Below are positions 1 to 64,000 of a stretch of DNA of 64,000 bases, piece after piece; positions within the stretch are counted from its first letter, which is position 1; the number at the start of each line of letters is the position of its first letter. Made by a program: the position numbers and the translations under genes. The stretch covers positions 32,103,862-32,167,861 of the forward strand of contig CM049307.1 in the NCBI GenBank assembly GCA_026874595.1. Reading direction: 5' to 3'. The notes under the pieces were generated by a model. That model worked only from the letters and a program-made list of their open reading frames with translations, ran no database searches and was not told the DNA's origin. The stretch comes from Sipunculus nudus (taxonomy: Eukaryota > Annelida > Sipuncula > Golfingiida > Sipunculidae).

Positions 1-976
1 TAGTGTTTCATACATCTTTACCTATAAACAAACACTCCCTATTACATACATCTCCTTGTTACTGACACCTCAATATTAAAGACATCACCCAGTAATAAAA
101 CTAAAGGTCCTGACTGTGTCTGTAATTATTTGGATGTAACAGTATACCTCTTTTACAGCACTTCTCTATGCATTCCTGTTTATTTATTCTCCATCCTATA
201 TCCCTCATTAAACAGGCCTGTGAACCACTGAGGCAGAACTGTTACTAGAGTGTGTCAAATGTTCTGGCAGCATGTACTCAGCTTCTAGCATGTCTATTTA
301 ATGATTCTTGTTTATGGGAACATATGCATACCCTCTGAATGCACTCAGGACAGCTATGGAGTATGGCACATATTACTTTGTATAATAATGTATTGTTTAA
401 AAATATGATAATAGTATATCATTATATGAATCCTGTACTATTTACAATGAAAAAGTTTTTATCCTGATAGTAATAAATTAGCTGTGGATATAAACTGACA
501 GCTGTGGTTATGTATAACAGAACTTTATATATTATGCCATCATTTATGTACGGATCCAGCAATTCAATAAAACCAGCTCTTGAAACTCACATGATGTATG
601 ATAGTATCTGCAAACCTGCCAGATTTGACTTACAGCCAGCTATGAAGCTACTTCATCTGTAGAATGTATGTGATTTCTGGCTTACTCTGGGTATATTTTA
701 ACGATGTGTAGTTAACTATTGCTGCAAAAAATTCTTAAATAACACTTCTGTGAATGACTGATGAGCTTGAGCCCACAGATAGAGAAACCTGATGAAACAC
801 TAACAATTAATTGTAGGTGATAGCAGGTGAACCGTTTGTCATTTACAAAGTCATCTGATTTGCCCCATGTCCTTGCTGGACTTGTTTGGATTATGGTAGA
901 TGCCATTTTTGCAAGCTTCTTGCATAATAAACACATGGATGTGAACAAAATGGACAACTTGTGCAACATGTTTACG
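1..976. other. no gene recognised
   Basis: AT-rich sequence. A minus-strand open frame of 85 codons lies at 712-969, but I see no convincing splice-site pair and no domain in it. I support no feature here. Confidence 0.5.
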
Positions 977-1079
977 TTAAAGATATATATATATTAGTTT
1001 AGGTAGTCCCTTCAATGAACAAGATGGCCATTGTCTCAGTTCAGTCCTTGTATATATATTTTTGTATAATATGTGCATG

Positions 1080-1256
1080 TGGATACACATATGTATGTGT
1101 GTGTACAGGTGTGTATATATGTATATATGCATGTATGTGCATTTATGTATGTGTGTGTATGTGTGTATATGTATGTGTGTGTGTATATATATGTGCGGAT
1201 ATGATTGTGTATATAGCTGTATATGTACCATATGTATATCTTTACTTTTATATATA
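1080..1256. repeat. TG/TA simple repeat
   Basis: Degenerate microsatellite made of GTAT, GTGT and ATAT steps. All open frames across it are low-complexity Y/C/V or H/T/Y strings produced by the repeat, not genes. Confidence 0.85.
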
Positions 1257-1257
1257 C

Positions 1258-1404
1258 ATTATAATAATAATAATTAGTTTTATATAGAGCCAATTCTCCT
1301 ATGGTCAGACTCACAGCACAATTTACACGCTCACACATATCCACATACAATTTCATGGAAATTTACTCCCTGTGCCTATCCCAAAAAAAACAAAATGATG
1401 CACA
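1258..1404 (-). mobile_element. LINE 3' end (3'UTR and ATT tail), part severed by the Helitron
   Basis: Read on the minus strand, this stretch ends in a GTGCTGTGAGTCTGACC-like segment, then GCTCTATATAAAAC, then an (ATT)n run at about 1258-1276. Short 3' microsatellite tails of this kind are usual for CR1/L2-type LINEs. The coding end of a LINE on the same strand stops at 2628, exactly on the far side of the Helitron at 1405-2627. I infer that the two pieces were one LINE before the insertion. Confidence 0.6.
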
Positions 1405-2627
1405 TCTAATACTTATAAAAGGAATTCCGTTCACGTTTGTTTGCGGTGTTCTCTAAAACCGCATTGTGTAAAATACTGTGCCATACATCATTTTTAAGGT
1501 TATTATGCCTGCAGTGGCATAGGCCATATGAGAATAAATAATTTTTAAGGTACATATAGTTTTGAGTGATTTTTCCTTTTTTACTGACTTGCACAGACGG
1601 AGCACAGCCGAACTGCCTTCGACAATGACAGGAACGCATGCATTGTGGTCTTTCAACCTCAAACACTGCTATTCTTCATATGAATAACGCTTGCTTTCAG
1701 TGAGAGATTTGAGCCTGTCGGCTCTTTGAATTGAACGAGGCTCTTACCCACGTGCGTGGTCGGTAAAAGAGAAAAACACATGTTTCTCACTTCATGAAAT
1801 GGAGAGTTCAACCCAGGAGGAATAATGACAAAACTTATTCAAGGTCCCAATTTCAAGAACAGGCGTGGGGTGGGGTGGAATGGGATGGGGCAGAGTGGTG
1901 TCTGGCCTCAAAATATGTCTGATACGACGAAAAAAAAAAGTTGCGGCAGTTGAAAATGAATACAGACCCTCTGCATGGAGTCCCATCGGGTCCGCTTCTG
2001 CTACTTACGAGGTATGCATATTTCTGTTTCTTTCTTCAGGAACAGTTTCCTTGCTACATACATTTAATAAATCTTTCATGTGTTACTCACATCAACCTAA
2101 TCTTTATACATCCAACGATAGAATCCAGTCAAATATCATCAAAAACCTGAATGCCCTGGCGTCTCATTACGGTTCGCAATGTAAACACCACCACTAACCA
2201 GGTCTTCAGGGTAAACATACAGGGGTATAAATTTCTTGACACGAGGAAAGCCCAACAAATTAAATGTTAAAAATATTGGAGCGACAGCAGGATCATTAAC
2301 ACACTGTCTCTACCAGGTTATCAGTTTATACGGACGGACGGTATGTTAAGGATTCATGTAATTTAAAAGTAAATTGCAAAATTAAGGTACAAGCAGTTGG
2401 ACATAGAAACATTTCTGTTCACAGAAGTGTTGTGCCTCAGAGAGGCGCGTGAGTTATTCTGCAGCCGTGCCAAAATGTTTATACATATCTTATGGAGAGA
2501 GTTTCCTGCTGAAAACCTATATTTTCTGTTAACTTTAAGAATAAAAAAATAGGTAACATTTCACATCTCAGTTAATAAATCTCCCCAACACCGGTAATAA
2601 GCCCGGTATACCGGGTCTTTCAGCTAG
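1405..2627 (+). mobile_element. non-autonomous Helitron 1 (5'-TC...CTAG-3')
   Basis: The 5' end reads TCTAATACTTATAAAAGG directly after an A. The 3' end has a perfect palindrome, CCCGGTATACCGGG (2602-2615), then an 8-nt spacer, then CTAG (2624-2627) followed by a host T. These are the diagnostic Helitron termini: TC start, 3' hairpin, CTRR end, and insertion between A and T without target duplication. A second copy with the same ends lies at 43349-44222. The 1,223 bp encode no Rep/helicase, so movement would need an autonomous relative. The interior has a GGGGTGG-rich patch near 1865-1892 and a CCACGTGCGTGG palindrome near 1750. The element is nested in a LINE. Confidence 0.88.
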
Positions 2628-3103
2628 TTAATTACTAAAATTACCAAAAGCTTGCTGAAAGAGATACATTTTTAAATTAATATTAAATGATAAAAGAGTT
2701 GGAGATATTCTAAGTGTAATGAGAAGTGAATTCCAAACTTCTGGGGCTATGAAACGGAAGAAGTGATCACCGACTTTCATATTACATGTTGGTACTTTAA
2801 GAAGATTATTGCCAGCCAAGCGCAGCGTATACAGAGGCAGATAAGTTATTATTTTTTCAGTCAAATATGATGGAAGTGAGTCATCATAATGGCAGTAAAC
2901 AAAAACAGCAATTTTGTTTGTATGCGGTACTTGACAGGAAGCCAATAGAGCTGTTTGAGCAGCAGCATGACGTGGTCAGTCTTGCGCTTCTTAAGTGTAT
3001 CATGTATGTGTGTCAACATGTATTGGTATATATATGAATTGTTTATACCCAGTGAAATATTATGTATCATGTAAGGTTTTACAAGCAATAAGTATCCGAT
3101 CAT
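2628..3103 (-). pseudogene. CR1/L2-like LINE reverse transcriptase C-terminal remnant, frameshifted
   Basis: Two overlapping minus-strand frames (3103-2861, then 2945-2628) read as the end of a CR1/L2-type non-LTR retrotransposon ORF2. The first contains DHVMLLLKQLYWLPVKYRI, matching the family's 'HWLPV.yRI' block. The second contains LPSYLTEKI and APEVWNSL, matching the downstream 'aPslWNsLP' block, and ends in a SSF.LK..LF-like tail. The protein switches frame near 2890-2910, so at least one frameshift has killed it. No endonuclease or catalytic RT core is present, consistent with 5' truncation. The stop codon (2628-2630) abuts the Helitron 3' end exactly. Family assignment rests on recalled motifs, not a search. 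Confidence 0.75.
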
Positions 3104-4787
3104 ACATGGCAGTTGCGAGGCAATTCACACAAATATTTCACTTTCATACAAGTACCATGACTCTGCATTAAAACATTGTGAATCTGTCGATCTATCTATA
3201 TGTCAGATATTCGAATGGACACATTTAATACAATGTGCACCACCAATAGGGACCTAGCATACTAATGCTTGAGTATTATGAAAACTAACAAAGTATTCAC
3301 ACAAGCCATCTTTTAGCACATAATAAAAAGTTATGATCAGTCATGTTAATAAGGCATGTTAATGGAATATGGTTATGATCCACATGTTACTTCATTACTT
3401 TTATTTAAAGGGGCCCAATCACCTATCAGTACTTTATAAACTAAAGGTAATCTCTTGGGAGCTTTCATAAAAAATAGGCCAGATAGTGTAGATATGGCCA
3501 CACACAGGCTGCAAATCTTGTTTATATCAACCTGTTTATAATATGTGGAAGCCCGCTAAAATAATTAAAACAAATTCAACTAGTGCATCTGGCAACAAGT
3601 CCGATAAACCTAATCTTTGCAAATGGCGTTTTGTAACAAGTGACCTTTCTACCTCTGCCTAAATGCAACCTACCACCTAAGGTTACATGTTTTTCCCATT
3701 TGTAAACATTGCTTTGTTTACAAACATGTTGTTGATAATCAAGTTCATACAAACTTCACAAAGGCATTATAAGAACTTTTAACAACCAAAATTGCCCTCA
3801 GATCATTAAAAATAGACAGAGGAAGCCAGATATCACATAAATTCTTTTTCAAAAGGCAAAAGAATGGGCACCTTTAATGACATCACACAAATATCACATT
3901 TTTTATGTTTGCCATCTAATTTAAAGTTATACCATATTACATTTTTTATTAAAGTATTTTTTTAGTTACATCATATAATTATATAATATTAAAATATATA
4001 ACATATATTTAAGATACTTATGGGGAGTAACATAAACTATTATGGGAAATAGAAATTCATTAGGCAAGTAATTAGATCAATGAAAGGTCATTCTCAAACA
4101 TTCCTTTCCAGACTGGTACAAAAACATGTTATCATAAGATAGGCATCTACAGATATAATGAAGTATATTTGTTGTAAAAACCTTTAGTTTTAATTAAGGA
4201 TAACCTGGTTGTGTAAACATATAGATAAGCACAGAAACACAGTGGTAACTATTATCCCCTTATGATGATTATTCTACTAATTAATTCTGCCTATTAATTT
4301 TGTCTGCTATAAGAGAAAAAATGAATACAAGTGAATATGCTGGCGTTGGTTTTGCAACCGACTTGCTCTCTTTCTCCGGTGTAAACTTTCTTTATATCCT
4401 TCACAAAATATATGCTGGGACTTATTTAATAAATACAAATAAATTGCAAATCAACTTGCTTATAATGATTAAAACAGAAGTTGTTGCCCTTAACTGTGCC
4501 ATACATAAATATTACAATGAGACTAAAATGTCAAGAGGTAAACAACTGATAAATAACAACAGATCTTTGATCATATCTCTCTGTTAAAGATAGACATTAT
4601 AAATACTTCCAGATCTTTCATAATTTATGTAAGAAATTATCATCTGTTTAATGTTACCTTAAGTCCTCACTGAAATATCAATATTTTGCCTATATATAAA
4701 AATCACAGAACACTGCCTTATACTTGTCAGTCTAGCTTGTAATTGATATATTTTCCATACTGATTATTACTAAACTGGAATTGTACC
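3104..4787. other. no gene; includes a divergent dispersed repeat near 3585-3790
   Basis: AT-rich and mostly unremarkable. About 3585-3790 resembles 60960-61150: both carry an aatggcgtttt/aatggcatttt block, then a caagtgacctttc/ccagtgaccttt block, then a run naming 'gcaacct'. I read this as an old interspersed repeat. The plus frame at 4300-4587 shows no recognisable domain. Confidence 0.45.
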
Positions 4788-4968
4788 TACCAATTTATCC
4801 AGCTTGCAAAAAGATCATTAGATGTATGGCTGCTGTCAGCTTGATATTCTTAAAATCCAACTGGAAAAACTGACAATACCAATTCATCCAGCTTGCAAAA
4901 AAGTCATTATAGATATGAGGGTGCTGACAGCCTGATATTTTTTAAAATCCAGCTGAAAAAAATTGACA
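4788..4968. repeat. tandem duplication, period about 89 bp
   Basis: Two adjacent diverged copies, each with 'atccagcttgcaaaaa' (near 4797 and 4886), a 'gctg.cagc.tgatatt' core and 'aaaatccaactgg/aaaatccagctga'. Only two copies are visible. Confidence 0.75.
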
Positions 4969-6645
4969 ATGTTATAAGGATTTTCCAGTCAAATTTTATC
5001 CAAATAGTAAAATCTGTAGAGGCATGCAAATGTCCATGACAAACCAAAATATATCAGTGGATTTTCCTTTCTTTCTTACATCATTCATGCTGACAACAGA
5101 AGTCCATAAGAGAAACCAAAAGTGACAAAAATAGCCAGAAAAATCTGGTAATCTGCATTCAAAATTAGCCCCTTCACACACAAAAATGTTTCCAAACCAA
5201 ATTTGGCCAAATCAGTTTCACTCCATGTTATGCATTCACATGACCATTTAGCACCAATGTATGAGGTGTACATTTCAGATGTGGAACCATGTAACAACAT
5301 GCTGACACTAGCATTGCGCTTGAGCTGTGACCAAGTTGCTGCTTAAAAACTGGGTCTAAACCATTCTAGAGTGTTCACATGACTCTTTAGCAAAGCAGAT
5401 AAAATGATTCACATTCAAAACAATTCGAAACCACCTCCTGACCATGATCCAAAATGCTTTGGCCAAAACAGTTTGGAAACCATTTGGATTGCCATGTGAA
5501 CACTCCTATGAGAACTGCACAATTCAAAACAGTTTGAAACCGGTTTGCATTTGCCAAGTGAAAGGGGTAATCGATAGGTTTGCTGACATGCTCTAGCCTG
5601 CAAGGCTAGAACATTAGTTGCAGATATTTCTGGCCAATAAAATAAAATCACATGGCATAAAAATTGTTAGATGTGAGGCTGGCTTAACAGACAAAGTTCC
5701 TGCATGGCAAGATCACAAAATGAAAGCATCAGAAACACTTAAACAGGAAAGTACTGCAAAAAAATTCAACCTCAGATTATGCAGCTGATTATTAGACATA
5801 TGTTCAGGGGTTTAAAGCTTCAACTACAATATAAGCATTGTCTAGCGGCTTATTTCAGAAGTGTAGGTCACATGTTCCAACCTTTTCCTTCGATCCTCAA
5901 ACTTAGCATCTTCCTCAACATTTATGACTTTTATGACCCATATAAAAAATTCAGAACTTGATTTAAATATTTAGTAACTCTGGGTTGGCTATTCATGTCC
6001 ACTTATTTTTGCAAATGATTACAAAGAAAGTTATGTTTAATATTTTTTTCCTTTACCGCTGTTTGTATATAAACTTCCATGTTCTAGACTGATGAAAGTG
6101 AAGTCAGCACTTGAGTCAGTTACAGGTCTCCAAAAATCTGGCCCACACTTCCATGTTCAGTTTGATTCTGATTTGACTATGAAATGAGAACTCTTGAAAT
6201 AAATACCAAGTCTATCAGGTTCAAGCATTTTATGACTTTTTCATTATTTGAGCATTCGTCTAAAATTCTAAGTACAAAAATGTCATATATAATGATATTT
6301 TACACATAAATTTTTGTATAAACACTGTGTAATTTGGCAAATTTAATCCTTATTCAACAACAGTGATATCTTTGCCAACAGGACAAAGGCAATTCTTATT
6401 AGGTTACACCTGCACACATTCTCCCTGTTAAGAAATGTATTTTGTCCAAATACTGATGAATAAAGACTGTCACAATTGCTCCATCTAATAAAAGATGTTA
6501 AGGCTCCTATGAACATAATATATTTAGGTGATTCAGATAACCTCCAACATTTTGGGGTTTTAAATTGGGTGTTTCATTTATTCCCTCTTTGAGACATAAA
6601 AATGTAAAGCATAAAAATGTAAATAACCATGCATCTTTTACTTAC
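4969..6645. other. no gene recognised; weak repeat signal at 5200-5560
   Basis: From 5200 to 5560 the sequence repeatedly returns to 'ttcacatga', 'ttggccaaa' and 'gaaacc.ttt' phrases, as in a decayed short element with internal near-repeats. I cannot define its ends. The minus frames at 4996-5300 and 5415-5651 run through this material and are not supported as genes. Confidence 0.35.
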
Positions 6646-6720
6646 AGAAATCTTGTGCTGATTTCATATCTGTGAAATATTCTCCCACTTTGTTAAGTAA
6701 TCCAGTGAGATACAAGAAGC
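6646..6720 (-). CDS. candidate internal coding exon, minus strand
   Basis: The minus strand has a consensus donor, TTTCT|GTAAGT, at 6646/6645. The frame ending there reads FLYLTGLLNKVGEYF and then TDMKSAQDF, which is protein-like and free of stops. A possible acceptor is GAATGAAG|GC at 6721-6722, with a CTGAC branch-like motif further upstream. An AAG acceptor with a poor pyrimidine tract is weak, so the 5' edge may be wrong; the frame stays open to about 6745. With this acceptor the exon is 75 bp and phase 1-1, compatible with the exon ending at 22673, though that may be chance. I do not recognise the protein. Confidence 0.33.
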
Positions 6721-7167
6721 CTTCATTCCAATACACATGCAGTGTTATTTGTCACAGTCAGAAGATTCAGGATGAAATATTTGGTCTGAACAACTTCCTC
6801 TAAATGCACAAAGCTAATAAAACTAAAAATAAAGCATTTGTGTTTAAATAACACAGAGGTTCTCTGACTACCTTCTAAATATTGTCACACTGTACTATGG
6901 TCCAGTTCACATGAAAGGTAATTCCACATACCATACTGCAGTTTACCATATATGGCAAAAGACCTATAGGAGACACTAAAAACCTGACAAACCAGGAAAC
7001 ATATAAGTAGCAATACAAACTTCTTTCTGTCATGTCACATATTGTGATCATACTTTCAAGGTCCAAAGGTTACAATCAACTCGAATGTCAAACACATTAA
7101 AGTCACATTATGTAAAGCCCAGCTACTGTTTTTTTTCAACCATACTAGATACACTCAAAGTGTCAGA

Positions 7168-8057
7168 TTTTTTTTTATAACAAAGAAAACATACATACAT
7201 ATATACACAATAACATATAAAAACAGACAATATATAACAAAGTGACATGAACATTCACAAACATGAAGAAAATCTTTAATCACCATGCAAATAATTTTTA
7301 ACATACTTATAATATAATGAAAAATGCATGATATTAAGTAAATTGTATAAAGAATGTGTCAGTAGGTATGTAACATATGGCAGACATCAATAAAATAAAC
7401 TAAATCTGACCACAACGGTCAGTTCACATGCAAAATTCAAAGTATTATTAATTTTTTATTTTATTTTCTGAACCCACAATCATTTTTAGTCTGGTCCTGA
7501 TGGTTCCATGTTTTGAAGTTTTCCTTTAGAAATTGCCACCTGTTTTTGTCAGAGTAATAATTCTTAATCAGTTTAACTGCACTGTTAATTGACAACAGTT
7601 TTTTGCATTTTGTAATATATATATAATACTTTACAAGCAATATAACTTTATCCAGCAACTGATCTGTACTTAAATTAAGAAGTATCACTGTATGAGAAAG
7701 GGTGTTTGGAAGATCCAAATTCTTTAACCATTTACATACATCATGCCATAAATGTTTCACAAAACTACAGTCATGAAAAATGTGTAACAGTGTCTCCTTC
7801 TCTTTTTTACAAAAGGAACAGTACTCGTTCTCTTTAATACCAGCTTTTACCAGAAATGGATTTAATGCAAGAATTCTATGTAATATCTTAAATTGAAAGT
7901 ATCGAAGTTTTGTTGATATTGTTATTGAATATATGTTTTTAAAAGCCTTGAGTACTCTATCTTTATCACAATCCACAATATCTTGATGCCATAATAAAAT
8001 ACTATTTTCTGGGTGTAGATATCTCCTTTCTATAAGTTTTATATAGTGCCAGATTTT
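7168..8057 (-). mobile_element. 5'-truncated LINE (L1-like) remnant
   Basis: On the minus strand an open coding remnant (8057-7461) is followed by about 290 bp of AT-rich 3'UTR and a short A tail, seen as the T run at 7168-7176. A poly(A) tail plus a C-terminal CCHC motif suits an L1-like clade better than CR1. The 5' end stops near 8057, close to a family 1B end at 8105. Confidence 0.6.
7461..8057 (-). pseudogene. LINE ORF2 C-terminal fragment with CCHC zinc-knuckle motif
   Basis: The minus frame is open from a TAA at 8058-8060 to the stop at 7461, about 198 codons. In order it contains IKLIERRYLHPENSILLWHQ, then a LRYFQFKILHRIL..N.FL block, then YCSFCKKEKETLLHIFHDC. The last has the Cx2C-x8-H-x4-C spacing of the domain that follows reverse transcriptase in many non-LTR retrotransposons. 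There is no upstream catalytic RT and no start codon in context (the first in-frame candidate is GTG), so this is a truncated relic. It may have decayed little, since about 200 codons stay open. Confidence 0.8.
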
Positions 8058-8104
8058 TTATTTACCTTACTTGTCACTGTAATTATCTATTGATTCCTTG
8101 AACA

Positions 8105-8385
8105 ACAAGTGACCCAAGGGTCATGATGCTCAGCTGACTAGGAAGACATTCACAAAAGGAATTTTATCATCTGAATACCAAATTTTGAAGGTGGTATCCC
8201 AATTCAATTGAAGCAAAGCTCAGAGGATATGGGTAACAGAGACCTTATTTAAGGTTTCCAATGAGATTTTCCATTGACCTCCCTGGATGTCAAGTAAAAA
8301 GTTTCTAGGTCCAATAGTTACAATTAGTGCCCTGTTAACAGAAGACTGCATCATTGAAGGTCCCAAATAGTAAAAATGAAAATAA
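8105..8385 (+). mobile_element. family 1B 5' fragment (HINE/Helentron-like)
   Basis: Begins ACAAGTGACCCAAGGGTCAT with GCTCAGCTGA close behind, the same 5' end as the element at 61779. It continues with 'atatgggtaacagagacc', 'tccaatgagattttccatt', 'ctaggtccaatagttacaa' and 'gccctgttaacag', matching the 340-bp monomers at 61.9-63.6 kb. It is cut off by family 1A copy 1 at 8386. Confidence 0.7.
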
Positions 8386-11005
8386 ACAAGGGACCTATGG
8401 GTCACAGCGCTCAGCTGATATATATGATAAAAAAATATGATTTAGAAATGAGGCACATGCTGCTTTAACATGGTAATAAAAATAAGCTGTATTATGAGTT
8501 GTTGTTGTTGTTTAGCTTATGTATGATTTTGATAGTACCTTTGGAGACAGGAAAGAGGATTAATTTCATTTATTTCTTTAACAAATTGAGTGGGATTGTC
8601 ACACAGATTTTGACTTGGTCATATAACTTATAAGCAGAACATATAATATAAGAGTTTAACTATTTATTAAAAAAATTACAAATATTGTCCCAAATATAAT
8701 TTATATTAAAAATAATAAGAGAATCATATGATTTTTTAAAATAAAATATAACTGAAATGATTATTAAAATAATATTAAAGAATATATTCATGAATGCATT
8801 CATTAATACATTTTGTAAGTATTTGCACTGGTATTCATACACTTTCATTTTTACCTGAATTCCCATTCTTATGAAAGAAATTTTATAATGGAGTACATAT
8901 TCATATTCGTGTTTAAATACAATTGCAAAGTATTCGCACCATGTCTGGTATTTATTCAGTTTTCACCAAACAATGATGTTGAGAATCCAGAATAAACAAA
9001 ATTCACACATTTAAATAATGATCATAAATAACAGGTTTTATGGCTTTTATTTATATTTAAAAAAATGTAATATATGCATTTTGGATTAATTTCACATCAT
9101 TGTATACACTAGACACAGTAGGAATCTAGATTAATATTATCAACTGTATCTTTGTCTATCATTAATTTCCTTCATATGATCCCTAATGATTAGTAATGAA
9201 TAATATGTTTCATTTTTTATCATTAAAATTGAACTGAAAAATACCATAGGTGACTGCATGGTGTTATTTGGAATACATGACATTCTATCCATCGATACAA
9301 GATTCTTATATCATCGGTAACTGCAAGTTAATTTCCTGTTATTATCAACTAACAAATTCCTTTTCTATTTTTCTTTAATTTGTTATTAAAAATCAATGAA
9401 AATTTATTAATTTATTGTTTATTGTTATGTTGTTGGTTAAAACTACTAGATGAGTTGGGTTGGACACCTGGATCAACTGTGGCTGGCCATTATATAATTA
9501 GCTGCCTGGGGGCCCCAGTTAATGCCTCGCCTCAAGCATGCATAATTTGCTGAAAGTTCAACAAGGTCAACATACAGGTGACTCAAGAGGTGCTACAGAG
9601 AGCCAAGGTCTGACATGGTCTCATAATAACATTAATAAAAGCTACAATTTTTGGCCAATTTCTTTCAGCTTTTCAAACTAAAAAGCTGAAATCTTTATGT
9701 GTGCATGATATGAAAATTATATCAACAGTGCTCACAGGAAACAAACATGCCAACGTCGAAGTTGGGCAAAATTTAAGGTACTAATTTTATATTTATACTA
9801 ATAACTTATAAAATTTGAAAAATTCAGAATTAATTTTGGGTATTCAATTGAATCTTGATTAAATAATGTTACATCCCTGACAAAAAATCTCTAGCTTCAG
9901 CAATCCTCTTGTTAAGGGAGTAAATATATTTCTTGCTTTTTAAAAAGTGCATTATGTTTGGGCCCATAACTTAAAACAATTACGCAATACTGACATCATT
10001 TCTGGCATGTGCATAGAGAATATATAGAAAAATATGTATATTATATATGATTAAAGTCAGATCAGTGGTTTTGATATTAGGCAGTCTTGAAGTGTAACAA
10101 TGGGTTTTTCATGGAAAAATGAAGTTTTTCATTAATATCTCGAAGGTATTAAGTCCTAGTGACCAAATTCTTGACATGGTAGGGGATTTTTGAGACATCT
10201 AATTGGATGCCAAATTTTAGGAACTGAGAGCTGAAGCTGGGGAGCTGAGCACTTGCAAACTGCATGACACTAGCTTGATGTTAACAATACGTTACATGGT
10301 GCTTGAAAACTTGAATAAAATCTACAGTTTTTGATCAACTGGTTTCAAATTGTTGGTGTTTACAGACAAAATGCTAAAAAAAAACATGCTGTGAAAATTA
10401 AATCCACAGTACTTACAGGAAAAAAACGTGCCATGGTCAAAGTTGGGCAAAATTTAAGGTACCAATTTTTTATTTTTGTTAATATTTTAGAAAAATTTAA
10501 AAGATTTTGATCTAATTTTGGGTATACAATTTAATTTTGATTAATTAAAGTTATATTACTGGAAAAAAAGTTTATAGCTTTAACATATTTTGTGTTAAGT
10601 GATCAAATACCTTTCCTGATTTTTTACACAATGCATTATGTTTGGGCCCATAACTTTTTAAATTTATACAATACAGACATAATTTCTGGCATGTACATAG
10701 GAACTATATAGAGATATAATTATGGTAAATATGAGGAAAAACAGATGAGTGGTTTTGATATTAGGCAGTCCTGAAGTGTAAAAATAGGTTTTTAATAAAA
10801 AATTGAGGTTTTTCCTTAATTTCTCAAAGGAACGAAGTCGCAAAGACCCAGTTTTCGGCTTGGTAGGAGATCTTGGGGACATCTAACATTATGCCGAATT
10901 TTGGATTCCTAGGTCTTACGGTTTTAAAACGTGCCTACGGACGGACGGACAGACGGACAATGGACCACGACTATAGCTCAGATGACTTATAGTCAGCTGA
11001 GCTAA
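8386..11005 (+). mobile_element. family 1A element, copy 1 (2.6 kb, non-coding)
   Basis: Starts ACAAGGGACCTATGGGTCAC, in which GACC..GGGTC is a near-palindrome, followed by GCTCAGCTG. It ends with a GGACGGACGGACAGACGG stretch, then a hairpin formed by TAGCTCAGATGACT and AGTCAGCTGAGCTA (one mismatch, 3-nt loop), finishing GCTAA. The subterminal GCTCAGCTG and its inverse form short inverted repeats. Copies at 38414-40808 and 47534-50148 share both ends and most of the interior. The open frames conserved among copies (for example minus 10664-10882) reflect repeat identity; none shows a protein domain. The architecture resembles non-autonomous Helentron (HINE) elements; the class assignment is inference. 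Confidence 0.8.
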
Positions 11006-11192
11006 AAATGTGTAAAAATTTGAAAAAAACGGTGGCACCACCAGTCTGCAGCAACTGATGAATCCCTCCATGATGAATATGCATGCAAAGAATCATGGTG
11101 ATCAATGTATTAGTTGTTCAGATACTGGAGCTTTTGTATCAAATTTTTAGTAATTCTGGTAACTAGTTCTAGCTTTCAGTCAGCTGAGCTAA
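11006..11192 (+). mobile_element. family 1B 3' terminal unit fused to family 1A
   Basis: Starts immediately after copy 1 ends. It contains GGTGGCACCACCAGTCTGCA, 'catgatgaatatgcatgcaa', 'gttgttcagatactggag' and closes with CAGTCAGCTGAGCTAA. It is one shortened ~340-bp monomer with a 3' terminus, so two elements lie end to end. Confidence 0.7.
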
Positions 11193-13358
11193 TAAAGACC
11201 ATTCAATTTGAAGTCCTGAAATTTTAATGTGTGATACAAGTGCTTGAAAGGTAAAGAATTTTTCAAACATTTAAAAAGTCACAAAAAGTCATTGCATCTT
11301 ACTTTCTTATTTTTTTTAATTCATTCAATCTATTGTACTTATTCATCCTATAACCAGATAGAGTATATGTTCTTTTTAAAATATACATAAGTCTCAGCAG
11401 CCAGCATTGGAAAAGTCTACAATCAACTAAAGTTTATGAAACAAAATACTTCCTTTTTTTTGATAATATCACCTGGTTTTGCAGTAAAAAGAACTTCTTT
11501 TCACATACAGTAATAGTTTGCTGAGAAGACCACCTGCAGAACAAGCCAGAGTGGTTGTGTTACAGCTTGGTGGTTATGTAAGTGGGAGATTTCTATGATT
11601 TACATTTATCCGGGATAAAATAAAGTCTTCTCTGCATTGGTGGTCATGAAAGAGGGGTGGTCATCACCCAATATGTCACTGTATTAAGTCACTGCACAGT
11701 GATAATGAAAAAATCAGGTGAAATCAAGTGAGATTTGAGATACAGTTGACTAAAGTTCTTCTTCAGCTAAGGTGGAAAAAGTTCAGAGCATTATTTATGG
11801 AAGCAGATCTGTTGCTGCTGGATTCTGACACAAATGTATTTGCCAGGTCAGGTTATATCGAATGAGAGCGCCATCGGAGAATGACATATAGTCAGAGAAC
11901 CATAGTTAACAATATTTAATAATGTTGTGTTAAACTGTTTATATTTATTACAAGCTGTGTTGCTCAGTAGATCGGTTTATGTTGGAATTTACAAGACTGG
12001 TTTGTGATGATTGACTGACTAGACATTCTAGGTCTAGACAGGTGTCTGGGTTGCTAATCAGGTAGTTTCCAGGTAGAGTAGTCTACGGAACATTCCGTGA
12101 CCAGTCTAGACATGTTAGCAGCAAGATGTGTTGTGAAAAGAATCCAGAGGTCTTTTAGCCAGACTTCTATAGTAGATTTGCACCAGATGGGGTGTGTGTC
12201 AATCACCGCATTTTGGACGAGTACTGGTCGTAGGTGTTTTATATTTAGCCAAGTAGGGCAATAGTTTTGTGGACTGTATATTTGTGAACTTAGAGCCAGT
12301 TTATGGCGGGTGGAAGCAAGAGAACTATGTTAATAGTTCTGGAAGTACTATTTATGAGACTGGAACCAGTCAACAGTGGGCGATATATATTGTATTTGAA
12401 AATAAACTTGTTTTGTTACAACTCCTAGACTTGAGATTTTAAGGACTTTTGCATGAAAGTACCAGGGAAATATATGTCCGCTACGTGTGAGTTGTGTCAG
12501 ATTCTGTATAGTTCTATCTGCAGCCTTCACATCATTAATTTTTAGGGCCACACTTAAAATATTATTTCTACAAAATTAAACCTCCTATTTTCATATATAG
12601 AAAATAATCAGCAACATTGCTAATTTGTGCTTTGTGTAAATCCTTCAAAGTATTGTAAATAGTGTCATGGAAAATAGACCACATTTTATGTTGTTCATAA
12701 ACATGTTCTGTTTAAAGAAATACATATTTTTTTTCTACCCAATCTGCAAGCTCTCAAATTTCCACATGCTTAGTTTTGACAAAAAATACCCATCTTATTT
12801 TACATATTTTGTCTTAAATCTGTAAAACAATTTCCATTTTTAGTGTAGACTAAAGACCTTGCTTATGGTTATTCAAAAGTAACCACATTCCATTTACAGC
12901 TGACATTGTTTATCACTGATAATCTTTTAATCTTCCAAAGCTAATGAAGGAAACAGCACCTTGATCTACATTCACTCTTCAGTTTCACTTAAGTTTGACT
13001 CAACCAACAGAGATATCTGCAGTAAGCTGTATGTGTCAGCTTGCATCATAAAGCGGAAAAGGATAATAGTGATTATCTGGTAATCAATCATACATCTTGC
13101 TCCCGCAGAAATCCTAAAAACTATAAATAGATCTCAACTGATTGTATTCAGAGAGAAACAGTAATAATCTGCATATGATTCATCCTGTTTATGCCCAGGC
13201 TCCTAAGTTATGTACACACAAAGTCAACAAGGCATGACTCTGTCAAAACTAAAGCTATATACGTTTCCATAAGCGTGAATGCAAAAGCTAAGGCAAAAGT
13301 GAACAAGAATATGAAACGCAAACCATTCAAGTGTAGTGTTTTCATATAAGTGATGCCA
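11193..13358. other. no gene recognised; possible decayed LTR around 11.9-12.4 kb
   Basis: Near 12020-12110 there are two GTCTAGAC palindromes. An AATAAACTTGTTTTGTTACA segment ends near 12420 and looks like an LTR 3' end with a polyadenylation signal, but I find no partner copy or target duplication. Splice-like motifs are scattered without coding frames. Confidence 0.3.
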
Positions 13359-13528
13359 GTATGATGATGTTAATAGATACCAGTGTGATGATCTTGATAT
13401 GACACAGTGTGATGATCTTGATATGACACCGTGTGATGATGTTGATACATAGCCTGTGTGATGATGTTGATACAAAGATATTGTGATGATGCTGATACAA
13501 ACCTAGTCTGATGATGTTGATACAAAGT
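13359..13528. repeat. 24-bp minisatellite, 7 copies
   Basis: Seven units begin near 13359, 13383, 13407, 13431, 13455, 13480 and 13505, each close to GTGTGATGATGTTGATACAA. The middle units carry 'cttgatatgacac' instead. The minus-strand H/S/I-rich frames here are read-throughs of the array. Confidence 0.88.
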
Positions 13529-15027
13529 TGTATTAAAACATATTTGTCAGGCTCTGTCAATAAATGGTGCTAGCTGTAATTCATACTTAAGTGTTTGAAG
13601 GTTAAGGTAAAGGTGAGGGCTTATAGTTTGATATCATGGACTATTTCAGTCTCATGCAACTTTACACTTTGCCTCCTGGTCTATCAGGCCTGCTCATTCT
13701 TATACCTTTTCTCTGCTCCTGTGGGAGCATAAAACCCAAGCAGCCTTATCAAGCACTACAAGGTTATATTTGCCTGCTGCCCAATACCAATACCTATTCA
13801 CTTCTGGGTAGAGACAGCGCACCCATGTGGTAAAGACTTTGACTAGGAGTCTTAGCACAGACCGTGGTCAGAACAGGACGTGATTCACACATGGTGGATC
13901 AGTTAATTCTTATTTAGGAGATAGACATGGGCAACCCTGGATGCCACTGGCCTAGTACCACATGGATTTTATACTCTTACTAGTGGTGAACTGATAATAC
14001 TTAATTTATCTATTGTCAAAAACATAGATGGATCTGATATACTCTGATAAGATTTAATCATTTAAACATACAGATCTTGGAGTTAACTGGTAACAGTTGC
14101 GTTCCAATACTATTACAAATGTAGACCTCAGGAATCAATTATCACATTTTGCTCAGATTCAATCATATACTGTCACAAATGTAAAAATTTGAAAGAGATG
14201 ACTGTAGATAAAAAGAATGCATAAACCTATATGGTTAAATCATGACATGTTGAGCTTTTTGTGTCACAACTTGTTACTCTGTCACGTACTGGGCTACATA
14301 TGCATGGATGAACATCTTACTCAAAGAAACATGAAAATCAGATATGACTTATGTTACCCTGGTGGTGACAGACATTTCAAGCTTAAAATGGAGTGGCTGA
14401 CTGATAGAGGTTTCTTCTGTTGCAGGGCAGGTACAACATAATAGCTCTTTATATCAGATTGAATTTCAAATGGTAAACTGCCTAGACTGATCTGGTTTTA
14501 CAAAATTAAAAAAATAGTGCCACAACAAAAATGTCAATATAAATAATGTAGCAAAATAATTCATGTGTATGAGCACGAATCAACAAATAAACATTCCATC
14601 TGCAAAGTAAACATGAGACTGGCTCTTACTCTTTTCTTCTTGTCTATACTGCATTTATTCAACTGAGATAGAGATCGAGTATGAACTTGTTTCTTACATT
14701 CTCACCAGTATGCCAGTTCTGCACATGACTGTTTCGGTGTCCATGTATTTGCAAGGTCTAAACCTGGGTCTCACATGCGTGAATGATTCAAACACACTTG
14801 AGTGCTACTTGTCCATCCAGCAGGGATCACCAATGTTTGTTATAAAATCTCTAACTTTTAAGTCCCTACAAGATATAATCATGATAAGGCACAGATTGAT
14901 ACAAGTAAATGACAACACCCTTTTTGAACCCTGCATAAAGCTAAAACTAGCTTTTTGTTTTCAGGTTATTCTGTATATATGTGCATGTATGTCTGTAAGA
15001 CAAATAGAGAATGTTCTCCTTGACATA
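13529..15027. other. no gene recognised
   Basis: Three plus frames (13636-13833, 14217-14441, 14710-15036) lack domains, and I could not attach convincing splice sites to them. Around 13805-13880 a 'gtggtaaagactttgact...gtggtcagaac' run vaguely recalls a tRNA-derived SINE head, but the B-box is poor. Confidence 0.35.
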
Positions 15028-15723
15028 AACATGTGACCCATGGGTCATGGCTCTCAGCTGACTTGTATGCTCTTTGGTATGCAAGTAGATTTACTAAGGA
15101 TCTACCAGGATTTTATGAAGTTCCTACGTCAAGCAGTTACGATTTGTGCCTTGATAACAACTGACCAGCCGTGATTTCTGAGTAAAAAATACAATAAAGA
15201 AATGTGTAAAAATAAAAAAGAAAATGTAGATAGCGGCACCAGTTTTTCACAGCTGTAAGGGCTATCCAAGATAAATAAGTCTGCCGAATCCATGCAATTA
15301 TTTCTGAGATATTTTATCTAAAGTATGAATTTCATACATCAACAGCTGATAGTGTTAAAATTTTGCAATTGTGTCCGAAAAAGTTCTGAAGAACTTGCTC
15401 GGCTGATTTTCTTCATTCTTTGTATGGTAACAATTTTCAACTTGTAGTTGATGCATACTATTTAGTTTCAGTGTTGACTGCAAAATTTTTGTTTTGCAGC
15501 CCAAAGTATGATTTTCAAAGTGCTAAAAACACACATGCATCTAACTTGGAAAATACAGGTCACAGTGACATACTTTTTGGGATACAAGGAGATTTACCAA
15601 GGACCTATAGCTTGATGCACAGTTAGAAGTTTTTAGGTTAACCAGTTACAATTTTTGCCTTGTAAATGGATGGACAGACTAACGGACAGATGACAAAGGG
15701 TGACCTATGGTCAGCTGAGCTAA
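15028..15723 (+). mobile_element. family 1B-like element, 0.7 kb
   Basis: Starts 'aacatgtgacccatgggtcat' with CTCAGCTGA just inside and ends GGTCAGCTGAGCTAA, preceded by a degraded GGACAG microsatellite. The 3' hairpin is partly lost. Internally it has 'agcggcaccag' and 'acttgctcggctg' phrases and remnants of the monomer ('aaggagatttaccaaggacct'). Confidence 0.68.
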
Positions 15724-16174
15724 AAAATACAGGTGGCGCCACCAGTCTTCAGGAAATGATGAAACACTCCATGATCAATATTCATGGAAAAGATCATTGA
15801 ATCAATACATTTGTTATTCAGATACTGGAGCATTTAATTATTCTAGAGGGTACTTTTAAGCCCCATAGCTTGGGGGATATGGGTCGCAGTGACCTAATTT
15901 CAGGTTTCCTAGAAGATTTTTTAAGGACCTCAGTGAGTGTAACTTTAGAAGATTCTAGGCCTAGCAGATACAATTTGTGCCCCATTTGACTGACTGAGTG
16001 TTCAAAATCATGATTTTAGCTTGTTTGCAAAATATAGGTCACCATGACCTAATTTCATATTTCCAGTGATTACGATTTGAGCCCTGTTAACAGACAGCGG
16101 ACAGACAGACAGATGGACAACAGACAAAGAGTGATTGCTTTATAGCTCAGATGCCTTTCTGTCAGCTGGGCTAA
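15724..16174 (+). mobile_element. family 1B monomer with its own 3' end, tandem to the previous element
   Basis: Begins with GGTGGCGCCACCAGTCTTCA, a perfect GGTGGCGCCACC palindrome. It follows the 340-bp monomer ('gatactggagca', 'gatatgggtcgcagtgacct', 'ggtttcctagaagattttt', 'tctaggcctagcagatac'), then a GACAGACAGACAGATGGAC microsatellite and a decayed 3' hairpin ending CAGCTGGGCTAA. Confidence 0.7.
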
Positions 16175-17771
16175 TAAAATGAGTCAAGGTTTCTAACCAA
16201 GAACATCTTACATGTTTATGTAAATCTGTTCAAACAAAACTCCAAGATAACAACGTATGGTTTTGCTAGCACTGTATACCTGTAGTGGTATAAATATAAG
16301 ATGCAATCATACATCATTCTATGAAATGCAATTGTGATGTGACATCACTGAGCATAATGACATCAGACCCATGTTGGCAAACAAAACATTCTTATGGGTC
16401 AGTCAGGACTCAGGATACAGCGTCATAATGGTTGTTGTTGTTTGTGCAAATGAGAACATCTAGGGCAGGACCATCATAATGTGCAGGGTTGGTGTTTCAA
16501 GACATAGTTTTATTATTTCTTATAATTTCAAGATCCTAGTTGATGGTCTATCATGGCCTCATACAACCAAGGACAAACACCCTCCCTCTTCACACCAACT
16601 AGCACAGATGATAAGTAAGTGCTTATGGCAGGAACTGGATGTAAAATCATGCATGAGGATTAAGAGGAAAACAATGACTGATAATCAATTATTAATCAAC
16701 ATATTATGCACCTTGCTTCTATATTTCAATAAAATATGTTAACATAAGTCAGTATTGACATCAGATTTGATAAATTATATGGTCATTGTAATCATACACA
16801 TCACCAGGTGTCATCCAATTTAAATGTTAACAATGACAAACTGTAGCAAATTTTGAACTGATAACAGAACAAACTATGGTCATGCTAAAAGAAAATTACT
16901 TGTCATCTTCTCATAGTTATAATTTAATGGTGTTCTCTTTTTTTCTCAGATAATAATACTTCTTTGCATATACACACATAATCATTTGTGATAAACTCTA
17001 CCAAGATGCAACCAATCAAATTAACTAGAAAAAAAAATGACCAATCATCTATGTAACAAATAATCAGCATTACACTAGAAATAAGATATTTTCAAAGAAA
17101 TCCAACTTCTGCCGGGAGCCATATAATGCTGTAATGAACACGCAACTGTCACGGTTCAACTACCTTTCCCAGACCACCTCCAAAATAAAGCACCAAGTGA
17201 CACTTATCAGTGGACGTATTATAATGAAAAAGCCATGTCACAATGCTAGAGTATTCTTTGAATTAAACCAAAATTATGATGAACCAGATAACCTCCAAAA
17301 TTTAATTGACTGCTCATTGAATGTTATCTTAACCTTCCACAGTATTTTTAAAAAAATTGGTTCAGTACAGGTTTTTTTGTGCAAACATGCTGACAGACAA
17401 ACCAAGGGTGATGTATAATACCTCTCACTACCTTATCATCTACACCATTTCAGTCCATGCTGTTAAAGTAATAAAATGCACCCTTGGGGGTGTGGTTTGC
17501 ACAATCAACATGTTCCTGTAATATATTTACAAGCCTATTCAACAAGACATTACGTAAAATTCTTTTTATGCCCTCTATCATTTCCTGCACTTATTGCCTG
17601 GTAACTGTAAGTTTTTTGGTTAGAATCCATACTGGAGGGAATAGAAGACGTGGATTTTACAAGGTTTTACACTATCTTATTACATTACCTGCAAGTGTAA
17701 GTAAATATGGTACAGTTTTGTCTTGTTGACTTATCTACTGGATTAAACTGTACTTTCTCATGGAAGAATTA
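16175..17771. other. no gene supported; one weak plus-strand exon-like segment
   Basis: At about 16529-16612 a pyrimidine-rich 'ttatttcttataatttcaag' acceptor and an 'ataa|gtaagtgc' donor flank a 28-codon open stretch, with no domain and no partner exon. The plus frame at 17134-17418 (94 codons) is open but unrecognised. Neither is called a gene. Confidence 0.3.
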
Positions 17772-19165
17772 AACAAGGCCTAAAGGCCTAATGCGAACCT
17801 GTGCAAAGTTTGGGAGTATGAATGGAGGTTTATTTTTAAAATTTAATATTGATCCTCTGCATATCTAGCTTAATGATTATGATTTCAGCAAAATGGATGT
17901 TTTGGACCTGCAAGTTTTGGTCTAGGACATTTTAAAATTAGGATGTATCCGTCAGGATATAACTGATATGTACCTTTTGCAAGGGGGGGTTATTGGGGCA
18001 GATGAACAGACAATTTGGCAGCATGGTTTCAGAGAAGAACATTTTAAAATGTTTTTTAGTTTTTTCCCTATAAATCTAAGAAAATGCAGTTAGCCAAGAA
18101 ATAAGCAAAATCCAATAGAATTGTTTAGTTGACTAATTTTTTTAAAAAAATTTGTGATGCTAGCTCTTGCCCTTTCAGAGATAGCTATGGTGCACGACGG
18201 ACAACGCCACACCATCGCATAAGCTCACAGATTCGCTAAAAATGCAAACCAAGTTTTTTCAAACTGTTGAAAGATATGTTTCCACTAGTTTTGATCTGGG
18301 CATTCTGCGTCTAGACAATGTGTCTAGATGTCTAGACGATGTGTCTAGACGTCTAGTAACATCGTCTAGACACCAGACAGAGCCAGGTCAATTGCCATGG
18401 TGATGTCTGGACCTCACCTGGTTGAACCGAGTGACCTCTTAACTTGACATTTTGAAACTTGGCATGTTATCAAATCTGTTTTTAAACACTGAAAGCCTTT
18501 TTTCAATTGGCTACACTGCTTTTTCAAAGCTGCATTTACCAATTTTATTCTTAGAAAACTGGCAGTACCCTAACATAGAATAATTCTTGTAAAGTTTAAA
18601 CCAATCAGCTTAACAGTTTCACTATAAAACAGTGGATAAGCTAGAAGAGTCTAAAATTACATTTTTGCTTGTAAAACACAGATCAATGTAGGTGGTGCCA
18701 CCAATACCTCTATTTCAGATATGACTTATGAGACAAACATTTGTATTAAATTTGGTGATAATAGCTCCAGCCATTTCAGAGATTTTGATTTTAGTGTGCT
18801 TTCTTGGACAGATGACTAAGTTCAACCTCTTGTAACTCATCCAAAAATCTCCCAACTGGAACGACTCAAACAAACTTGAGAGAGATTCTTCCAGAGATCA
18901 TTTCTGTGAATTATTGTACAATTTGGTTGGACAGTTTCAGAGATGAAGATTTTAAAACTTTGTTAGCTTTTCCCTATGAAATCTATGAAAATTCAGTTAG
19001 AAAAGAAACAAAATAGGATAGAGTTTTTCAGATGACTGATTATTTGCAAAAAATTTGGTGATGCTAGCTCCTGTTTTTTTTTTAGATAGCTATGGTTAAT
19101 AATATGGACCCATAGATGCACAACACACGACACCGCATCATCGCATAAGCTCACAGGTTCGCTAA
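17772..19165 (+). mobile_element. family 2 elements: one short complete copy and a second partial copy
   Basis: The first copy runs 17772-18239. It starts AACAAGGCCTAAAGGCCTAA, with an AGGCCTAAAGGCCT hairpin, then GCGAACCTGTGCA. It ends CACCATCGCATAAGCTCACA then GATTCGCTAA, so GCGAACCTGTG and a near-exact inverse CACAGATTCGC form subterminal inverted repeats. A second unit (about 18420-19165) ends CACAGGTTCGCTAA, the exact inverse, and shares its body with 58.0-59.3 kb ('gtaggtggtgccaccaatacc', 'tggacagatgactaagttc', 'ttttccctatgaaatct'). No coding capacity. The layout, including a GACGGACAAC stretch before the 3' end, parallels family 1. Confidence 0.72.
18300..18376. repeat. cluster of GTCTAGAC palindromes
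   Basis: Within about 75 bp the 8-bp palindrome GTCTAGAC or a one-base variant occurs five times, separated by 'aatgt', 'gatgt' and 'acatc'. It sits between the two family 2 units. It may be the core of a small inverted-repeat element. Confidence 0.6.
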
Positions 19166-19568
19166 CAAACACAAGCCCTTTGAAAAATTCCTGCTAATAT
19201 GATAATACCATTAGTAAGATTCAAGTATTCTAAATACTCCATAAAGACCACTGGATGCACTATATTTTTATTACAATCCTTTATCAGCCTTCTGACAGAG
19301 ATACCTGCTTGTTAGAGTACATTCACAGTATGATTCTACGCTGATAAAAACACAGGTCAAGAGAGTCAATCAGGTGCAAAATGCTTGCTGGCTTCCTGGT
19401 TAAAAAAGCCAATTTACCCAGAAGAACTAGGTCATGCCCTCCTTGATGTTCTGTGAACTTATTAACCAGTAAAGCAGGTATAAAAATACATGTCCTGTTT
19501 TCCAAAGGACTTGATCTACTCTGAAGAGATGCCAGCATACAGTGAATTTGTAACATTTATCAACTTTC
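19166..19568. other. no gene supported; open minus frame with splice-like sites
   Basis: A 77-codon minus frame (19556-19323) has several acceptor-like AGs. One short possibility, 19305-19340, is flanked by a good pyrimidine tract (TGTGTTTTTATCAG) and GCAG|GTATCT, but 36 bp is too little to judge. Left uncalled. Confidence 0.3.
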
Positions 19569-21391
19569 ACATGCCTTAAGTCTGGCCAAGGGTCAGAGGA
19601 ATATTTACTTACACATGCTCAGGTTCTAGTCTTTAGTCAGATGAATAATAACTTACACATGCCAAGATTCTGACCTACTAGTAGGGTCAGTGAAATATTA
19701 AGTTACACAAGCCAAGGTTCTGGCCTACTGTCAGAGGAGAAATAATTTACACATGTCCAGACCAAGCCTATCATCAGGGGACTATTTACTTACTTCCAGA
19801 TTCTGGCTTAGGGTCAGATGAATTTTAACTCACACATGCCAAGGTTCTGCCCTATGGGCAGAGGAAAATTAATGTACACATGCCAAGATTCTGCCTTGTA
19901 GTGCGGAATATGAACTTACACATGCCCAGTATTAAAACAAATGGTCAGGGGAATATTAACTTACATATGCAAAATTTGGCCTAGGGTAATTCAGAGAATT
20001 ATAAACTTACACATGCCCAGATTCTTGCCTGGGGTAAGAGGAATATTAACTTGCACATGCCAAGGTTCTTCATTATGGTCAGAGGAATTTTAGCTTACAA
20101 ATGCCAAGGTTTTTCCCTATGGTCAGAGGAATATTAAGTTGCAAATGTCAAAGTTCTGCCTTATATTGCAATATATGAACCTACACCTGCCCAATCTCAA
20201 AGGGCCAGGGGAATATTAACTTACACATGCTGGATTCTGGCATAGGGTCAGAGAATTATATACTTATCCATGCCAAGGTTCTGGCCTAGGGTCAGAGGAA
20301 TATTAACTTACACATGCCCAGATTCGGGCCTGGGGTAAGAGGAATATTAACTTACACATGCCCAGATTCTGGCCTAGGGTCAGATGAATTTTAGCTTAAA
20401 CATGCCAAGGTTCTGGCCAAGGGTCAGAGGAATATTAACTTACACATGCCCAGATTCGGGCCTGGGGTAAGAGGAATATTAACTTACACATGCCCAGATT
20501 CTGGCATAGGGTCAGATGAATTTTAGCTTAAACACGCCAAGGTTCTGGCCAAGGGTCAGAGGAATATTAACTTACACATGCCCAGTTTCTGGCCTGGGGT
20601 AAGAGGAATATTAACTTGCACATGCCCAGATTCTGGCCTAGGGTCAGATGAATTTTAGTTTACAAATGCCAAGGTTCTTCCCTATGGTCAGAGGAAAATT
20701 ATTTTGCACATGCCAATGTTCTGCCTTATAGTGCGGAATATGAACTTACACATGCCCAGTCTCAAACAAAGGGTCAGGGGAATATTAACTTACACATGTA
20801 AGATTCTGGCCTAGAGTCAGAGAATTATAAACTTACATATGCGCAGATCCTGGCCTATGGTCAGAGGAATTTTAGCCTATTCATGCCAAGGTTCTGGCCT
20901 AGGGTCAGAGGAATATTAACTTACACATGCCCAGATTCTGGCCTGGGGTAAGAGGAATATTAACTTTCACATGCCCAGATTCTGGCCTAGGGTCAGATGA
21001 ATTTTAGCTTATTAAGCTTAACCATGCCATGGTTCTGGCCTAGGGTCAGAGGAATTTGAACTTACACAAGCCAAGGTTCTGACATAGGGTCATATGAATA
21101 ATAACTTTCACATGGCAAGGTTCTGGCCTCGGGTAAGAGGAATATAAACATACACACCCGAGGCTCTTGGACTGGGGTCATGGGAATATTCACTTATACA
21201 TGCCCAGATTCTGGCCTTTGGTCAGAGGAATAATAAGTCAACATAGCAAGGTTCTGGCCTGTGGTCAGTGGAACATTAATTTCTATATGCCCAGTTTCTG
21301 GCCTAGGGTCAGAGGAATAATAACTTACACATGGCAAGGTTCTGGATTAAGGTCAGGGGAATATTCACTTACACATGCCGAGGCTTTGGCC
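19569..21391. repeat. 44-bp satellite array with a 132-bp higher-order repeat
   Basis: About 40 head-to-tail monomers, each near 44 bp, built on AGGAATATTAACTTACACAT followed by 'gcccagattctggcctagggtcag'. Monomers fall into types (caaggttctggcc, cccagattctggcc, ttttgccttatagtgc). Between 20275 and 20670 a three-monomer block repeats three times: the AAGGTTCTGG start recurs at 20275, 20407, 20539 and 20671, exactly 132 bp apart each time. This is higher-order organisation as in classical satellites. Edges are more diverged than the centre, as expected under unequal exchange. No open frame in it is credible. Confidence 0.92.
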
Positions 21392-21690
21392 TATGAGTTT
21401 CTCCCACTCTTGTAACTCGCGATGCCGACACAGCTGCCAAAGGCCACTATTTGCTGACTCAAGGGGAGGTGTATTTCTATCTCTGTCTGCAAATATAAAT
21501 GATTAGAATGACAGTTACATTTCCTAACCAAACTTTGGAACATGGACAGTTTTACTGATATAATAATGCTTGGAATATAAAATTAAGGATTTTTTAGTCA
21601 TCGTCTATTTATGAATAAAGTATGAAGTATTGTGGACAAAATGGAGGTGCTGTAATGTCATCAGATGTTGATATTGTAACTAAGTAATTT

Positions 21691-22390
21691 TGTATGTGAG
21701 TTACACTTATATCACAGGGCGAGAGAGACACAAGATGAGGTTTGTAGACACTTGACTTTATTCCAGATCAGTTGACAATGCTGTTACAGCAGAAGGGTGG
21801 TCTCCCTCTCTTATGCCATCTCTGCTTGGCTCTGCTACGCTCTGCTTCTCTCTGGGAGAACTGGGCACCATGCAATACTTTTTGATACAGAGTTTGGAAT
21901 GACCTCATCGATACACATATTAATTTACCCTTTGTTACATCATCAAAATAAGCTCTCTTTGGTGTAGGTCATAACTGTGACCTGACATTTGACATAATTA
22001 TGCATATCATCATATTGCGTAAGAATATATTGACCTGATAGTATGATACACATTCAGTTTTATTTCCAGGCACATACAAACATGAACTGATGATCTCATC
22101 ATTGAGAGCATTTGAATGAACATTTATGAGAGGCATTAAAGCTGCATTAATATCTGAATTATCATTAGAGAGTATGCCGACTGATGACCAAGTGTCTTGT
22201 TATCTTTTATCCCTCAGTAAAAACATTCGGATCTATAAATTTGAGAACCCATTAATTTTCATGGCTTTGTCTGAATATTGGGCCTTATTAATCTAGCTCT
22301 AATACCCACTGAATGCTCTGTGCATTTTAAGTTTTGTTTAATCACCAATATTTAAAGTTACCACTTCATAACAAAATCAAATAGATCAAG
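21691..22390. repeat. dispersed repeat (possible solo LTR), copy 1, uninterrupted
   Basis: Parallels 42840-43348 plus the sequence right of the Helitron at 44223. Shared phrases in order: 'cacagggcgagagagacaca', 'ttgactttattccagatcag', 'cagaagggtggtctccctc', 'gcaccatgcaatactttttg', 'ataattatgcat', 'gagagtatgccgactgatga' and 'cattaattttcatggctttg'. The start (TATCACAGGG here, TGTCACACAGGG in copy 2) and the AT-rich body could be an LTR, but there is no second copy nearby. This copy keeps the sequence into which Helitron 2 jumped in the other. Confidence 0.7.
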
Positions 22391-22672
22391 TACAAGATTT
22401 GAAAAACTGAAAGATACATTTTGTGATATATAAATGTGACACTGTAATTATGCCAGGTTTCTAAAAGATCCGTCCAGAGGTCTCAGAGGATTTCTACAGA
22501 AATGAATGTGGCACTGTGGACACAGCATGAAAATAAAGTCTCCTTGAAACTCAGGTTTGGTGCATACAATACAATCAGGATGACCTAAAAAGATGTATTT
22601 ACAAATTGATAGAGATCAACATAATGTTGCCAGCCGAAATACCAGCACTGACACTAAATCTGAAATATTTAC

Positions 22673-22882
22673 CTTGTATTGTGCTCAGTGTGATTGGTTC
22701 TTTGTGATTGGCTAAGATGATTGTTAATAGTTCTTCCTGGCGGTGACGAGGTCTTGGGAAACCCGGCGAGGTCCGGTTCACAGTGCTAATCTCAATGCCC
22801 ACAAATTCATCTTGAGATATAGAAGTTGAACGCTTCACTGTCCTTACTGTCTGACTCTTGTAGATGGTGATATAGTAACACT
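22673..22882 (-). CDS. internal coding exon of an unidentified minus-strand gene
   Basis: The minus strand has a textbook acceptor, TTGTTTCTTTACCACACAG, and donor ATACAAG|GTAAAT. Between them 210 bp are open in one frame and clearly richer in G+C and CpG than the flanks. The exon starts with the last two bases of a codon and ends with the first base of another (phase 1-1). It encodes about 69 residues, including CYYITIYKSQTVRTVKR, DEFVGIEISTVN, GFPRPRHRQEELLTIILAN and HKEPITLST. The centre is basic and proline-rich (PGFPRPRHR). I see no signal peptide, transmembrane segment or zinc motif. The preceding exon at 24495-24549 has a compatible phase. I do not recognise the family. Confidence 0.68.
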
Positions 22883-22899
22883 CTGTGTGGTAAAGAAAC

Positions 22900-23654
22900 A
22901 ATAAGTACAAAGGCCTGAATACTGCTGGGTATCCAAGTTCAATAAATTAACAGGGTATTAGAATATAACTATTGTATCATCTCTTTATCTCTCCCAGATC
23001 GTTAATTATGCAATCACCAAACACTAGTAACATGATATATTTGTACTCTATATTTGTATAAAAATCAGTTTTAAATTATCATATAGCAGCATCAATGTGG
23101 TTTACAAAGTGAAAGTGACATATCGACAACTATTATGTAACTGTATGTATCCAAGACTGCTGATGAGGTAAGCATCAGGCCATGTGCCAGTGATATCAAT
23201 ATCAATATATGACCTAACATAAAGTAAGACTGGATAACAAACTGCGCATCACTTGATAAGTAGCAACTACCAAATCTATCAAATTATTTAATTGTTTTCA
23301 AATTACTTAACTATTTGTAAAAAAATGAACAACAATTAACCTGAAGGCAATGATGCTCAGTGGTAAGGCTCTGTAATAACTAAAGTCAACTAAGGACTCT
23401 TACCTGAAGTAGAGCAAACAAAAACTAAAAATAAAATTTGGTGGCTTTTTTTTTACAGTTTTAATTAAGATGATAGGATTCTTGTGATATTTGGCATACA
23501 TTATAGGGAAGAATGGATGAAACAACCGGCAGACAGCTGGAACGTTTAGAATTCCTCCCTCCTATGAGGGGTACATAAAAGCTGAATAGAGACCAGAATG
23601 TAGCTGGCAGATTGTTTGTGCAACTAATAAATCAAATAAAGCTAAAGAGTCCAT
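22900..23654. other. intron-like sequence, nothing recognised
   Basis: AT-rich, between the two minus-strand exons. About 23350-23400 has an 'ctcagtggtaaggctctg' run resembling a tRNA A-box, without a convincing B-box. Confidence 0.4.
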
Positions 23655-23870
23655 GGAGGCAGGAGCAGATCTAGGGGAGGGTCCAGATCCCCCCCCCCCC
23701 CACTTTTTTCAGCCACTGCAATTTTTTCAAGGGTTTCAGTCCAATTGTCTTATGCCCTTGACCCCCCTCCTTTTTTTTCAGAACCTGGAGACCTTTTTCT
23801 TAAGGGTTTGTTATTAGTCCTTCTGGGTTGGACCCTTCCTTTTCCTAAATCCTGGATCCGTCCCTGGAAA
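23655..23870. mobile_element. short inverted-repeat element (MITE-like)
   Basis: Imperfect inverted ends: AGGAGCAGATCTAGG on the left, CCTGGATCCGTCCCT on the right. Just inside, GGAGGGTCCA mirrors TTGGACCCTTCC. The interior is a C run and T-rich stretches. The 62-codon plus frame at 23745 is an artefact of this element. It lies in the intron between the two exons. Confidence 0.55.
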
Positions 23871-24494
23871 GCCTATATAACTTTTAGACATCAAGTGCTC
23901 AGAATTATTATCTTTCAAATTAATTTGCACTAAATGGCTTTGTAGAACTAGTTGGGTCAGTTTTGGACTTTCCATCTTTCCTGAAATGAGACAGCAGAGG
24001 TATATGTTTGAATAAAGAATGTTTACTTTTAAGCCCAGCAGTTGACTTGAAAAGGTAGACTGTCTAGCTTTGTAGACTCACAGACAGGTGAATTAAATAT
24101 CTGATACATGGAGCATGACACTCAGCCAAAGAGGTCACCAAAGGCAATGAGACTCAAGTCTCAATTTACAACAGAACCATAGCATTCAAATACGAAGTCT
24201 TTTGCATATGCAGCATAGACTTGTTACATATACCTTATGTTCAAAACAAACATTAATTCATTGCAAGTTACTGTAATTACTTGATAAACTCATTTATATC
24301 TGATTATTCCTCAAACTTTGAATACAATACGGCATGTATCATATGAAAGTAATTCCTTATTTAACAATGGAATATTGCTTAGTCATCAGGACAGAGTGAA
24401 TGTGATAGGTGCCTCAAGTCTATGAAAGATAACAATTATTCAGTCATGTGAAAAAAGCTATAACACTAGACTGAAGTGAAGTATTTTGACCTAC

Positions 24495-24549
24495 TTAAGT
24501 GGTTTCCTGTGTCCTCTTGGTTTTTCCCTTCACGGAATTCTAAATATCT
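24495..24549 (-). CDS. internal coding exon upstream of the 22.7-kb exon
   Basis: The minus strand has an excellent acceptor, TTTTTTTCTTGTATTGTTGCAG, with a pyrimidine-rich run, and a fair donor, ACTTAA|GTAGGT. The 55 bp give one stop-free frame, RYLEFREGKNQEDTGNHL plus one base. That base joins the first two bases of the exon at 22882 to make AAG (Lys), so the junction reads NHL-K-CYY in frame. Phase agreement between two independently chosen splice pairs supports both. The piece is hydrophilic and charged. If the donor is instead four bases further (AGTAG|GTCAAA) the phase breaks. The family is not recognised. Confidence 0.6.
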
Positions 24550-25100
24550 CTGCAACAATACAAGAAAAAAACATTTAAAGTACTCAGAGAAAACACAAAT
24601 CACATAAAAAATTATTACACCCAGGCTGTTTGCATTGTTATATTTTACAATATATGATAAAGTCTTTTGGTTTTTCTATGACCTACAATACTTTAGAAAG
24701 CAAATTAAATATGGTAAAGAATTTTCTTTACATTTTAACTCTCCTTCATAATTGTGAATCAGACACAAATGTAAACAGATAAATTATCAACTGAATCATC
24801 AGACAGGTATGAAAACAGATGCTGATATCAAAATAATACTGAACCAAACCCTGTTCCCTTGTGAACATTTTATACATGATAAAAGTAACAATTTTCTGCT
24901 AATTAAACAGTCTGGCATGCAAGTAAAAAGGTGCTGATGTTGAAATATTATCCTTAACCAAGCCTTGATCCATTGTGAACATTTTATATATGATAAAAGT
25001 ATCAGTTTTCTGCTAAGTAAAAAGCATGGCACCTAAGTAAAAGGTGCTGATGTTAAAATATTACTAAACCAATTAGATACATTTTACATATGATAAATGA

Positions 25101-26630
25101 AACTAGATGTGTCGAAACGACACAAATGCCCCCGCCTGGGGCAAATTAGAAACATTTGTAAAATTTTGAAAAATGTTTTAAGTACAGGAGGTGTCATAGG
25201 TCAAAAGTAGGTCAACAAGGGCAAAATGCAAACTCAATCTGTAACGGGTCATTATCAAGCAACACACCAAAAATCATGCCAGTATATGCAGGCACTGTGA
25301 AAAAAGTCCATACATGTGCATTTTCCATAAAAATTTCTGTCTTTCATGAAATTTTCTATGTTTAGGAGCCGTAAAAAAATCAAAAGTAGGTCAACCAGGA
25401 CGAAACGCGAACTCGATCTGTAACTGTCATTATCTGCCAACACATAAAAAATCAGGGTGGTATCTGCAGGCGTTGAGGATAAAAGTCAGTACATACGCAT
25501 TTGTTATGGAAATTTCTATTTTTCATGAAACTTTCTATGTTCAGGAGCAGTCAAATGGTCAAAAGTAGGTCAACTGGGACAAAACAAGAACTCGATCTGT
25601 AACTGGTCATTATCTGCCTACACACCAAAAATCAGGCCAATATCTGCAGGCACTGCGAAAAATAGTCCATACATGTGCACTTTTTTATGAAATTTTCTGT
25701 TAGAGCACCGTCAAATGGTCAAAAGTAGGTCAACTGGGACAAAACGTGAACTCGATCTGTAACTGGTCATTATCTGCCCACACACCAAAAATCAGGCCAA
25801 TATCTGCAGGTATTGCGAAGAAAAATCTGTACAAGTGTATTTGTCATGAAAATTTATATTTTACATGAAATTTTCTATGTTCAGGAGCCGTAAAACAGTC
25901 AAAATTAGGTCAACCGGAATGAAATGCGAACTCCATCTGTAACTGGTCTATATCTGCCCACACACTAAAAATCAGGCCAATGTCTGCAGGCATTGTGAAA
26001 AAAGTCCGTACATGTGTATCTGTCATGTATATTTCTATTTTTCATGAAATTTTCTAAGTTAAGGAGGTGTAAAACGTTCAAAAGTAGGTCAACTGGGACG
26101 AAACGCGAACTCAATCTGTAACTGGTCATTATCTGCCACACACCAAAAATCAGGCCAATATCTGCAGGCATTGCGAAAAAAAGTCCGTACATGGGTATTT
26201 GTCATGAAAATTTCTATTTTTCATGAAATTTTCTAAGTTTAGGAGCCATAAAACAGTCAAAAGTAGGTCAACTGGGACAAAATGTCAACTCGATCTGTAA
26301 CTGGTCATTATCTGCCTACACACCAAAAATCAGGCCAATATCTGCAGGCATTGCGAAAAAAAGTCCGTACATGTGTATTTGTCATGAAAATTTCTATTTT
26401 TCATGAAATTTTCTAAGTTTAGGAGCCGTAAAACAATCAAAAGTAGGTCAACCGGGACGAAACGCGAACTCGATCTGTAACTAGTCTATATCTGCCCACA
26501 CACCAAAAATCAGGCCAATACCTGCAGGCATTGCAAAAAAAAATCCGTACAACTGTTTGATTTCGGAAGGACGGAATGACGGACATGGGTAAAACTATAT
26601 GCCCCGGCCACTTTGTGGCGGGGGCATTAA
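25101..26630 (+). mobile_element. family 3 element with eight ~180-bp monomers
   Basis: The 5' end is AACTAGATGTGTCGAAACGA with a perfect GTGTCG-AAA-CGACAC hairpin (25109-25123). An 11-bp perfect inverted repeat follows: ATGCCCCCGCC (25126-25136) with GGCGGGGGCAT (26617-26627). The 3' end is itself a hairpin, GCCCCGGCCAC-TTT-GTGGCGGGGGC, preceded by GGAAGGACGGAATGACGGAC. In between, the monomer phrase CAAAAGTAGGTCAAC recurs at about 25200, 25379, 25559, 25719, 25899 (variant), 26080, 26258 and 26439. Spacing is near 180 bp except one of 160. The frames at 25255-25443 and 25965-26192 merely read the monomers. The design matches families 1 and 2 although the sequence differs. Confidence 0.85.
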
Positions 26631-29600
26631 CATAAAAAGTGTCAGTTTTACGCTAAGTAACTAGCTAGGCATTTCTTTTTGATTTGAGCTGAGAAACTCA
26701 AGCTTTGATTAAACTGCATTAACTTAATATAAAACAGAAAACTAGGCTACTCAAAACTGTAAATGTAGATCGTAACTGCAATGGCTCAGGTCAAAAGGAA
26801 ATTTTATGACAAGCTGTGAGGTCTCTGCCCAAACATTTGTATCATAATCATTTTATGGCTATTTATGGCTATTTAAGTGATTCTAATTGTACTAAATATT
26901 AGTCAAAATTTTTTTTTTTTTTTATCGTAGAGGAAGGCATATCAACATTTAGTAGAATGAAAATATAGTAGTCAAACAAATTGCATATGCTGCTATGGTG
27001 TGACACCAATATGTCCCCTTCTCAATATACCGTACAACCAAAGCTGTGTAAATATGCAGACTGGGGAAACTGTATTCATAACTTAACATCTGTAAAACCA
27101 CAAAATACATATACCCTGTATATTATATGTGGTTCTGATGCAGTCGCCTTTCGAATCATACTTCAGTCAGTGATAATGTTGTAATTATAGGTTTTAAAAT
27201 GACACCCCTTTCTCCATAATAAATTAGTGAACAGAATTCGGAGAAAATCCAGAAATGACTATCGGCGTGTCACATCTATAAATATCTGATGTCTGACAAA
27301 AACTTGTGACTAATTATAGTTACGCTTTGCATTTTGACATATGAGAATAATTTCCTGTCCATGTATATTCCTGTCTATCAGTTTGATGGAAATGAATTAA
27401 AAGTGGATCTAAGACATCAGCAGAGCAGGCTCTTCCAAAAAAAATTGTCATTTTACCTACCTGACCTATGTTTTGACCTAATGGACCATTGTTTTCACCT
27501 GCTTGACCCATGTTACGCCAATATGAAAATTAATGCAAATCCATCAATATGTTTCTGAATTTTCTTAAATTAACTAATTACAGTCCATATTTAACAAGTA
27601 TAATAAATCCCTGAGATTGAACATAAGTGATCCATGATGACACCTGTCAGGTTGTCAAATTAGAATTCCCCAGCTCAACAGTAAAGAACTTAGTCTTGTC
27701 AACAGGTACTTGTACCTTAATACTGAACTACAGACCATATTAGAAATATGGTTAATAATATCTTAACATTGCTGGAATAAGTTGCATGGAAAAAAATTAA
27801 AGATTTAGCCCTATTTTTAACAGCACAGTTCTGCAGACAAATATCCTTGTGAATACATTTGTGCATGACTTCTAAAAAGTGTTCATGATTTACTAGTGCA
27901 AACTATAACAGATAAGAAATATGACAGCAAACATGTTACAAGATTCTAGACAAATTTTAAAATTCCATCTTCAAATGCAGCCAACAACTGTTGCCTGAAC
28001 AAATGTAAACATGATGTCTCTTGCAAAGTCTTGCAAGGCTCATGACATTACAAAGTACTAGTTAGCATATGTTTACAGTTTTTAATTGCAAGATTATAAA
28101 GCATCTTGCTAAAAGTTCATAATATCATATTATGACATGTATATATAATTATGTATCTGTTCATGCAGGGACGCCTGCTTGTATTGTTTTTTTTTACGTA
28201 AAATTTTCTTTAAGAACACAGTTGACATTTTGCTTTATGGTCACATGCAGATGTTCCACCAACTTTTGCATAATGTACAACATGAAGCATAAAGTACATG
28301 TGTTTACTTAGCAACTCAGATACAACATTAACTATGTACTGGCTGTGACTCTGTCTTTGTTTTCTCATGTAGTTTCAACACAACGTAAGACATTAATTAC
28401 TTTCCACTTACACTCAGGCATTTAGAATAAAAATATTCTTGGAGTCTTCAGACTAGAAATTTCAATATGGGATTACCTGGTGACTTCACCAGGAGAGTAT
28501 GTATTTATTCCCATTTGTGTGTGTGTTTCTGTGTTTGTTCACAACATCACTCATGCAATCACAAACAGAATCTCATTAAATTTTCAGAGGATTTCTGGAA
28601 TGGGCCAATGCAGATACTATTAGATTTTGGTGTGCATCCAGCACTTGATCCAGATTGAGGAAGTTCATCAAGGAACATTCACAAATGTAAGACCACTTAT
28701 GCACAAATGTTTATGGGAATACAGGCGTTTAAGTGAAAGCAAACAAGGTTTTGGGAGAAACGTGGAGGCTTGCATTCCTTCGAATGCAGATTTTTTGTAT
28801 GAAATATTACCACAAATATATGCAAATACAGGAATGAAACAGTATCTATGAGGATAAATACAATATGTGAAGAAACATCTGATGGTCTTAAATCATTCAC
28901 ATGATATTCTAAAGCTTGGTGAGTCATCCTTTCCTTAGAAGTACCCATTGCCTGTTTTGGTTCTTCAATACCAATACCAGAACTGACAGCCAAACACATA
29001 GGTCACCGCAGGTTAATATGTGCACTCCAAATATTTGCAAACATGTTAGCTACTCAAATGGGGTCACATTACACTATGAATATTACTAGTAGGGTTGTAC
29101 CTATTGCATACTGATGACACCTCGACTCCACAAAATCAGCAGAACTTTGGTGAAATGAGACCTGAATTTGTTTTAAAATAAATGGGATTAATGATTATCA
29201 GAAAAGTAAATGGTGTTATCAATGCTCTACAGAGTATATACTCTAGATCTGTACATGTGTATATTTCTTTGGCAACCAGCTTGTGCAAGACACTTAGTTT
29301 GTTGACAGCTGAGATCACATGTAGCTTCCTGTTGATATCATGCTTACTATTGCACCAAGTGGCACCCTTTGAAATTTGTCAATCTGTAGATTAGCAGATC
29401 AATTTCAAAAGTAAGCTGCCATTAACTACAATGAATCAAAAATAATACCTTGTAAACTGTTTTATTATATAATGGGGACTATTTCCTAAAAACCTTATAT
29501 TTTTGTATGATGTAATAGAAAACTACAAATACAAGTCACCACCTACTATAGCATTAAAGATTTCAAATAAATCCTAATTTTACATTTAACAACTTTTTGG

Positions 29601-30539
29601 ACTCTTTGCCATGTGAACATGTATAAGGAGCCATCTTTGTTTTCAGTTGTTATATTTTTTTGTTTTTACATGGCACAACTTATCAGCACCTGCCAAATGT
29701 GGCTAATTTTTTATCAATGAACTTCATTGCCATAAATAGGTTTGAGATGCTTTGCTGTGAATACTGAGTTTTTCTTTTTAATACATCTCAAATATACTTT
29801 CCATCCCTTATATAACTATAGGAACTGAAATCTGAGTCTGTGATTCATACACTGAACTTCAAAACATGGGGGGGGGGGGGGAGGGGGGGAGCTGTTACCT
29901 TACTAATACAGTTATAAATAAATTGTATTTCTACCTGTCTCTATATTCTTCTCTAAAAGTTGTCTGAATATCTGTTTGTTTATCTGTCTGATGAAGAGAC
30001 ATTTTAAGAACTTTGACAAAGTATAAACTTGGGTTTCATGACAAGGAATTTAACAACAGGTGAATTAATAACAAGCAGAATGGAGAAAACATCTTTAAGG
30101 AACCTCAGTTAGTAACAAACATTTTTTATTTGTAAGAAGATCACATATTTGGCCAAGAATCATCAAGCCAGGCACTCAGTATTAAATGAGTAACAAAAAT
30201 AAAATATCATCAACCATCAAGAAGTGTTCCGAAGTTTACCAGCTGAAGGAAAGGAGCTAACCTTAACCCATGTGCTGACCAAGTAAACATGCACTTGATT
30301 AGAGAACTTATCAGAGCATAATTTTTAAAAAAATCTTGAAAAACATGTTAATGCAGAATTACTTTATGTTTATGTCTGTCTGTTTCTCCTACCATGTAAT
30401 TACCATAGAGCCATCTCTGGCACATGGTGGAAATATATGGTACCATAAGAAGGCATGCATGTACGTCTTGATGCAAAAAATGAAGAGTTTATTAAATCTG
30501 AATACCCCGGTGGTTTCTGTCTTGTCTGAGTGTTGTTAA
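26631..30539. other. mostly unique AT-rich DNA; one exon-like segment
   Basis: A plus-strand segment at 28588-28686 sits between a strong acceptor (TTAAATTTTCAG) and a strong donor (ACAAAT|GTAAGA). All three frames contain stops, so it could only be a non-coding exon. A G run lies at 29868-29889. No protein domain is visible in any frame. Confidence 0.35.
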
Positions 30540-30956
30540 GTTTAACATACAATGATCATATTTGACAAACTGATGTTGACATGTTATCAAGTTTTACATA
30601 CCATGATCATATTCCATAAACTGATGGCTGTTGTCAAGATTTACATACCATGATCATATTCCCAAACTGATGGCTACTGTTAGGTTTTACATACTATGAT
30701 CATATTCAAGAAACTGATGGCTGTTGTCAAGTTTTACAAACAATAATCATATTCCACAAACTAATTACTGTTGTCAAGTTTTACATACCATGATCATATC
30801 ACACAAACTAATTCCTGTTGTCAAGTTTTACATACCATGATCATATTCAATAAACTAATTGCTGTTGTCAAGTTTTAAATACTATGATCATATTCAACAA
30901 ACTAATTGCTGTTGTTAAGTTTACATACCATGATCATATTCCAGAAACTGATGGCT
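30540..30956. repeat. 47-bp tandem array, 9 copies
   Basis: ATGATCAT (once ATAATCAT) starts units near 30552, 30603, 30650, 30697, 30743, 30790, 30838, 30884 and 30930. Spacing is 46-51 bp. Each unit is close to 'catattcaacaaactaattgctgttgtcaagttttacatacc'. Confidence 0.9.
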
Positions 30957-31421
30957 CTGTGATCTGCACAGAAAGCATTAGTACAGAAACATCAACCAAA
31001 GCCCAAGACTTGCATGTTAAATTTTCCATCACAGGTTTGATCAGGCCAATATAACATTTGTGCATGTTAACTCTCATGACTATAATGTAACAAGTTCTAT
31101 AAGCCTAAAAGAATTGTACTGTTGTAAAACCTGGTAGTACAGATACATTCACTAAATGTACTCTGAGGCCCACAGAAATAACAACATAACAATAGGTGAC
31201 ACAAGTACAAGAAAATTTATGGTCCGCCTTCCTGGATGCACTGTACCAGGAAATGCTCATGATGAGGCAACAAGATTAATAAAAATCAGCTAAATAATAA
31301 AGGTAAATTAAAAAATCTTCAACTATAAAAGTGTTGCAGCAAGCATGACATCCGTATCAATGAACTGACATACAGAACTACACTATCCTTGAATTCAAGC
31401 TGTCATTAGAATAACATTTAC

Positions 31422-31473
31422 CTGCTACATTATCTAATAAAGCAGATACAGTATCCATCACTGTATATAGACA
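31422..31473 (-). CDS. candidate short coding exon
   Basis: Minus strand: acceptor TATACCTCCCAG|TGTCTATA and donor GTAGCAG|GTAAATG. The 52 bp are open in one frame (CLYTVMDTVSALLDNVA plus one base). An alternative acceptor 13 bases further in (TATATACAG) keeps the same frame. A perfect hairpin (31493-31544) lies just upstream. The exon is short and no homolog is recognised. Phase does not match the exon at 24549, so another exon would be needed in between. Confidence 0.3.
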
Positions 31474-31492
31474 CTGGGAGGTATACTAAGTA

Positions 31493-31544
31493 GTCACCTT
31501 TATTAGTATAGATGATGTAAGTATCCTGGTCTAATAAAGGTGAC
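31493..31544. repeat. perfect 14-bp inverted repeat
   Basis: GTCACCTTTATTAG (31493-31506) is mirrored by CTAATAAAGGTGAC (31531-31544) with a 24-nt loop. AATAAAGGTGAC repeats directly at 31545-31556. It could be a small inverted-repeat element. Confidence 0.75.
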
Positions 31545-32067
31545 AATAAAGGTGACAGATGAATCACTGCCTCAGCTGATGTTCACAACCTGTGTGCCTA
31601 TGATCTAGTATTAACAGAGATCATAGTATGAAGATAACTGAGGCCAGGATATAAAATGAGAGGAAGTTTGTGATACTGCCCAGTCATCTAGTCTGAAACT
31701 GAAATGGAAATCTGCAGATGTACATAAATTATACATAGATAAGTTAGCATTAAAAATGGAGGCATTTACATCAAAAAAAAGAAAAAGAAAAATTAGGTAT
31801 AAAGATAATGAAACAACAACTTTTCCAGAAAGAACTTTCTTTCACACTTTGAGATAAGGATATGTTTGGAAGAAGCAATTTCTCTCAGGTTTTAATTTCA
31901 TTACAAATTCTTTATGGTCTGCTCCAAAACAGATATAACTGCGAGTATCAATAATCACAAGACATCCTACTATAATGAGAGGATTTGGGCATGGTCCAAA
32001 AAAGTGTTAGTTCTCTATAGACAGACAACCCCTTGCCACAAAACACTCTCTACAGATGTATTCTTAC

Positions 32068-32110
32068 CCGGAAGCTGTCCTTGGAGTATTTAAGCATCAC
32101 ATCCCAATAC
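32068..32110 (-). CDS. candidate short coding exon (weak acceptor)
   Basis: Minus strand: a very good donor, TTCCGG|GTAAGA, preceded by a protein-like frame (YWDVMLKYSKDSFR). The only usable acceptor, CAATAAAG|G, has a poor pyrimidine tract. Its 3' phase (0) fits the candidate at 31473. It may equally be part of an undescribed repeat. Confidence 0.25.
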
Positions 32111-34212
32111 CTTTATTGAACCCTGACAGGTTTATTTCTTCTAGTTCTTAAACTACTCATAGGGCCACCATTTTGCACAGACATTAAAACCCGGATTTAG
32201 AATGTCAAAATCAAGGGCATACTGCTGATGTACATAAATGAAGAATAGCAGGCAGGATAAAGTGTAGGATGTAGTCTAGTGGTTAAAATGCATGCTGAAC
32301 AGCAGAGCAGAAGGTCCAGGCCTTAACTTGGAAGACAAAACAGCAAAGCTAATTTAAACTTCAGAATGTGTTAATTACATTGTCTATATTCTAGATTAAT
32401 TCAAGCCCAATGATCATAAAACCTGGCATTCAGAAGGCTTCATAGATAACACCATATAATAAATATCATATGGTTACTTCCATCTTCATTCAGACTACCT
32501 ACAGGGCATGGACTTATTCTTAATTTATATAAAATGCTAGCACATTATGATTGGGTTAATTTAAGGCACATCCAAATTTGTAAGATAAATTAACAGCACA
32601 ACAAAGATTAAAGAATGTTTTTTTTTTTCCAGTGATTCTGTCTCATATGTGACATTTTTTCTCAGGTTTTCTTGTGGTAATGGTGTTGATGTATCACTGA
32701 CATCTGGATCTACTGGTCCCATTAGGTCACGTGGTCCTATTTGTTTACATGACCTGGGTCAGGCCTGAAGGAGAGTAGTAAATGGTCTGGCTTTCTCTGG
32801 TTGGCTCTAGCCATCATGTGCTGGAGCATCAAAAACACCGCATTGTTTGATTTTTAAGTATGTTAAGCATAATTTCCAATAAAATTGACAGTATTGGTCA
32901 TTTTTTTTTAAATCTATGGCCAATCAAAGAGATGTTGTCCAAATGCTTGTTTGGGACTGATTGGTGGGGTATTTTGGGCTTCACTGCATTCGGGCCAGGA
33001 TGGTTAAAAAAGGAGATACACAAGCCCCCTTTTTTTTGGTCTAGTTTGACTGAAGAAACAACAAATTCTCAGGTAAAAAAAAGTTTAATATCAGAATTTA
33101 TTTTGAAAATTATTTAAAAGAGGCCCAAACCTCAGGTGTTTTATAGATGTTATATAGGGAAAATCAAAACAGCCACGTGTCCATTAGCTCAGGATGAATC
33201 CTGTTTAGTGGCAGGGGCCTGCATCCCTTCTGCACACTTGGTGACATCCGGAGGTAGTCATGCCCGACTCTGTTTACTTTTTCTCATTTCCTCATATATC
33301 TGATGTTCTCTCTCATTCCACTTGGTGACCCCTGTGAGGTTGGATTAGATACCTGATAACTTTATTGCCTGGTCTGGAAGCTGGGTTTAGATGGCACATA
33401 ATCCCTCATATTTCTGTTAAAGCTTGCTTTAGGGTAGTTCAGTCTTGGCTCCTTGATCATGGTTCTCCTCCACAGGGTGTTATGACAGGCCTCTTTCCTC
33501 CTGAGACATTAGTGGCCAGCAATGTCTGCTGGCTCTTCACATAAGGCTGAAGCTGAGTCCAGAGCTTAAGCTAGGGCTGGTAAGATAGGTGTGTTGACAC
33601 ACAGGTTACCAGCTAGGTTACCCAAGCTCCATCAAATTACCTTACAACAATATTTTGTCCATCACTGGTTGGTGCAAAATGACAGAATGCAAATATGAAG
33701 GTCATCCACATACAGCCCAAGAAAAAATCATAATCAAACTTATAAGCTCTGCATAAAAAGTCAGCTGAGCTTTAATTAAAAACTTATTACCTGACTGACA
33801 CATTAGGATAATATCAAAGAGAATTTTTTTCCAGATGCTCAAAGGTTTTAACAAAATGGCAAACCAAATATAGGTTACTGTGACCCAGTTTCAGGATTCT
33901 AAGGAGATTTCACCAGAACCTGTCAGGATGGCAAATTAAAATTCCCTTCTTGGCAATATTATCATAATGCCATGAGGTCTGCCTACTTCATGCAATGTAC
34001 ATTGCTCTGGTGACATATGTTCCTGGCACTGATGTCATTTAAGTTATTTCACTGGTTCCTAAAAAAGATGTAAACACACAGAATAGTTGGGATCTTAAAT
34101 AGCCTAGTGGCAAAGTATTTGACAAGATATTGGAATCAAGTTAATGATTTCACATCCCTATTGATGTGAACTTTCATACTTTTCTGGGTATTCATTCACA
34201 GCATGTATATTC

Positions 34213-34610
34213 TGTCACAGGACAAACTCCGATCCAGTAGAATCGTCGATCCTACTAGGACAAAGTCCGATCGGACTTTCTACTAGGAGAAACTCCGATC
34301 AGACTTTCTACTAGTAGGATCAGCGATTCTACTAGGACAAACTCCGATCATAGCCTCTACTAGGACAAACTCCGATCAACCAGAAACCACAACATAATTA
34401 GACTTTCTACTAGTAGAATCGGCGATTCTACTAGGACAAACTCCGATCGTAGTATCTACTGGGACAAACTCTGATCGTAGTCTCTACTAGGACAATCTCC
34501 GATTGTAGTCTCTACAAGGAGAAACTTACCATAATTTACCTAATTTCTGAAACCTGAGATTAAAAATGAATAAAACACAGTAATATTTTAACCAAATGTT
34601 TTATTTATAT
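34213..34610 (+). repeat. left arm of foldback element
   Basis: Eight recognisable AGGACAAACTCCGATC-like units (variants AGGAGAAACTCC, GGGACAAACTCTG, AGGACAATCTCCGATT) end in an AT-rich part, ACCAAATGTTTTATTTAT, which pairs with the start of the right arm. Confidence 0.88.
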
Positions 34611-35519
34611 ATTTGAAAAAATAAAGAAAAATAAATACAAGCACATATGATAAAACCCAATATCCTACGATTATATATACAACTCACAGACATACATCTT
34701 AATGTTTCATTCAAACATATTCATACAACTTTATTTGATAAAAAAAATTACAAATAAGCACAAGTACATGTAAGCACAAACTGTTATCTTCTTGTATATA
34801 TGTAAAATCCCTGAATATTGATCTAAAATATTTCATTCACATCCTGTCTTAAATTCACAGCAAAAAAATGCAATATATACATACAACAGCACTTATGCTA
34901 CTCAATGAAAAAGCCATTGATACAGAATGTAGGTTTCATATAGAACATACAAGTTTATGTGATAAAAAATACAAATAAAGGCACAAGCACATATTAGCAC
35001 AAACTGTTATCTACAATTCCTGAACATAGGTATAACTTATTTCTTAAAATAAAAGAGAAAAATGCAATATATACATCGGACAGTACTTATATTTATCAAT
35101 TAAAAAACCATTTATACAGATTGTGTGTATTTTCATACAGAACTTTTTCAAAAGACTCACTCACAGAAATACAGTTCCCTCGGTAATGTGCAAGTCCGTC
35201 CATAAAAATATCAGTCCTAAGGTTATGTCAACTTCCTCAAAGCTCAAAATCTTTTTTGACAAACACTGAATGTTTCTGGGTGGCACTTTGCAAGGAGCTA
35301 TCATATAAAATACAGCGTAATAACAAGAATTCTAGAAGTATAGTACATAAAACAATGAATAAATATAATGGTTATACAAAAAAAAACCTAACATGTCAAC
35401 CATTACCATATACCAGTGTTTAACCCCACATTAAAAACCAAATAAACAACCGTTGTCTGTATACTGTATGAAATAATCATGATATACTTTAGTCTTTTAG
35501 AAAGTCATATTTTGTATAT

Positions 35520-35912
35520 TCATAAATAAAACATTTGGTTACCATATTACTCTGTTCAAATTATTCATAATCTCAGGTTTCATAAATTAGACCATTATGG
35601 TAAGTTTGTCCTAGTCAAGACTACAATCAGAGTTTGTCCTAGTAGAAGCTCTGATCCAACTAGTACATTTATATATGATTGGAGTTTGTCCTAGTAGAAT
35701 CGCCAATTCTACTAGTAGAAAGTCTAATTATGTTGTAGTTTCTGGTTGATCGGAGTTTGTCCTAGTAGAGGCTATGATCGGAGTTTGTCCTAGTAGAATC
35801 GCCGATCCTACTAGTAGAAAGTCTGATCGGAGTTTCTCCTAGTAGAAAGTCTGATCGGACTTTGTCCTAGTATGATCGACGATTCTACTGGATCGGAGTT
35901 TGTCCTGTGACA
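35520..35912 (-). repeat. right arm of foldback element
   Basis: Inverse of the left arm, from 'cataaataaaacatttggtt' to TGTCCTGTGACA. It differs by small substitutions and by a 'ccaactagtacatttatata' stretch near 35655-35675, so the arms are close but not identical. Confidence 0.88.
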
Positions 35913-36716
35913 TATATATAGTCATTTTATCAGGGAGTGCAACCGCATAAAACAAACTGCTTGCCCCAACTGCATTCCGGAACTGCATAAATGGAATTTT
36001 AGTTTCTGAACCCATTCAACCTAAGGCTTCAGTTCAGCAGGACTGAAATTAATATGCATTAAAAAGTTCACATGCACCTACCAAGCTCTATAAATTCACT
36101 GACCCTGACAAACTGTAAAATGCAATAACACTCAATGGATTCAGGTAGTGCCTATTCAATCAAGACAAGGACTGCTTTAAGATGGTATACATTTTGATCA
36201 CTAAGTTTTATATATGGGCAAGATGCCTGTTTCTATAATGAATCCGGGAGAGAGATTTATGCCCTGGTTTTACACTTCATTAACTGTCCCTTGTGCATAG
36301 GCACTGGTTGTTTTTGCTAGCCTTTTTTCCTGTGTTAGGAATGATGATTACTTTCACTTTCAGTTTATGGTAACTAACTGGGGTGCAGACTGAACAATAA
36401 AGTTATAAAACTGGTTTGCTCACATATACGACATCATACTTTACATATTCACTCCATACCATGACCAATGGGTCATGATGCCCAGCTAACAAGCATGAAC
36501 TGTAAAAGTAGGGGTGAACAATCACAATGAAGAGAACCTTTTTTTGCAAATTTGTTAAAACTTTGAAGTGTGACAGAAATACATGATCACTAAGCAAAGG
36601 ACATTATCTGAATTGAGGGTAAAGTGAAAATTAAGATATTTTTGATAATACTCTGGCATTACTGTTATTTGTCAGACTGACTCAGTTTCAGAAAAACCTT
36701 TATATAAGTGACGGTG
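35913..36716. other. no gene; family 1 5'-terminus scrap near 36460
   Basis: 'ATGACCAATGGGTCATGATG' followed by CCCAGCTAAC (about 36461-36490) is a family 1-type 5' end with no partner 3' end nearby. The minus frame at 36403-36597 runs through it. Confidence 0.5.
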
Positions 36717-37565
36717 TGTCAGGGGTTGCCGACTCGCAGGTTCTCTCATGAAACTGGAACTCAAGGCAGACGTTAAGACGATGTTTAATCAATATATATG
36801 AAAGTCGTACAGGTTTGCACCATGCACATACATTAAAAATATATTGAAACAGCAGGCTGCTGGAGACTCGAGACTTGACACCTCCGACTTGACACTTAAC
36901 ACCGACTCCTTTTCAATGCCATCCCAGTATACTTATATGTTCTAGAGGCGTGAGTGAGGACCTTAACAAAACAAGGGCTACAAGGCTGATGCTGGTATCG
37001 TTATCTGTCCACTTCAGAGTAAATGTGTGTTTCCTGTCTGCTCTTAAAATGCCTATTAAGCAAAGACTATTATAAGCTCAACAATAAATAATACCTTGCT
37101 AGATAGCTCACACAACACTTTATCAGTAATACTAATTGTGACGTATTCACAAATTATAATTAACTTGTAATGTGAAATAAACTTAGATTATACTATGTGG
37201 ATCTTAATTTATCAACTGAAAAATGATTAATAACTGAAAAATTAAATAAGGTAAGGTATCATGGCATATATGTACATACAGAGAACAAAGAGGCCCACCT
37301 GATACTCTATTATTCTAAGAAATATAAATAAGGACCTGGTTGCTAATGAAGAATATACTTTTACAGAAAACACTCTGTCTCTCTCTATATATATCCATAT
37401 GGGATATTGAGCAGGGGTCCAGGGGACTCCATCAGCCTCATCGCGCAGACGCTGGGCTGGGTGGCCCCTTACGCAATCAGACTGGAGAGACCAGAACTAA
37501 TAGTTAACGGCTGGGCATCAGTGTACGCCTAGACCTGTATATGTATAAGTGTGTATTTTGTAACA
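36717..37565 (-). repeat. 3' LTR (minus-strand element)
   Basis: 849 bp, TG...CA. It matches the other LTR nearly base for base over long stretches, for example 36980-37400 against 41970-42390. Most differences are in the first ~200 bp, including small indels. Confidence 0.88.
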
Positions 37566-38413
37566 TACCTAACCCCTTAAGTGTGACCGTCCTCGGCACA
37601 CTAATCAGAATTACTAGTCAGCATAGGTACATTAGAAACACCTGTTCTATCTTCATGGGATATCGGATCATATCTGAATAAATTATCTGAATAACTTAAA
37701 TGAAGAATTAAGCAAAACCACAGTGAAACTAAAAGCTCATTACTTATGACAGAAATGATCCCTGAAATAAAAGGAAGCATGCACAAAATATCCATATCTA
37801 AAATTTACATAACTTATAAATACAAATATTATCTTATCAGCAAATATTATGCCATTTAGCATTAATATGTGTCCTGACTGGGTACTATACTGTAAATTGT
37901 TCGTAAACTCTATATTAAAACTTTAAAACTTGGAAATGTGAAATATTGTGAACCTGTCTTAACATAAAATCAAACTATCGAAATATACAGAGGCAGCCTA
38001 TACAAGCAATTTATGCAGTCATGTGTCTGAAGTCAGATCTAGCGATACAGCTGTGGATAATCCTAGGCTCCTGCAAGCACTATATATTACAACTGAATTA
38101 CATCTAACATCAAACTTTGAAGACAACATAGTAACCTTTATTCCAAAACGCCTATCAAATGCACAGTTCAACTTATAACCATTAAATATATCCTATCCAT
38201 CACAACTGTTTATACTGACCAACCAGCTTCATATAGGCCCTCTTTTTCACAAGAACTGTTAATATGCTCAAAACCAATAAACCATTCAAGTTTATCATAA
38301 CTATAAAAGCCCAAACAGCCAAATATATATCCATTATATATCCTAAAGGTATACCAGAAATAATTTATCAAAACCCGATTAAATTATGAAGCTTAAAGCT
38401 TATATAAACAAAA
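37566..38413 (-). other. LTR element 3' internal segment, non-coding
   Basis: Between the 3' LTR and the nested family 1A copy. It holds the purine-rich tract next to the LTR (plus 37567-37580) and a 64-codon minus frame (37795-37601) without a recognised domain. Confidence 0.5.
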
Positions 38414-40808
38414 ACAAGGGACCTATGGGTCACGACGCTCAGCTGTTATATATGATAAAAAAATATTATTTAGAAATGAGGCACATGCTGGTTTTGTGTG
38501 GTAATAAATATAAGCTGTATTATGAGTTGTTGTTGTTTAGCTTATGTATGATTTTGATAGTACCTTTGGAGACAGGGAAGAGGATTGATTTCATTTATTT
38601 TATTAACAAATGGAGTACTACTGTCACACAGATTTTGACTTGGCCATATAACTTATAAGCAGAACATATAATATAAGAGTTTAACTATTTATTAAAAAAA
38701 TTACAAATATTGTCCCAAATATAATTTTTATTAAAAATAATAAGAGAATCATATGATTTTTTAAAATGAAATATAACTGATATGATTATTAAAATAATAT
38801 TAAAGAATATATTCATGAATGCATTCATGAATACATTTTGAAAGTATTTGCACGAGTATTCATATACTTTCATTTTTACCTGAATTCCCATTCTTTATGC
38901 AAGAAATTTTATAATGGAGTACATAATCATATTCTTATTTAAATACAATTACAAAGTATTCGCACCATGTCTGGTATTTATTCAGTTTTCACCAAACAAT
39001 GATGTTGAGAATCCAGAATATACAAAATTCACACATTTAAATAATGATCATAAGTACCTGGTTTTATGGCTTTTATTTATATTAAAAAATAACTGTAAAA
39101 AATTCATTTTGGACTAATTTCACATCAATGTACACGCTAGACACAGTAGGAATCTAGATTAATATTATCAACTGCATCTTTGTCTATCATTAATTTCCTT
39201 CATATAATCCTTAATGATTAGTTATGAATAATATGATTTTCTTCTTTATCATTAAAAATGAACTGAAAAATGCCTTAGGTGACTGCATGGTGTTATTTGG
39301 AATATGTGACATTCTACCCATCGATACAAGATTCTTATATCATCAGTAACTGCAAGTTAATTTCCTGTTATTATAAACTAACAAATTCCTTTTCTATTTT
39401 TCTTTAATTTGTTATTAAAAACCATTAAAAATTTATAAATTTAAAAGCTGAAAAAAAAAGCTGAAATCCTAATGTGTGCATAATATGAAAATTATATCAA
39501 CAGTGCTCACGGGAAACAAATGTGCCATGGTCACAGTTGGGCAAAATTTAAGGTACTAATTTTATATTTATACTAATAACTTATAAAATTTGAAAAATTC
39601 AGAACTAATTTTGGGTATTCAATTGAATCTTGATTAAATAATGTTACATCCCTGACAAAAAAGATCTCTAGCTTCAGCAATGCCCTTGTTAAGGGAGTAA
39701 ATATATTTCTTGATTTTTTACAAAGTGCATTATGTTTGGGCCCATAACTTAAAAAAAAAAATACACAATACTGACATCATTTCTGGCATGTGCATAGTGA
39801 ATGTATAGAAAAATATGTATATTATATATGATCAAAGTCAGATCAGTGGTTTTGATATTAGGCAGTCTTAAAGTGTAACATTGGGTTTTTAATGGAAAAA
39901 TGAAGTTTTTCATTGATATCTCGAAGGAATTAAGTCCTAGTGACCAAATTCTTAGCATGGTAGGGGATTTTGGAGAAATCTAACTGTATGCCAAATTTAA
40001 GGAACTTAGAGCTGAAGCTCGGGAGCTGAGCTCTAGCAAACTGCATAACACTAGCAATATGTGACATGGTGCTTGAAAACTTGAATAAAATCTACAGTTT
40101 TTGATCAACTGGTTTCAAATTTTTGGTGTTAACAGTTGAAATGCTAACAAAAACATGCTGTGAAAATTAAATCCACAGCAGTTACAGCAAAAAAACGTGC
40201 CATGGTCAAAGTTGGGCAAAATTTAAGGTACCTATTTTTTATTTTTGCTAATATTTTTAAAAATTTAAAAGATTTTGATCTAATTTTGGGTATACAATTT
40301 AATTTTGATTAATAAAAGTAATATTACTGGAAAAAAGTGCTTAGCTTTAACAAGTTTTGTGTTAAGTGATAAAATTTCTTTCCTGATTATTTACAAAATG
40401 CATTATGTTTGGGCCCATAACTTTTTTAAATTAAATAATACAGACCTAATTTCTGGCATGTACATAGGAATTATATAGAGGATTATTTATAGGAAATATG
40501 AGGAAAAACAGATGAGTGGTTTTGATATTAGGCAGTCCTAAAGTGTGAAAATAGGTTTTTAATAAAAAATTGAGGTTTTTCCTTAATTTCTCAAAGGAAT
40601 GAAGTCGCAAAGACCCAGTTTTCGGCTTGGTAGGAGATCTTGGGGACATCTAACATTATGCTGAATTTTGGATTCCTAGGTCTTACGGTTTCAAAACGTG
40701 CCACATCTACGGACGGACGGACGGACGGACGGAATGACGGACAGACGGACGGACGACGGACAATGGACCACGACTATAGCTCAGATGACTTATAGTCAGC
40801 TGAGCTAA
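38414..40808 (+). mobile_element. family 1A element, copy 2 (2.4 kb, internally deleted)
   Basis: Same ends as copies 1 and 3: ACAAGGGACCTATGGGTCAC at the start, GACGG microsatellite (40709-40757), hairpin and GCTAA at the end. The first ~280 bp look identical to copy 3. It lacks a block of roughly 230-260 bp present in copy 3 at about 48550-48800 (the 'gagttgggttggacacctgg' region). It lies inside the LTR element, opposite to the LTR element's strand. Confidence 0.85.
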
Positions 40809-41705
40809 AAAGATAGATAAATATGAAGTTCGACGTACATAATCAATGCTGAATCACAAATGAAGTAAACTACTTACACTTGCCTTGCAACGAGAGTAGA
40901 AAATAAAGATATCGACATGGTCATTCAGAAAAAAAATAATGAAGCACAAAACATACCTGCCCAAGGCAGAGCAAACATGGCGTCCCAACATATACAATTG
41001 ATCCATCACTGGCATCTATCTGTACGATGTTGCCCCATGCTGCTACATATCCACATAACATAAAACAAAATATACCTGGCCATCCATAGCCCACAACAAG
41101 TCCACAAATTAAAAAATGTCCATGTCGATGATCTCACCACTGTAGCCTTGGATCTTCTGCAAGAACCTGCATGGTCTTGATACCTTCTGCGTGGCCCTGG
41201 TGTTAAGTTTCCTGTCTCTACAGCTGGATGGCAGTGCTTCTGAAGTTTGTCTATCCGCAGTTCATCAAGGATTGAAGGCACATCGAATCTTCCATTTTTT
41301 TGCAGGATATACATTAATTATCTCAGTCCGACATTGCGGGTTTTTTTTTCTTGGTTGTCGATCACAGAGGTAAAGTTAAACATGATATTATTAGCCATTA
41401 TTGTATGACTGGTTGCCTTGATATACAGAAACGTCCATTTTGCTTCCATGTCCTGTCTCATTTTCCATTCAAATGGAGCCGCGAATCTACATGCACCTTT
41501 TGTCTTCATTTTCATTTGATTGACTTCCCCGTATGGTTTTGATAGCATCCAGTAAGTGGTGAACTTCTTAAAAATCCTCCCTTCTGAACATGGGAAGCGG
41601 GTTCGAGTGAGTAGTTCACTAACCTGGACCATTTGATTTGATTCGTTCCATGGCATAGGTCCGTGAAGCGGCGAACTTCTGAAATCCCTTCTCTGATCAC
41701 CAATT
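40809..41705 (-). other. LTR element 5' leader with two unrecognised open frames
   Basis: Minus frames of 112 codons (41656-41318) and 102 codons (41314-41006) follow the primer-binding site. The second contains ILQKNGRFDVPSILDELRID, then GPRRRYQDHAGSCRRSK. They could be a broken gag-like ORF or captured sequence. I see no zinc knuckle or major homology region. Confidence 0.4.
41685..41702 (-). promoter_or_regulatory. putative primer-binding site
   Basis: Minus-strand TGGTGATCAGAGAAGGG starts three bases inside the 5' LTR. The TGG start fits pairing with a tRNA CCA end; the tRNA itself is not identified. Confidence 0.55.
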
Positions 41706-42550
41706 TGTCAGGGGTTGCCGACTCGCAGGTTCTCTCATGAAAACTCGAACTCCAGACAGACGTTAAGACAATGTTTAATCAATATATTAAAGCCGTACAG
41801 GTTTGCACCATGCATGTACATACACTAAAATATCTTAAAACAGCAGGCTACTGAAGACTCGAGACTTGACACCTCCGACTTGACACTGACTACCTTTTAA
41901 ATGCCATCCCAGTATACTTATACGTTCTAGAGGCGTGAGTGAGGACCTTAACGAAACAAGGGCTACAAGGCTGATGCTGGTATCGTTATCTGTCCACTTC
42001 AGAATAAATGTGTGTTTCCTGTCTGCTCTTAAAATGCCTATTAAGCAAAGACTATTATAAGCTCAACAATAAATAATACCTTGCTAGATAGCTCACACAA
42101 CACTTTATCAGTAATACTAATTGTGACGCATTCACAATTTATAATTAACTTGTAATGTGAAATAAACTTAGATTATACTATGTGGATCTTAATTTATCAA
42201 CTGAAAAATGATTAATAACTGGAAAATTAAATAAGGTAAGGTATCATGGCATATATGTACATACAGAGAACAAAGAGGCCCACCTGATACTCTATTATTC
42301 TAAGAAATATAAATAAGGACCTGGTTGCTAATGAAGAATATACTTTTACAGAAAACACTCTGTCTCTCTCTATATATATCCATATGGGATATTGAGCAGG
42401 GGTCGAGGGGACGCCATCAGCCTCATCGCGCAGACGCTGGGCTGGGTGGCCCCTTACGCAATCAGACTGGAGAGACCAGAACTAATAGTTAACGGCTGGA
42501 CATCAGTGTACGCCTAGATCTGTATATGTATAAGTGTGTACTTTGTAACA
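41706..42550 (-). repeat. 5' LTR (minus-strand element)
   Basis: 845 bp, TG...CA, followed by GGTG. Near-identical to the LTR at 36717-37565, indicating a geologically recent insertion. Confidence 0.88.
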
Positions 42551-42839
42551 GGTGATTAAAGAATTTGTAGAGGGCACCACCAGTCATGAACTCCATATGC
42601 TTAACAAACAGACACAATCACACTGACAAGCAGATGTCTTATATTCTCATTCTTCTAAAAATACCACACCTTCACTCATAAAAAAAGAATCCTGGTAGCC
42701 CTTAAACATATAAGAATAATCCTTTCTGTTGTAGAAAAATGCATTTTCCTGCTTTCCTGAAAAGTTATAGCATTAACAATGTCCTTGGCTTGAAAAGGTC
42801 CTTATGTTAAATTACAAAGTGAGTTTGTATGTGTTCATT

Positions 42840-44350
42840 TGTCACACAGGGTAAGAGAGACACACAATACGTGGTTGTTGGACACTTTACTTTATATCAG
42901 ATCAGTTAACATATGGACCACAGAAGGGTGGTCTCCCTCCGGTCTCTGTGCACCCTGCGCCTCTCTGCCCCAAATGCGCACCATGCAAGACTTTTTGATA
43001 CAGAGTTTGGATTGACCTTACCGATGTATATTCATTTACCCTTAGTTACATTATTGAAATAAGTTCTCATTGGTGTAGGTCATAATTGTGACCTGACATT
43101 TGACATAATTATGCATGTTGTAATTTTATGTACGAATATATTTGCCTGAATAACATTCAGTTATAGATTGACCTACAGTCTAATTTCCACTTATGATTGC
43201 ATCATATAGACCTTAGAACGAATTTGTGGGAGTCCAACAAAGCTGTATAAACATCTGAATTATCACTAGAGAGTAGGCCAACTGATGAACAAATGCCTGT
43301 GATCATTTATACCTCGGTAACGACATTTAAGTTTATAAATTAAAGAAATCTAATACTTATAAAAGGAATTCGGTCCATCTGTGTTCGCAATGTTCTCTGA
43401 AACCGCGTTGCTTATGATACAGTGCTATATCTCATTTTCAAGGTTACTGTTCCCTCAGTGACATGGCCGATATTAGAATAAATAATTTTTAATGAACATC
43501 ATTTTGAGTGATTTTTGCGTGTTTTCTGATAGGAGCGGTGGCTATCACCGAAAACAGCAGATCTGCCTTTGGCAAAGAACCGGCTTTTCTTTATGGTTAC
43601 CTCAAGCCCAGAATTAAGCCGATTTAAGGAATTCCGTGCATATGAATAACCTTGCTTTCAGTGACGGATTTATGTATGTTTGGGCTGACATTTGACAAAG
43701 GCTCTGACCCACGTGTGTGGTCAGTCAATGTGAAAAACACATGACTCTGGCTCGCTTTACGAAAAGGAGGGGTTCAACCCAGGAGGATTAAAGACAAAAC
43801 ATGTCCCCATTTCCGGAAAAAAGTTTGGGTTTGGGTTAGGGCGAACGTTCCGGGCCTCAAAATTGGTCTCTTACGAGTAAAAAAAGGTTGCAGCTGAAAA
43901 GCGTCGGGAATATCACTCACGCAGTGTCTCGACGAGGTATAAGTGTATATGGACGGTATGATGTTTATAGGATTCATGTAATGGAGAAGTAAGATGCAGA
44001 TAAAAATAAGTGGCAAAATTAAGATACGAGCAGCTGGACATAAAAATGTTTGCTGTTCACAGTAGTGTTGTGCCTCATAGAGGTGCGTGAGTTATTCTAC
44101 AGTCAAACCACTGAAAATCTATATTTTCAATAACTCTTGAAAAAAGGGACCAAACAATCCTCTCAATTAATACGTATCCCTAACCCCTGCAGAAAGCCCG
44201 GTATACCGGGTTTATCAGCTAGTCATTAATATTCCTGGCTCTGTCTGAATATCAGTACACTGAAGAGCACTTGAATTTAAACACTGACCTTCAATGAAAT
44301 TGAAATAATGAAATAAATATGCCATCTCTTATTTCATAACACAACTTTTC
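42840..44350. repeat. dispersed repeat (possible solo LTR), copy 2, interrupted by Helitron 2
   Basis: Starts TGTCACACAGGGTAAGAGAG and follows copy 1 (21691-22390) to 43348. After the Helitron (43349-44222) the match resumes with 'cattaatattcctggctctg' against 'cattaattttcatggctttg'. Its TGTCA start recalls the LTR at 41706, so a minus-strand solo LTR is possible but unproven. Confidence 0.68.
43349..44222 (+). mobile_element. non-autonomous Helitron 2 (874 bp)
   Basis: Same termini as Helitron 1: TCTAATACTTATAAAAGG after an A, the CCCGGTATACCGGG palindrome (44197-44210), 8 nt, then CTAG before a T. The first ~180 bp match Helitron 1 well ('ttctctgaaaccgcgttg', 'agaataaataatttttaa'), as does the CCACGTGTGTGG region. 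The middle differs and is shorter. No Rep/helicase. The insertion point is confirmed by the uninterrupted paralogue near 22245-22252. Confidence 0.9.
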
Positions 44351-44524
44351 TTTGTATTCTGAATTCCAATTTTCTGGGGCAGTAGAAGTCTTACTTAACT
44401 GGAACTGTTGATTCCTCGTGTCCCTGACTGAGGGAGACACAAGCCTCTACCTGATCTAGATCTACTGTGAATGTTCATTAATCTGAGTACACTTTTGCTA
44501 GTTTTCTCTTCTGGACATATAGAC

Positions 44525-44965
44525 ACAAGGGACCCATGGGTCACGAGTGCTCAGCTGAATTTTGACATTTTAGCAAATGCAAAATATTCTATTGTAATGT
44601 TTTTCATATAAATAAGCATATGAGAAGCTTAGAGGAAAGAGGCCCTACTACTTTGTTATAGTAAAGTTAAACCCTTACGAAAATGAAAAGTACTCACATA
44701 TATGTGCCTTATATGTCCCTTATATTTCCCATATAAGTGCTGTGTATGTGAGTTATATTTATATTGCAGCTATATGTTTAGCCAGGCATTGTTATATGTC
44801 AGTTATAAGGGAGTTTTATGTTTGTTATATGTCAGCTATAAGGGAGTCACACTTAAAGCTATTCTCTATATTTCAGTTATATGTGACTTGTATGGGAGAT
44901 GTTAGGCAGCATGCACATGAAGGAGCTCTGTATATGTCAGTTATATGTCAGTTATATGTTTATAT
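44525..44965 (+). repeat. family 1-type 5' end followed by a TATATG/TATAAG array
   Basis: ACAAGGGACCCATGGGTCAC with GTGCTCAGCTG at 44525 is a family 1 5' terminus. From about 44695 to 44965 follow degenerate repeats of 'atatgtcagttataagggag' and 'gccttatatgtcccttatat'. The plus frames at 44702-44905 and 44742-44972 are read-throughs (Y/C/I-rich). A related array lies at 50226-50588. Confidence 0.65.
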
Positions 44966-45719
44966 ACTTTGAGGCTTATTGTGCTACAAGATAGGACTTA
45001 GAAATTTTTTAAGGAAACAAAAATGCTGCAGAAACTTCTAAGTCCCAACTCTTTATGTTTTTCAAACAAAATTAATTAAACTGAATAAATAATGAAGAAG
45101 TATGGTAATATGGGGGTCAAAATAACCAGCTTCCTCAGAATTTTAGGTATATCAAAAATAATACTAATAATTAGGAATTATATTCTGCTACTTTTTTATC
45201 TGATTTATTCCTTAAGTGATGTAAACATTTAACACTAGTATTCATGCAGAAAAAGATTATTTAATCAAAACACAATATAAAAATACATATTGTTTATATT
45301 TTGTGGCATTGATATATTATAAGAAACATGATTTCATTTGGAATGTAGTTTATATACATGTACTACAGAATCCCATTACCACTGATAACTAGTTCATGAA
45401 TACAGAACATTGGGTATTGATGTGGTATGCTACTGACTTATCATGGTAAACCCTAAACATTATCGTAATATTTCACTGGATTTATAATTATATAGTTATA
45501 ACAGCTAAAACACACCTGCCTTCCAGCTGTAAAATATTGCCATACAAAATTAACAATATTTATCAAAGTATTGTTATTTTTCAAAAACAAATGTCTGCAT
45601 CCTTATAGTGACAATAACCAGGCTCAGTAATGAGTAGTAATACTGTATTCACATATATATGTTACACCCCTCCCCCTCCCTCCCCCCCCCCCCCATGACT
45701 GTTACTGATAAGGCCAAGG
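44966..45719. other. no gene recognised; C-rich tract at 45665-45694
   Basis: AT-rich, ending in a CCCT/C homopolymer tract just upstream of the spliced transcript candidate. The tract could act as an acceptor pyrimidine run or as promoter-proximal DNA; I cannot tell. Confidence 0.4.
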
Positions 45720-47365
45720 TCTAGCTAGCTGTCTCAGTTGTACTTGCTGTGTTCCCCAAGACAAAGAGATTGCATTCCTGTGTGAATGACAACATCCGGT
45801 AACCGTTGGGATCATATTTGGAACAAGCTGGGTTTGTCAACCAGAAGGGGAATTTATAGCTGAAAAGTGTCTCACTGGTGAGTACTCTTGCATTATTTAA
45901 GTTCTTTTTGCATGTTTAAATCAGTGATAGTATTAAGATGACTTTCACTCATCTTGTTTTGCCCTGAAAATACACAATTATGTGTTTCATTCTCTATTAG
46001 GTGGTCCATATTTACAAAATACCAGCTCCTGTCAAAAGCTAAAGCTGTTGCCTCTATTTAGTGACAATGTGCATGTTCTATACATCAACATAAAGCTAAG
46101 AACATGCCCTTTTTAGTGATGCTATTTGTAGTTGGGTGTACATTTTACAAAAGGAAAAGCATGATAATTTGGGAATTTGTTTCACTAAGGATGATTTCAT
46201 TAGGTACTATTTTGATTCCCAAAGAGAAATCAAATCTGGTTCAATTTACAGGTCAATCAAGTGGATTTTTTTGGTCCACCTTGAATGATTTCTTAGTGTC
46301 ATTTCACCATTAAAGGTCAAGATGTCATTTTTAACATTACTGACAACCAATATATCATTGAAGTACTGTTTTAGTTCTATGATTTGATGTGAGGCCCTTT
46401 TTTAGTCCATTTGTCTACTTAAATGTCAAAAAAATGCAAGACTCCAAGTTCTCAATTATTTATTTCCAACAACATTTGTTTCTATGATTTGGTTTCTTTA
46501 CTTTTCTTAGAACCAGTATGAAGAAATGGTGGTGAAAGTATAAGAATAGCCTAGATATCTCCAGCCCTTGCAAGAATTGTCTGGTAAGCATATTCAGTTT
46601 ATTATATAAAGTAACATTTAAATCTTTTAGCAAATGGACAATGTTATGATTTGTAAGTTTTTTTTATCAAATAGCTGGAGCATACAATATTTGAAGTAAA
46701 AATTTGGAGGTTAACATTTATATAGTATAACTGCTTACATGTTAAAATTGTTGCAACTGAGTAACCTACTTTCTGAACCTACAAGCATCTTTAGGCCACA
46801 GTGTCAGTCCTGTGACCAGTATATTTGATAATCTGTATTATTTGTATATATTCTGTATATAAACTGGAAAACTCTTCCTGTGTTAGTAATTGAGAAGTCC
46901 AACTCTATTTACTTATAATCCTAAATGTTGAACAGGCATTTTTTTCAGAACATTTAAAACCCCTAGATAGAGAGCAGATGTACTTTCAGTGAAATATTTT
47001 TTTTTTTCTTTTCTGACTTGTGTGTTGCCCCTAGATAAGGCAAACTAATGTTAATGTTAAGAAAAGCAATACTAAGCATCATTGTGAAAAGATTATCTTT
47101 AAGCTTATTTAATTAAATAATTAATGTGAGCAATAATGACTATATGTTTATACTAAGACTGGTAACATTTGTTTTTACAGGTCAAACAGGAATAGACGGA
47201 AAAGGATTTGGAGTGTGGCAAGGGTGTATATTTCCTTCCAGCCTTTATTCCCTAAAATGACAAGATTCTCAAATCTGACTGAACCAGGGAGTTTTAAAAT
47301 CTTATGAAAATATTATCTCAGTTTACAAATGTGTAAATAAACATTTATTTTGGATACTGTGTTTT
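45720..47365 (+). ncRNA. probable spliced polyadenylated transcript, three exons, likely non-coding or a gene's 3' end
   Basis: Exon A (5' edge unknown, after about 45720) ends at 45877 with CTCACTG|GTGAGT. Exon B is 46511-46583, flanked by TTTCTTTACTTTTCTTAG and GTCTG|GTAAGC. Exon C starts at 47181 after ACATTTGTTTTTACAG and reaches an AATAAA at 47336 followed by a GT/T-rich stretch. Two strong acceptors, two strong donors and a terminal poly(A) signal on one strand within 1.5 kb are unlikely by chance. Joined exons give only short frames (for example PLQELSGQTGIDGKGFGVWQ across B-C, then a stop after a further ~13 residues), with stops upstream. A long non-coding RNA or a 3'UTR-containing gene end is therefore more likely than a complete protein gene. 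Confidence 0.5.
47336..47341 (+). terminator. AATAAA polyadenylation signal
   Basis: Canonical hexamer in the last exon, with a T/GT-rich region ('gtgttttcatacttttatg') about 20-40 nt downstream. Confidence 0.6.
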
Positions 47366-47533
47366 CATACTTTTATGTTTCATGTGTTTGAGTCCATATG
47401 ACTGTATGAAGTTGATGACCCCCAGTGTGACTGCAGGCCAGCTTTGATTCCAAGGAATTGCACAGTGCAGGAAGCTCACCACACAAACACACACAAACCT
47501 TAATTTCTAACATCAACCGTAATTCCTTGTGAA

Positions 47534-50148
47534 ACAAGGGACCTATGGGTCACGACGCTCAGCTGTTATATATGATAAAAAAATATTATTTAGAAATGAG
47601 GCACATGCTGGTTTTGTGTGGTAATAAATATAAGCTGTATTATGAGTTGTTGTTGTTTAGCTTATGTATGATTTTGATAGTACCTTTGGAGACAGGGAAG
47701 AGGATTGATTTCATTTATTTTATTAACAAATGGAGTACTACTGTCACACAGATTTTGACTTGGCCATATAACTTATAAGCAGAACATATAATATAAGAGT
47801 TTAACTATTTATTAAAAAAATTACAAATATTGTCCCAAATATAATTTTAATTAAAAATAATAAGAGAATCATATGATTTTTTAAAATGAAATATAACTGA
47901 TATGATTATTAAAATAATATTACAGAATATATTCATGAATGCATTCATGAATACATTTTGAAAGTATTTGCACGAGTATTCATATACTTTCATTTTTACC
48001 TGAATTCCCATTCTTTATGCAAGAAATTTTATAATGGAGTACATAATCATATTCGTATTTAAATACAATTACAAAGTATTCGCACCATGTCTGGTATTTA
48101 TTCAGTTTTCACCAAACAAAGATGTTGAGAATCCAGAATATACAAAATTCACACATTTAAATAATGATCATAAGTACCTGGTTTTATGGCCTTTATTTAT
48201 ATTAAAAAATAACTGTAAAAATTCATTTTGGACTAATTTCACATCAATGTACACACTAGACACAGTAGGAATCTAGATTAATATTATCAACTGCATCTTT
48301 GTCTATCATTAATTTCCTTCATATAATCCCTAATGATTAGTAATGAATAATATGATTTACTTCTTTATCATTAAAATTGAACTGAAAAATGCAATAGGTG
48401 ACTGCATGGCGTTATTTGGAATATGTGACATTCTACCCATCAATACAAGATTCTTATATCATCAGTAACTGCAAGTTAATTTTCTGTTATTATAAACTAA
48501 CAAATTCCTTTTCTATTTTTCTTTAATTTGTTATTAAAAACCAATAAAAGTTTATTAATTTATTGTTTATTGTTATGTTGTTGGTTAAAACTACTAGATG
48601 AGTTGGGTTGGACACCTGGATCAACTGTGGCTGGCCATAACCTGCCTGGATTCTCGCCTCAAGCGTGCATAATTTGATGAAAGGTCAACAAGGTCAACAA
48701 AGTGGTGACTCAAGAGGGGCTGGAGAGAGCCAAAGTCTGACAGGGTCTCATAAAAAACATTATTAAAAGCTACAATATTTGGCCAATTTCTTTCAGCTTT
48801 CTAAACTAAAAAGCTGAAATCCTTATGTGTGCATGATATGAAAATTATATCAACAGTGCTCACGGGAAACAAACGTGCCATGGTCACAGTTGGGCAAAAT
48901 TTAAGGTACTAATTTTATATTTATGCTAATAACTTATAAAATTTGAAAAATTCAGAACTAATTTTGGGTATTCAATTGAATCTTGATTAAATAATGTTAC
49001 ATCCCTGACAAAAAAATCTCTAGCTTCAGCAATGCCCTTGTTAAGGGAGTAAATATATTTCTTGATTTTTTACAAAGTGCATTATGTTTGGGCCCATAAC
49101 TTAAAACAATTACGCAATACTGACATCATTCTGGCATGTGCATATAGAATGAAAAATATGTATATTATTTATGATTAAAGTCAGATCAGTGGTTTTGATA
49201 TTAGGCAGTCTTGAAGTGTAACAATGGGTTTTTAATGGAAAAATGAAGTTTTTCATTAATATCTTGAAGGTATTAAGTCCTAGTGACCAAATTCTTGGCA
49301 TGGTAGGGGATTTTTGGGAAATCCAACTGTATGCCAAATTTAAGGAACTTAGAGCTGAAGCTCGGGAGCTGAGCTCTAGCAAACTGCATAACACTAGCAA
49401 TATGTGACATGGTGCTTGAAAACTTGAATAAAATCTACCGTTTTTGATCAACTGGTTTCAAATTTTTGGTGTTAACAGTTGAAATGCTAACAAAAACATG
49501 CTGTGAAAATTAAATCCACAGCGGTTACAGCAAAAAAACGTGCCATGGTCAAAGTTGGGCAAAATTTAAGGTACCAATTTTTTATTTTTGCTAATATTTT
49601 AAAAAATTTAAAAGATTTTGATCTTATTTTGGGTATACAATTTAATTTTGATTAATAAAAGTTATATTACTGGAAAAAAAGTGCTTAGCTTTAACAAGTT
49701 TTGTGTTAAGTGATAAAATTTCTTTCCTGATTATTTACAAAATGCATTATGTTTGGGCCCATAACTTTTTTAAATTATATAATACAGACCTAATTTTTGG
49801 CATGTACATAGGAATTATATAGAGGATTATTTATAGGAAATATGAGGAAAAACAGATGAGTGGTTTTGATATTAGGCAGTCCTGAAGTGTGAAAATAGGT
49901 TTTTAATAAAAAATTGAGGTTTTTCCTTAATTTCTCAAAGGAATGAAGTCGCAAAGACCCAGTTTTCGGCTTGGTAGGAGATCTTGGGGACATCTAACAT
50001 TATGCTGAATTTTGGATTCCTAGGTCTTACGGTTTCAAAACGTGCCACATCTACGGACGGACGGACGGACGGACGGACGGACAGACGGACGGACGACGGA
50101 CAATGGACCACGACTATAGCTCAGATGACTTATAGTCAGCTGAGCTAA
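47534..50148 (+). mobile_element. family 1A element, copy 3 (2.6 kb)
   Basis: Same ends as copies 1 and 2. The most regular microsatellite of the three (six or more GGAC units from about 50054) precedes the 3' hairpin TAGCTCAGATGACT/AGTCAGCTGAGCTA. It retains the block deleted from copy 2. The 77-codon plus frame at 47545-47778 is identical in copy 2, which reflects recent duplication rather than coding constraint. It starts about 170 bp after the poly(A) signal of the spliced transcript. Confidence 0.87.
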
Positions 50149-50225
50149 TAAAGAAAAGAGTAAACACCTTTCAAAACAGAACATACAACAGAAAGTAATT
50201 GAGCTATTGACAAACAGCACTGAAG

Positions 50226-50588
50226 GTGCATACACTGGACTTATATGTGAGTTATATGTCACTTATAAGGGACATATATGGCACTTATAAGTCCCATATA
50301 TGTTACATATATGGGACATATATGGGAGTTATAAGGCACATATATGGGACATATATGGGAGTTATAAGGCACATATATGGGACATATATGGGAGTTATAG
50401 GGGACCTATATGTAGAAGCCTTATAAGCGACATATAAGGCCCATATATGCGACATATAAGGCTCCTACCTAATTTGCATATAAAATCCATATACCAGACA
50501 TATATGTCACATATATGGGAGTTATAAGGTTGGATATAAGGGACATATATGGTACATATATGTGCCTTATATGTGCCATATAATGTTC
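50226..50588. repeat. TATATG/TATAAGG array with a ~32-bp unit
   Basis: Built on ACATATATGGGACATATATG and 'ggagttataaggc'. A ~32-bp unit repeats three times at about 50308-50400. Units are partly self-complementary (CATATATG; CCCATATATG with CATATATGGG). Related to 44695-44965. Confidence 0.75.
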
Positions 50589-50689
50589 ACATTATTTTCG
50601 GTAAGGGAATATATGATTGCAAAACTAATAATCTGACAAGACTCTAATGAAGAAAAACAGTAAAGTTTTGAGATACTGTGATGCATATG

Positions 50690-51065
50690 AAAAATTTACA
50701 GATGGACAGGCTCATAACTTCAAAACAAAATGCAATACTGACATTATTTTTGGTATATATGGAAGAATATATGCATACTAAATATGATAAAAACAGATCA
50801 GTGGTTTAGATATAAGGCAGTCTTGAAATGTAACAATGGCTTTTTTTATGAAAAATTGAGGTTTTCCTTTATATCTGTAAGGAAGAAAGTCCTAGTGACC
50901 CAATTTTTGGTATGGTGGGAGATTTTGGGGACATCTAACTATATGCACCGTTTTGGATTCGTAGGTCCAATAGTTTCAAAAAGTGCCCTGTTAATGGCAG
51001 GCCGGCAGACGACAGACCAAAGGACAACGACTATAGCTCAGATGACTTATAGTCAGCTGAGCTAA
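50690..51065 (+). mobile_element. family 1A 3' fragment, diverged
   Basis: Matches the last ~370 bp of family 1A in order ('ggctcataactt', 'gatcagtggttt', 'aggcagtcttgaa', 'ttggattcgtaggtcc') and ends with the intact hairpin TATAGCTCAGATGACTTATA then GTCAGCTGAGCTAA. Its microsatellite is only a short remnant and it is clearly older than copies 1-3. The 93-codon plus frame here is a read-through. Confidence 0.8.
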
Positions 51066-51513
51066 AATTTCTAACCTGACCACAGACAATTATTCTTTCT
51101 GTTATATATTTATTGTGACATCTGCACATAAAGTCTAACCTGACCACAGAAAATTTTCTAACTCTTATATATTTATTATGACATCTGGATTATCCAAGCA
51201 ATGATATCTAGGCAGCTTTAAAACAACATAAATTAAACCCACTGTTACTCACAATTTTCTTAACAACCTATTAAACAGAAAAAAATCCAGCTACAGAACA
51301 TGCATTACATGGCTCAAACTTTGAATTAAAATCAGATTTAATCCAATAACCCACGAATCAAGAGAAATGATACATGGGGTTTTTTAACAAGGGTATAAGC
51401 AATGACAGGATATCATGGCTTCATGACAGTCAAGTGACCAAGAGGATAACATCAGGCAGGAACAACACAATCAGTTCCTCATTGGCAGGGTGTTTGATGT
51501 CAACTTTACATAC
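51066..51513. other. short tandem duplication then unique DNA
   Basis: 'tctaacctgaccacagacaatt' (51070) and 'tctaacctgaccacagaaaatt' (51134), each followed by 'atatatttatt.tgacatctg', form a two-copy tandem repeat of about 65 bp. Nothing else is recognised. Confidence 0.6.
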
Positions 51514-51616
51514 CTGTATTCTTAGAAACTTAAAATGTAAACATTTCCCCTGCACACATGATGATAAAAATAACACAAGTGACTCACTGGTAACAGGACT
51601 CAGCTCGCACTCAGAC
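51514..51616 (-). CDS. candidate internal coding exon
   Basis: Minus strand: pyrimidine-rich acceptor TTCTCTGTTGATATCAG and donor AATACAG|GTATGT. The 103 bp have a single open frame (34 codons) with SECELSPVTSESLVLFLSS and CVQGKCLHFKFLRIQ. Entry is mid-codon (previous exon would end with two bases) and exit is at a codon boundary. G+C is mildly above the flanks. No domain is recognised, and it cannot be joined directly to the candidate exons at 32.1 or 31.4 kb with certainty. Confidence 0.35.
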
Positions 51617-52083
51617 CTGATATCAACAGAGAAGGTTAGATATGTGGGGAAAGAAACAAGTAGTGACAATGACCCTTGCAGCAGAATTGCTGGAAGATTT
51701 CCTTACATCAAAACTTTCATAGATTTTACATGTAAAATTCATATCTTTAAATGAATTTCCTTTGTCACAACTGCATCCTTAGAATGATCAATAACTGATT
51801 CTTTTAAAAAACAAAAATGAACTCCATATAACAATATCTGTCTGGATGTTATTATTAAGAATGAACATTTAATAAGGTCTGATGCAAAACATGGTTCCCT
51901 GGTGAAGAACAGATAATAGGGACAGCAGGATTTGAAGGTTTTATTTTGACCTAGGTTGATTAAAATAGGTTATACCAAGGTTTTAACCAGGATTCCTGGA
52001 TTTTACCCCTAATCCCTTTTGTAAGAGTTGGGTGCTGTGCACTGCCAAACAATAGGCAGTGACCGGTAAAACAACTTCTTTTT
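51617..52083. other. no gene recognised
   Basis: The 126-codon plus frame (51374-51754) overlaps the minus-strand candidate exon and has no domain; I treat it as a shadow. Confidence 0.4.
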
Positions 52084-52172
52084 GACAGAGGTGATGTTGT
52101 AAGTTTTGACAGTGGTGATGTTGTAAGTTTTGACAGTGGTGATGTTGTAAGTTTTGACAGAGGTGATGTTGT
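52084..52172. repeat. 24-bp minisatellite, 4 copies
   Basis: GACAGNGGTGATGTTGTAAG plus TTTT, starting at 52084, 52108, 52132 and 52156; the copies differ mainly at one site (gacagag versus gacagtg). The minus frames with a repeated LSKLTTSP or VKTYNITT read this array. Confidence 0.93.
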
Positions 52173-53459
52173 AAGAGCCTCTTGGCTTACCAACATACAA
52201 AAATGTGTTTTAACTTCGGCTGACCAATGAGAAAGATGCTAAGCTGATAAAATTCATGCATCATAAAAGCAGATGAATGTGGAAAAAGCTTGAGTATTAA
52301 ACTGGGCACAACGTTGAATAAAGTCCTAGATTCGCATACAAGTTTTGATAAACTAAATACCCAGATAAAATGCTAACCCTGAAAGACAGACATATCACAT
52401 GGAACATGAATCACGGAAAAAGTCCTGGTATCCTAGGGTCAGCCCTGTTCCCTGGTACCTATGTTTCCCATTACCTATGTATCCCAGGCCACTCCCCCAA
52501 GCCCTGACATTCAATTGAACTCTGAATAAAAATTACGCATGTACCGTACACAATATAACATCTTGAGGACCAAGTGCAAAAACACCTCTAAGAAGTACTG
52601 GTGAGAAGCACATTCAGGGAAAGAATTTAAATTTTATATTCTAGAACTTCTATTCTGCAGGTTGGGTTGATAAGTCTAAAGATCTTTCACATACTACAAA
52701 CATGTATCTATACATGTTCTATAGTTGATTTAAATGCATGAATCATCCAAAGTTATAGAATCAGATTTGTTTAAAGAGACCAGCTTTCCTGTATAGTGTA
52801 TACTCAATCAGCTCCTAAGTATAACCAAATTTCTTTTTTTTCGGAGATGTTAGGATGGATGAACCCTGGCTGTTTAATTGTAAAGTAAGTAGTGACCACA
52901 AGTTTGATATGGTCATGTGCAATATGTGTGATTAAGGATGGTGAAAGAGTCCACATGAAATGCCACAGCTGTCATTGTACAAGGACTCACTCATAATGTG
53001 TACATTCTGTCGTATCTATGACCCGTTAAGCGAGGAACACAAAAGAACAGGGAAGTAACTTCCAACAAAATATACCTGTGTACACAGCACTAGCCATGCT
53101 CTATATATAAATACAGGACACTGTGTAATCAGGCCATTGATCATGACATGCCGTGATAATCACTATCAGCCTGTATATACAAACATCTATCCCTAAACAG
53201 GTTCTTTTTTCTTGAGACCATAATAAGAGTGAGAGATACCATTATAGCATAAGTAAATGGATATTGCAAAATTGAGACTTTATCTTCAATTCATCTTCAT
53301 ATGATGCCAAGTACTAGCTTTTATAACAACCTTTGACTCAACTCTCTTTTCAGGTCTGTCACCTGGTGTCAGTATGATATGTACACAGTACCACTTGTTT
53401 ATTTCATGGTGTTGTGGTATAACAGTACAGAAGCTGGAAAGGGATGTATACAAATTTTG
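52173..53459. other. no gene recognised
   Basis: Mixed AT-rich DNA. 'ttccctggtacctatgtttccc' and 'ttacctatgtatcccagg' near 52450-52490 form a small imperfect repeat. No credible exon pair. Confidence 0.4.
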
Positions 53460-55190
53460 TCTGATTACTGGCCCTAAAATTAAAATATGGTAAAACCTTT
53501 TAATAACAGTGCTAGGAGATATTGTCATTGTACGTTAGTGTATTAAGTTTAACTGTCCTCATTAGGAAAGGAGAAATGAGACAAACAAGAAAACTTTAAC
53601 CAGACTTGTTCATGTTCATGTGATCTTGACCTTTGACCTTTTGATCCCCAAATCATAAGGGGGGGGGGATTATAAACCACCTATACATTACATATGTGTA
53701 TTAAATATGAAAGCAATCAGGTACGTTAGAATTTGCTGAGATGAAGAATAAACAAAAACTTTAACCTGAGCTAGGCAGGGATCTGTACAAATTTGTCTAA
53801 TTACTTGCCCAGAAATTTAATCAGATATAGTTGAATATGCAAGCAAGTTCAAGCCTCCCCTGCCATCAGCTGAAAAGTAGAGGCTTCTGGTTCTAGGAAG
53901 ATTGGAAAATGACATGACAGACCATGCTAAAAATGTATATGCAAATGGGTGCAACAGTTAGCATTAAAATCATGTTTTCCTTGAAAAAGTGTCACATGTT
54001 CAAACATTTAATGGATAGACTTGAGAATTTGAAAAAAAATGACAAATTTACACAAGGGTGATTTACATAATTATGCAAATGATCATCTTTATATGCATAG
54101 ACTGACCCCAAAAGTTAAATAACTTCTCAGAAGGGTACTCTCAAGGTATCGACAAAGTTTTGTACAAATCACATTTAAAGTTATGTTTGAGTGCAAGCGC
54201 AAAGAAAGCTGCTGGTTAAGCTAATTAACATAATTGAACTTTTTTAACACAACTCTCATCTAATCAGGTGTTGCCTCATACTTGGTAACGACACGTGAAG
54301 TTACAGCCTGAATGCCCCAGCAAAACTTGACTAGGTGGCAAGGGAGTACACATGGGTAGGTAATTTATATGCAAAACAGGCATAAACATGAAAATTATTC
54401 ATAAGTATGCAAAAAAGTTCATTAGAATCATATCCTCAGTGAAAAAGTGTTACATGTTCAAACATGTAATGGATAGACTTGAGAATCTGATAAAATTGAC
54501 AAATTTATACATGGCTGATTTACATAATTATGCAAATGACCTACTCAATATGCACAGCTTGACCCAAAAAGTTAATCAACTTGTCAGAGGAGTACTTTCA
54601 AGGTATCTGCAAAGTTTTGTACAAATCACATTTACAGTTATGTTATGAGTGCGAGCACAGAGAAAACTGCTCATTATGCTAATTAGCATGATTAAGCTGT
54701 TGAGACAACTCTCAAAATCTAATCAGGCATTACCTCTTACATGGTAAGTAAAAATATAAAGTGACAGCCTGATTGGCCTAGCAAATCTTGAAATATTGTG
54801 GTCACAAAGGAGTATCCAGAAGAAGAAGAAGAAAAAAAAAAGAAAAAGAATTAAGGGGAGGCTTAAATATGGTAAAAACTATTAACAGCTGTGCTAGGGA
54901 TTGTCATTGTACTACATATTAAGTTTAATTAAAATGTCTTCAATAGCAATGGTGAAATGAGCCTAACAAAAAAAAACTTTAATCTGACTTGTTCATGAAC
55001 AACAGGGGCCTGTGATTGACCTTTTGTTCCCCAAATCATAGGAGGGGGTTAATATAAAAGCAGTCAGGTCAGTAGTAGCAGAGTTTTAGACTTAACAAAA
55101 AACATTAACCTTGGGTGTCTACAGAAGACGCCAACGCCTGGGGTATGGTATAAGCTCTCCTGAACTTTGTTCCAGTGAACTATAAAGAGT
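53460..55190. repeat. duplicated composite repeat block (family 4)
   Basis: Two nested duplications. Block B ('catgttcaaacatttaatgg...ttatgcaaatgatc...tacaaatcacattta') occurs at about 53935-54330 and again at 54395-54800 with a 457-bp offset. Block A ('tatggtaaaac...attgtcattgta...gacttgttcatg...gaccttttg') occurs at 53480-53760 and again at 54865-55110. The 3' edge near 55125-55190 ('aagacgccaacgcctggggta...tataagctctcctg') resembles the ends of other bivalve-type non-autonomous elements. A G run follows the 'ccccaaatcata' phrase in both copies. The plus frame at 54388-54648 is a read-through. Confidence 0.7.
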
Positions 55191-56647
55191 AGCCTTCTTT
55201 TGTATTAAGGTCTAATGATCGTCAAACAACCTTGTTTTTATTTAGTTTTAAAATTCACATTTAAATGAATTTTAGCCACAATGATATATACATATTTGGA
55301 ATCCTTTGAATATCCTCTGTTAGATGAGATATATATGAACATTGTCTCAGAAATTTGCTTTGAAGATTTTAAACTTTAAATAATTTATTTCCTATTTTTT
55401 TAACGTGATATATCTCACATTTTGCAAAAAACTGTCATGGTGAAAAAGATGAAATTTTAACACAAAATGACATCTCAGGAACTGTCAAACAGAAGTAGGC
55501 GGACCTTACTGCTCTAAGGGGCTGGTCATTGATAATAAGGTCATGGGCCACCACGCCCTGACATGGGTCAGAATGTGTGAAGTGACTGATTAGCAACAAT
55601 TACTCTGAGCAAACATTTGAACTGCCAATGCATCCCCCCACTCACAATCATTTATGGAGAATGTCATGCTATTAAAATAGTGCTAACTCATAATATCAGC
55701 AGCTGTACTTTTTTCTTTTCTTTTATATTGTACATGCATGTATACAAAAATTCTTTGGATGAACTGGTTGACAGAATGTCTTCAACAGAAAATTAGCTAT
55801 TTAACCTAAAACTGCAGGACATTTTCCCTAAATCTTCTTTAAAAACTAATTTAGTTAGAAAATAAGCAAAAATATATGAATGGATAAATTAATTAAAAAA
55901 TCTTCTGTACTATCTTCACCTATATGAGATCTGGGTGTGAATTCCAGGACACGGTAGCTTTCATGGGAGACACCTACTCACACAGCGAGGAAATAATTTT
56001 CTGTAATCTGTGGTCTACACGGTACATTTCGTGAATCGCTATCATTAAATATCAAGAAAGCAGTTTGTGGAATCAATGGATCCAACATCACTGAACTTCC
56101 CAAATACTACCCTGATGGCATTCTTTGAACTCAGCAATTTTTAATTGGGTCACTCAAATATTAATCTTACACTTAGCATAGCATGAATATTTATCAGAAT
56201 TTAAATATAAAAACAATTTTGAATCAATAACATTTAAATTTGGGTGTAGGAGTTATATATGAGAGAATCTAATCAAATGTCACAAAATAAAATTTCTTTA
56301 TATCACATGCTTGAAAATATGAGATATCAATAAAAAATTATCCTTTTCAGGGAATCAAAGTGAAAAAAATCTTTCAGGAAAAACATTTTTCATGTGTCTG
56401 TGAAAAGTGAAACTAGAAACCCTGTTCTTGTCAGGTTATACATTGGTCATAACCAGAAAGGGTCTAGCACTTATATTATAAATAAGTTTGAACCAGAAGT
56501 CAGAAGTCAGAATTAAAATCCAAATCCAAAATGGTGCCTTATTAAATGGTTCACTGAACTCATGAGGAGCCATTTATGCTTATACATATATAAAGATGGC
56601 CAAGATATTTGTATTGGAAAACTGGAAAGTGCCAACAAGTTAAAACT
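55191..56647. other. unique DNA with ambiguous exon-like pieces
   Basis: At 55982-56038 and 55510-55557 the minus strand has acceptor/donor-like pairs around open frames. However, overlapping frames of the first (one of them open to about 56080) look equally protein-like and end in stops, so I do not call exons. Confidence 0.3.
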
Positions 56648-56832
56648 AACAAGGCCTACAGGCCTAATGCAAACCTGTGCATTGGGAAATACACCAGGTA
56701 TAATGCTTCAATGCTGGACCATTACCTTTCATGTATATGAACAATGTAAGTAATAACATTTTGAATAAGAAACAATTACACAAACATCACTGCTGAAATT
56801 CTGGCATGGGTGCACACAACACAAAAATGATT

Positions 56833-57200
56833 GTAGCTGGCACCACCAGTCTTGTATACAACGAAGCTATCAGAGATATATACATATGCCCAATACTAGA
56901 CTGATATATCAAACCCCTCCTGAGAAATAAGCAGGGATACACACTTTGCAAAAATTACTGTAGGTGGCACCACCAGTCTTGTATACGACAAAGCTATTCA
57001 ATATGTATAAATATGCCCAATATCAGGCTGATATATCAAATTCCTCTGTAGAAATAAGCAGGCACATACACTGTGCAAAAGTCATTGTAGGTGGCGACAT
57101 CTGTCTTGTGAAAGAGAAAGCCATCAAAGACACATAGACAGGTCAAAATATCAGGCCAATACATCAAACTTACCTTGAGTCTGATGCATGGGGCTGACCA
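56833..57200. repeat. 127-bp tandem repeat, 3 copies
   Basis: Units start GTAG(G/C)TGGC at 56833, 56960 and 57087, exactly 127 bp apart, each opening with GTAGGTGGCACCACCAGTCT or a variant and containing 'atatgcccaatat...ctgatatatcaaa'. Lies inside the family 2 composite. Confidence 0.88.
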
Positions 57201-57249
57201 GGCTTAGGTGAGAAAAGCAGTTGCCCCAAGTGAACTGTAACAAATTGCT

Positions 57250-57600
57250 GACTCAGGCTACTGCACTGAGTGAACTCATGACCTGCACCTGGCTAGACTG
57301 AGTGAACTTTTGACCTGTACCTGGCTGCACTGAGTGAACTCTTGACCTGTTGCATAATATTAAACAGCTGGCAGTCTGCAAAAGCTATAAATAGATCCAG
57401 ATTGAACTTTGGTGCCAAATCTGATGCAGTTGGCAGTCTGCCAATGCTATAAATAGAATGCAGCTACTGCACCAAGTGAACTCCTGACCTATGTCTGGCT
57501 GCACTGAGTGAACTCTTGACCTGTTGCCTAATCTAAAACAGTTGACAGTCTGCCAAAGCTATAAATAGATCCAGACTGACCTTTGGTCTGTTGCCAAATC
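57250..57600. repeat. diverged tandem repeat with 'tgaactcttgacctgt' and 'gctataaatagatccag' phrases
   Basis: Three passes through 'ctgcactgagtgaactc', 'gacctgttgc', 'cagtctgccaaagctataaa' (near 57370, 57432 and 57548) with unequal spacing. Inside family 2. Confidence 0.7.
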
Positions 57601-57671
57601 TGAAATTATAGCCACACCATTGCATAAGCTCACAGATTGGCTCCACATGCAGCCCTGAGGGGCATGACACA

Positions 57672-57785
57672 CATGAGGTGATCACATGATACTCATGAGG
57701 TGATCACTTGCTACCTATGAGGTGATCACATGGTGCCCATGAGGTGTTCACATGTCACCCATGAGGTGATGACATGCCTTGTGCT
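57672..57785. repeat. 22-23-bp tandem repeat, 5 copies
   Basis: CATGAGGTGATCACATG-like units start near 57672, 57694, 57716, 57739 and 57762. Most contain the palindrome TGATCA within GGTGATCAC. Confidence 0.88.
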
Positions 57786-60661
57786 TGGCTGCACTGATTG
57801 AACCTCTGACCTATATCTATCTGCGATGAATGAACTCTTGATCTGTTGCCAAATCTGGCAGTTGGCAGTTTCTCAACCTATTTAAAGATACAGACACAAT
57901 CTTGGCCTGTTGGTAAATTTGTTTACAAATACTGAAAGACTTTGGCTAAAATGCTTTTTTTTTCAAGCTGACATATTCATAAACTTTTTATCAAAATATC
58001 TAGAATAATAAAAGTTGCAGTCCTTTCATTGTTAAAGGTCCAATAATTCTGCCAAAAATCATTCAAGTAAACTTGAACAAAGGCCACCTAAGAATAATTT
58101 TTGTGCAATGTTACAGAAGTTATAATTGAAACAATAATTTTTTAGAAGAACACTATTGCAGTCCTCAGTTTGAAATAGACATAATAATGGCCATAAGACC
58201 AACTTAAGTTTTTCATGACTCAACCAAAAATCAACAAACTCAATCTGTTCTGATATGATTGAAAGAACCATGTCCTAGGATAATACTTTTGAAAAATTGA
58301 ACAATTCAACTTGACAGTTTCATCATAAACATTTTAAGCTGAAAGAGGCTAAAATTATGAGGTTTTTGCCCAAAAAAATAGGTCAATGTAGGTGGCACCA
58401 CAAAATCTGCAATTTTAAATGTATGTCATGTGACCAACATTTGCACAATACTTGTGTAATGCTAGCTTCTGCCATTTCTGAGATTACTATGTCAGTATGC
58501 TTACTTGGCCAAATGACTAAGTTCAAATTCGTGTAACTCCACTAAAATTTATCAAATGCAAACCATTTGAACAAACATGAGAGGGCTTGCCTCTGGGTTC
58601 ATTTCTGTAAAATATTGAACAATTTGGCAGGACCGTTTACAAGAAGAAGACTTTTAAAGTTTTGTCAGCTTTTTCCCTATAATATCCCTAAGTAAATGCA
58701 GATAGCATAAAAATAAGCTGGCTTCCACAATGTTTGATATGTGACAGATTATTGCATAAAATCAGGGGATGGTAGCTCCTGCTATTCCTGAGAAATTATG
58801 GGTTCATGTACAGATGACCAATGACCCCTGTACAAAAAAGGTTGATGCAGGTTGCGCCGCCAATACCTGAATTTCATATCTGACTCATGTGACCAACACT
58901 GGCATAAAATTGGTGATGATAGCTCTGGCTGTTTCTGAGACTGTCATTTTAGTAAGCTTTTTTGGACAGATGACTAAGTTAAACTTCCTGTAACTCATTC
59001 AAAATTCACCGAACTTGAACCATTTGAACAAACTTGAGAGAGATGGTATAAAAGATTATTTCTGTGAAATATTGAACAATTTGGCTTAACCGTTTCGGCG
59101 GGGAAAATTTTTTAAGGGTTTTAGCTTTTTCTCTATAAAATCTAAGAAAATGCAGAGTTTTTCAGATGGCTAATTTTTTGCATTTAATTTCATGATGTTA
59201 GCTCCAGTCATTTTCGAGATATTATGGGTTTACATTCAGACAACGGATGCCGCCACACCATCGCATTAGCTCAGAGGTTCGCAAAAAATTACTACAAATG
59301 CATATTGAATGCAAAATTATAATACAAATATATCTCACTGATGGCAAAATCTTGAATTAAGTTGAGCTTGGAGACTAATTATTTATAATCCATGTACAGC
59401 CATCTTTATATACCCACAGAGAGCTGCATACCTGTGATTGTAAACATTGTCTTAGCATGAGGAATATCTAAAATCATAAATCTACATTTTTAAAAGCTTT
59501 TAAAAAACATACTTGTCAATATTAACCATAGATAACCTGAAATCTAAATGTCTAGAGGCATTCTGTAACAGATGCTGATAAACTGGTGCCAGGCTAGAAG
59601 TATCTGCTTCACATAGCTCATATATATGGTAAAATGTCTCAATTAAATCTTAATGATTCAGCCAAAATTCATTCTTTTGAACCATAAAAGACACTTATTA
59701 TAAGAATTATTCAGGAGATTATTCTTGCAAAGTATCAAAAAAATTTGCCTCAGTGACACCAGTCAAAAAAAGTTTTGCAGGTTAATAACTCATATTTGAA
59801 AATACAGCAAAATGGCTAAGTTAAGCTTCCTGTAACACAGCCAAAAATCACTGAACCTAAACTATTTGAACAAACTTGAATTATCAACATCTAAGGATTA
59901 TTAATGTGTGAGATTTAAGAATTTGGCCCAGTGGTTTTTGTTGAGAAGATCTTTGTAGCCACTGAGCTAAAATAGGCTGTTATGGCATATGACTAAATTC
60001 AGCTTCCCATAACTCAGCTAAAAGTCACTAAACCGAGACCATTTGGACAAACTTCAGAAAGCACTACCCTAGGATCATTTCTGTGCGATATTAAACAATT
60101 AGGCCATATGATTTCAAAGAAGAAGTTTTTTGTGGCTGTCAGTATGATATGGGCACTGATGACCCCTGTACAAAAAAGGCTGATGCTCAATTTCAGATAT
60201 GACTCATGTGACCAACACTGGCATTAAATTTGGTGATGAAAGCTCTAGCCGAGATTGTAATTTTAGAATGCTTTTTTGGACAGCTGACTAAGTTCAACTT
60301 CTTGTAACTAGGCCAAAAATCACTGAACTTAAACCATTCAAACAAACTTGAGAGAGATTGTTCCATGAATCATTTCTTTGAAATATTTGACAATATGGCT
60401 GAACAATTTCAGAGAAGATTTTTAAAGCTTTTTTAGATTTTTACCTATAAAATCTAAGAAAATGCAGTTATAGCCAAAAAAAGCAAAATCTGACAGAGTT
60501 TTTTAGATGACTAATTTTTAGCAAAAAATTTTGTGATGCTAACTCTTGCCATTTTCAAGATAGTATGGGTTAATGTACAGACAAAGGACAACAGATGCCG
60601 GCTGACAGATGCCAGACACCGGACGACGCCACACCATCCCATAAGCTCACAGGTTTGCTAA

Positions 60662-61778
60662 TAAAAGGCAGACTCTTCTATCATAAGCCACAAATCAATG
60701 AAAAGTTATTAATGTTCAAATTGTAAGAGAGTTATATTTAGGAATAGAGGTGAAAATGTCTAGTTTCAGAATTGCCAGGAAAACATTTTTTTCCAAAACA
60801 AATCCAAAATGTAAATCAGAAGGTTGACCATAGCTGGTTAAAAGGGTCTATTCCAATATTTGATGTCATTTGATTTCATTTTGTTTATATCCATTTGATT
60901 GATACATGTGGGGGAATGGGCACCAAAGTAATCTAAACACATTCAAGAAGGACATATGGCAGGAAGTCTGACAAACCAGATTTTTCCAATGGCATTTTGG
61001 CAACCAGTGACCTTTCAGCTACTGTATATAAGCAACCTGCAACCTTCAGTTACATAAGTTTCTGCATATGACACATGTACTGTGGTTATCAACAGCTTGC
61101 AGATTAATAAGGTCATACATGTTTCACATAAGAACCATTCTATGCAGGAATTACCTGAAGTTCTTTAAAAAAAATACTGTGGATTCAGACTTTTTGTTGC
61201 GGTTTTTATTTTTGTAGAATTTGTGGCTAGCTTTTATCCAAGAAAAAAATTTAAAACCCACATTCATTTAGAGAAATCTGTCAAGATGACCCACATTTTT
61301 TTTAGATTAAGCCAGGAATCACATAAATTCTACAGATTAACAGGTGAATATTTAGCTTTAACTTTGTTACAAGCTCTCTGTATTATAATGGATCACATAA
61401 CCAACAGTGCACAAATTCAAGTGGTGGAGGCAAGAAATTGGAACATAGAACTTTTACAAATTATGTTCTCTGGAAAATTTTCAATTTAGTTGGAACATCA
61501 AATTTTCACAAATTATATTCTCAGGAATTTTTTTAATTTAATTGGAACAGAATTTTCACAAATTATATTCTCTGGAAAATTTATAAGACTTGACCAAGAA
61601 AAAATAAAAGTACTGCTTAATTTTATCTATGATATGATTGGTATTTACTGAGCCACACATGCAAACATTCATGAAAAACCACAGTCATTGATGAGCTACT
61701 AAAATTATGCATAAAATATGAAAAAATATGCATAAAAGAATGAAAAACAAAAAATCATTCTAGCCATTTCTTTCAAGA
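60662..61778. other. no gene; old repeats
   Basis: 60960-61150 matches 3585-3790 weakly. 61175-61340 ('tactgtggattcagac...gtagaatttgtgg...aaaacccac') looks like a decayed short inverted-repeat element of a type common in molluscs. 'tcacaaattatattctc' recurs near 61508 and 61557 as a short duplication. The 88-codon plus frame at 61223-61489 lies across this and is not supported. Confidence 0.4.
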
Positions 61779-63692
61779 ACAAGTGACCAATGGGTCATGA
61801 CACTCAGCTGACTGGGAATAGATTTGCAAAAGGAAATATTATCATCTGAATGGTAGTATATACTCATTCAACTGAAGCATCAAACAGATTATCCAACAGG
61901 CCAAGATTGTGTTTGTATTTATATATCTCAAAAATAGAGAAAAAATGCTTAAAAATACAAGTGGCTCCACAAGTCTGAAGAAACTAATAAAAAGACTTAA
62001 TGGTCAATATGCATGCAAAAAATCATGGTGATCTCTGCATTAGTTGTTCAGATACTTCAGAATTTGTATCAAATTTTCCATTATTCCGAACTGTACTTTG
62101 GAGTGCCATTGCTCAAAGGATATGGGTAACAGAGACCTAATTTCAGGTTTCCATGGAGACTTTTCATGGGCCTCCCTGTGTGTCAAGAATGAAGATTCTA
62201 GGTCAAGTTGTTACAATTTGTGCCTTGTAAACAGATGACGGCATCCTTAAAGGTCTCAAAAATAAAGAAAAAAATTTGAAAAATTGAATAAAATATAGGT
62301 GGCACCACCAGTCTGCAGAAACTGATGAAACACTCCATAAAAAATATCCATCCAAAGTATCATGGTGATCTCTGCATTAGTTGTTCAGATACTTCAGCTT
62401 TTGTATCAAATTGTTCATTATTCTGAGGGTTACTTAGGAGTCCTATAGCTTGAAGGATATGGGAAACAGAGACCTAATTTCAGGTTTCCACAGACACTTT
62501 TCATGGGCCTCCTTGCATGACCAGAATGAAGATTCTAGGTCCAGTTGTTATGATTTGTACTCTGTTGACAGATAACCACATCTTTAAAGGTCTCAAAAAT
62601 AGAGGAAAAAATTCATAAAAATTTGAAAAAATAGAGGTGGCACACCCAGTCTGCAGAAACTGATGGAACACCTCATGATCAATATGTATGCCAAAAATCA
62701 TGACCATCAGTGTTGTAGTTATTGAGAAACTGCAGTTTTTGTATCAAATTTTTCATCATTCTTAGGGGTATTTTGGGAGCCATACAGCTTAAAGGATATG
62801 GGTAACAGAGACCTAATTTCAGTTTTCCATGGAGACTTGTCATGGGTCTCCCTGTGTGTCAAGAATGAAGATTCTAGGTCCAGTCTATACGATTTGTGCC
62901 CTGTTAACAGATTTTCATATCTTTAAAGGTCGCAAAAGTAGAGAAAAAAAATTTGTAAAAAAAAACGAACAAATACACGTGGTGCCATCAGTCTGCAGAA
63001 ACTGATGAAACATTCCATGATCAATATCCATGCAAACAATAATGGTGTTCTCTGCATTAGTTGTTCAGATACTTCAGCTTTTGTATCAAATTTTCACATT
63101 AATTCCGAGCTGTACTTTGGAGTGTCATTGCTCAAAGGATATGGGTAACAGAGGTCTAATTTCAGGTTTCCATGGAGACTTTTCATGGGTCTCCCTGTGT
63201 GTCAAGAATGAAGATTCTAGGTCCAGTCGTTACGATTAATTACCCTGTTGACAGATAACAACATCCTTAAAGGTCTCATAAATAGAGAAAAAAATTCATA
63301 AAAAAATAAAAAAATACAGGTGGCGCCACCAGTCTGCAGAAACTGATGAAACATCTCATGATCAATATGTATGCCAAAAATCATGACTATCAGTGATGTA
63401 GTTAATGAGATATTGAAGTTTTTGTATGAAATTTTAGACTATTCTGGGGGGTACTTTGGGGTCCAATAGCTCAAAGGATATGGGTAACAGAGACCTAATT
63501 TCTGGTTTCCAAGGAGATTTTTCATGGACCTCTCAGAATATTCAGTTACAAGATTGTAAGTCCAGGGATACCATTTGTGCCAGGTTAACGGACAGACAGA
63601 CAGACGGACAGACGGACAGACAGACGGAAGGACGGACGACGGACAAAGAGTGATCGCTATAGCTCAGCATGACTGAAAGTCAGCTGAGCTAA
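61779..63692 (+). mobile_element. family 1B element with five ~340-bp monomers (1.9 kb)
   Basis: Starts ACAAGTGACCAATGGGTCAT, then CTCAGCTGACTGGG. Five monomers open with GGTGGCACCACCAGTCTGCA or variants near 61962, 62300, 62636, 62979 and 63318. Each contains 'gttgttcagatacttcagc', 'ggatatgggtaacagagacc', 'ggtttccatggagactttt' and 'gattctaggtccag'. A long GACAGACGGAC microsatellite (63590-63645) precedes TATAGCTCAGCATGACTGAA, then AGTCAGCTGAGCTAA. The plus frames at 62044, 63030 and 63456 share a peptide only because they read monomers in the same register. Non-coding. Confidence 0.85.
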
Positions 63693-64000
63693 AAAGGGCT
63701 GAATCCTCCATAATTTGCAATCAAATTTATTGTTTTCATGTTTCACTGACATCCAAAACCAGATGAATGTATTCAAAGTCTACAAAATTATTTCAGTGGA
63801 AGAGTTATGAATTGGCATAGATCCAACGTGACTTCTGTATCTTATATTTTGAACATATTTTAAATTTCTGTATATTGATGTGAATGGTACTACCTAGCTG
63901 TAACAGGAATCAAATTTAGCAAAAAAAGGACAATTAACAACAGAATAAGACGTGAGCTGTCTCCAGAAAACATTTTACTGGTAAATTTGTCTACCTGATT
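63693..64000. other. no gene recognised at the window edge
   Basis: AT-rich DNA. A minus-strand AATCAG|GTAGAC donor-like site lies within the last 12 bases, but its exon would be outside the window. Confidence 0.4.

What the first reader, a model, noticed from the sequence alone, without database searches (positions are those of the whole stretch)
34213..35912. Foldback element whose ~395-bp arms are arrays of one palindrome-rich motif
The arms are long, mutually inverted and built from about eight AGGACAAACTCCGATC units each, linked by CTACTAGTAG palindromes. The single strand could fold at several scales: whole arms, units within an arm, and self-complementary linkers. The centre encodes nothing. 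Foldback/Galileo-type elements have this general build, but I do not recognise this motif. The repeated unit is a natural candidate for a repeatedly bound transposase or host-factor site.
Basis: partly seen in the sequence, partly recalled or inferred. Interest (0 to 1): 0.78.

Follow-up and report, generated by a model that had tools for sequence, protein, structure and literature searches.

The report
Jumping gene with ruler-spaced palindrome ends
This is a gene-less copy of a cut-and-paste jumping gene whose enzyme resembles the integrases of retroviruses, and its ends are rows of small palindromes whose spacing is shared, to the base pair in the best copies, by related families with largely different letters, which suggests that spacing and symmetry are what the enzyme reads.

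Summary
Window 34213-35912 is one 1,700-bp element with inverted arms (97% alike over the outer 239 bp) holding eight (left) and seven (right) AGGACAAACTCCGATC-type units. It is not a lone locus: its 22-bp end occurs 211 times in the host genome at up to 1 mismatch (control 0), and 21 of 31 end pairs examined have identical 4-bp flanks (mostly TATA). Four copies with the same arms hold broken remains of a transposase gene, which the window copy lacks at one point. The enzyme type (H2C2 finger plus rve core, read in sister families), TGTCA ends, 4-bp duplications and RTATAY target fit Ginger2 transposons, not Galileo or Mutator. So it is a non-autonomous, Ginger2-like element of foldback build. 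Unexpected: sister families with largely different arm letters (40-59% alike) share a ruler. In the best arms of three families CYRG junctions lie at bases 22, 43, 71, 99, 120 and 148, and the 21- and 28-bp units between are palindromes kept by changes on both sides (20 of 57 pairs; at most 5 in registers shifted by up to 6). Many arms have lost the register. I infer phased arrays of dimeric transposase sites; no function was tested. My searches listed no paper describing this.

The parts
34213..35912 (.). Whole non-autonomous element, 1,700 bp, ends TGTCACAGGACAAACTCC...GGAGTTTGTCCTGTGACA
   Evidence: Exact ends shared with complete copies elsewhere in the genome
34213..34535 (+). Left palindrome array; CYRG junctions start at 34234, 34255, 34283, 34311, 34332, 34360, 34380, 34410, 34431, 34459, 34487
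   Evidence: positions 22, 43, 71, 99, 120, 148, 168, 198, 219, 247, 275 of the arm
35590..35912 (-). Right palindrome array, mirror of the left; same junction positions up to arm base 219
34236..34256 (.). Unit 1, 21-bp near-palindrome (arm bases 24-44)
34257..34284 (.). Unit 2, 28-bp near-palindrome (arm bases 45-72)
34285..34312 (.). Unit 3, 28-bp near-palindrome (arm bases 73-100)
34313..34333 (.). Unit 4, 21-bp near-palindrome (arm bases 101-121)
34334..34361 (.). Unit 5, 28-bp unit, weaker palindrome (arm bases 122-149)
   Evidence: not in the count
34536..34620 (+). Inner, unit-free part of the left inverted repeat
   Evidence: pair I5 (34540-34620 with 35510-35590, 81%)
35510..35589 (-). 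Inner, unit-free part of the right inverted repeat
   Evidence: pair I5
35290..35292 (.). Point (element bases 1078-1080) where L035 and L037 carry the transposase gene region and the window copy does not
34206..34209 (.). Likely left copy of the duplicated target TATA, separated from the element by TTC (34210-34212)
   Evidence: inferred, since this copy has no clean duplication
35913..35916 (.). Right copy of the target TATA

Best explanation
The element is a non-autonomous internal-deletion derivative of a DNA transposon whose transposase is of the retroviral-integrase type, of Ginger2 kind by the features tested. [quoted passage not shown] Inferred: a transposase made in trans bound the arms, cut at TGT/ACA and joined the element to staggered cuts 4 bp apart in RTATAY. 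Each arm is read as a phased array of palindromic sites, 21 and 28 bp apart, that binds transposase dimers side by side and so builds the end complex and gives specificity. The ruler (spacing and symmetry) would be under constraint, while the letters inside the palindromes change family by family with the protein that reads them.
For: 211 ends at up to 1 mismatch, reversed control 0; 337 at up to 3, control 2. Of 31 end pairs of this family examined, 21 have identical 4-bp flanks; of 18 outside long TA repeats 11 do. Three can be read in one way only: CATA (L012), CATA (L013), TTTA (L022). The four best of 34 matches of the transposase C-terminus lie in copies with these arms: L034 with both ends, L036 with both (decayed), L035 and L037 with one end each. 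Sister-family ORFs hit rve 2.7e-10 and Integrase_H2C2 3.1e-9 (L040); the best solved relative is PFV integrase (4.5e-14). Ten of the 20 stop-free stretches of 95 codons or more in L038, L042 and L043 were scanned and gave no other Pfam family at E up to 0.01. Junctions at 22, 43, 71, 99, 120, 148 are shared by one chosen arm each of F1, F2 and F3; 20,000 shuffles of these arms gave at most 1 shared position. Register 0: 44, 48 and 40 of 57 pairs complementary in the three family consensuses, 20 pairs with changes on both sides; registers shifted by 1-6 at most 5. Tool count on 15 arms, units 1-4: 82.3% of cells paired against 29.7-50.8% when slid; covariation score 0.277 against 0.034-0.111; pairs with changes on both sides 14 against 0-4 slid and 9.7 in shuffles (1 of 500 as high).
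Against: No binding or transposition was tested. The window copy has no clean duplication (ATTC against TATA), and 10 of 31 pairs differ in the 4 bp. All four F1 gene copies are broken or truncated. The first junction (base 23.5) is itself not symmetric (0.11). F4 (L046) keeps only part of the ruler (22, 42, 92, 120); F5 in L049 departs from it (left 22, 43, 68, 96, 117; right 22, 71, 92, 120, 141), though F5 copies in L009 and L010 fit at 43, 71, 99, 120, 148. Many arms have lost the register: all six junctions are kept by 25 of 57 distinct F1 arms, 1 of 5 F2 and 2 of 5 F3; one F2 arm (L038R) goes from 71 to 122. One of five measures (further pair types, 264 of 500 shuffles as high) is not above chance. 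One nested insertion (F5 in L009) fits a 2-bp at least as well as a 4-bp duplication. No tree with named Ginger2 proteins was possible.
Confidence: 0.8

Rival explanations
1. The arms work as folded single strands (cruciform or RNA hairpins): the structure itself, not a sequence, is recognised or processed, so letters drift while pairing is kept.
For: Changes on both sides of pairs across families. Strong folding: z -8.5, -11.3, -9.7 for one arm of each of three families. In F1 and F2 the first four units fold into one long hairpin centred near the junction at base 72.5.
Against: F3 takes another best fold. No Rfam match at gathering thresholds in 33500-36500, which only excludes described families. 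Palindromes bound by dimers on double-stranded DNA leave the same covariation, so nothing here favours folding over binding.
Confidence: 0.2
2. The palindromes are kept by mutation, not selection: template switching inside near-palindromes copies one half onto the other, and exchange between units and arms evens them out.
For: Repair of near-palindromes by template switching is an established mutational process (recalled, no call). Units within a family resemble each other and the two arms are 97% alike, so some evening-out occurs.
Against: It does not by itself explain why junction positions are the same to the base in arms of families that are 40-59% alike outside junctions, when many arms show that indels occur.
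Confidence: 0.2
3. A foldback of the Mutator or P (Galileo) kind, or two independent satellite arrays.
For: Long, internally repeated inverted arms around a variable centre, as in Galileo and Tetris (PMC3688188 abstract; PMC4079207 passages).
Against: 4-bp duplications instead of 8-10 bp (Tetris, PMC4079207 passages) or 7 bp (Galileo, recalled); arm-bearing relatives encode an integrase-type enzyme; 22 fetched copies share both exact ends.
Confidence: 0.02

Closest known systems
Ginger2/TDD DNA transposons (Bao et al. 2010, PMC2836005)
   Same: TGTNR ends, 4-bp duplications in animals, RTATAY target, H2C2 finger plus DDE core, short non-autonomous derivatives (Ginger2-1N1_NV, 252 bp)
   Different: Inverted repeats in its Table 2 are 45-297 bp; the section and passages that I read describe no palindrome array, common spacing or foldback forms
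Galileo (P superfamily foldback-like element, PMC3688188)
   Same: Long inverted arms with internal repeats; binding sites of its transposase were located there by footprinting and then by sequence, a precedent for the function proposed here
   Different: P-type transposase with a THAP domain; no cross-family spacing rule is mentioned in the abstract and outline that I saw
Tetris and other Mutator-type foldbacks (PMC4079207, passages)
   Same: Foldback build, variable middle domain without coding capacity
   Different: 8-10 bp duplications, and no autonomous partner was found for Tetris
IS481EU, IS3EU/GingerRoot (PMC10045372, passages)
   Same: Same enzyme clan; NCBIfam's IS481 model matches the L040 ORF (7.4e-17, 61.8 bits, below its cut-off of 224); TGT...ACA ends and some 4-bp duplications in IS481EU
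   Different: These groups lack the HHCC motif upstream of the core; IS3EU has TA..TA ends and usually 6-bp duplications; IS481EU was reported from parabasalids

Membership tests
Ginger2 | Ends follow TGTNR | tested here: met
   TGTCA in F1, F2, F3 (one F2 arm TGTCG); TGTCG in F4; F5 starts TGTCA in L009 and L010 but TATCA in L049 and without the first T in L041
Ginger2 | 4-bp target duplication | tested here: met
   21 of 31 F1 pairs identical over 4 bp, 3 readable only as 4 bp; 10 of 31 not identical
Ginger2 | Target preference RTATAY | tested here: met
   TATA is the right flank in 25 of 31 and the left in 20 of 31 F1 pairs, 13 of the 31 pairs lying in long TA repeats; outer bases read by eye, for example G-TATA-C (L008), A-TATA-C (L024), G-TATA-T (L005, L027). 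No tally of the outer bases was made
Ginger2 | Transposase with H2C2 zinc finger and DDE (rve) core | tested here: met
   L040 and L042 ORFs hit both models above curated cut-offs; D-58-D-36-E spacing in L040. In the window's own family only broken pieces, without a significant Pfam hit of their own, tied to the sister families by protein search
Ginger2 | Lacks GPY/F and YPYY motifs | tested here: inconclusive
   Not seen by eye in the L038, L039 and L040 ORFs; no profile was available
Ginger2 | Transposase groups with named Ginger2 proteins in a tree | not testable with these tools
   No named Ginger2 sequences were at hand
Ginger1 | CCGG or CCGT 4-bp duplications | tested here: not met
   AT-rich TATA, CATA, TTTA
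Foldback build (not a superfamily) | Long, internally repeated inverted arms around a variable non-coding centre | tested here: met
   fetched copies run from 240 to 4,712 bp
Galileo / P superfamily | P-type transposase and longer duplications | tested here: not met
   Integrase-type enzyme in relatives, 4-bp duplications
Mutator foldbacks | 8-10 bp duplications | tested here: not met
   No 7- or 8-bp match in 18 pairs outside long TA repeats; longer matches occur in the rows only within TA repeats
LTR retrotransposon or Polinton | Reverse transcriptase or polymerase genes beside the integrase | tested here: not met
   10 of 20 stop-free stretches of L038, L042 and L043 scanned: only H2C2 and rve hits at E up to 0.01

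The most novel reading that the evidence does not exclude
In this transposon lineage the end signal is a geometry more than a sequence: a fixed ladder of dyads (centres 10.5 or 14 bp apart) that the transposase lineage has gone on reading while most of the letters changed, with each family's letters serving as a private key that stops cross-mobilisation. In the strongest form the folded palindromes themselves are recognised.
Probability: 0.25. Interest if true: 0.85.

Novelty: new variant of a known kind. Interest (0 to 1): 0.6.

Why it matters
It ties foldback architecture, linked in the papers seen here to Mutator and P elements, to the retroviral-integrase-like transposons, and it offers sister families in one genome in which spacing and symmetry are kept while much of the sequence is not. 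That makes directly testable how a transposase and the sites it reads change together, and why some transposons carry long repeated arms at all.

Tried and rejected
Chance: the ruler-shaped symmetry score over the whole window on both strands has mean 0.275 and sd 0.072; the best place outside the element reaches 0.59, against 0.84 for the left arm and 0.80 for the right. Two 16-mer look-alikes at 16570 and 16866 are chance, with no array around them.

Long copies as autonomous copies: L009-L016 (2.1-4.7 kb between the ends) have no stop-free stretch above 93 codons. L011 and L015 carry repeats that also occur elsewhere in this window, and L009/L010 carry a complete F5 element. The apparent 11.6-kb copy at C2:55529386 (L031/L032) proved to be a cluster of arm-bearing pieces.

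A 2-bp TA duplication (Tc1/mariner): rejected because L012, L013 and L022 can be read only as 4 bp.

Lineage limits: of the 16 loci around more distant matches (L038-L053), arms were found in 9 (L038-L044, L046, L049), decayed F3-like arms by eye in L050, and no arms or long inverted repeats in 6 (L045, L047, L048, L051, L052, L053). So the ruler is shown only for part of the families found.

No RNA family matches 33500-36500. Pfam scans of L034 pieces gave no significant family; identification came through the sister families.

Dropped rows: one search used the 41 of 67 distinct arms that keep at least 5 of 6 junctions (34 F1, 2 F2, 5 F3), chosen by junctions and not by symmetry. One search used 15 of these 41 (the window's left arm stands for L001, the same copy), chosen by me to balance families; it covers units 1-4 only, because one arm has a gap in unit 5. 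The three arms's position test were chosen by me as well-kept examples of their families. L001 (the window copy) was left out.

Full report
What is there. Window 34213-35912 is a single element of 1,700 bp. Its arms are mutually inverted (232 of 239 bases identical at the outer ends) and hold eight (left) and seven (right) units within 2 mismatches of AGGACAAACTCCGATC. The longest stop-free stretch of the element is 78 codons, which 126 of 300 shuffles reach.

It is a mobile family. The 22-bp end TGTCACAGGACAAACTCCGATC occurs 103 + 108 times at up to 1 mismatch in the 1.43-Gb host genome, reversed control 0, and 174 + 163 times at up to 3 mismatches, control 2 + 0. From the places that one search lists (only the first ones are listed), I paired neighbouring ends and fetched 22 copies of 240 to 4,712 bp with both exact ends. 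Of 31 end pairs of this family over all held loci, 21 have identical 4-bp flanks; outside long TA repeats 11 of 18 do, and 7- or 8-bp matches are absent. L012 (CATA), L013 (CATA) and L022 (TTTA) can be read only as 4 bp. The window copy itself reads ATTC against TATA; its left flank is GTATA-TTC-element, so a TATA duplication with three extra bases is likely but not shown. L018 shows a similar flaw, with TGTC before the element.

Relatives with the gene. L034 has the same arms at both ends and stretches that read as an integrase-type protein in broken frames. Searching the genome with two of its pieces gave 52 and 34 matches. The four best C-terminal matches lie in L034, L036, L037 and L035, all copies with these arms; L034 and L036 have both ends, L035 and L037 one end each. 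L035 and L037 match the window element up to its base 1078 and again from base 1080, with the gene region between. L034 and L036 share the boundary at 1080 and resume at 1086 and 1006. The window copy is therefore most simply an internal deletion of the gene. All four gene copies are broken or truncated; I found no intact one, which does not show absence. Five copies with the window's structure are 91.7-95.0% like it, so the family moved within a moderate time; no rate was available to date it.

Which transposase. Sister-family ORFs give rve (2.7e-10) and Integrase_H2C2 (3.1e-9) in L040, both again in L042, and PFV integrase as the best solved relative of L040 (4.5e-14). NCBIfam's IS481 model matches below its cut-off. 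Ten of the 20 stop-free stretches of 95 codons or more in L038, L042 and L043 hold no other Pfam family at E up to 0.01. The C-terminus of L039 ends in a cysteine-rich stretch that resembles the TCR/CXC domain, but not significantly (0.15). Bao et al. 2010 (PMC2836005, passages and the Ginger2 section) describe Ginger2 by TGTNR ends, 4-bp duplications in animals, RTATAY targets, H2C2 plus DDE and no GPY/F. All but the last were tested here and met. A tree with named proteins was not possible, so I call it Ginger2-like.

The ruler. Loci around more distant transposase matches gave four sister families. Call them F1 (the window), F2 (L038, L043, L044), F3 (L039, L040, L042), F4 (L046) and F5 (L041, L049, and copies nested in L009 and L010). 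Their arm letters differ: outside TGTCA and junctions F1 is 40% like F2 and 48% like F3, and F2 is 59% like F3. They are thus diverged relatives, not unrelated sequences. Yet the CYRG junctions start at 22, 43, 71, 99, 120 and 148 in the left arms of the window (F1), L038 (F2) and L040 (F3), which I chose as well-kept examples; 20,000 shuffles of these three arms gave at most one shared position. F5 in L009 and L010 has 43, 71, 99, 120, 148; both F5 arms of L049 depart from this, and F4 keeps 22, 42, 92, 120. Many individual arms have lost the register: of 57 distinct F1 arms 25 keep all six junctions, of 5 F2 arms 1, of 5 F3 arms 2.

Symmetry. The units between junctions are 21 or 28 bp and palindromic. 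Mean symmetry over the three families is highest at 34, 58.5, 72.5, 86.5, 100.5 and 111, which are centres of units or junctions; the first junction, at 23.5, is not symmetric (0.11). In the three majority sequences 44, 48 and 40 of 57 possible pairs are complementary, with changes on both sides at 20 of 57; registers shifted by 1 to 6 give at most 5. On 15 arms and four units the tool count gives 82.3% of cells paired against at most 50.8% when slid, 14 pairs with changes on both sides against at most 4, and a covariation score of 0.277 against at most 0.111. Against shuffled partners 14 compares with a mean of 9.7, and the number of further pair types is not above shuffles (264 of 500). These arms are related sequences, so shuffle counts are not probabilities; the slid registers are the better control.

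How it most likely works. Centres follow one another at 10.5 or 14 bp, that is 21- and 28-bp units, with 10.5 bp being one turn of B-DNA (general knowledge). I infer that transposase dimers sit side by side on these dyads and assemble the end complex, and that each family's letters track its own protein. Galileo gives a precedent: binding sites for its transposase lie in the tandem repeats of its arms (PMC3688188, abstract and outline). Two rivals remain open: recognition of folded strands, and a mutational origin by template switching. Covariation alone cannot separate them from dimer sites.

Novelty. Searches for Ginger2 with palindromes (1 paper), Tdd-4 inverted repeats (10 of 21 listed), foldback with palindromes and binding sites (15 of 36 listed) and Ginger with foldback (12 of 157 listed) showed no paper that, by title and abstract start, describes such arrays. 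Most of these were not opened, and Repbase entries and most subscription journals were not searchable. A bivalve survey (PMC10294476, passages) counts 98 Ginger elements; the passages give no arm detail. Foldbacks are said to be mostly Mutator with exceptions (PMC4079207, passages). I rate it a new variant of a known kind.

Noticed in passing
L009:666-4062 and L010:1056-3751: A complete element of sister family F5, with a 338-bp tandem array inside, is nested at the same place in two copies of the window's family, so the composite appears to have moved or been duplicated as a unit. Its flanks fit a 2- or a 4-bp duplication.
   Followed up: partly
window 8377-9000, 38413-39022, 47533-48142: Three copies of a repeat of at least 610 bp (90-92% like a stretch inside L015) holding AACAAGGGACCTATGGGTCA; the right flanks go on alike, so the repeat is longer, and the last two may belong to a larger duplication.
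   Followed up: no
window 56635-59877: Repeat segments with 127-, 32- and 22-bp tandem arrays that recur inverted inside L011.
   Followed up: no
window 61951-63532: 339-bp tandem array with a GGTGGCACCACC palindrome, possibly related to the 338-bp array (GGTGGCGCCACC) inside L009 and L010.
   Followed up: no
L051:883-4230 and L052:1712-5065: Two copies 98.9% alike over 3.35 kb around distant integrase-like matches, without inverted ends found: another, recent kind of element or duplication.
   Followed up: no
L026, L028 (G000:C1:59986974-59987216, G000:C2:62092925-62093164): Minimal copies of 243 and 240 bp made of little more than one arm with both exact ends, so about 240 bp may suffice for mobility.
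   Followed up: partly
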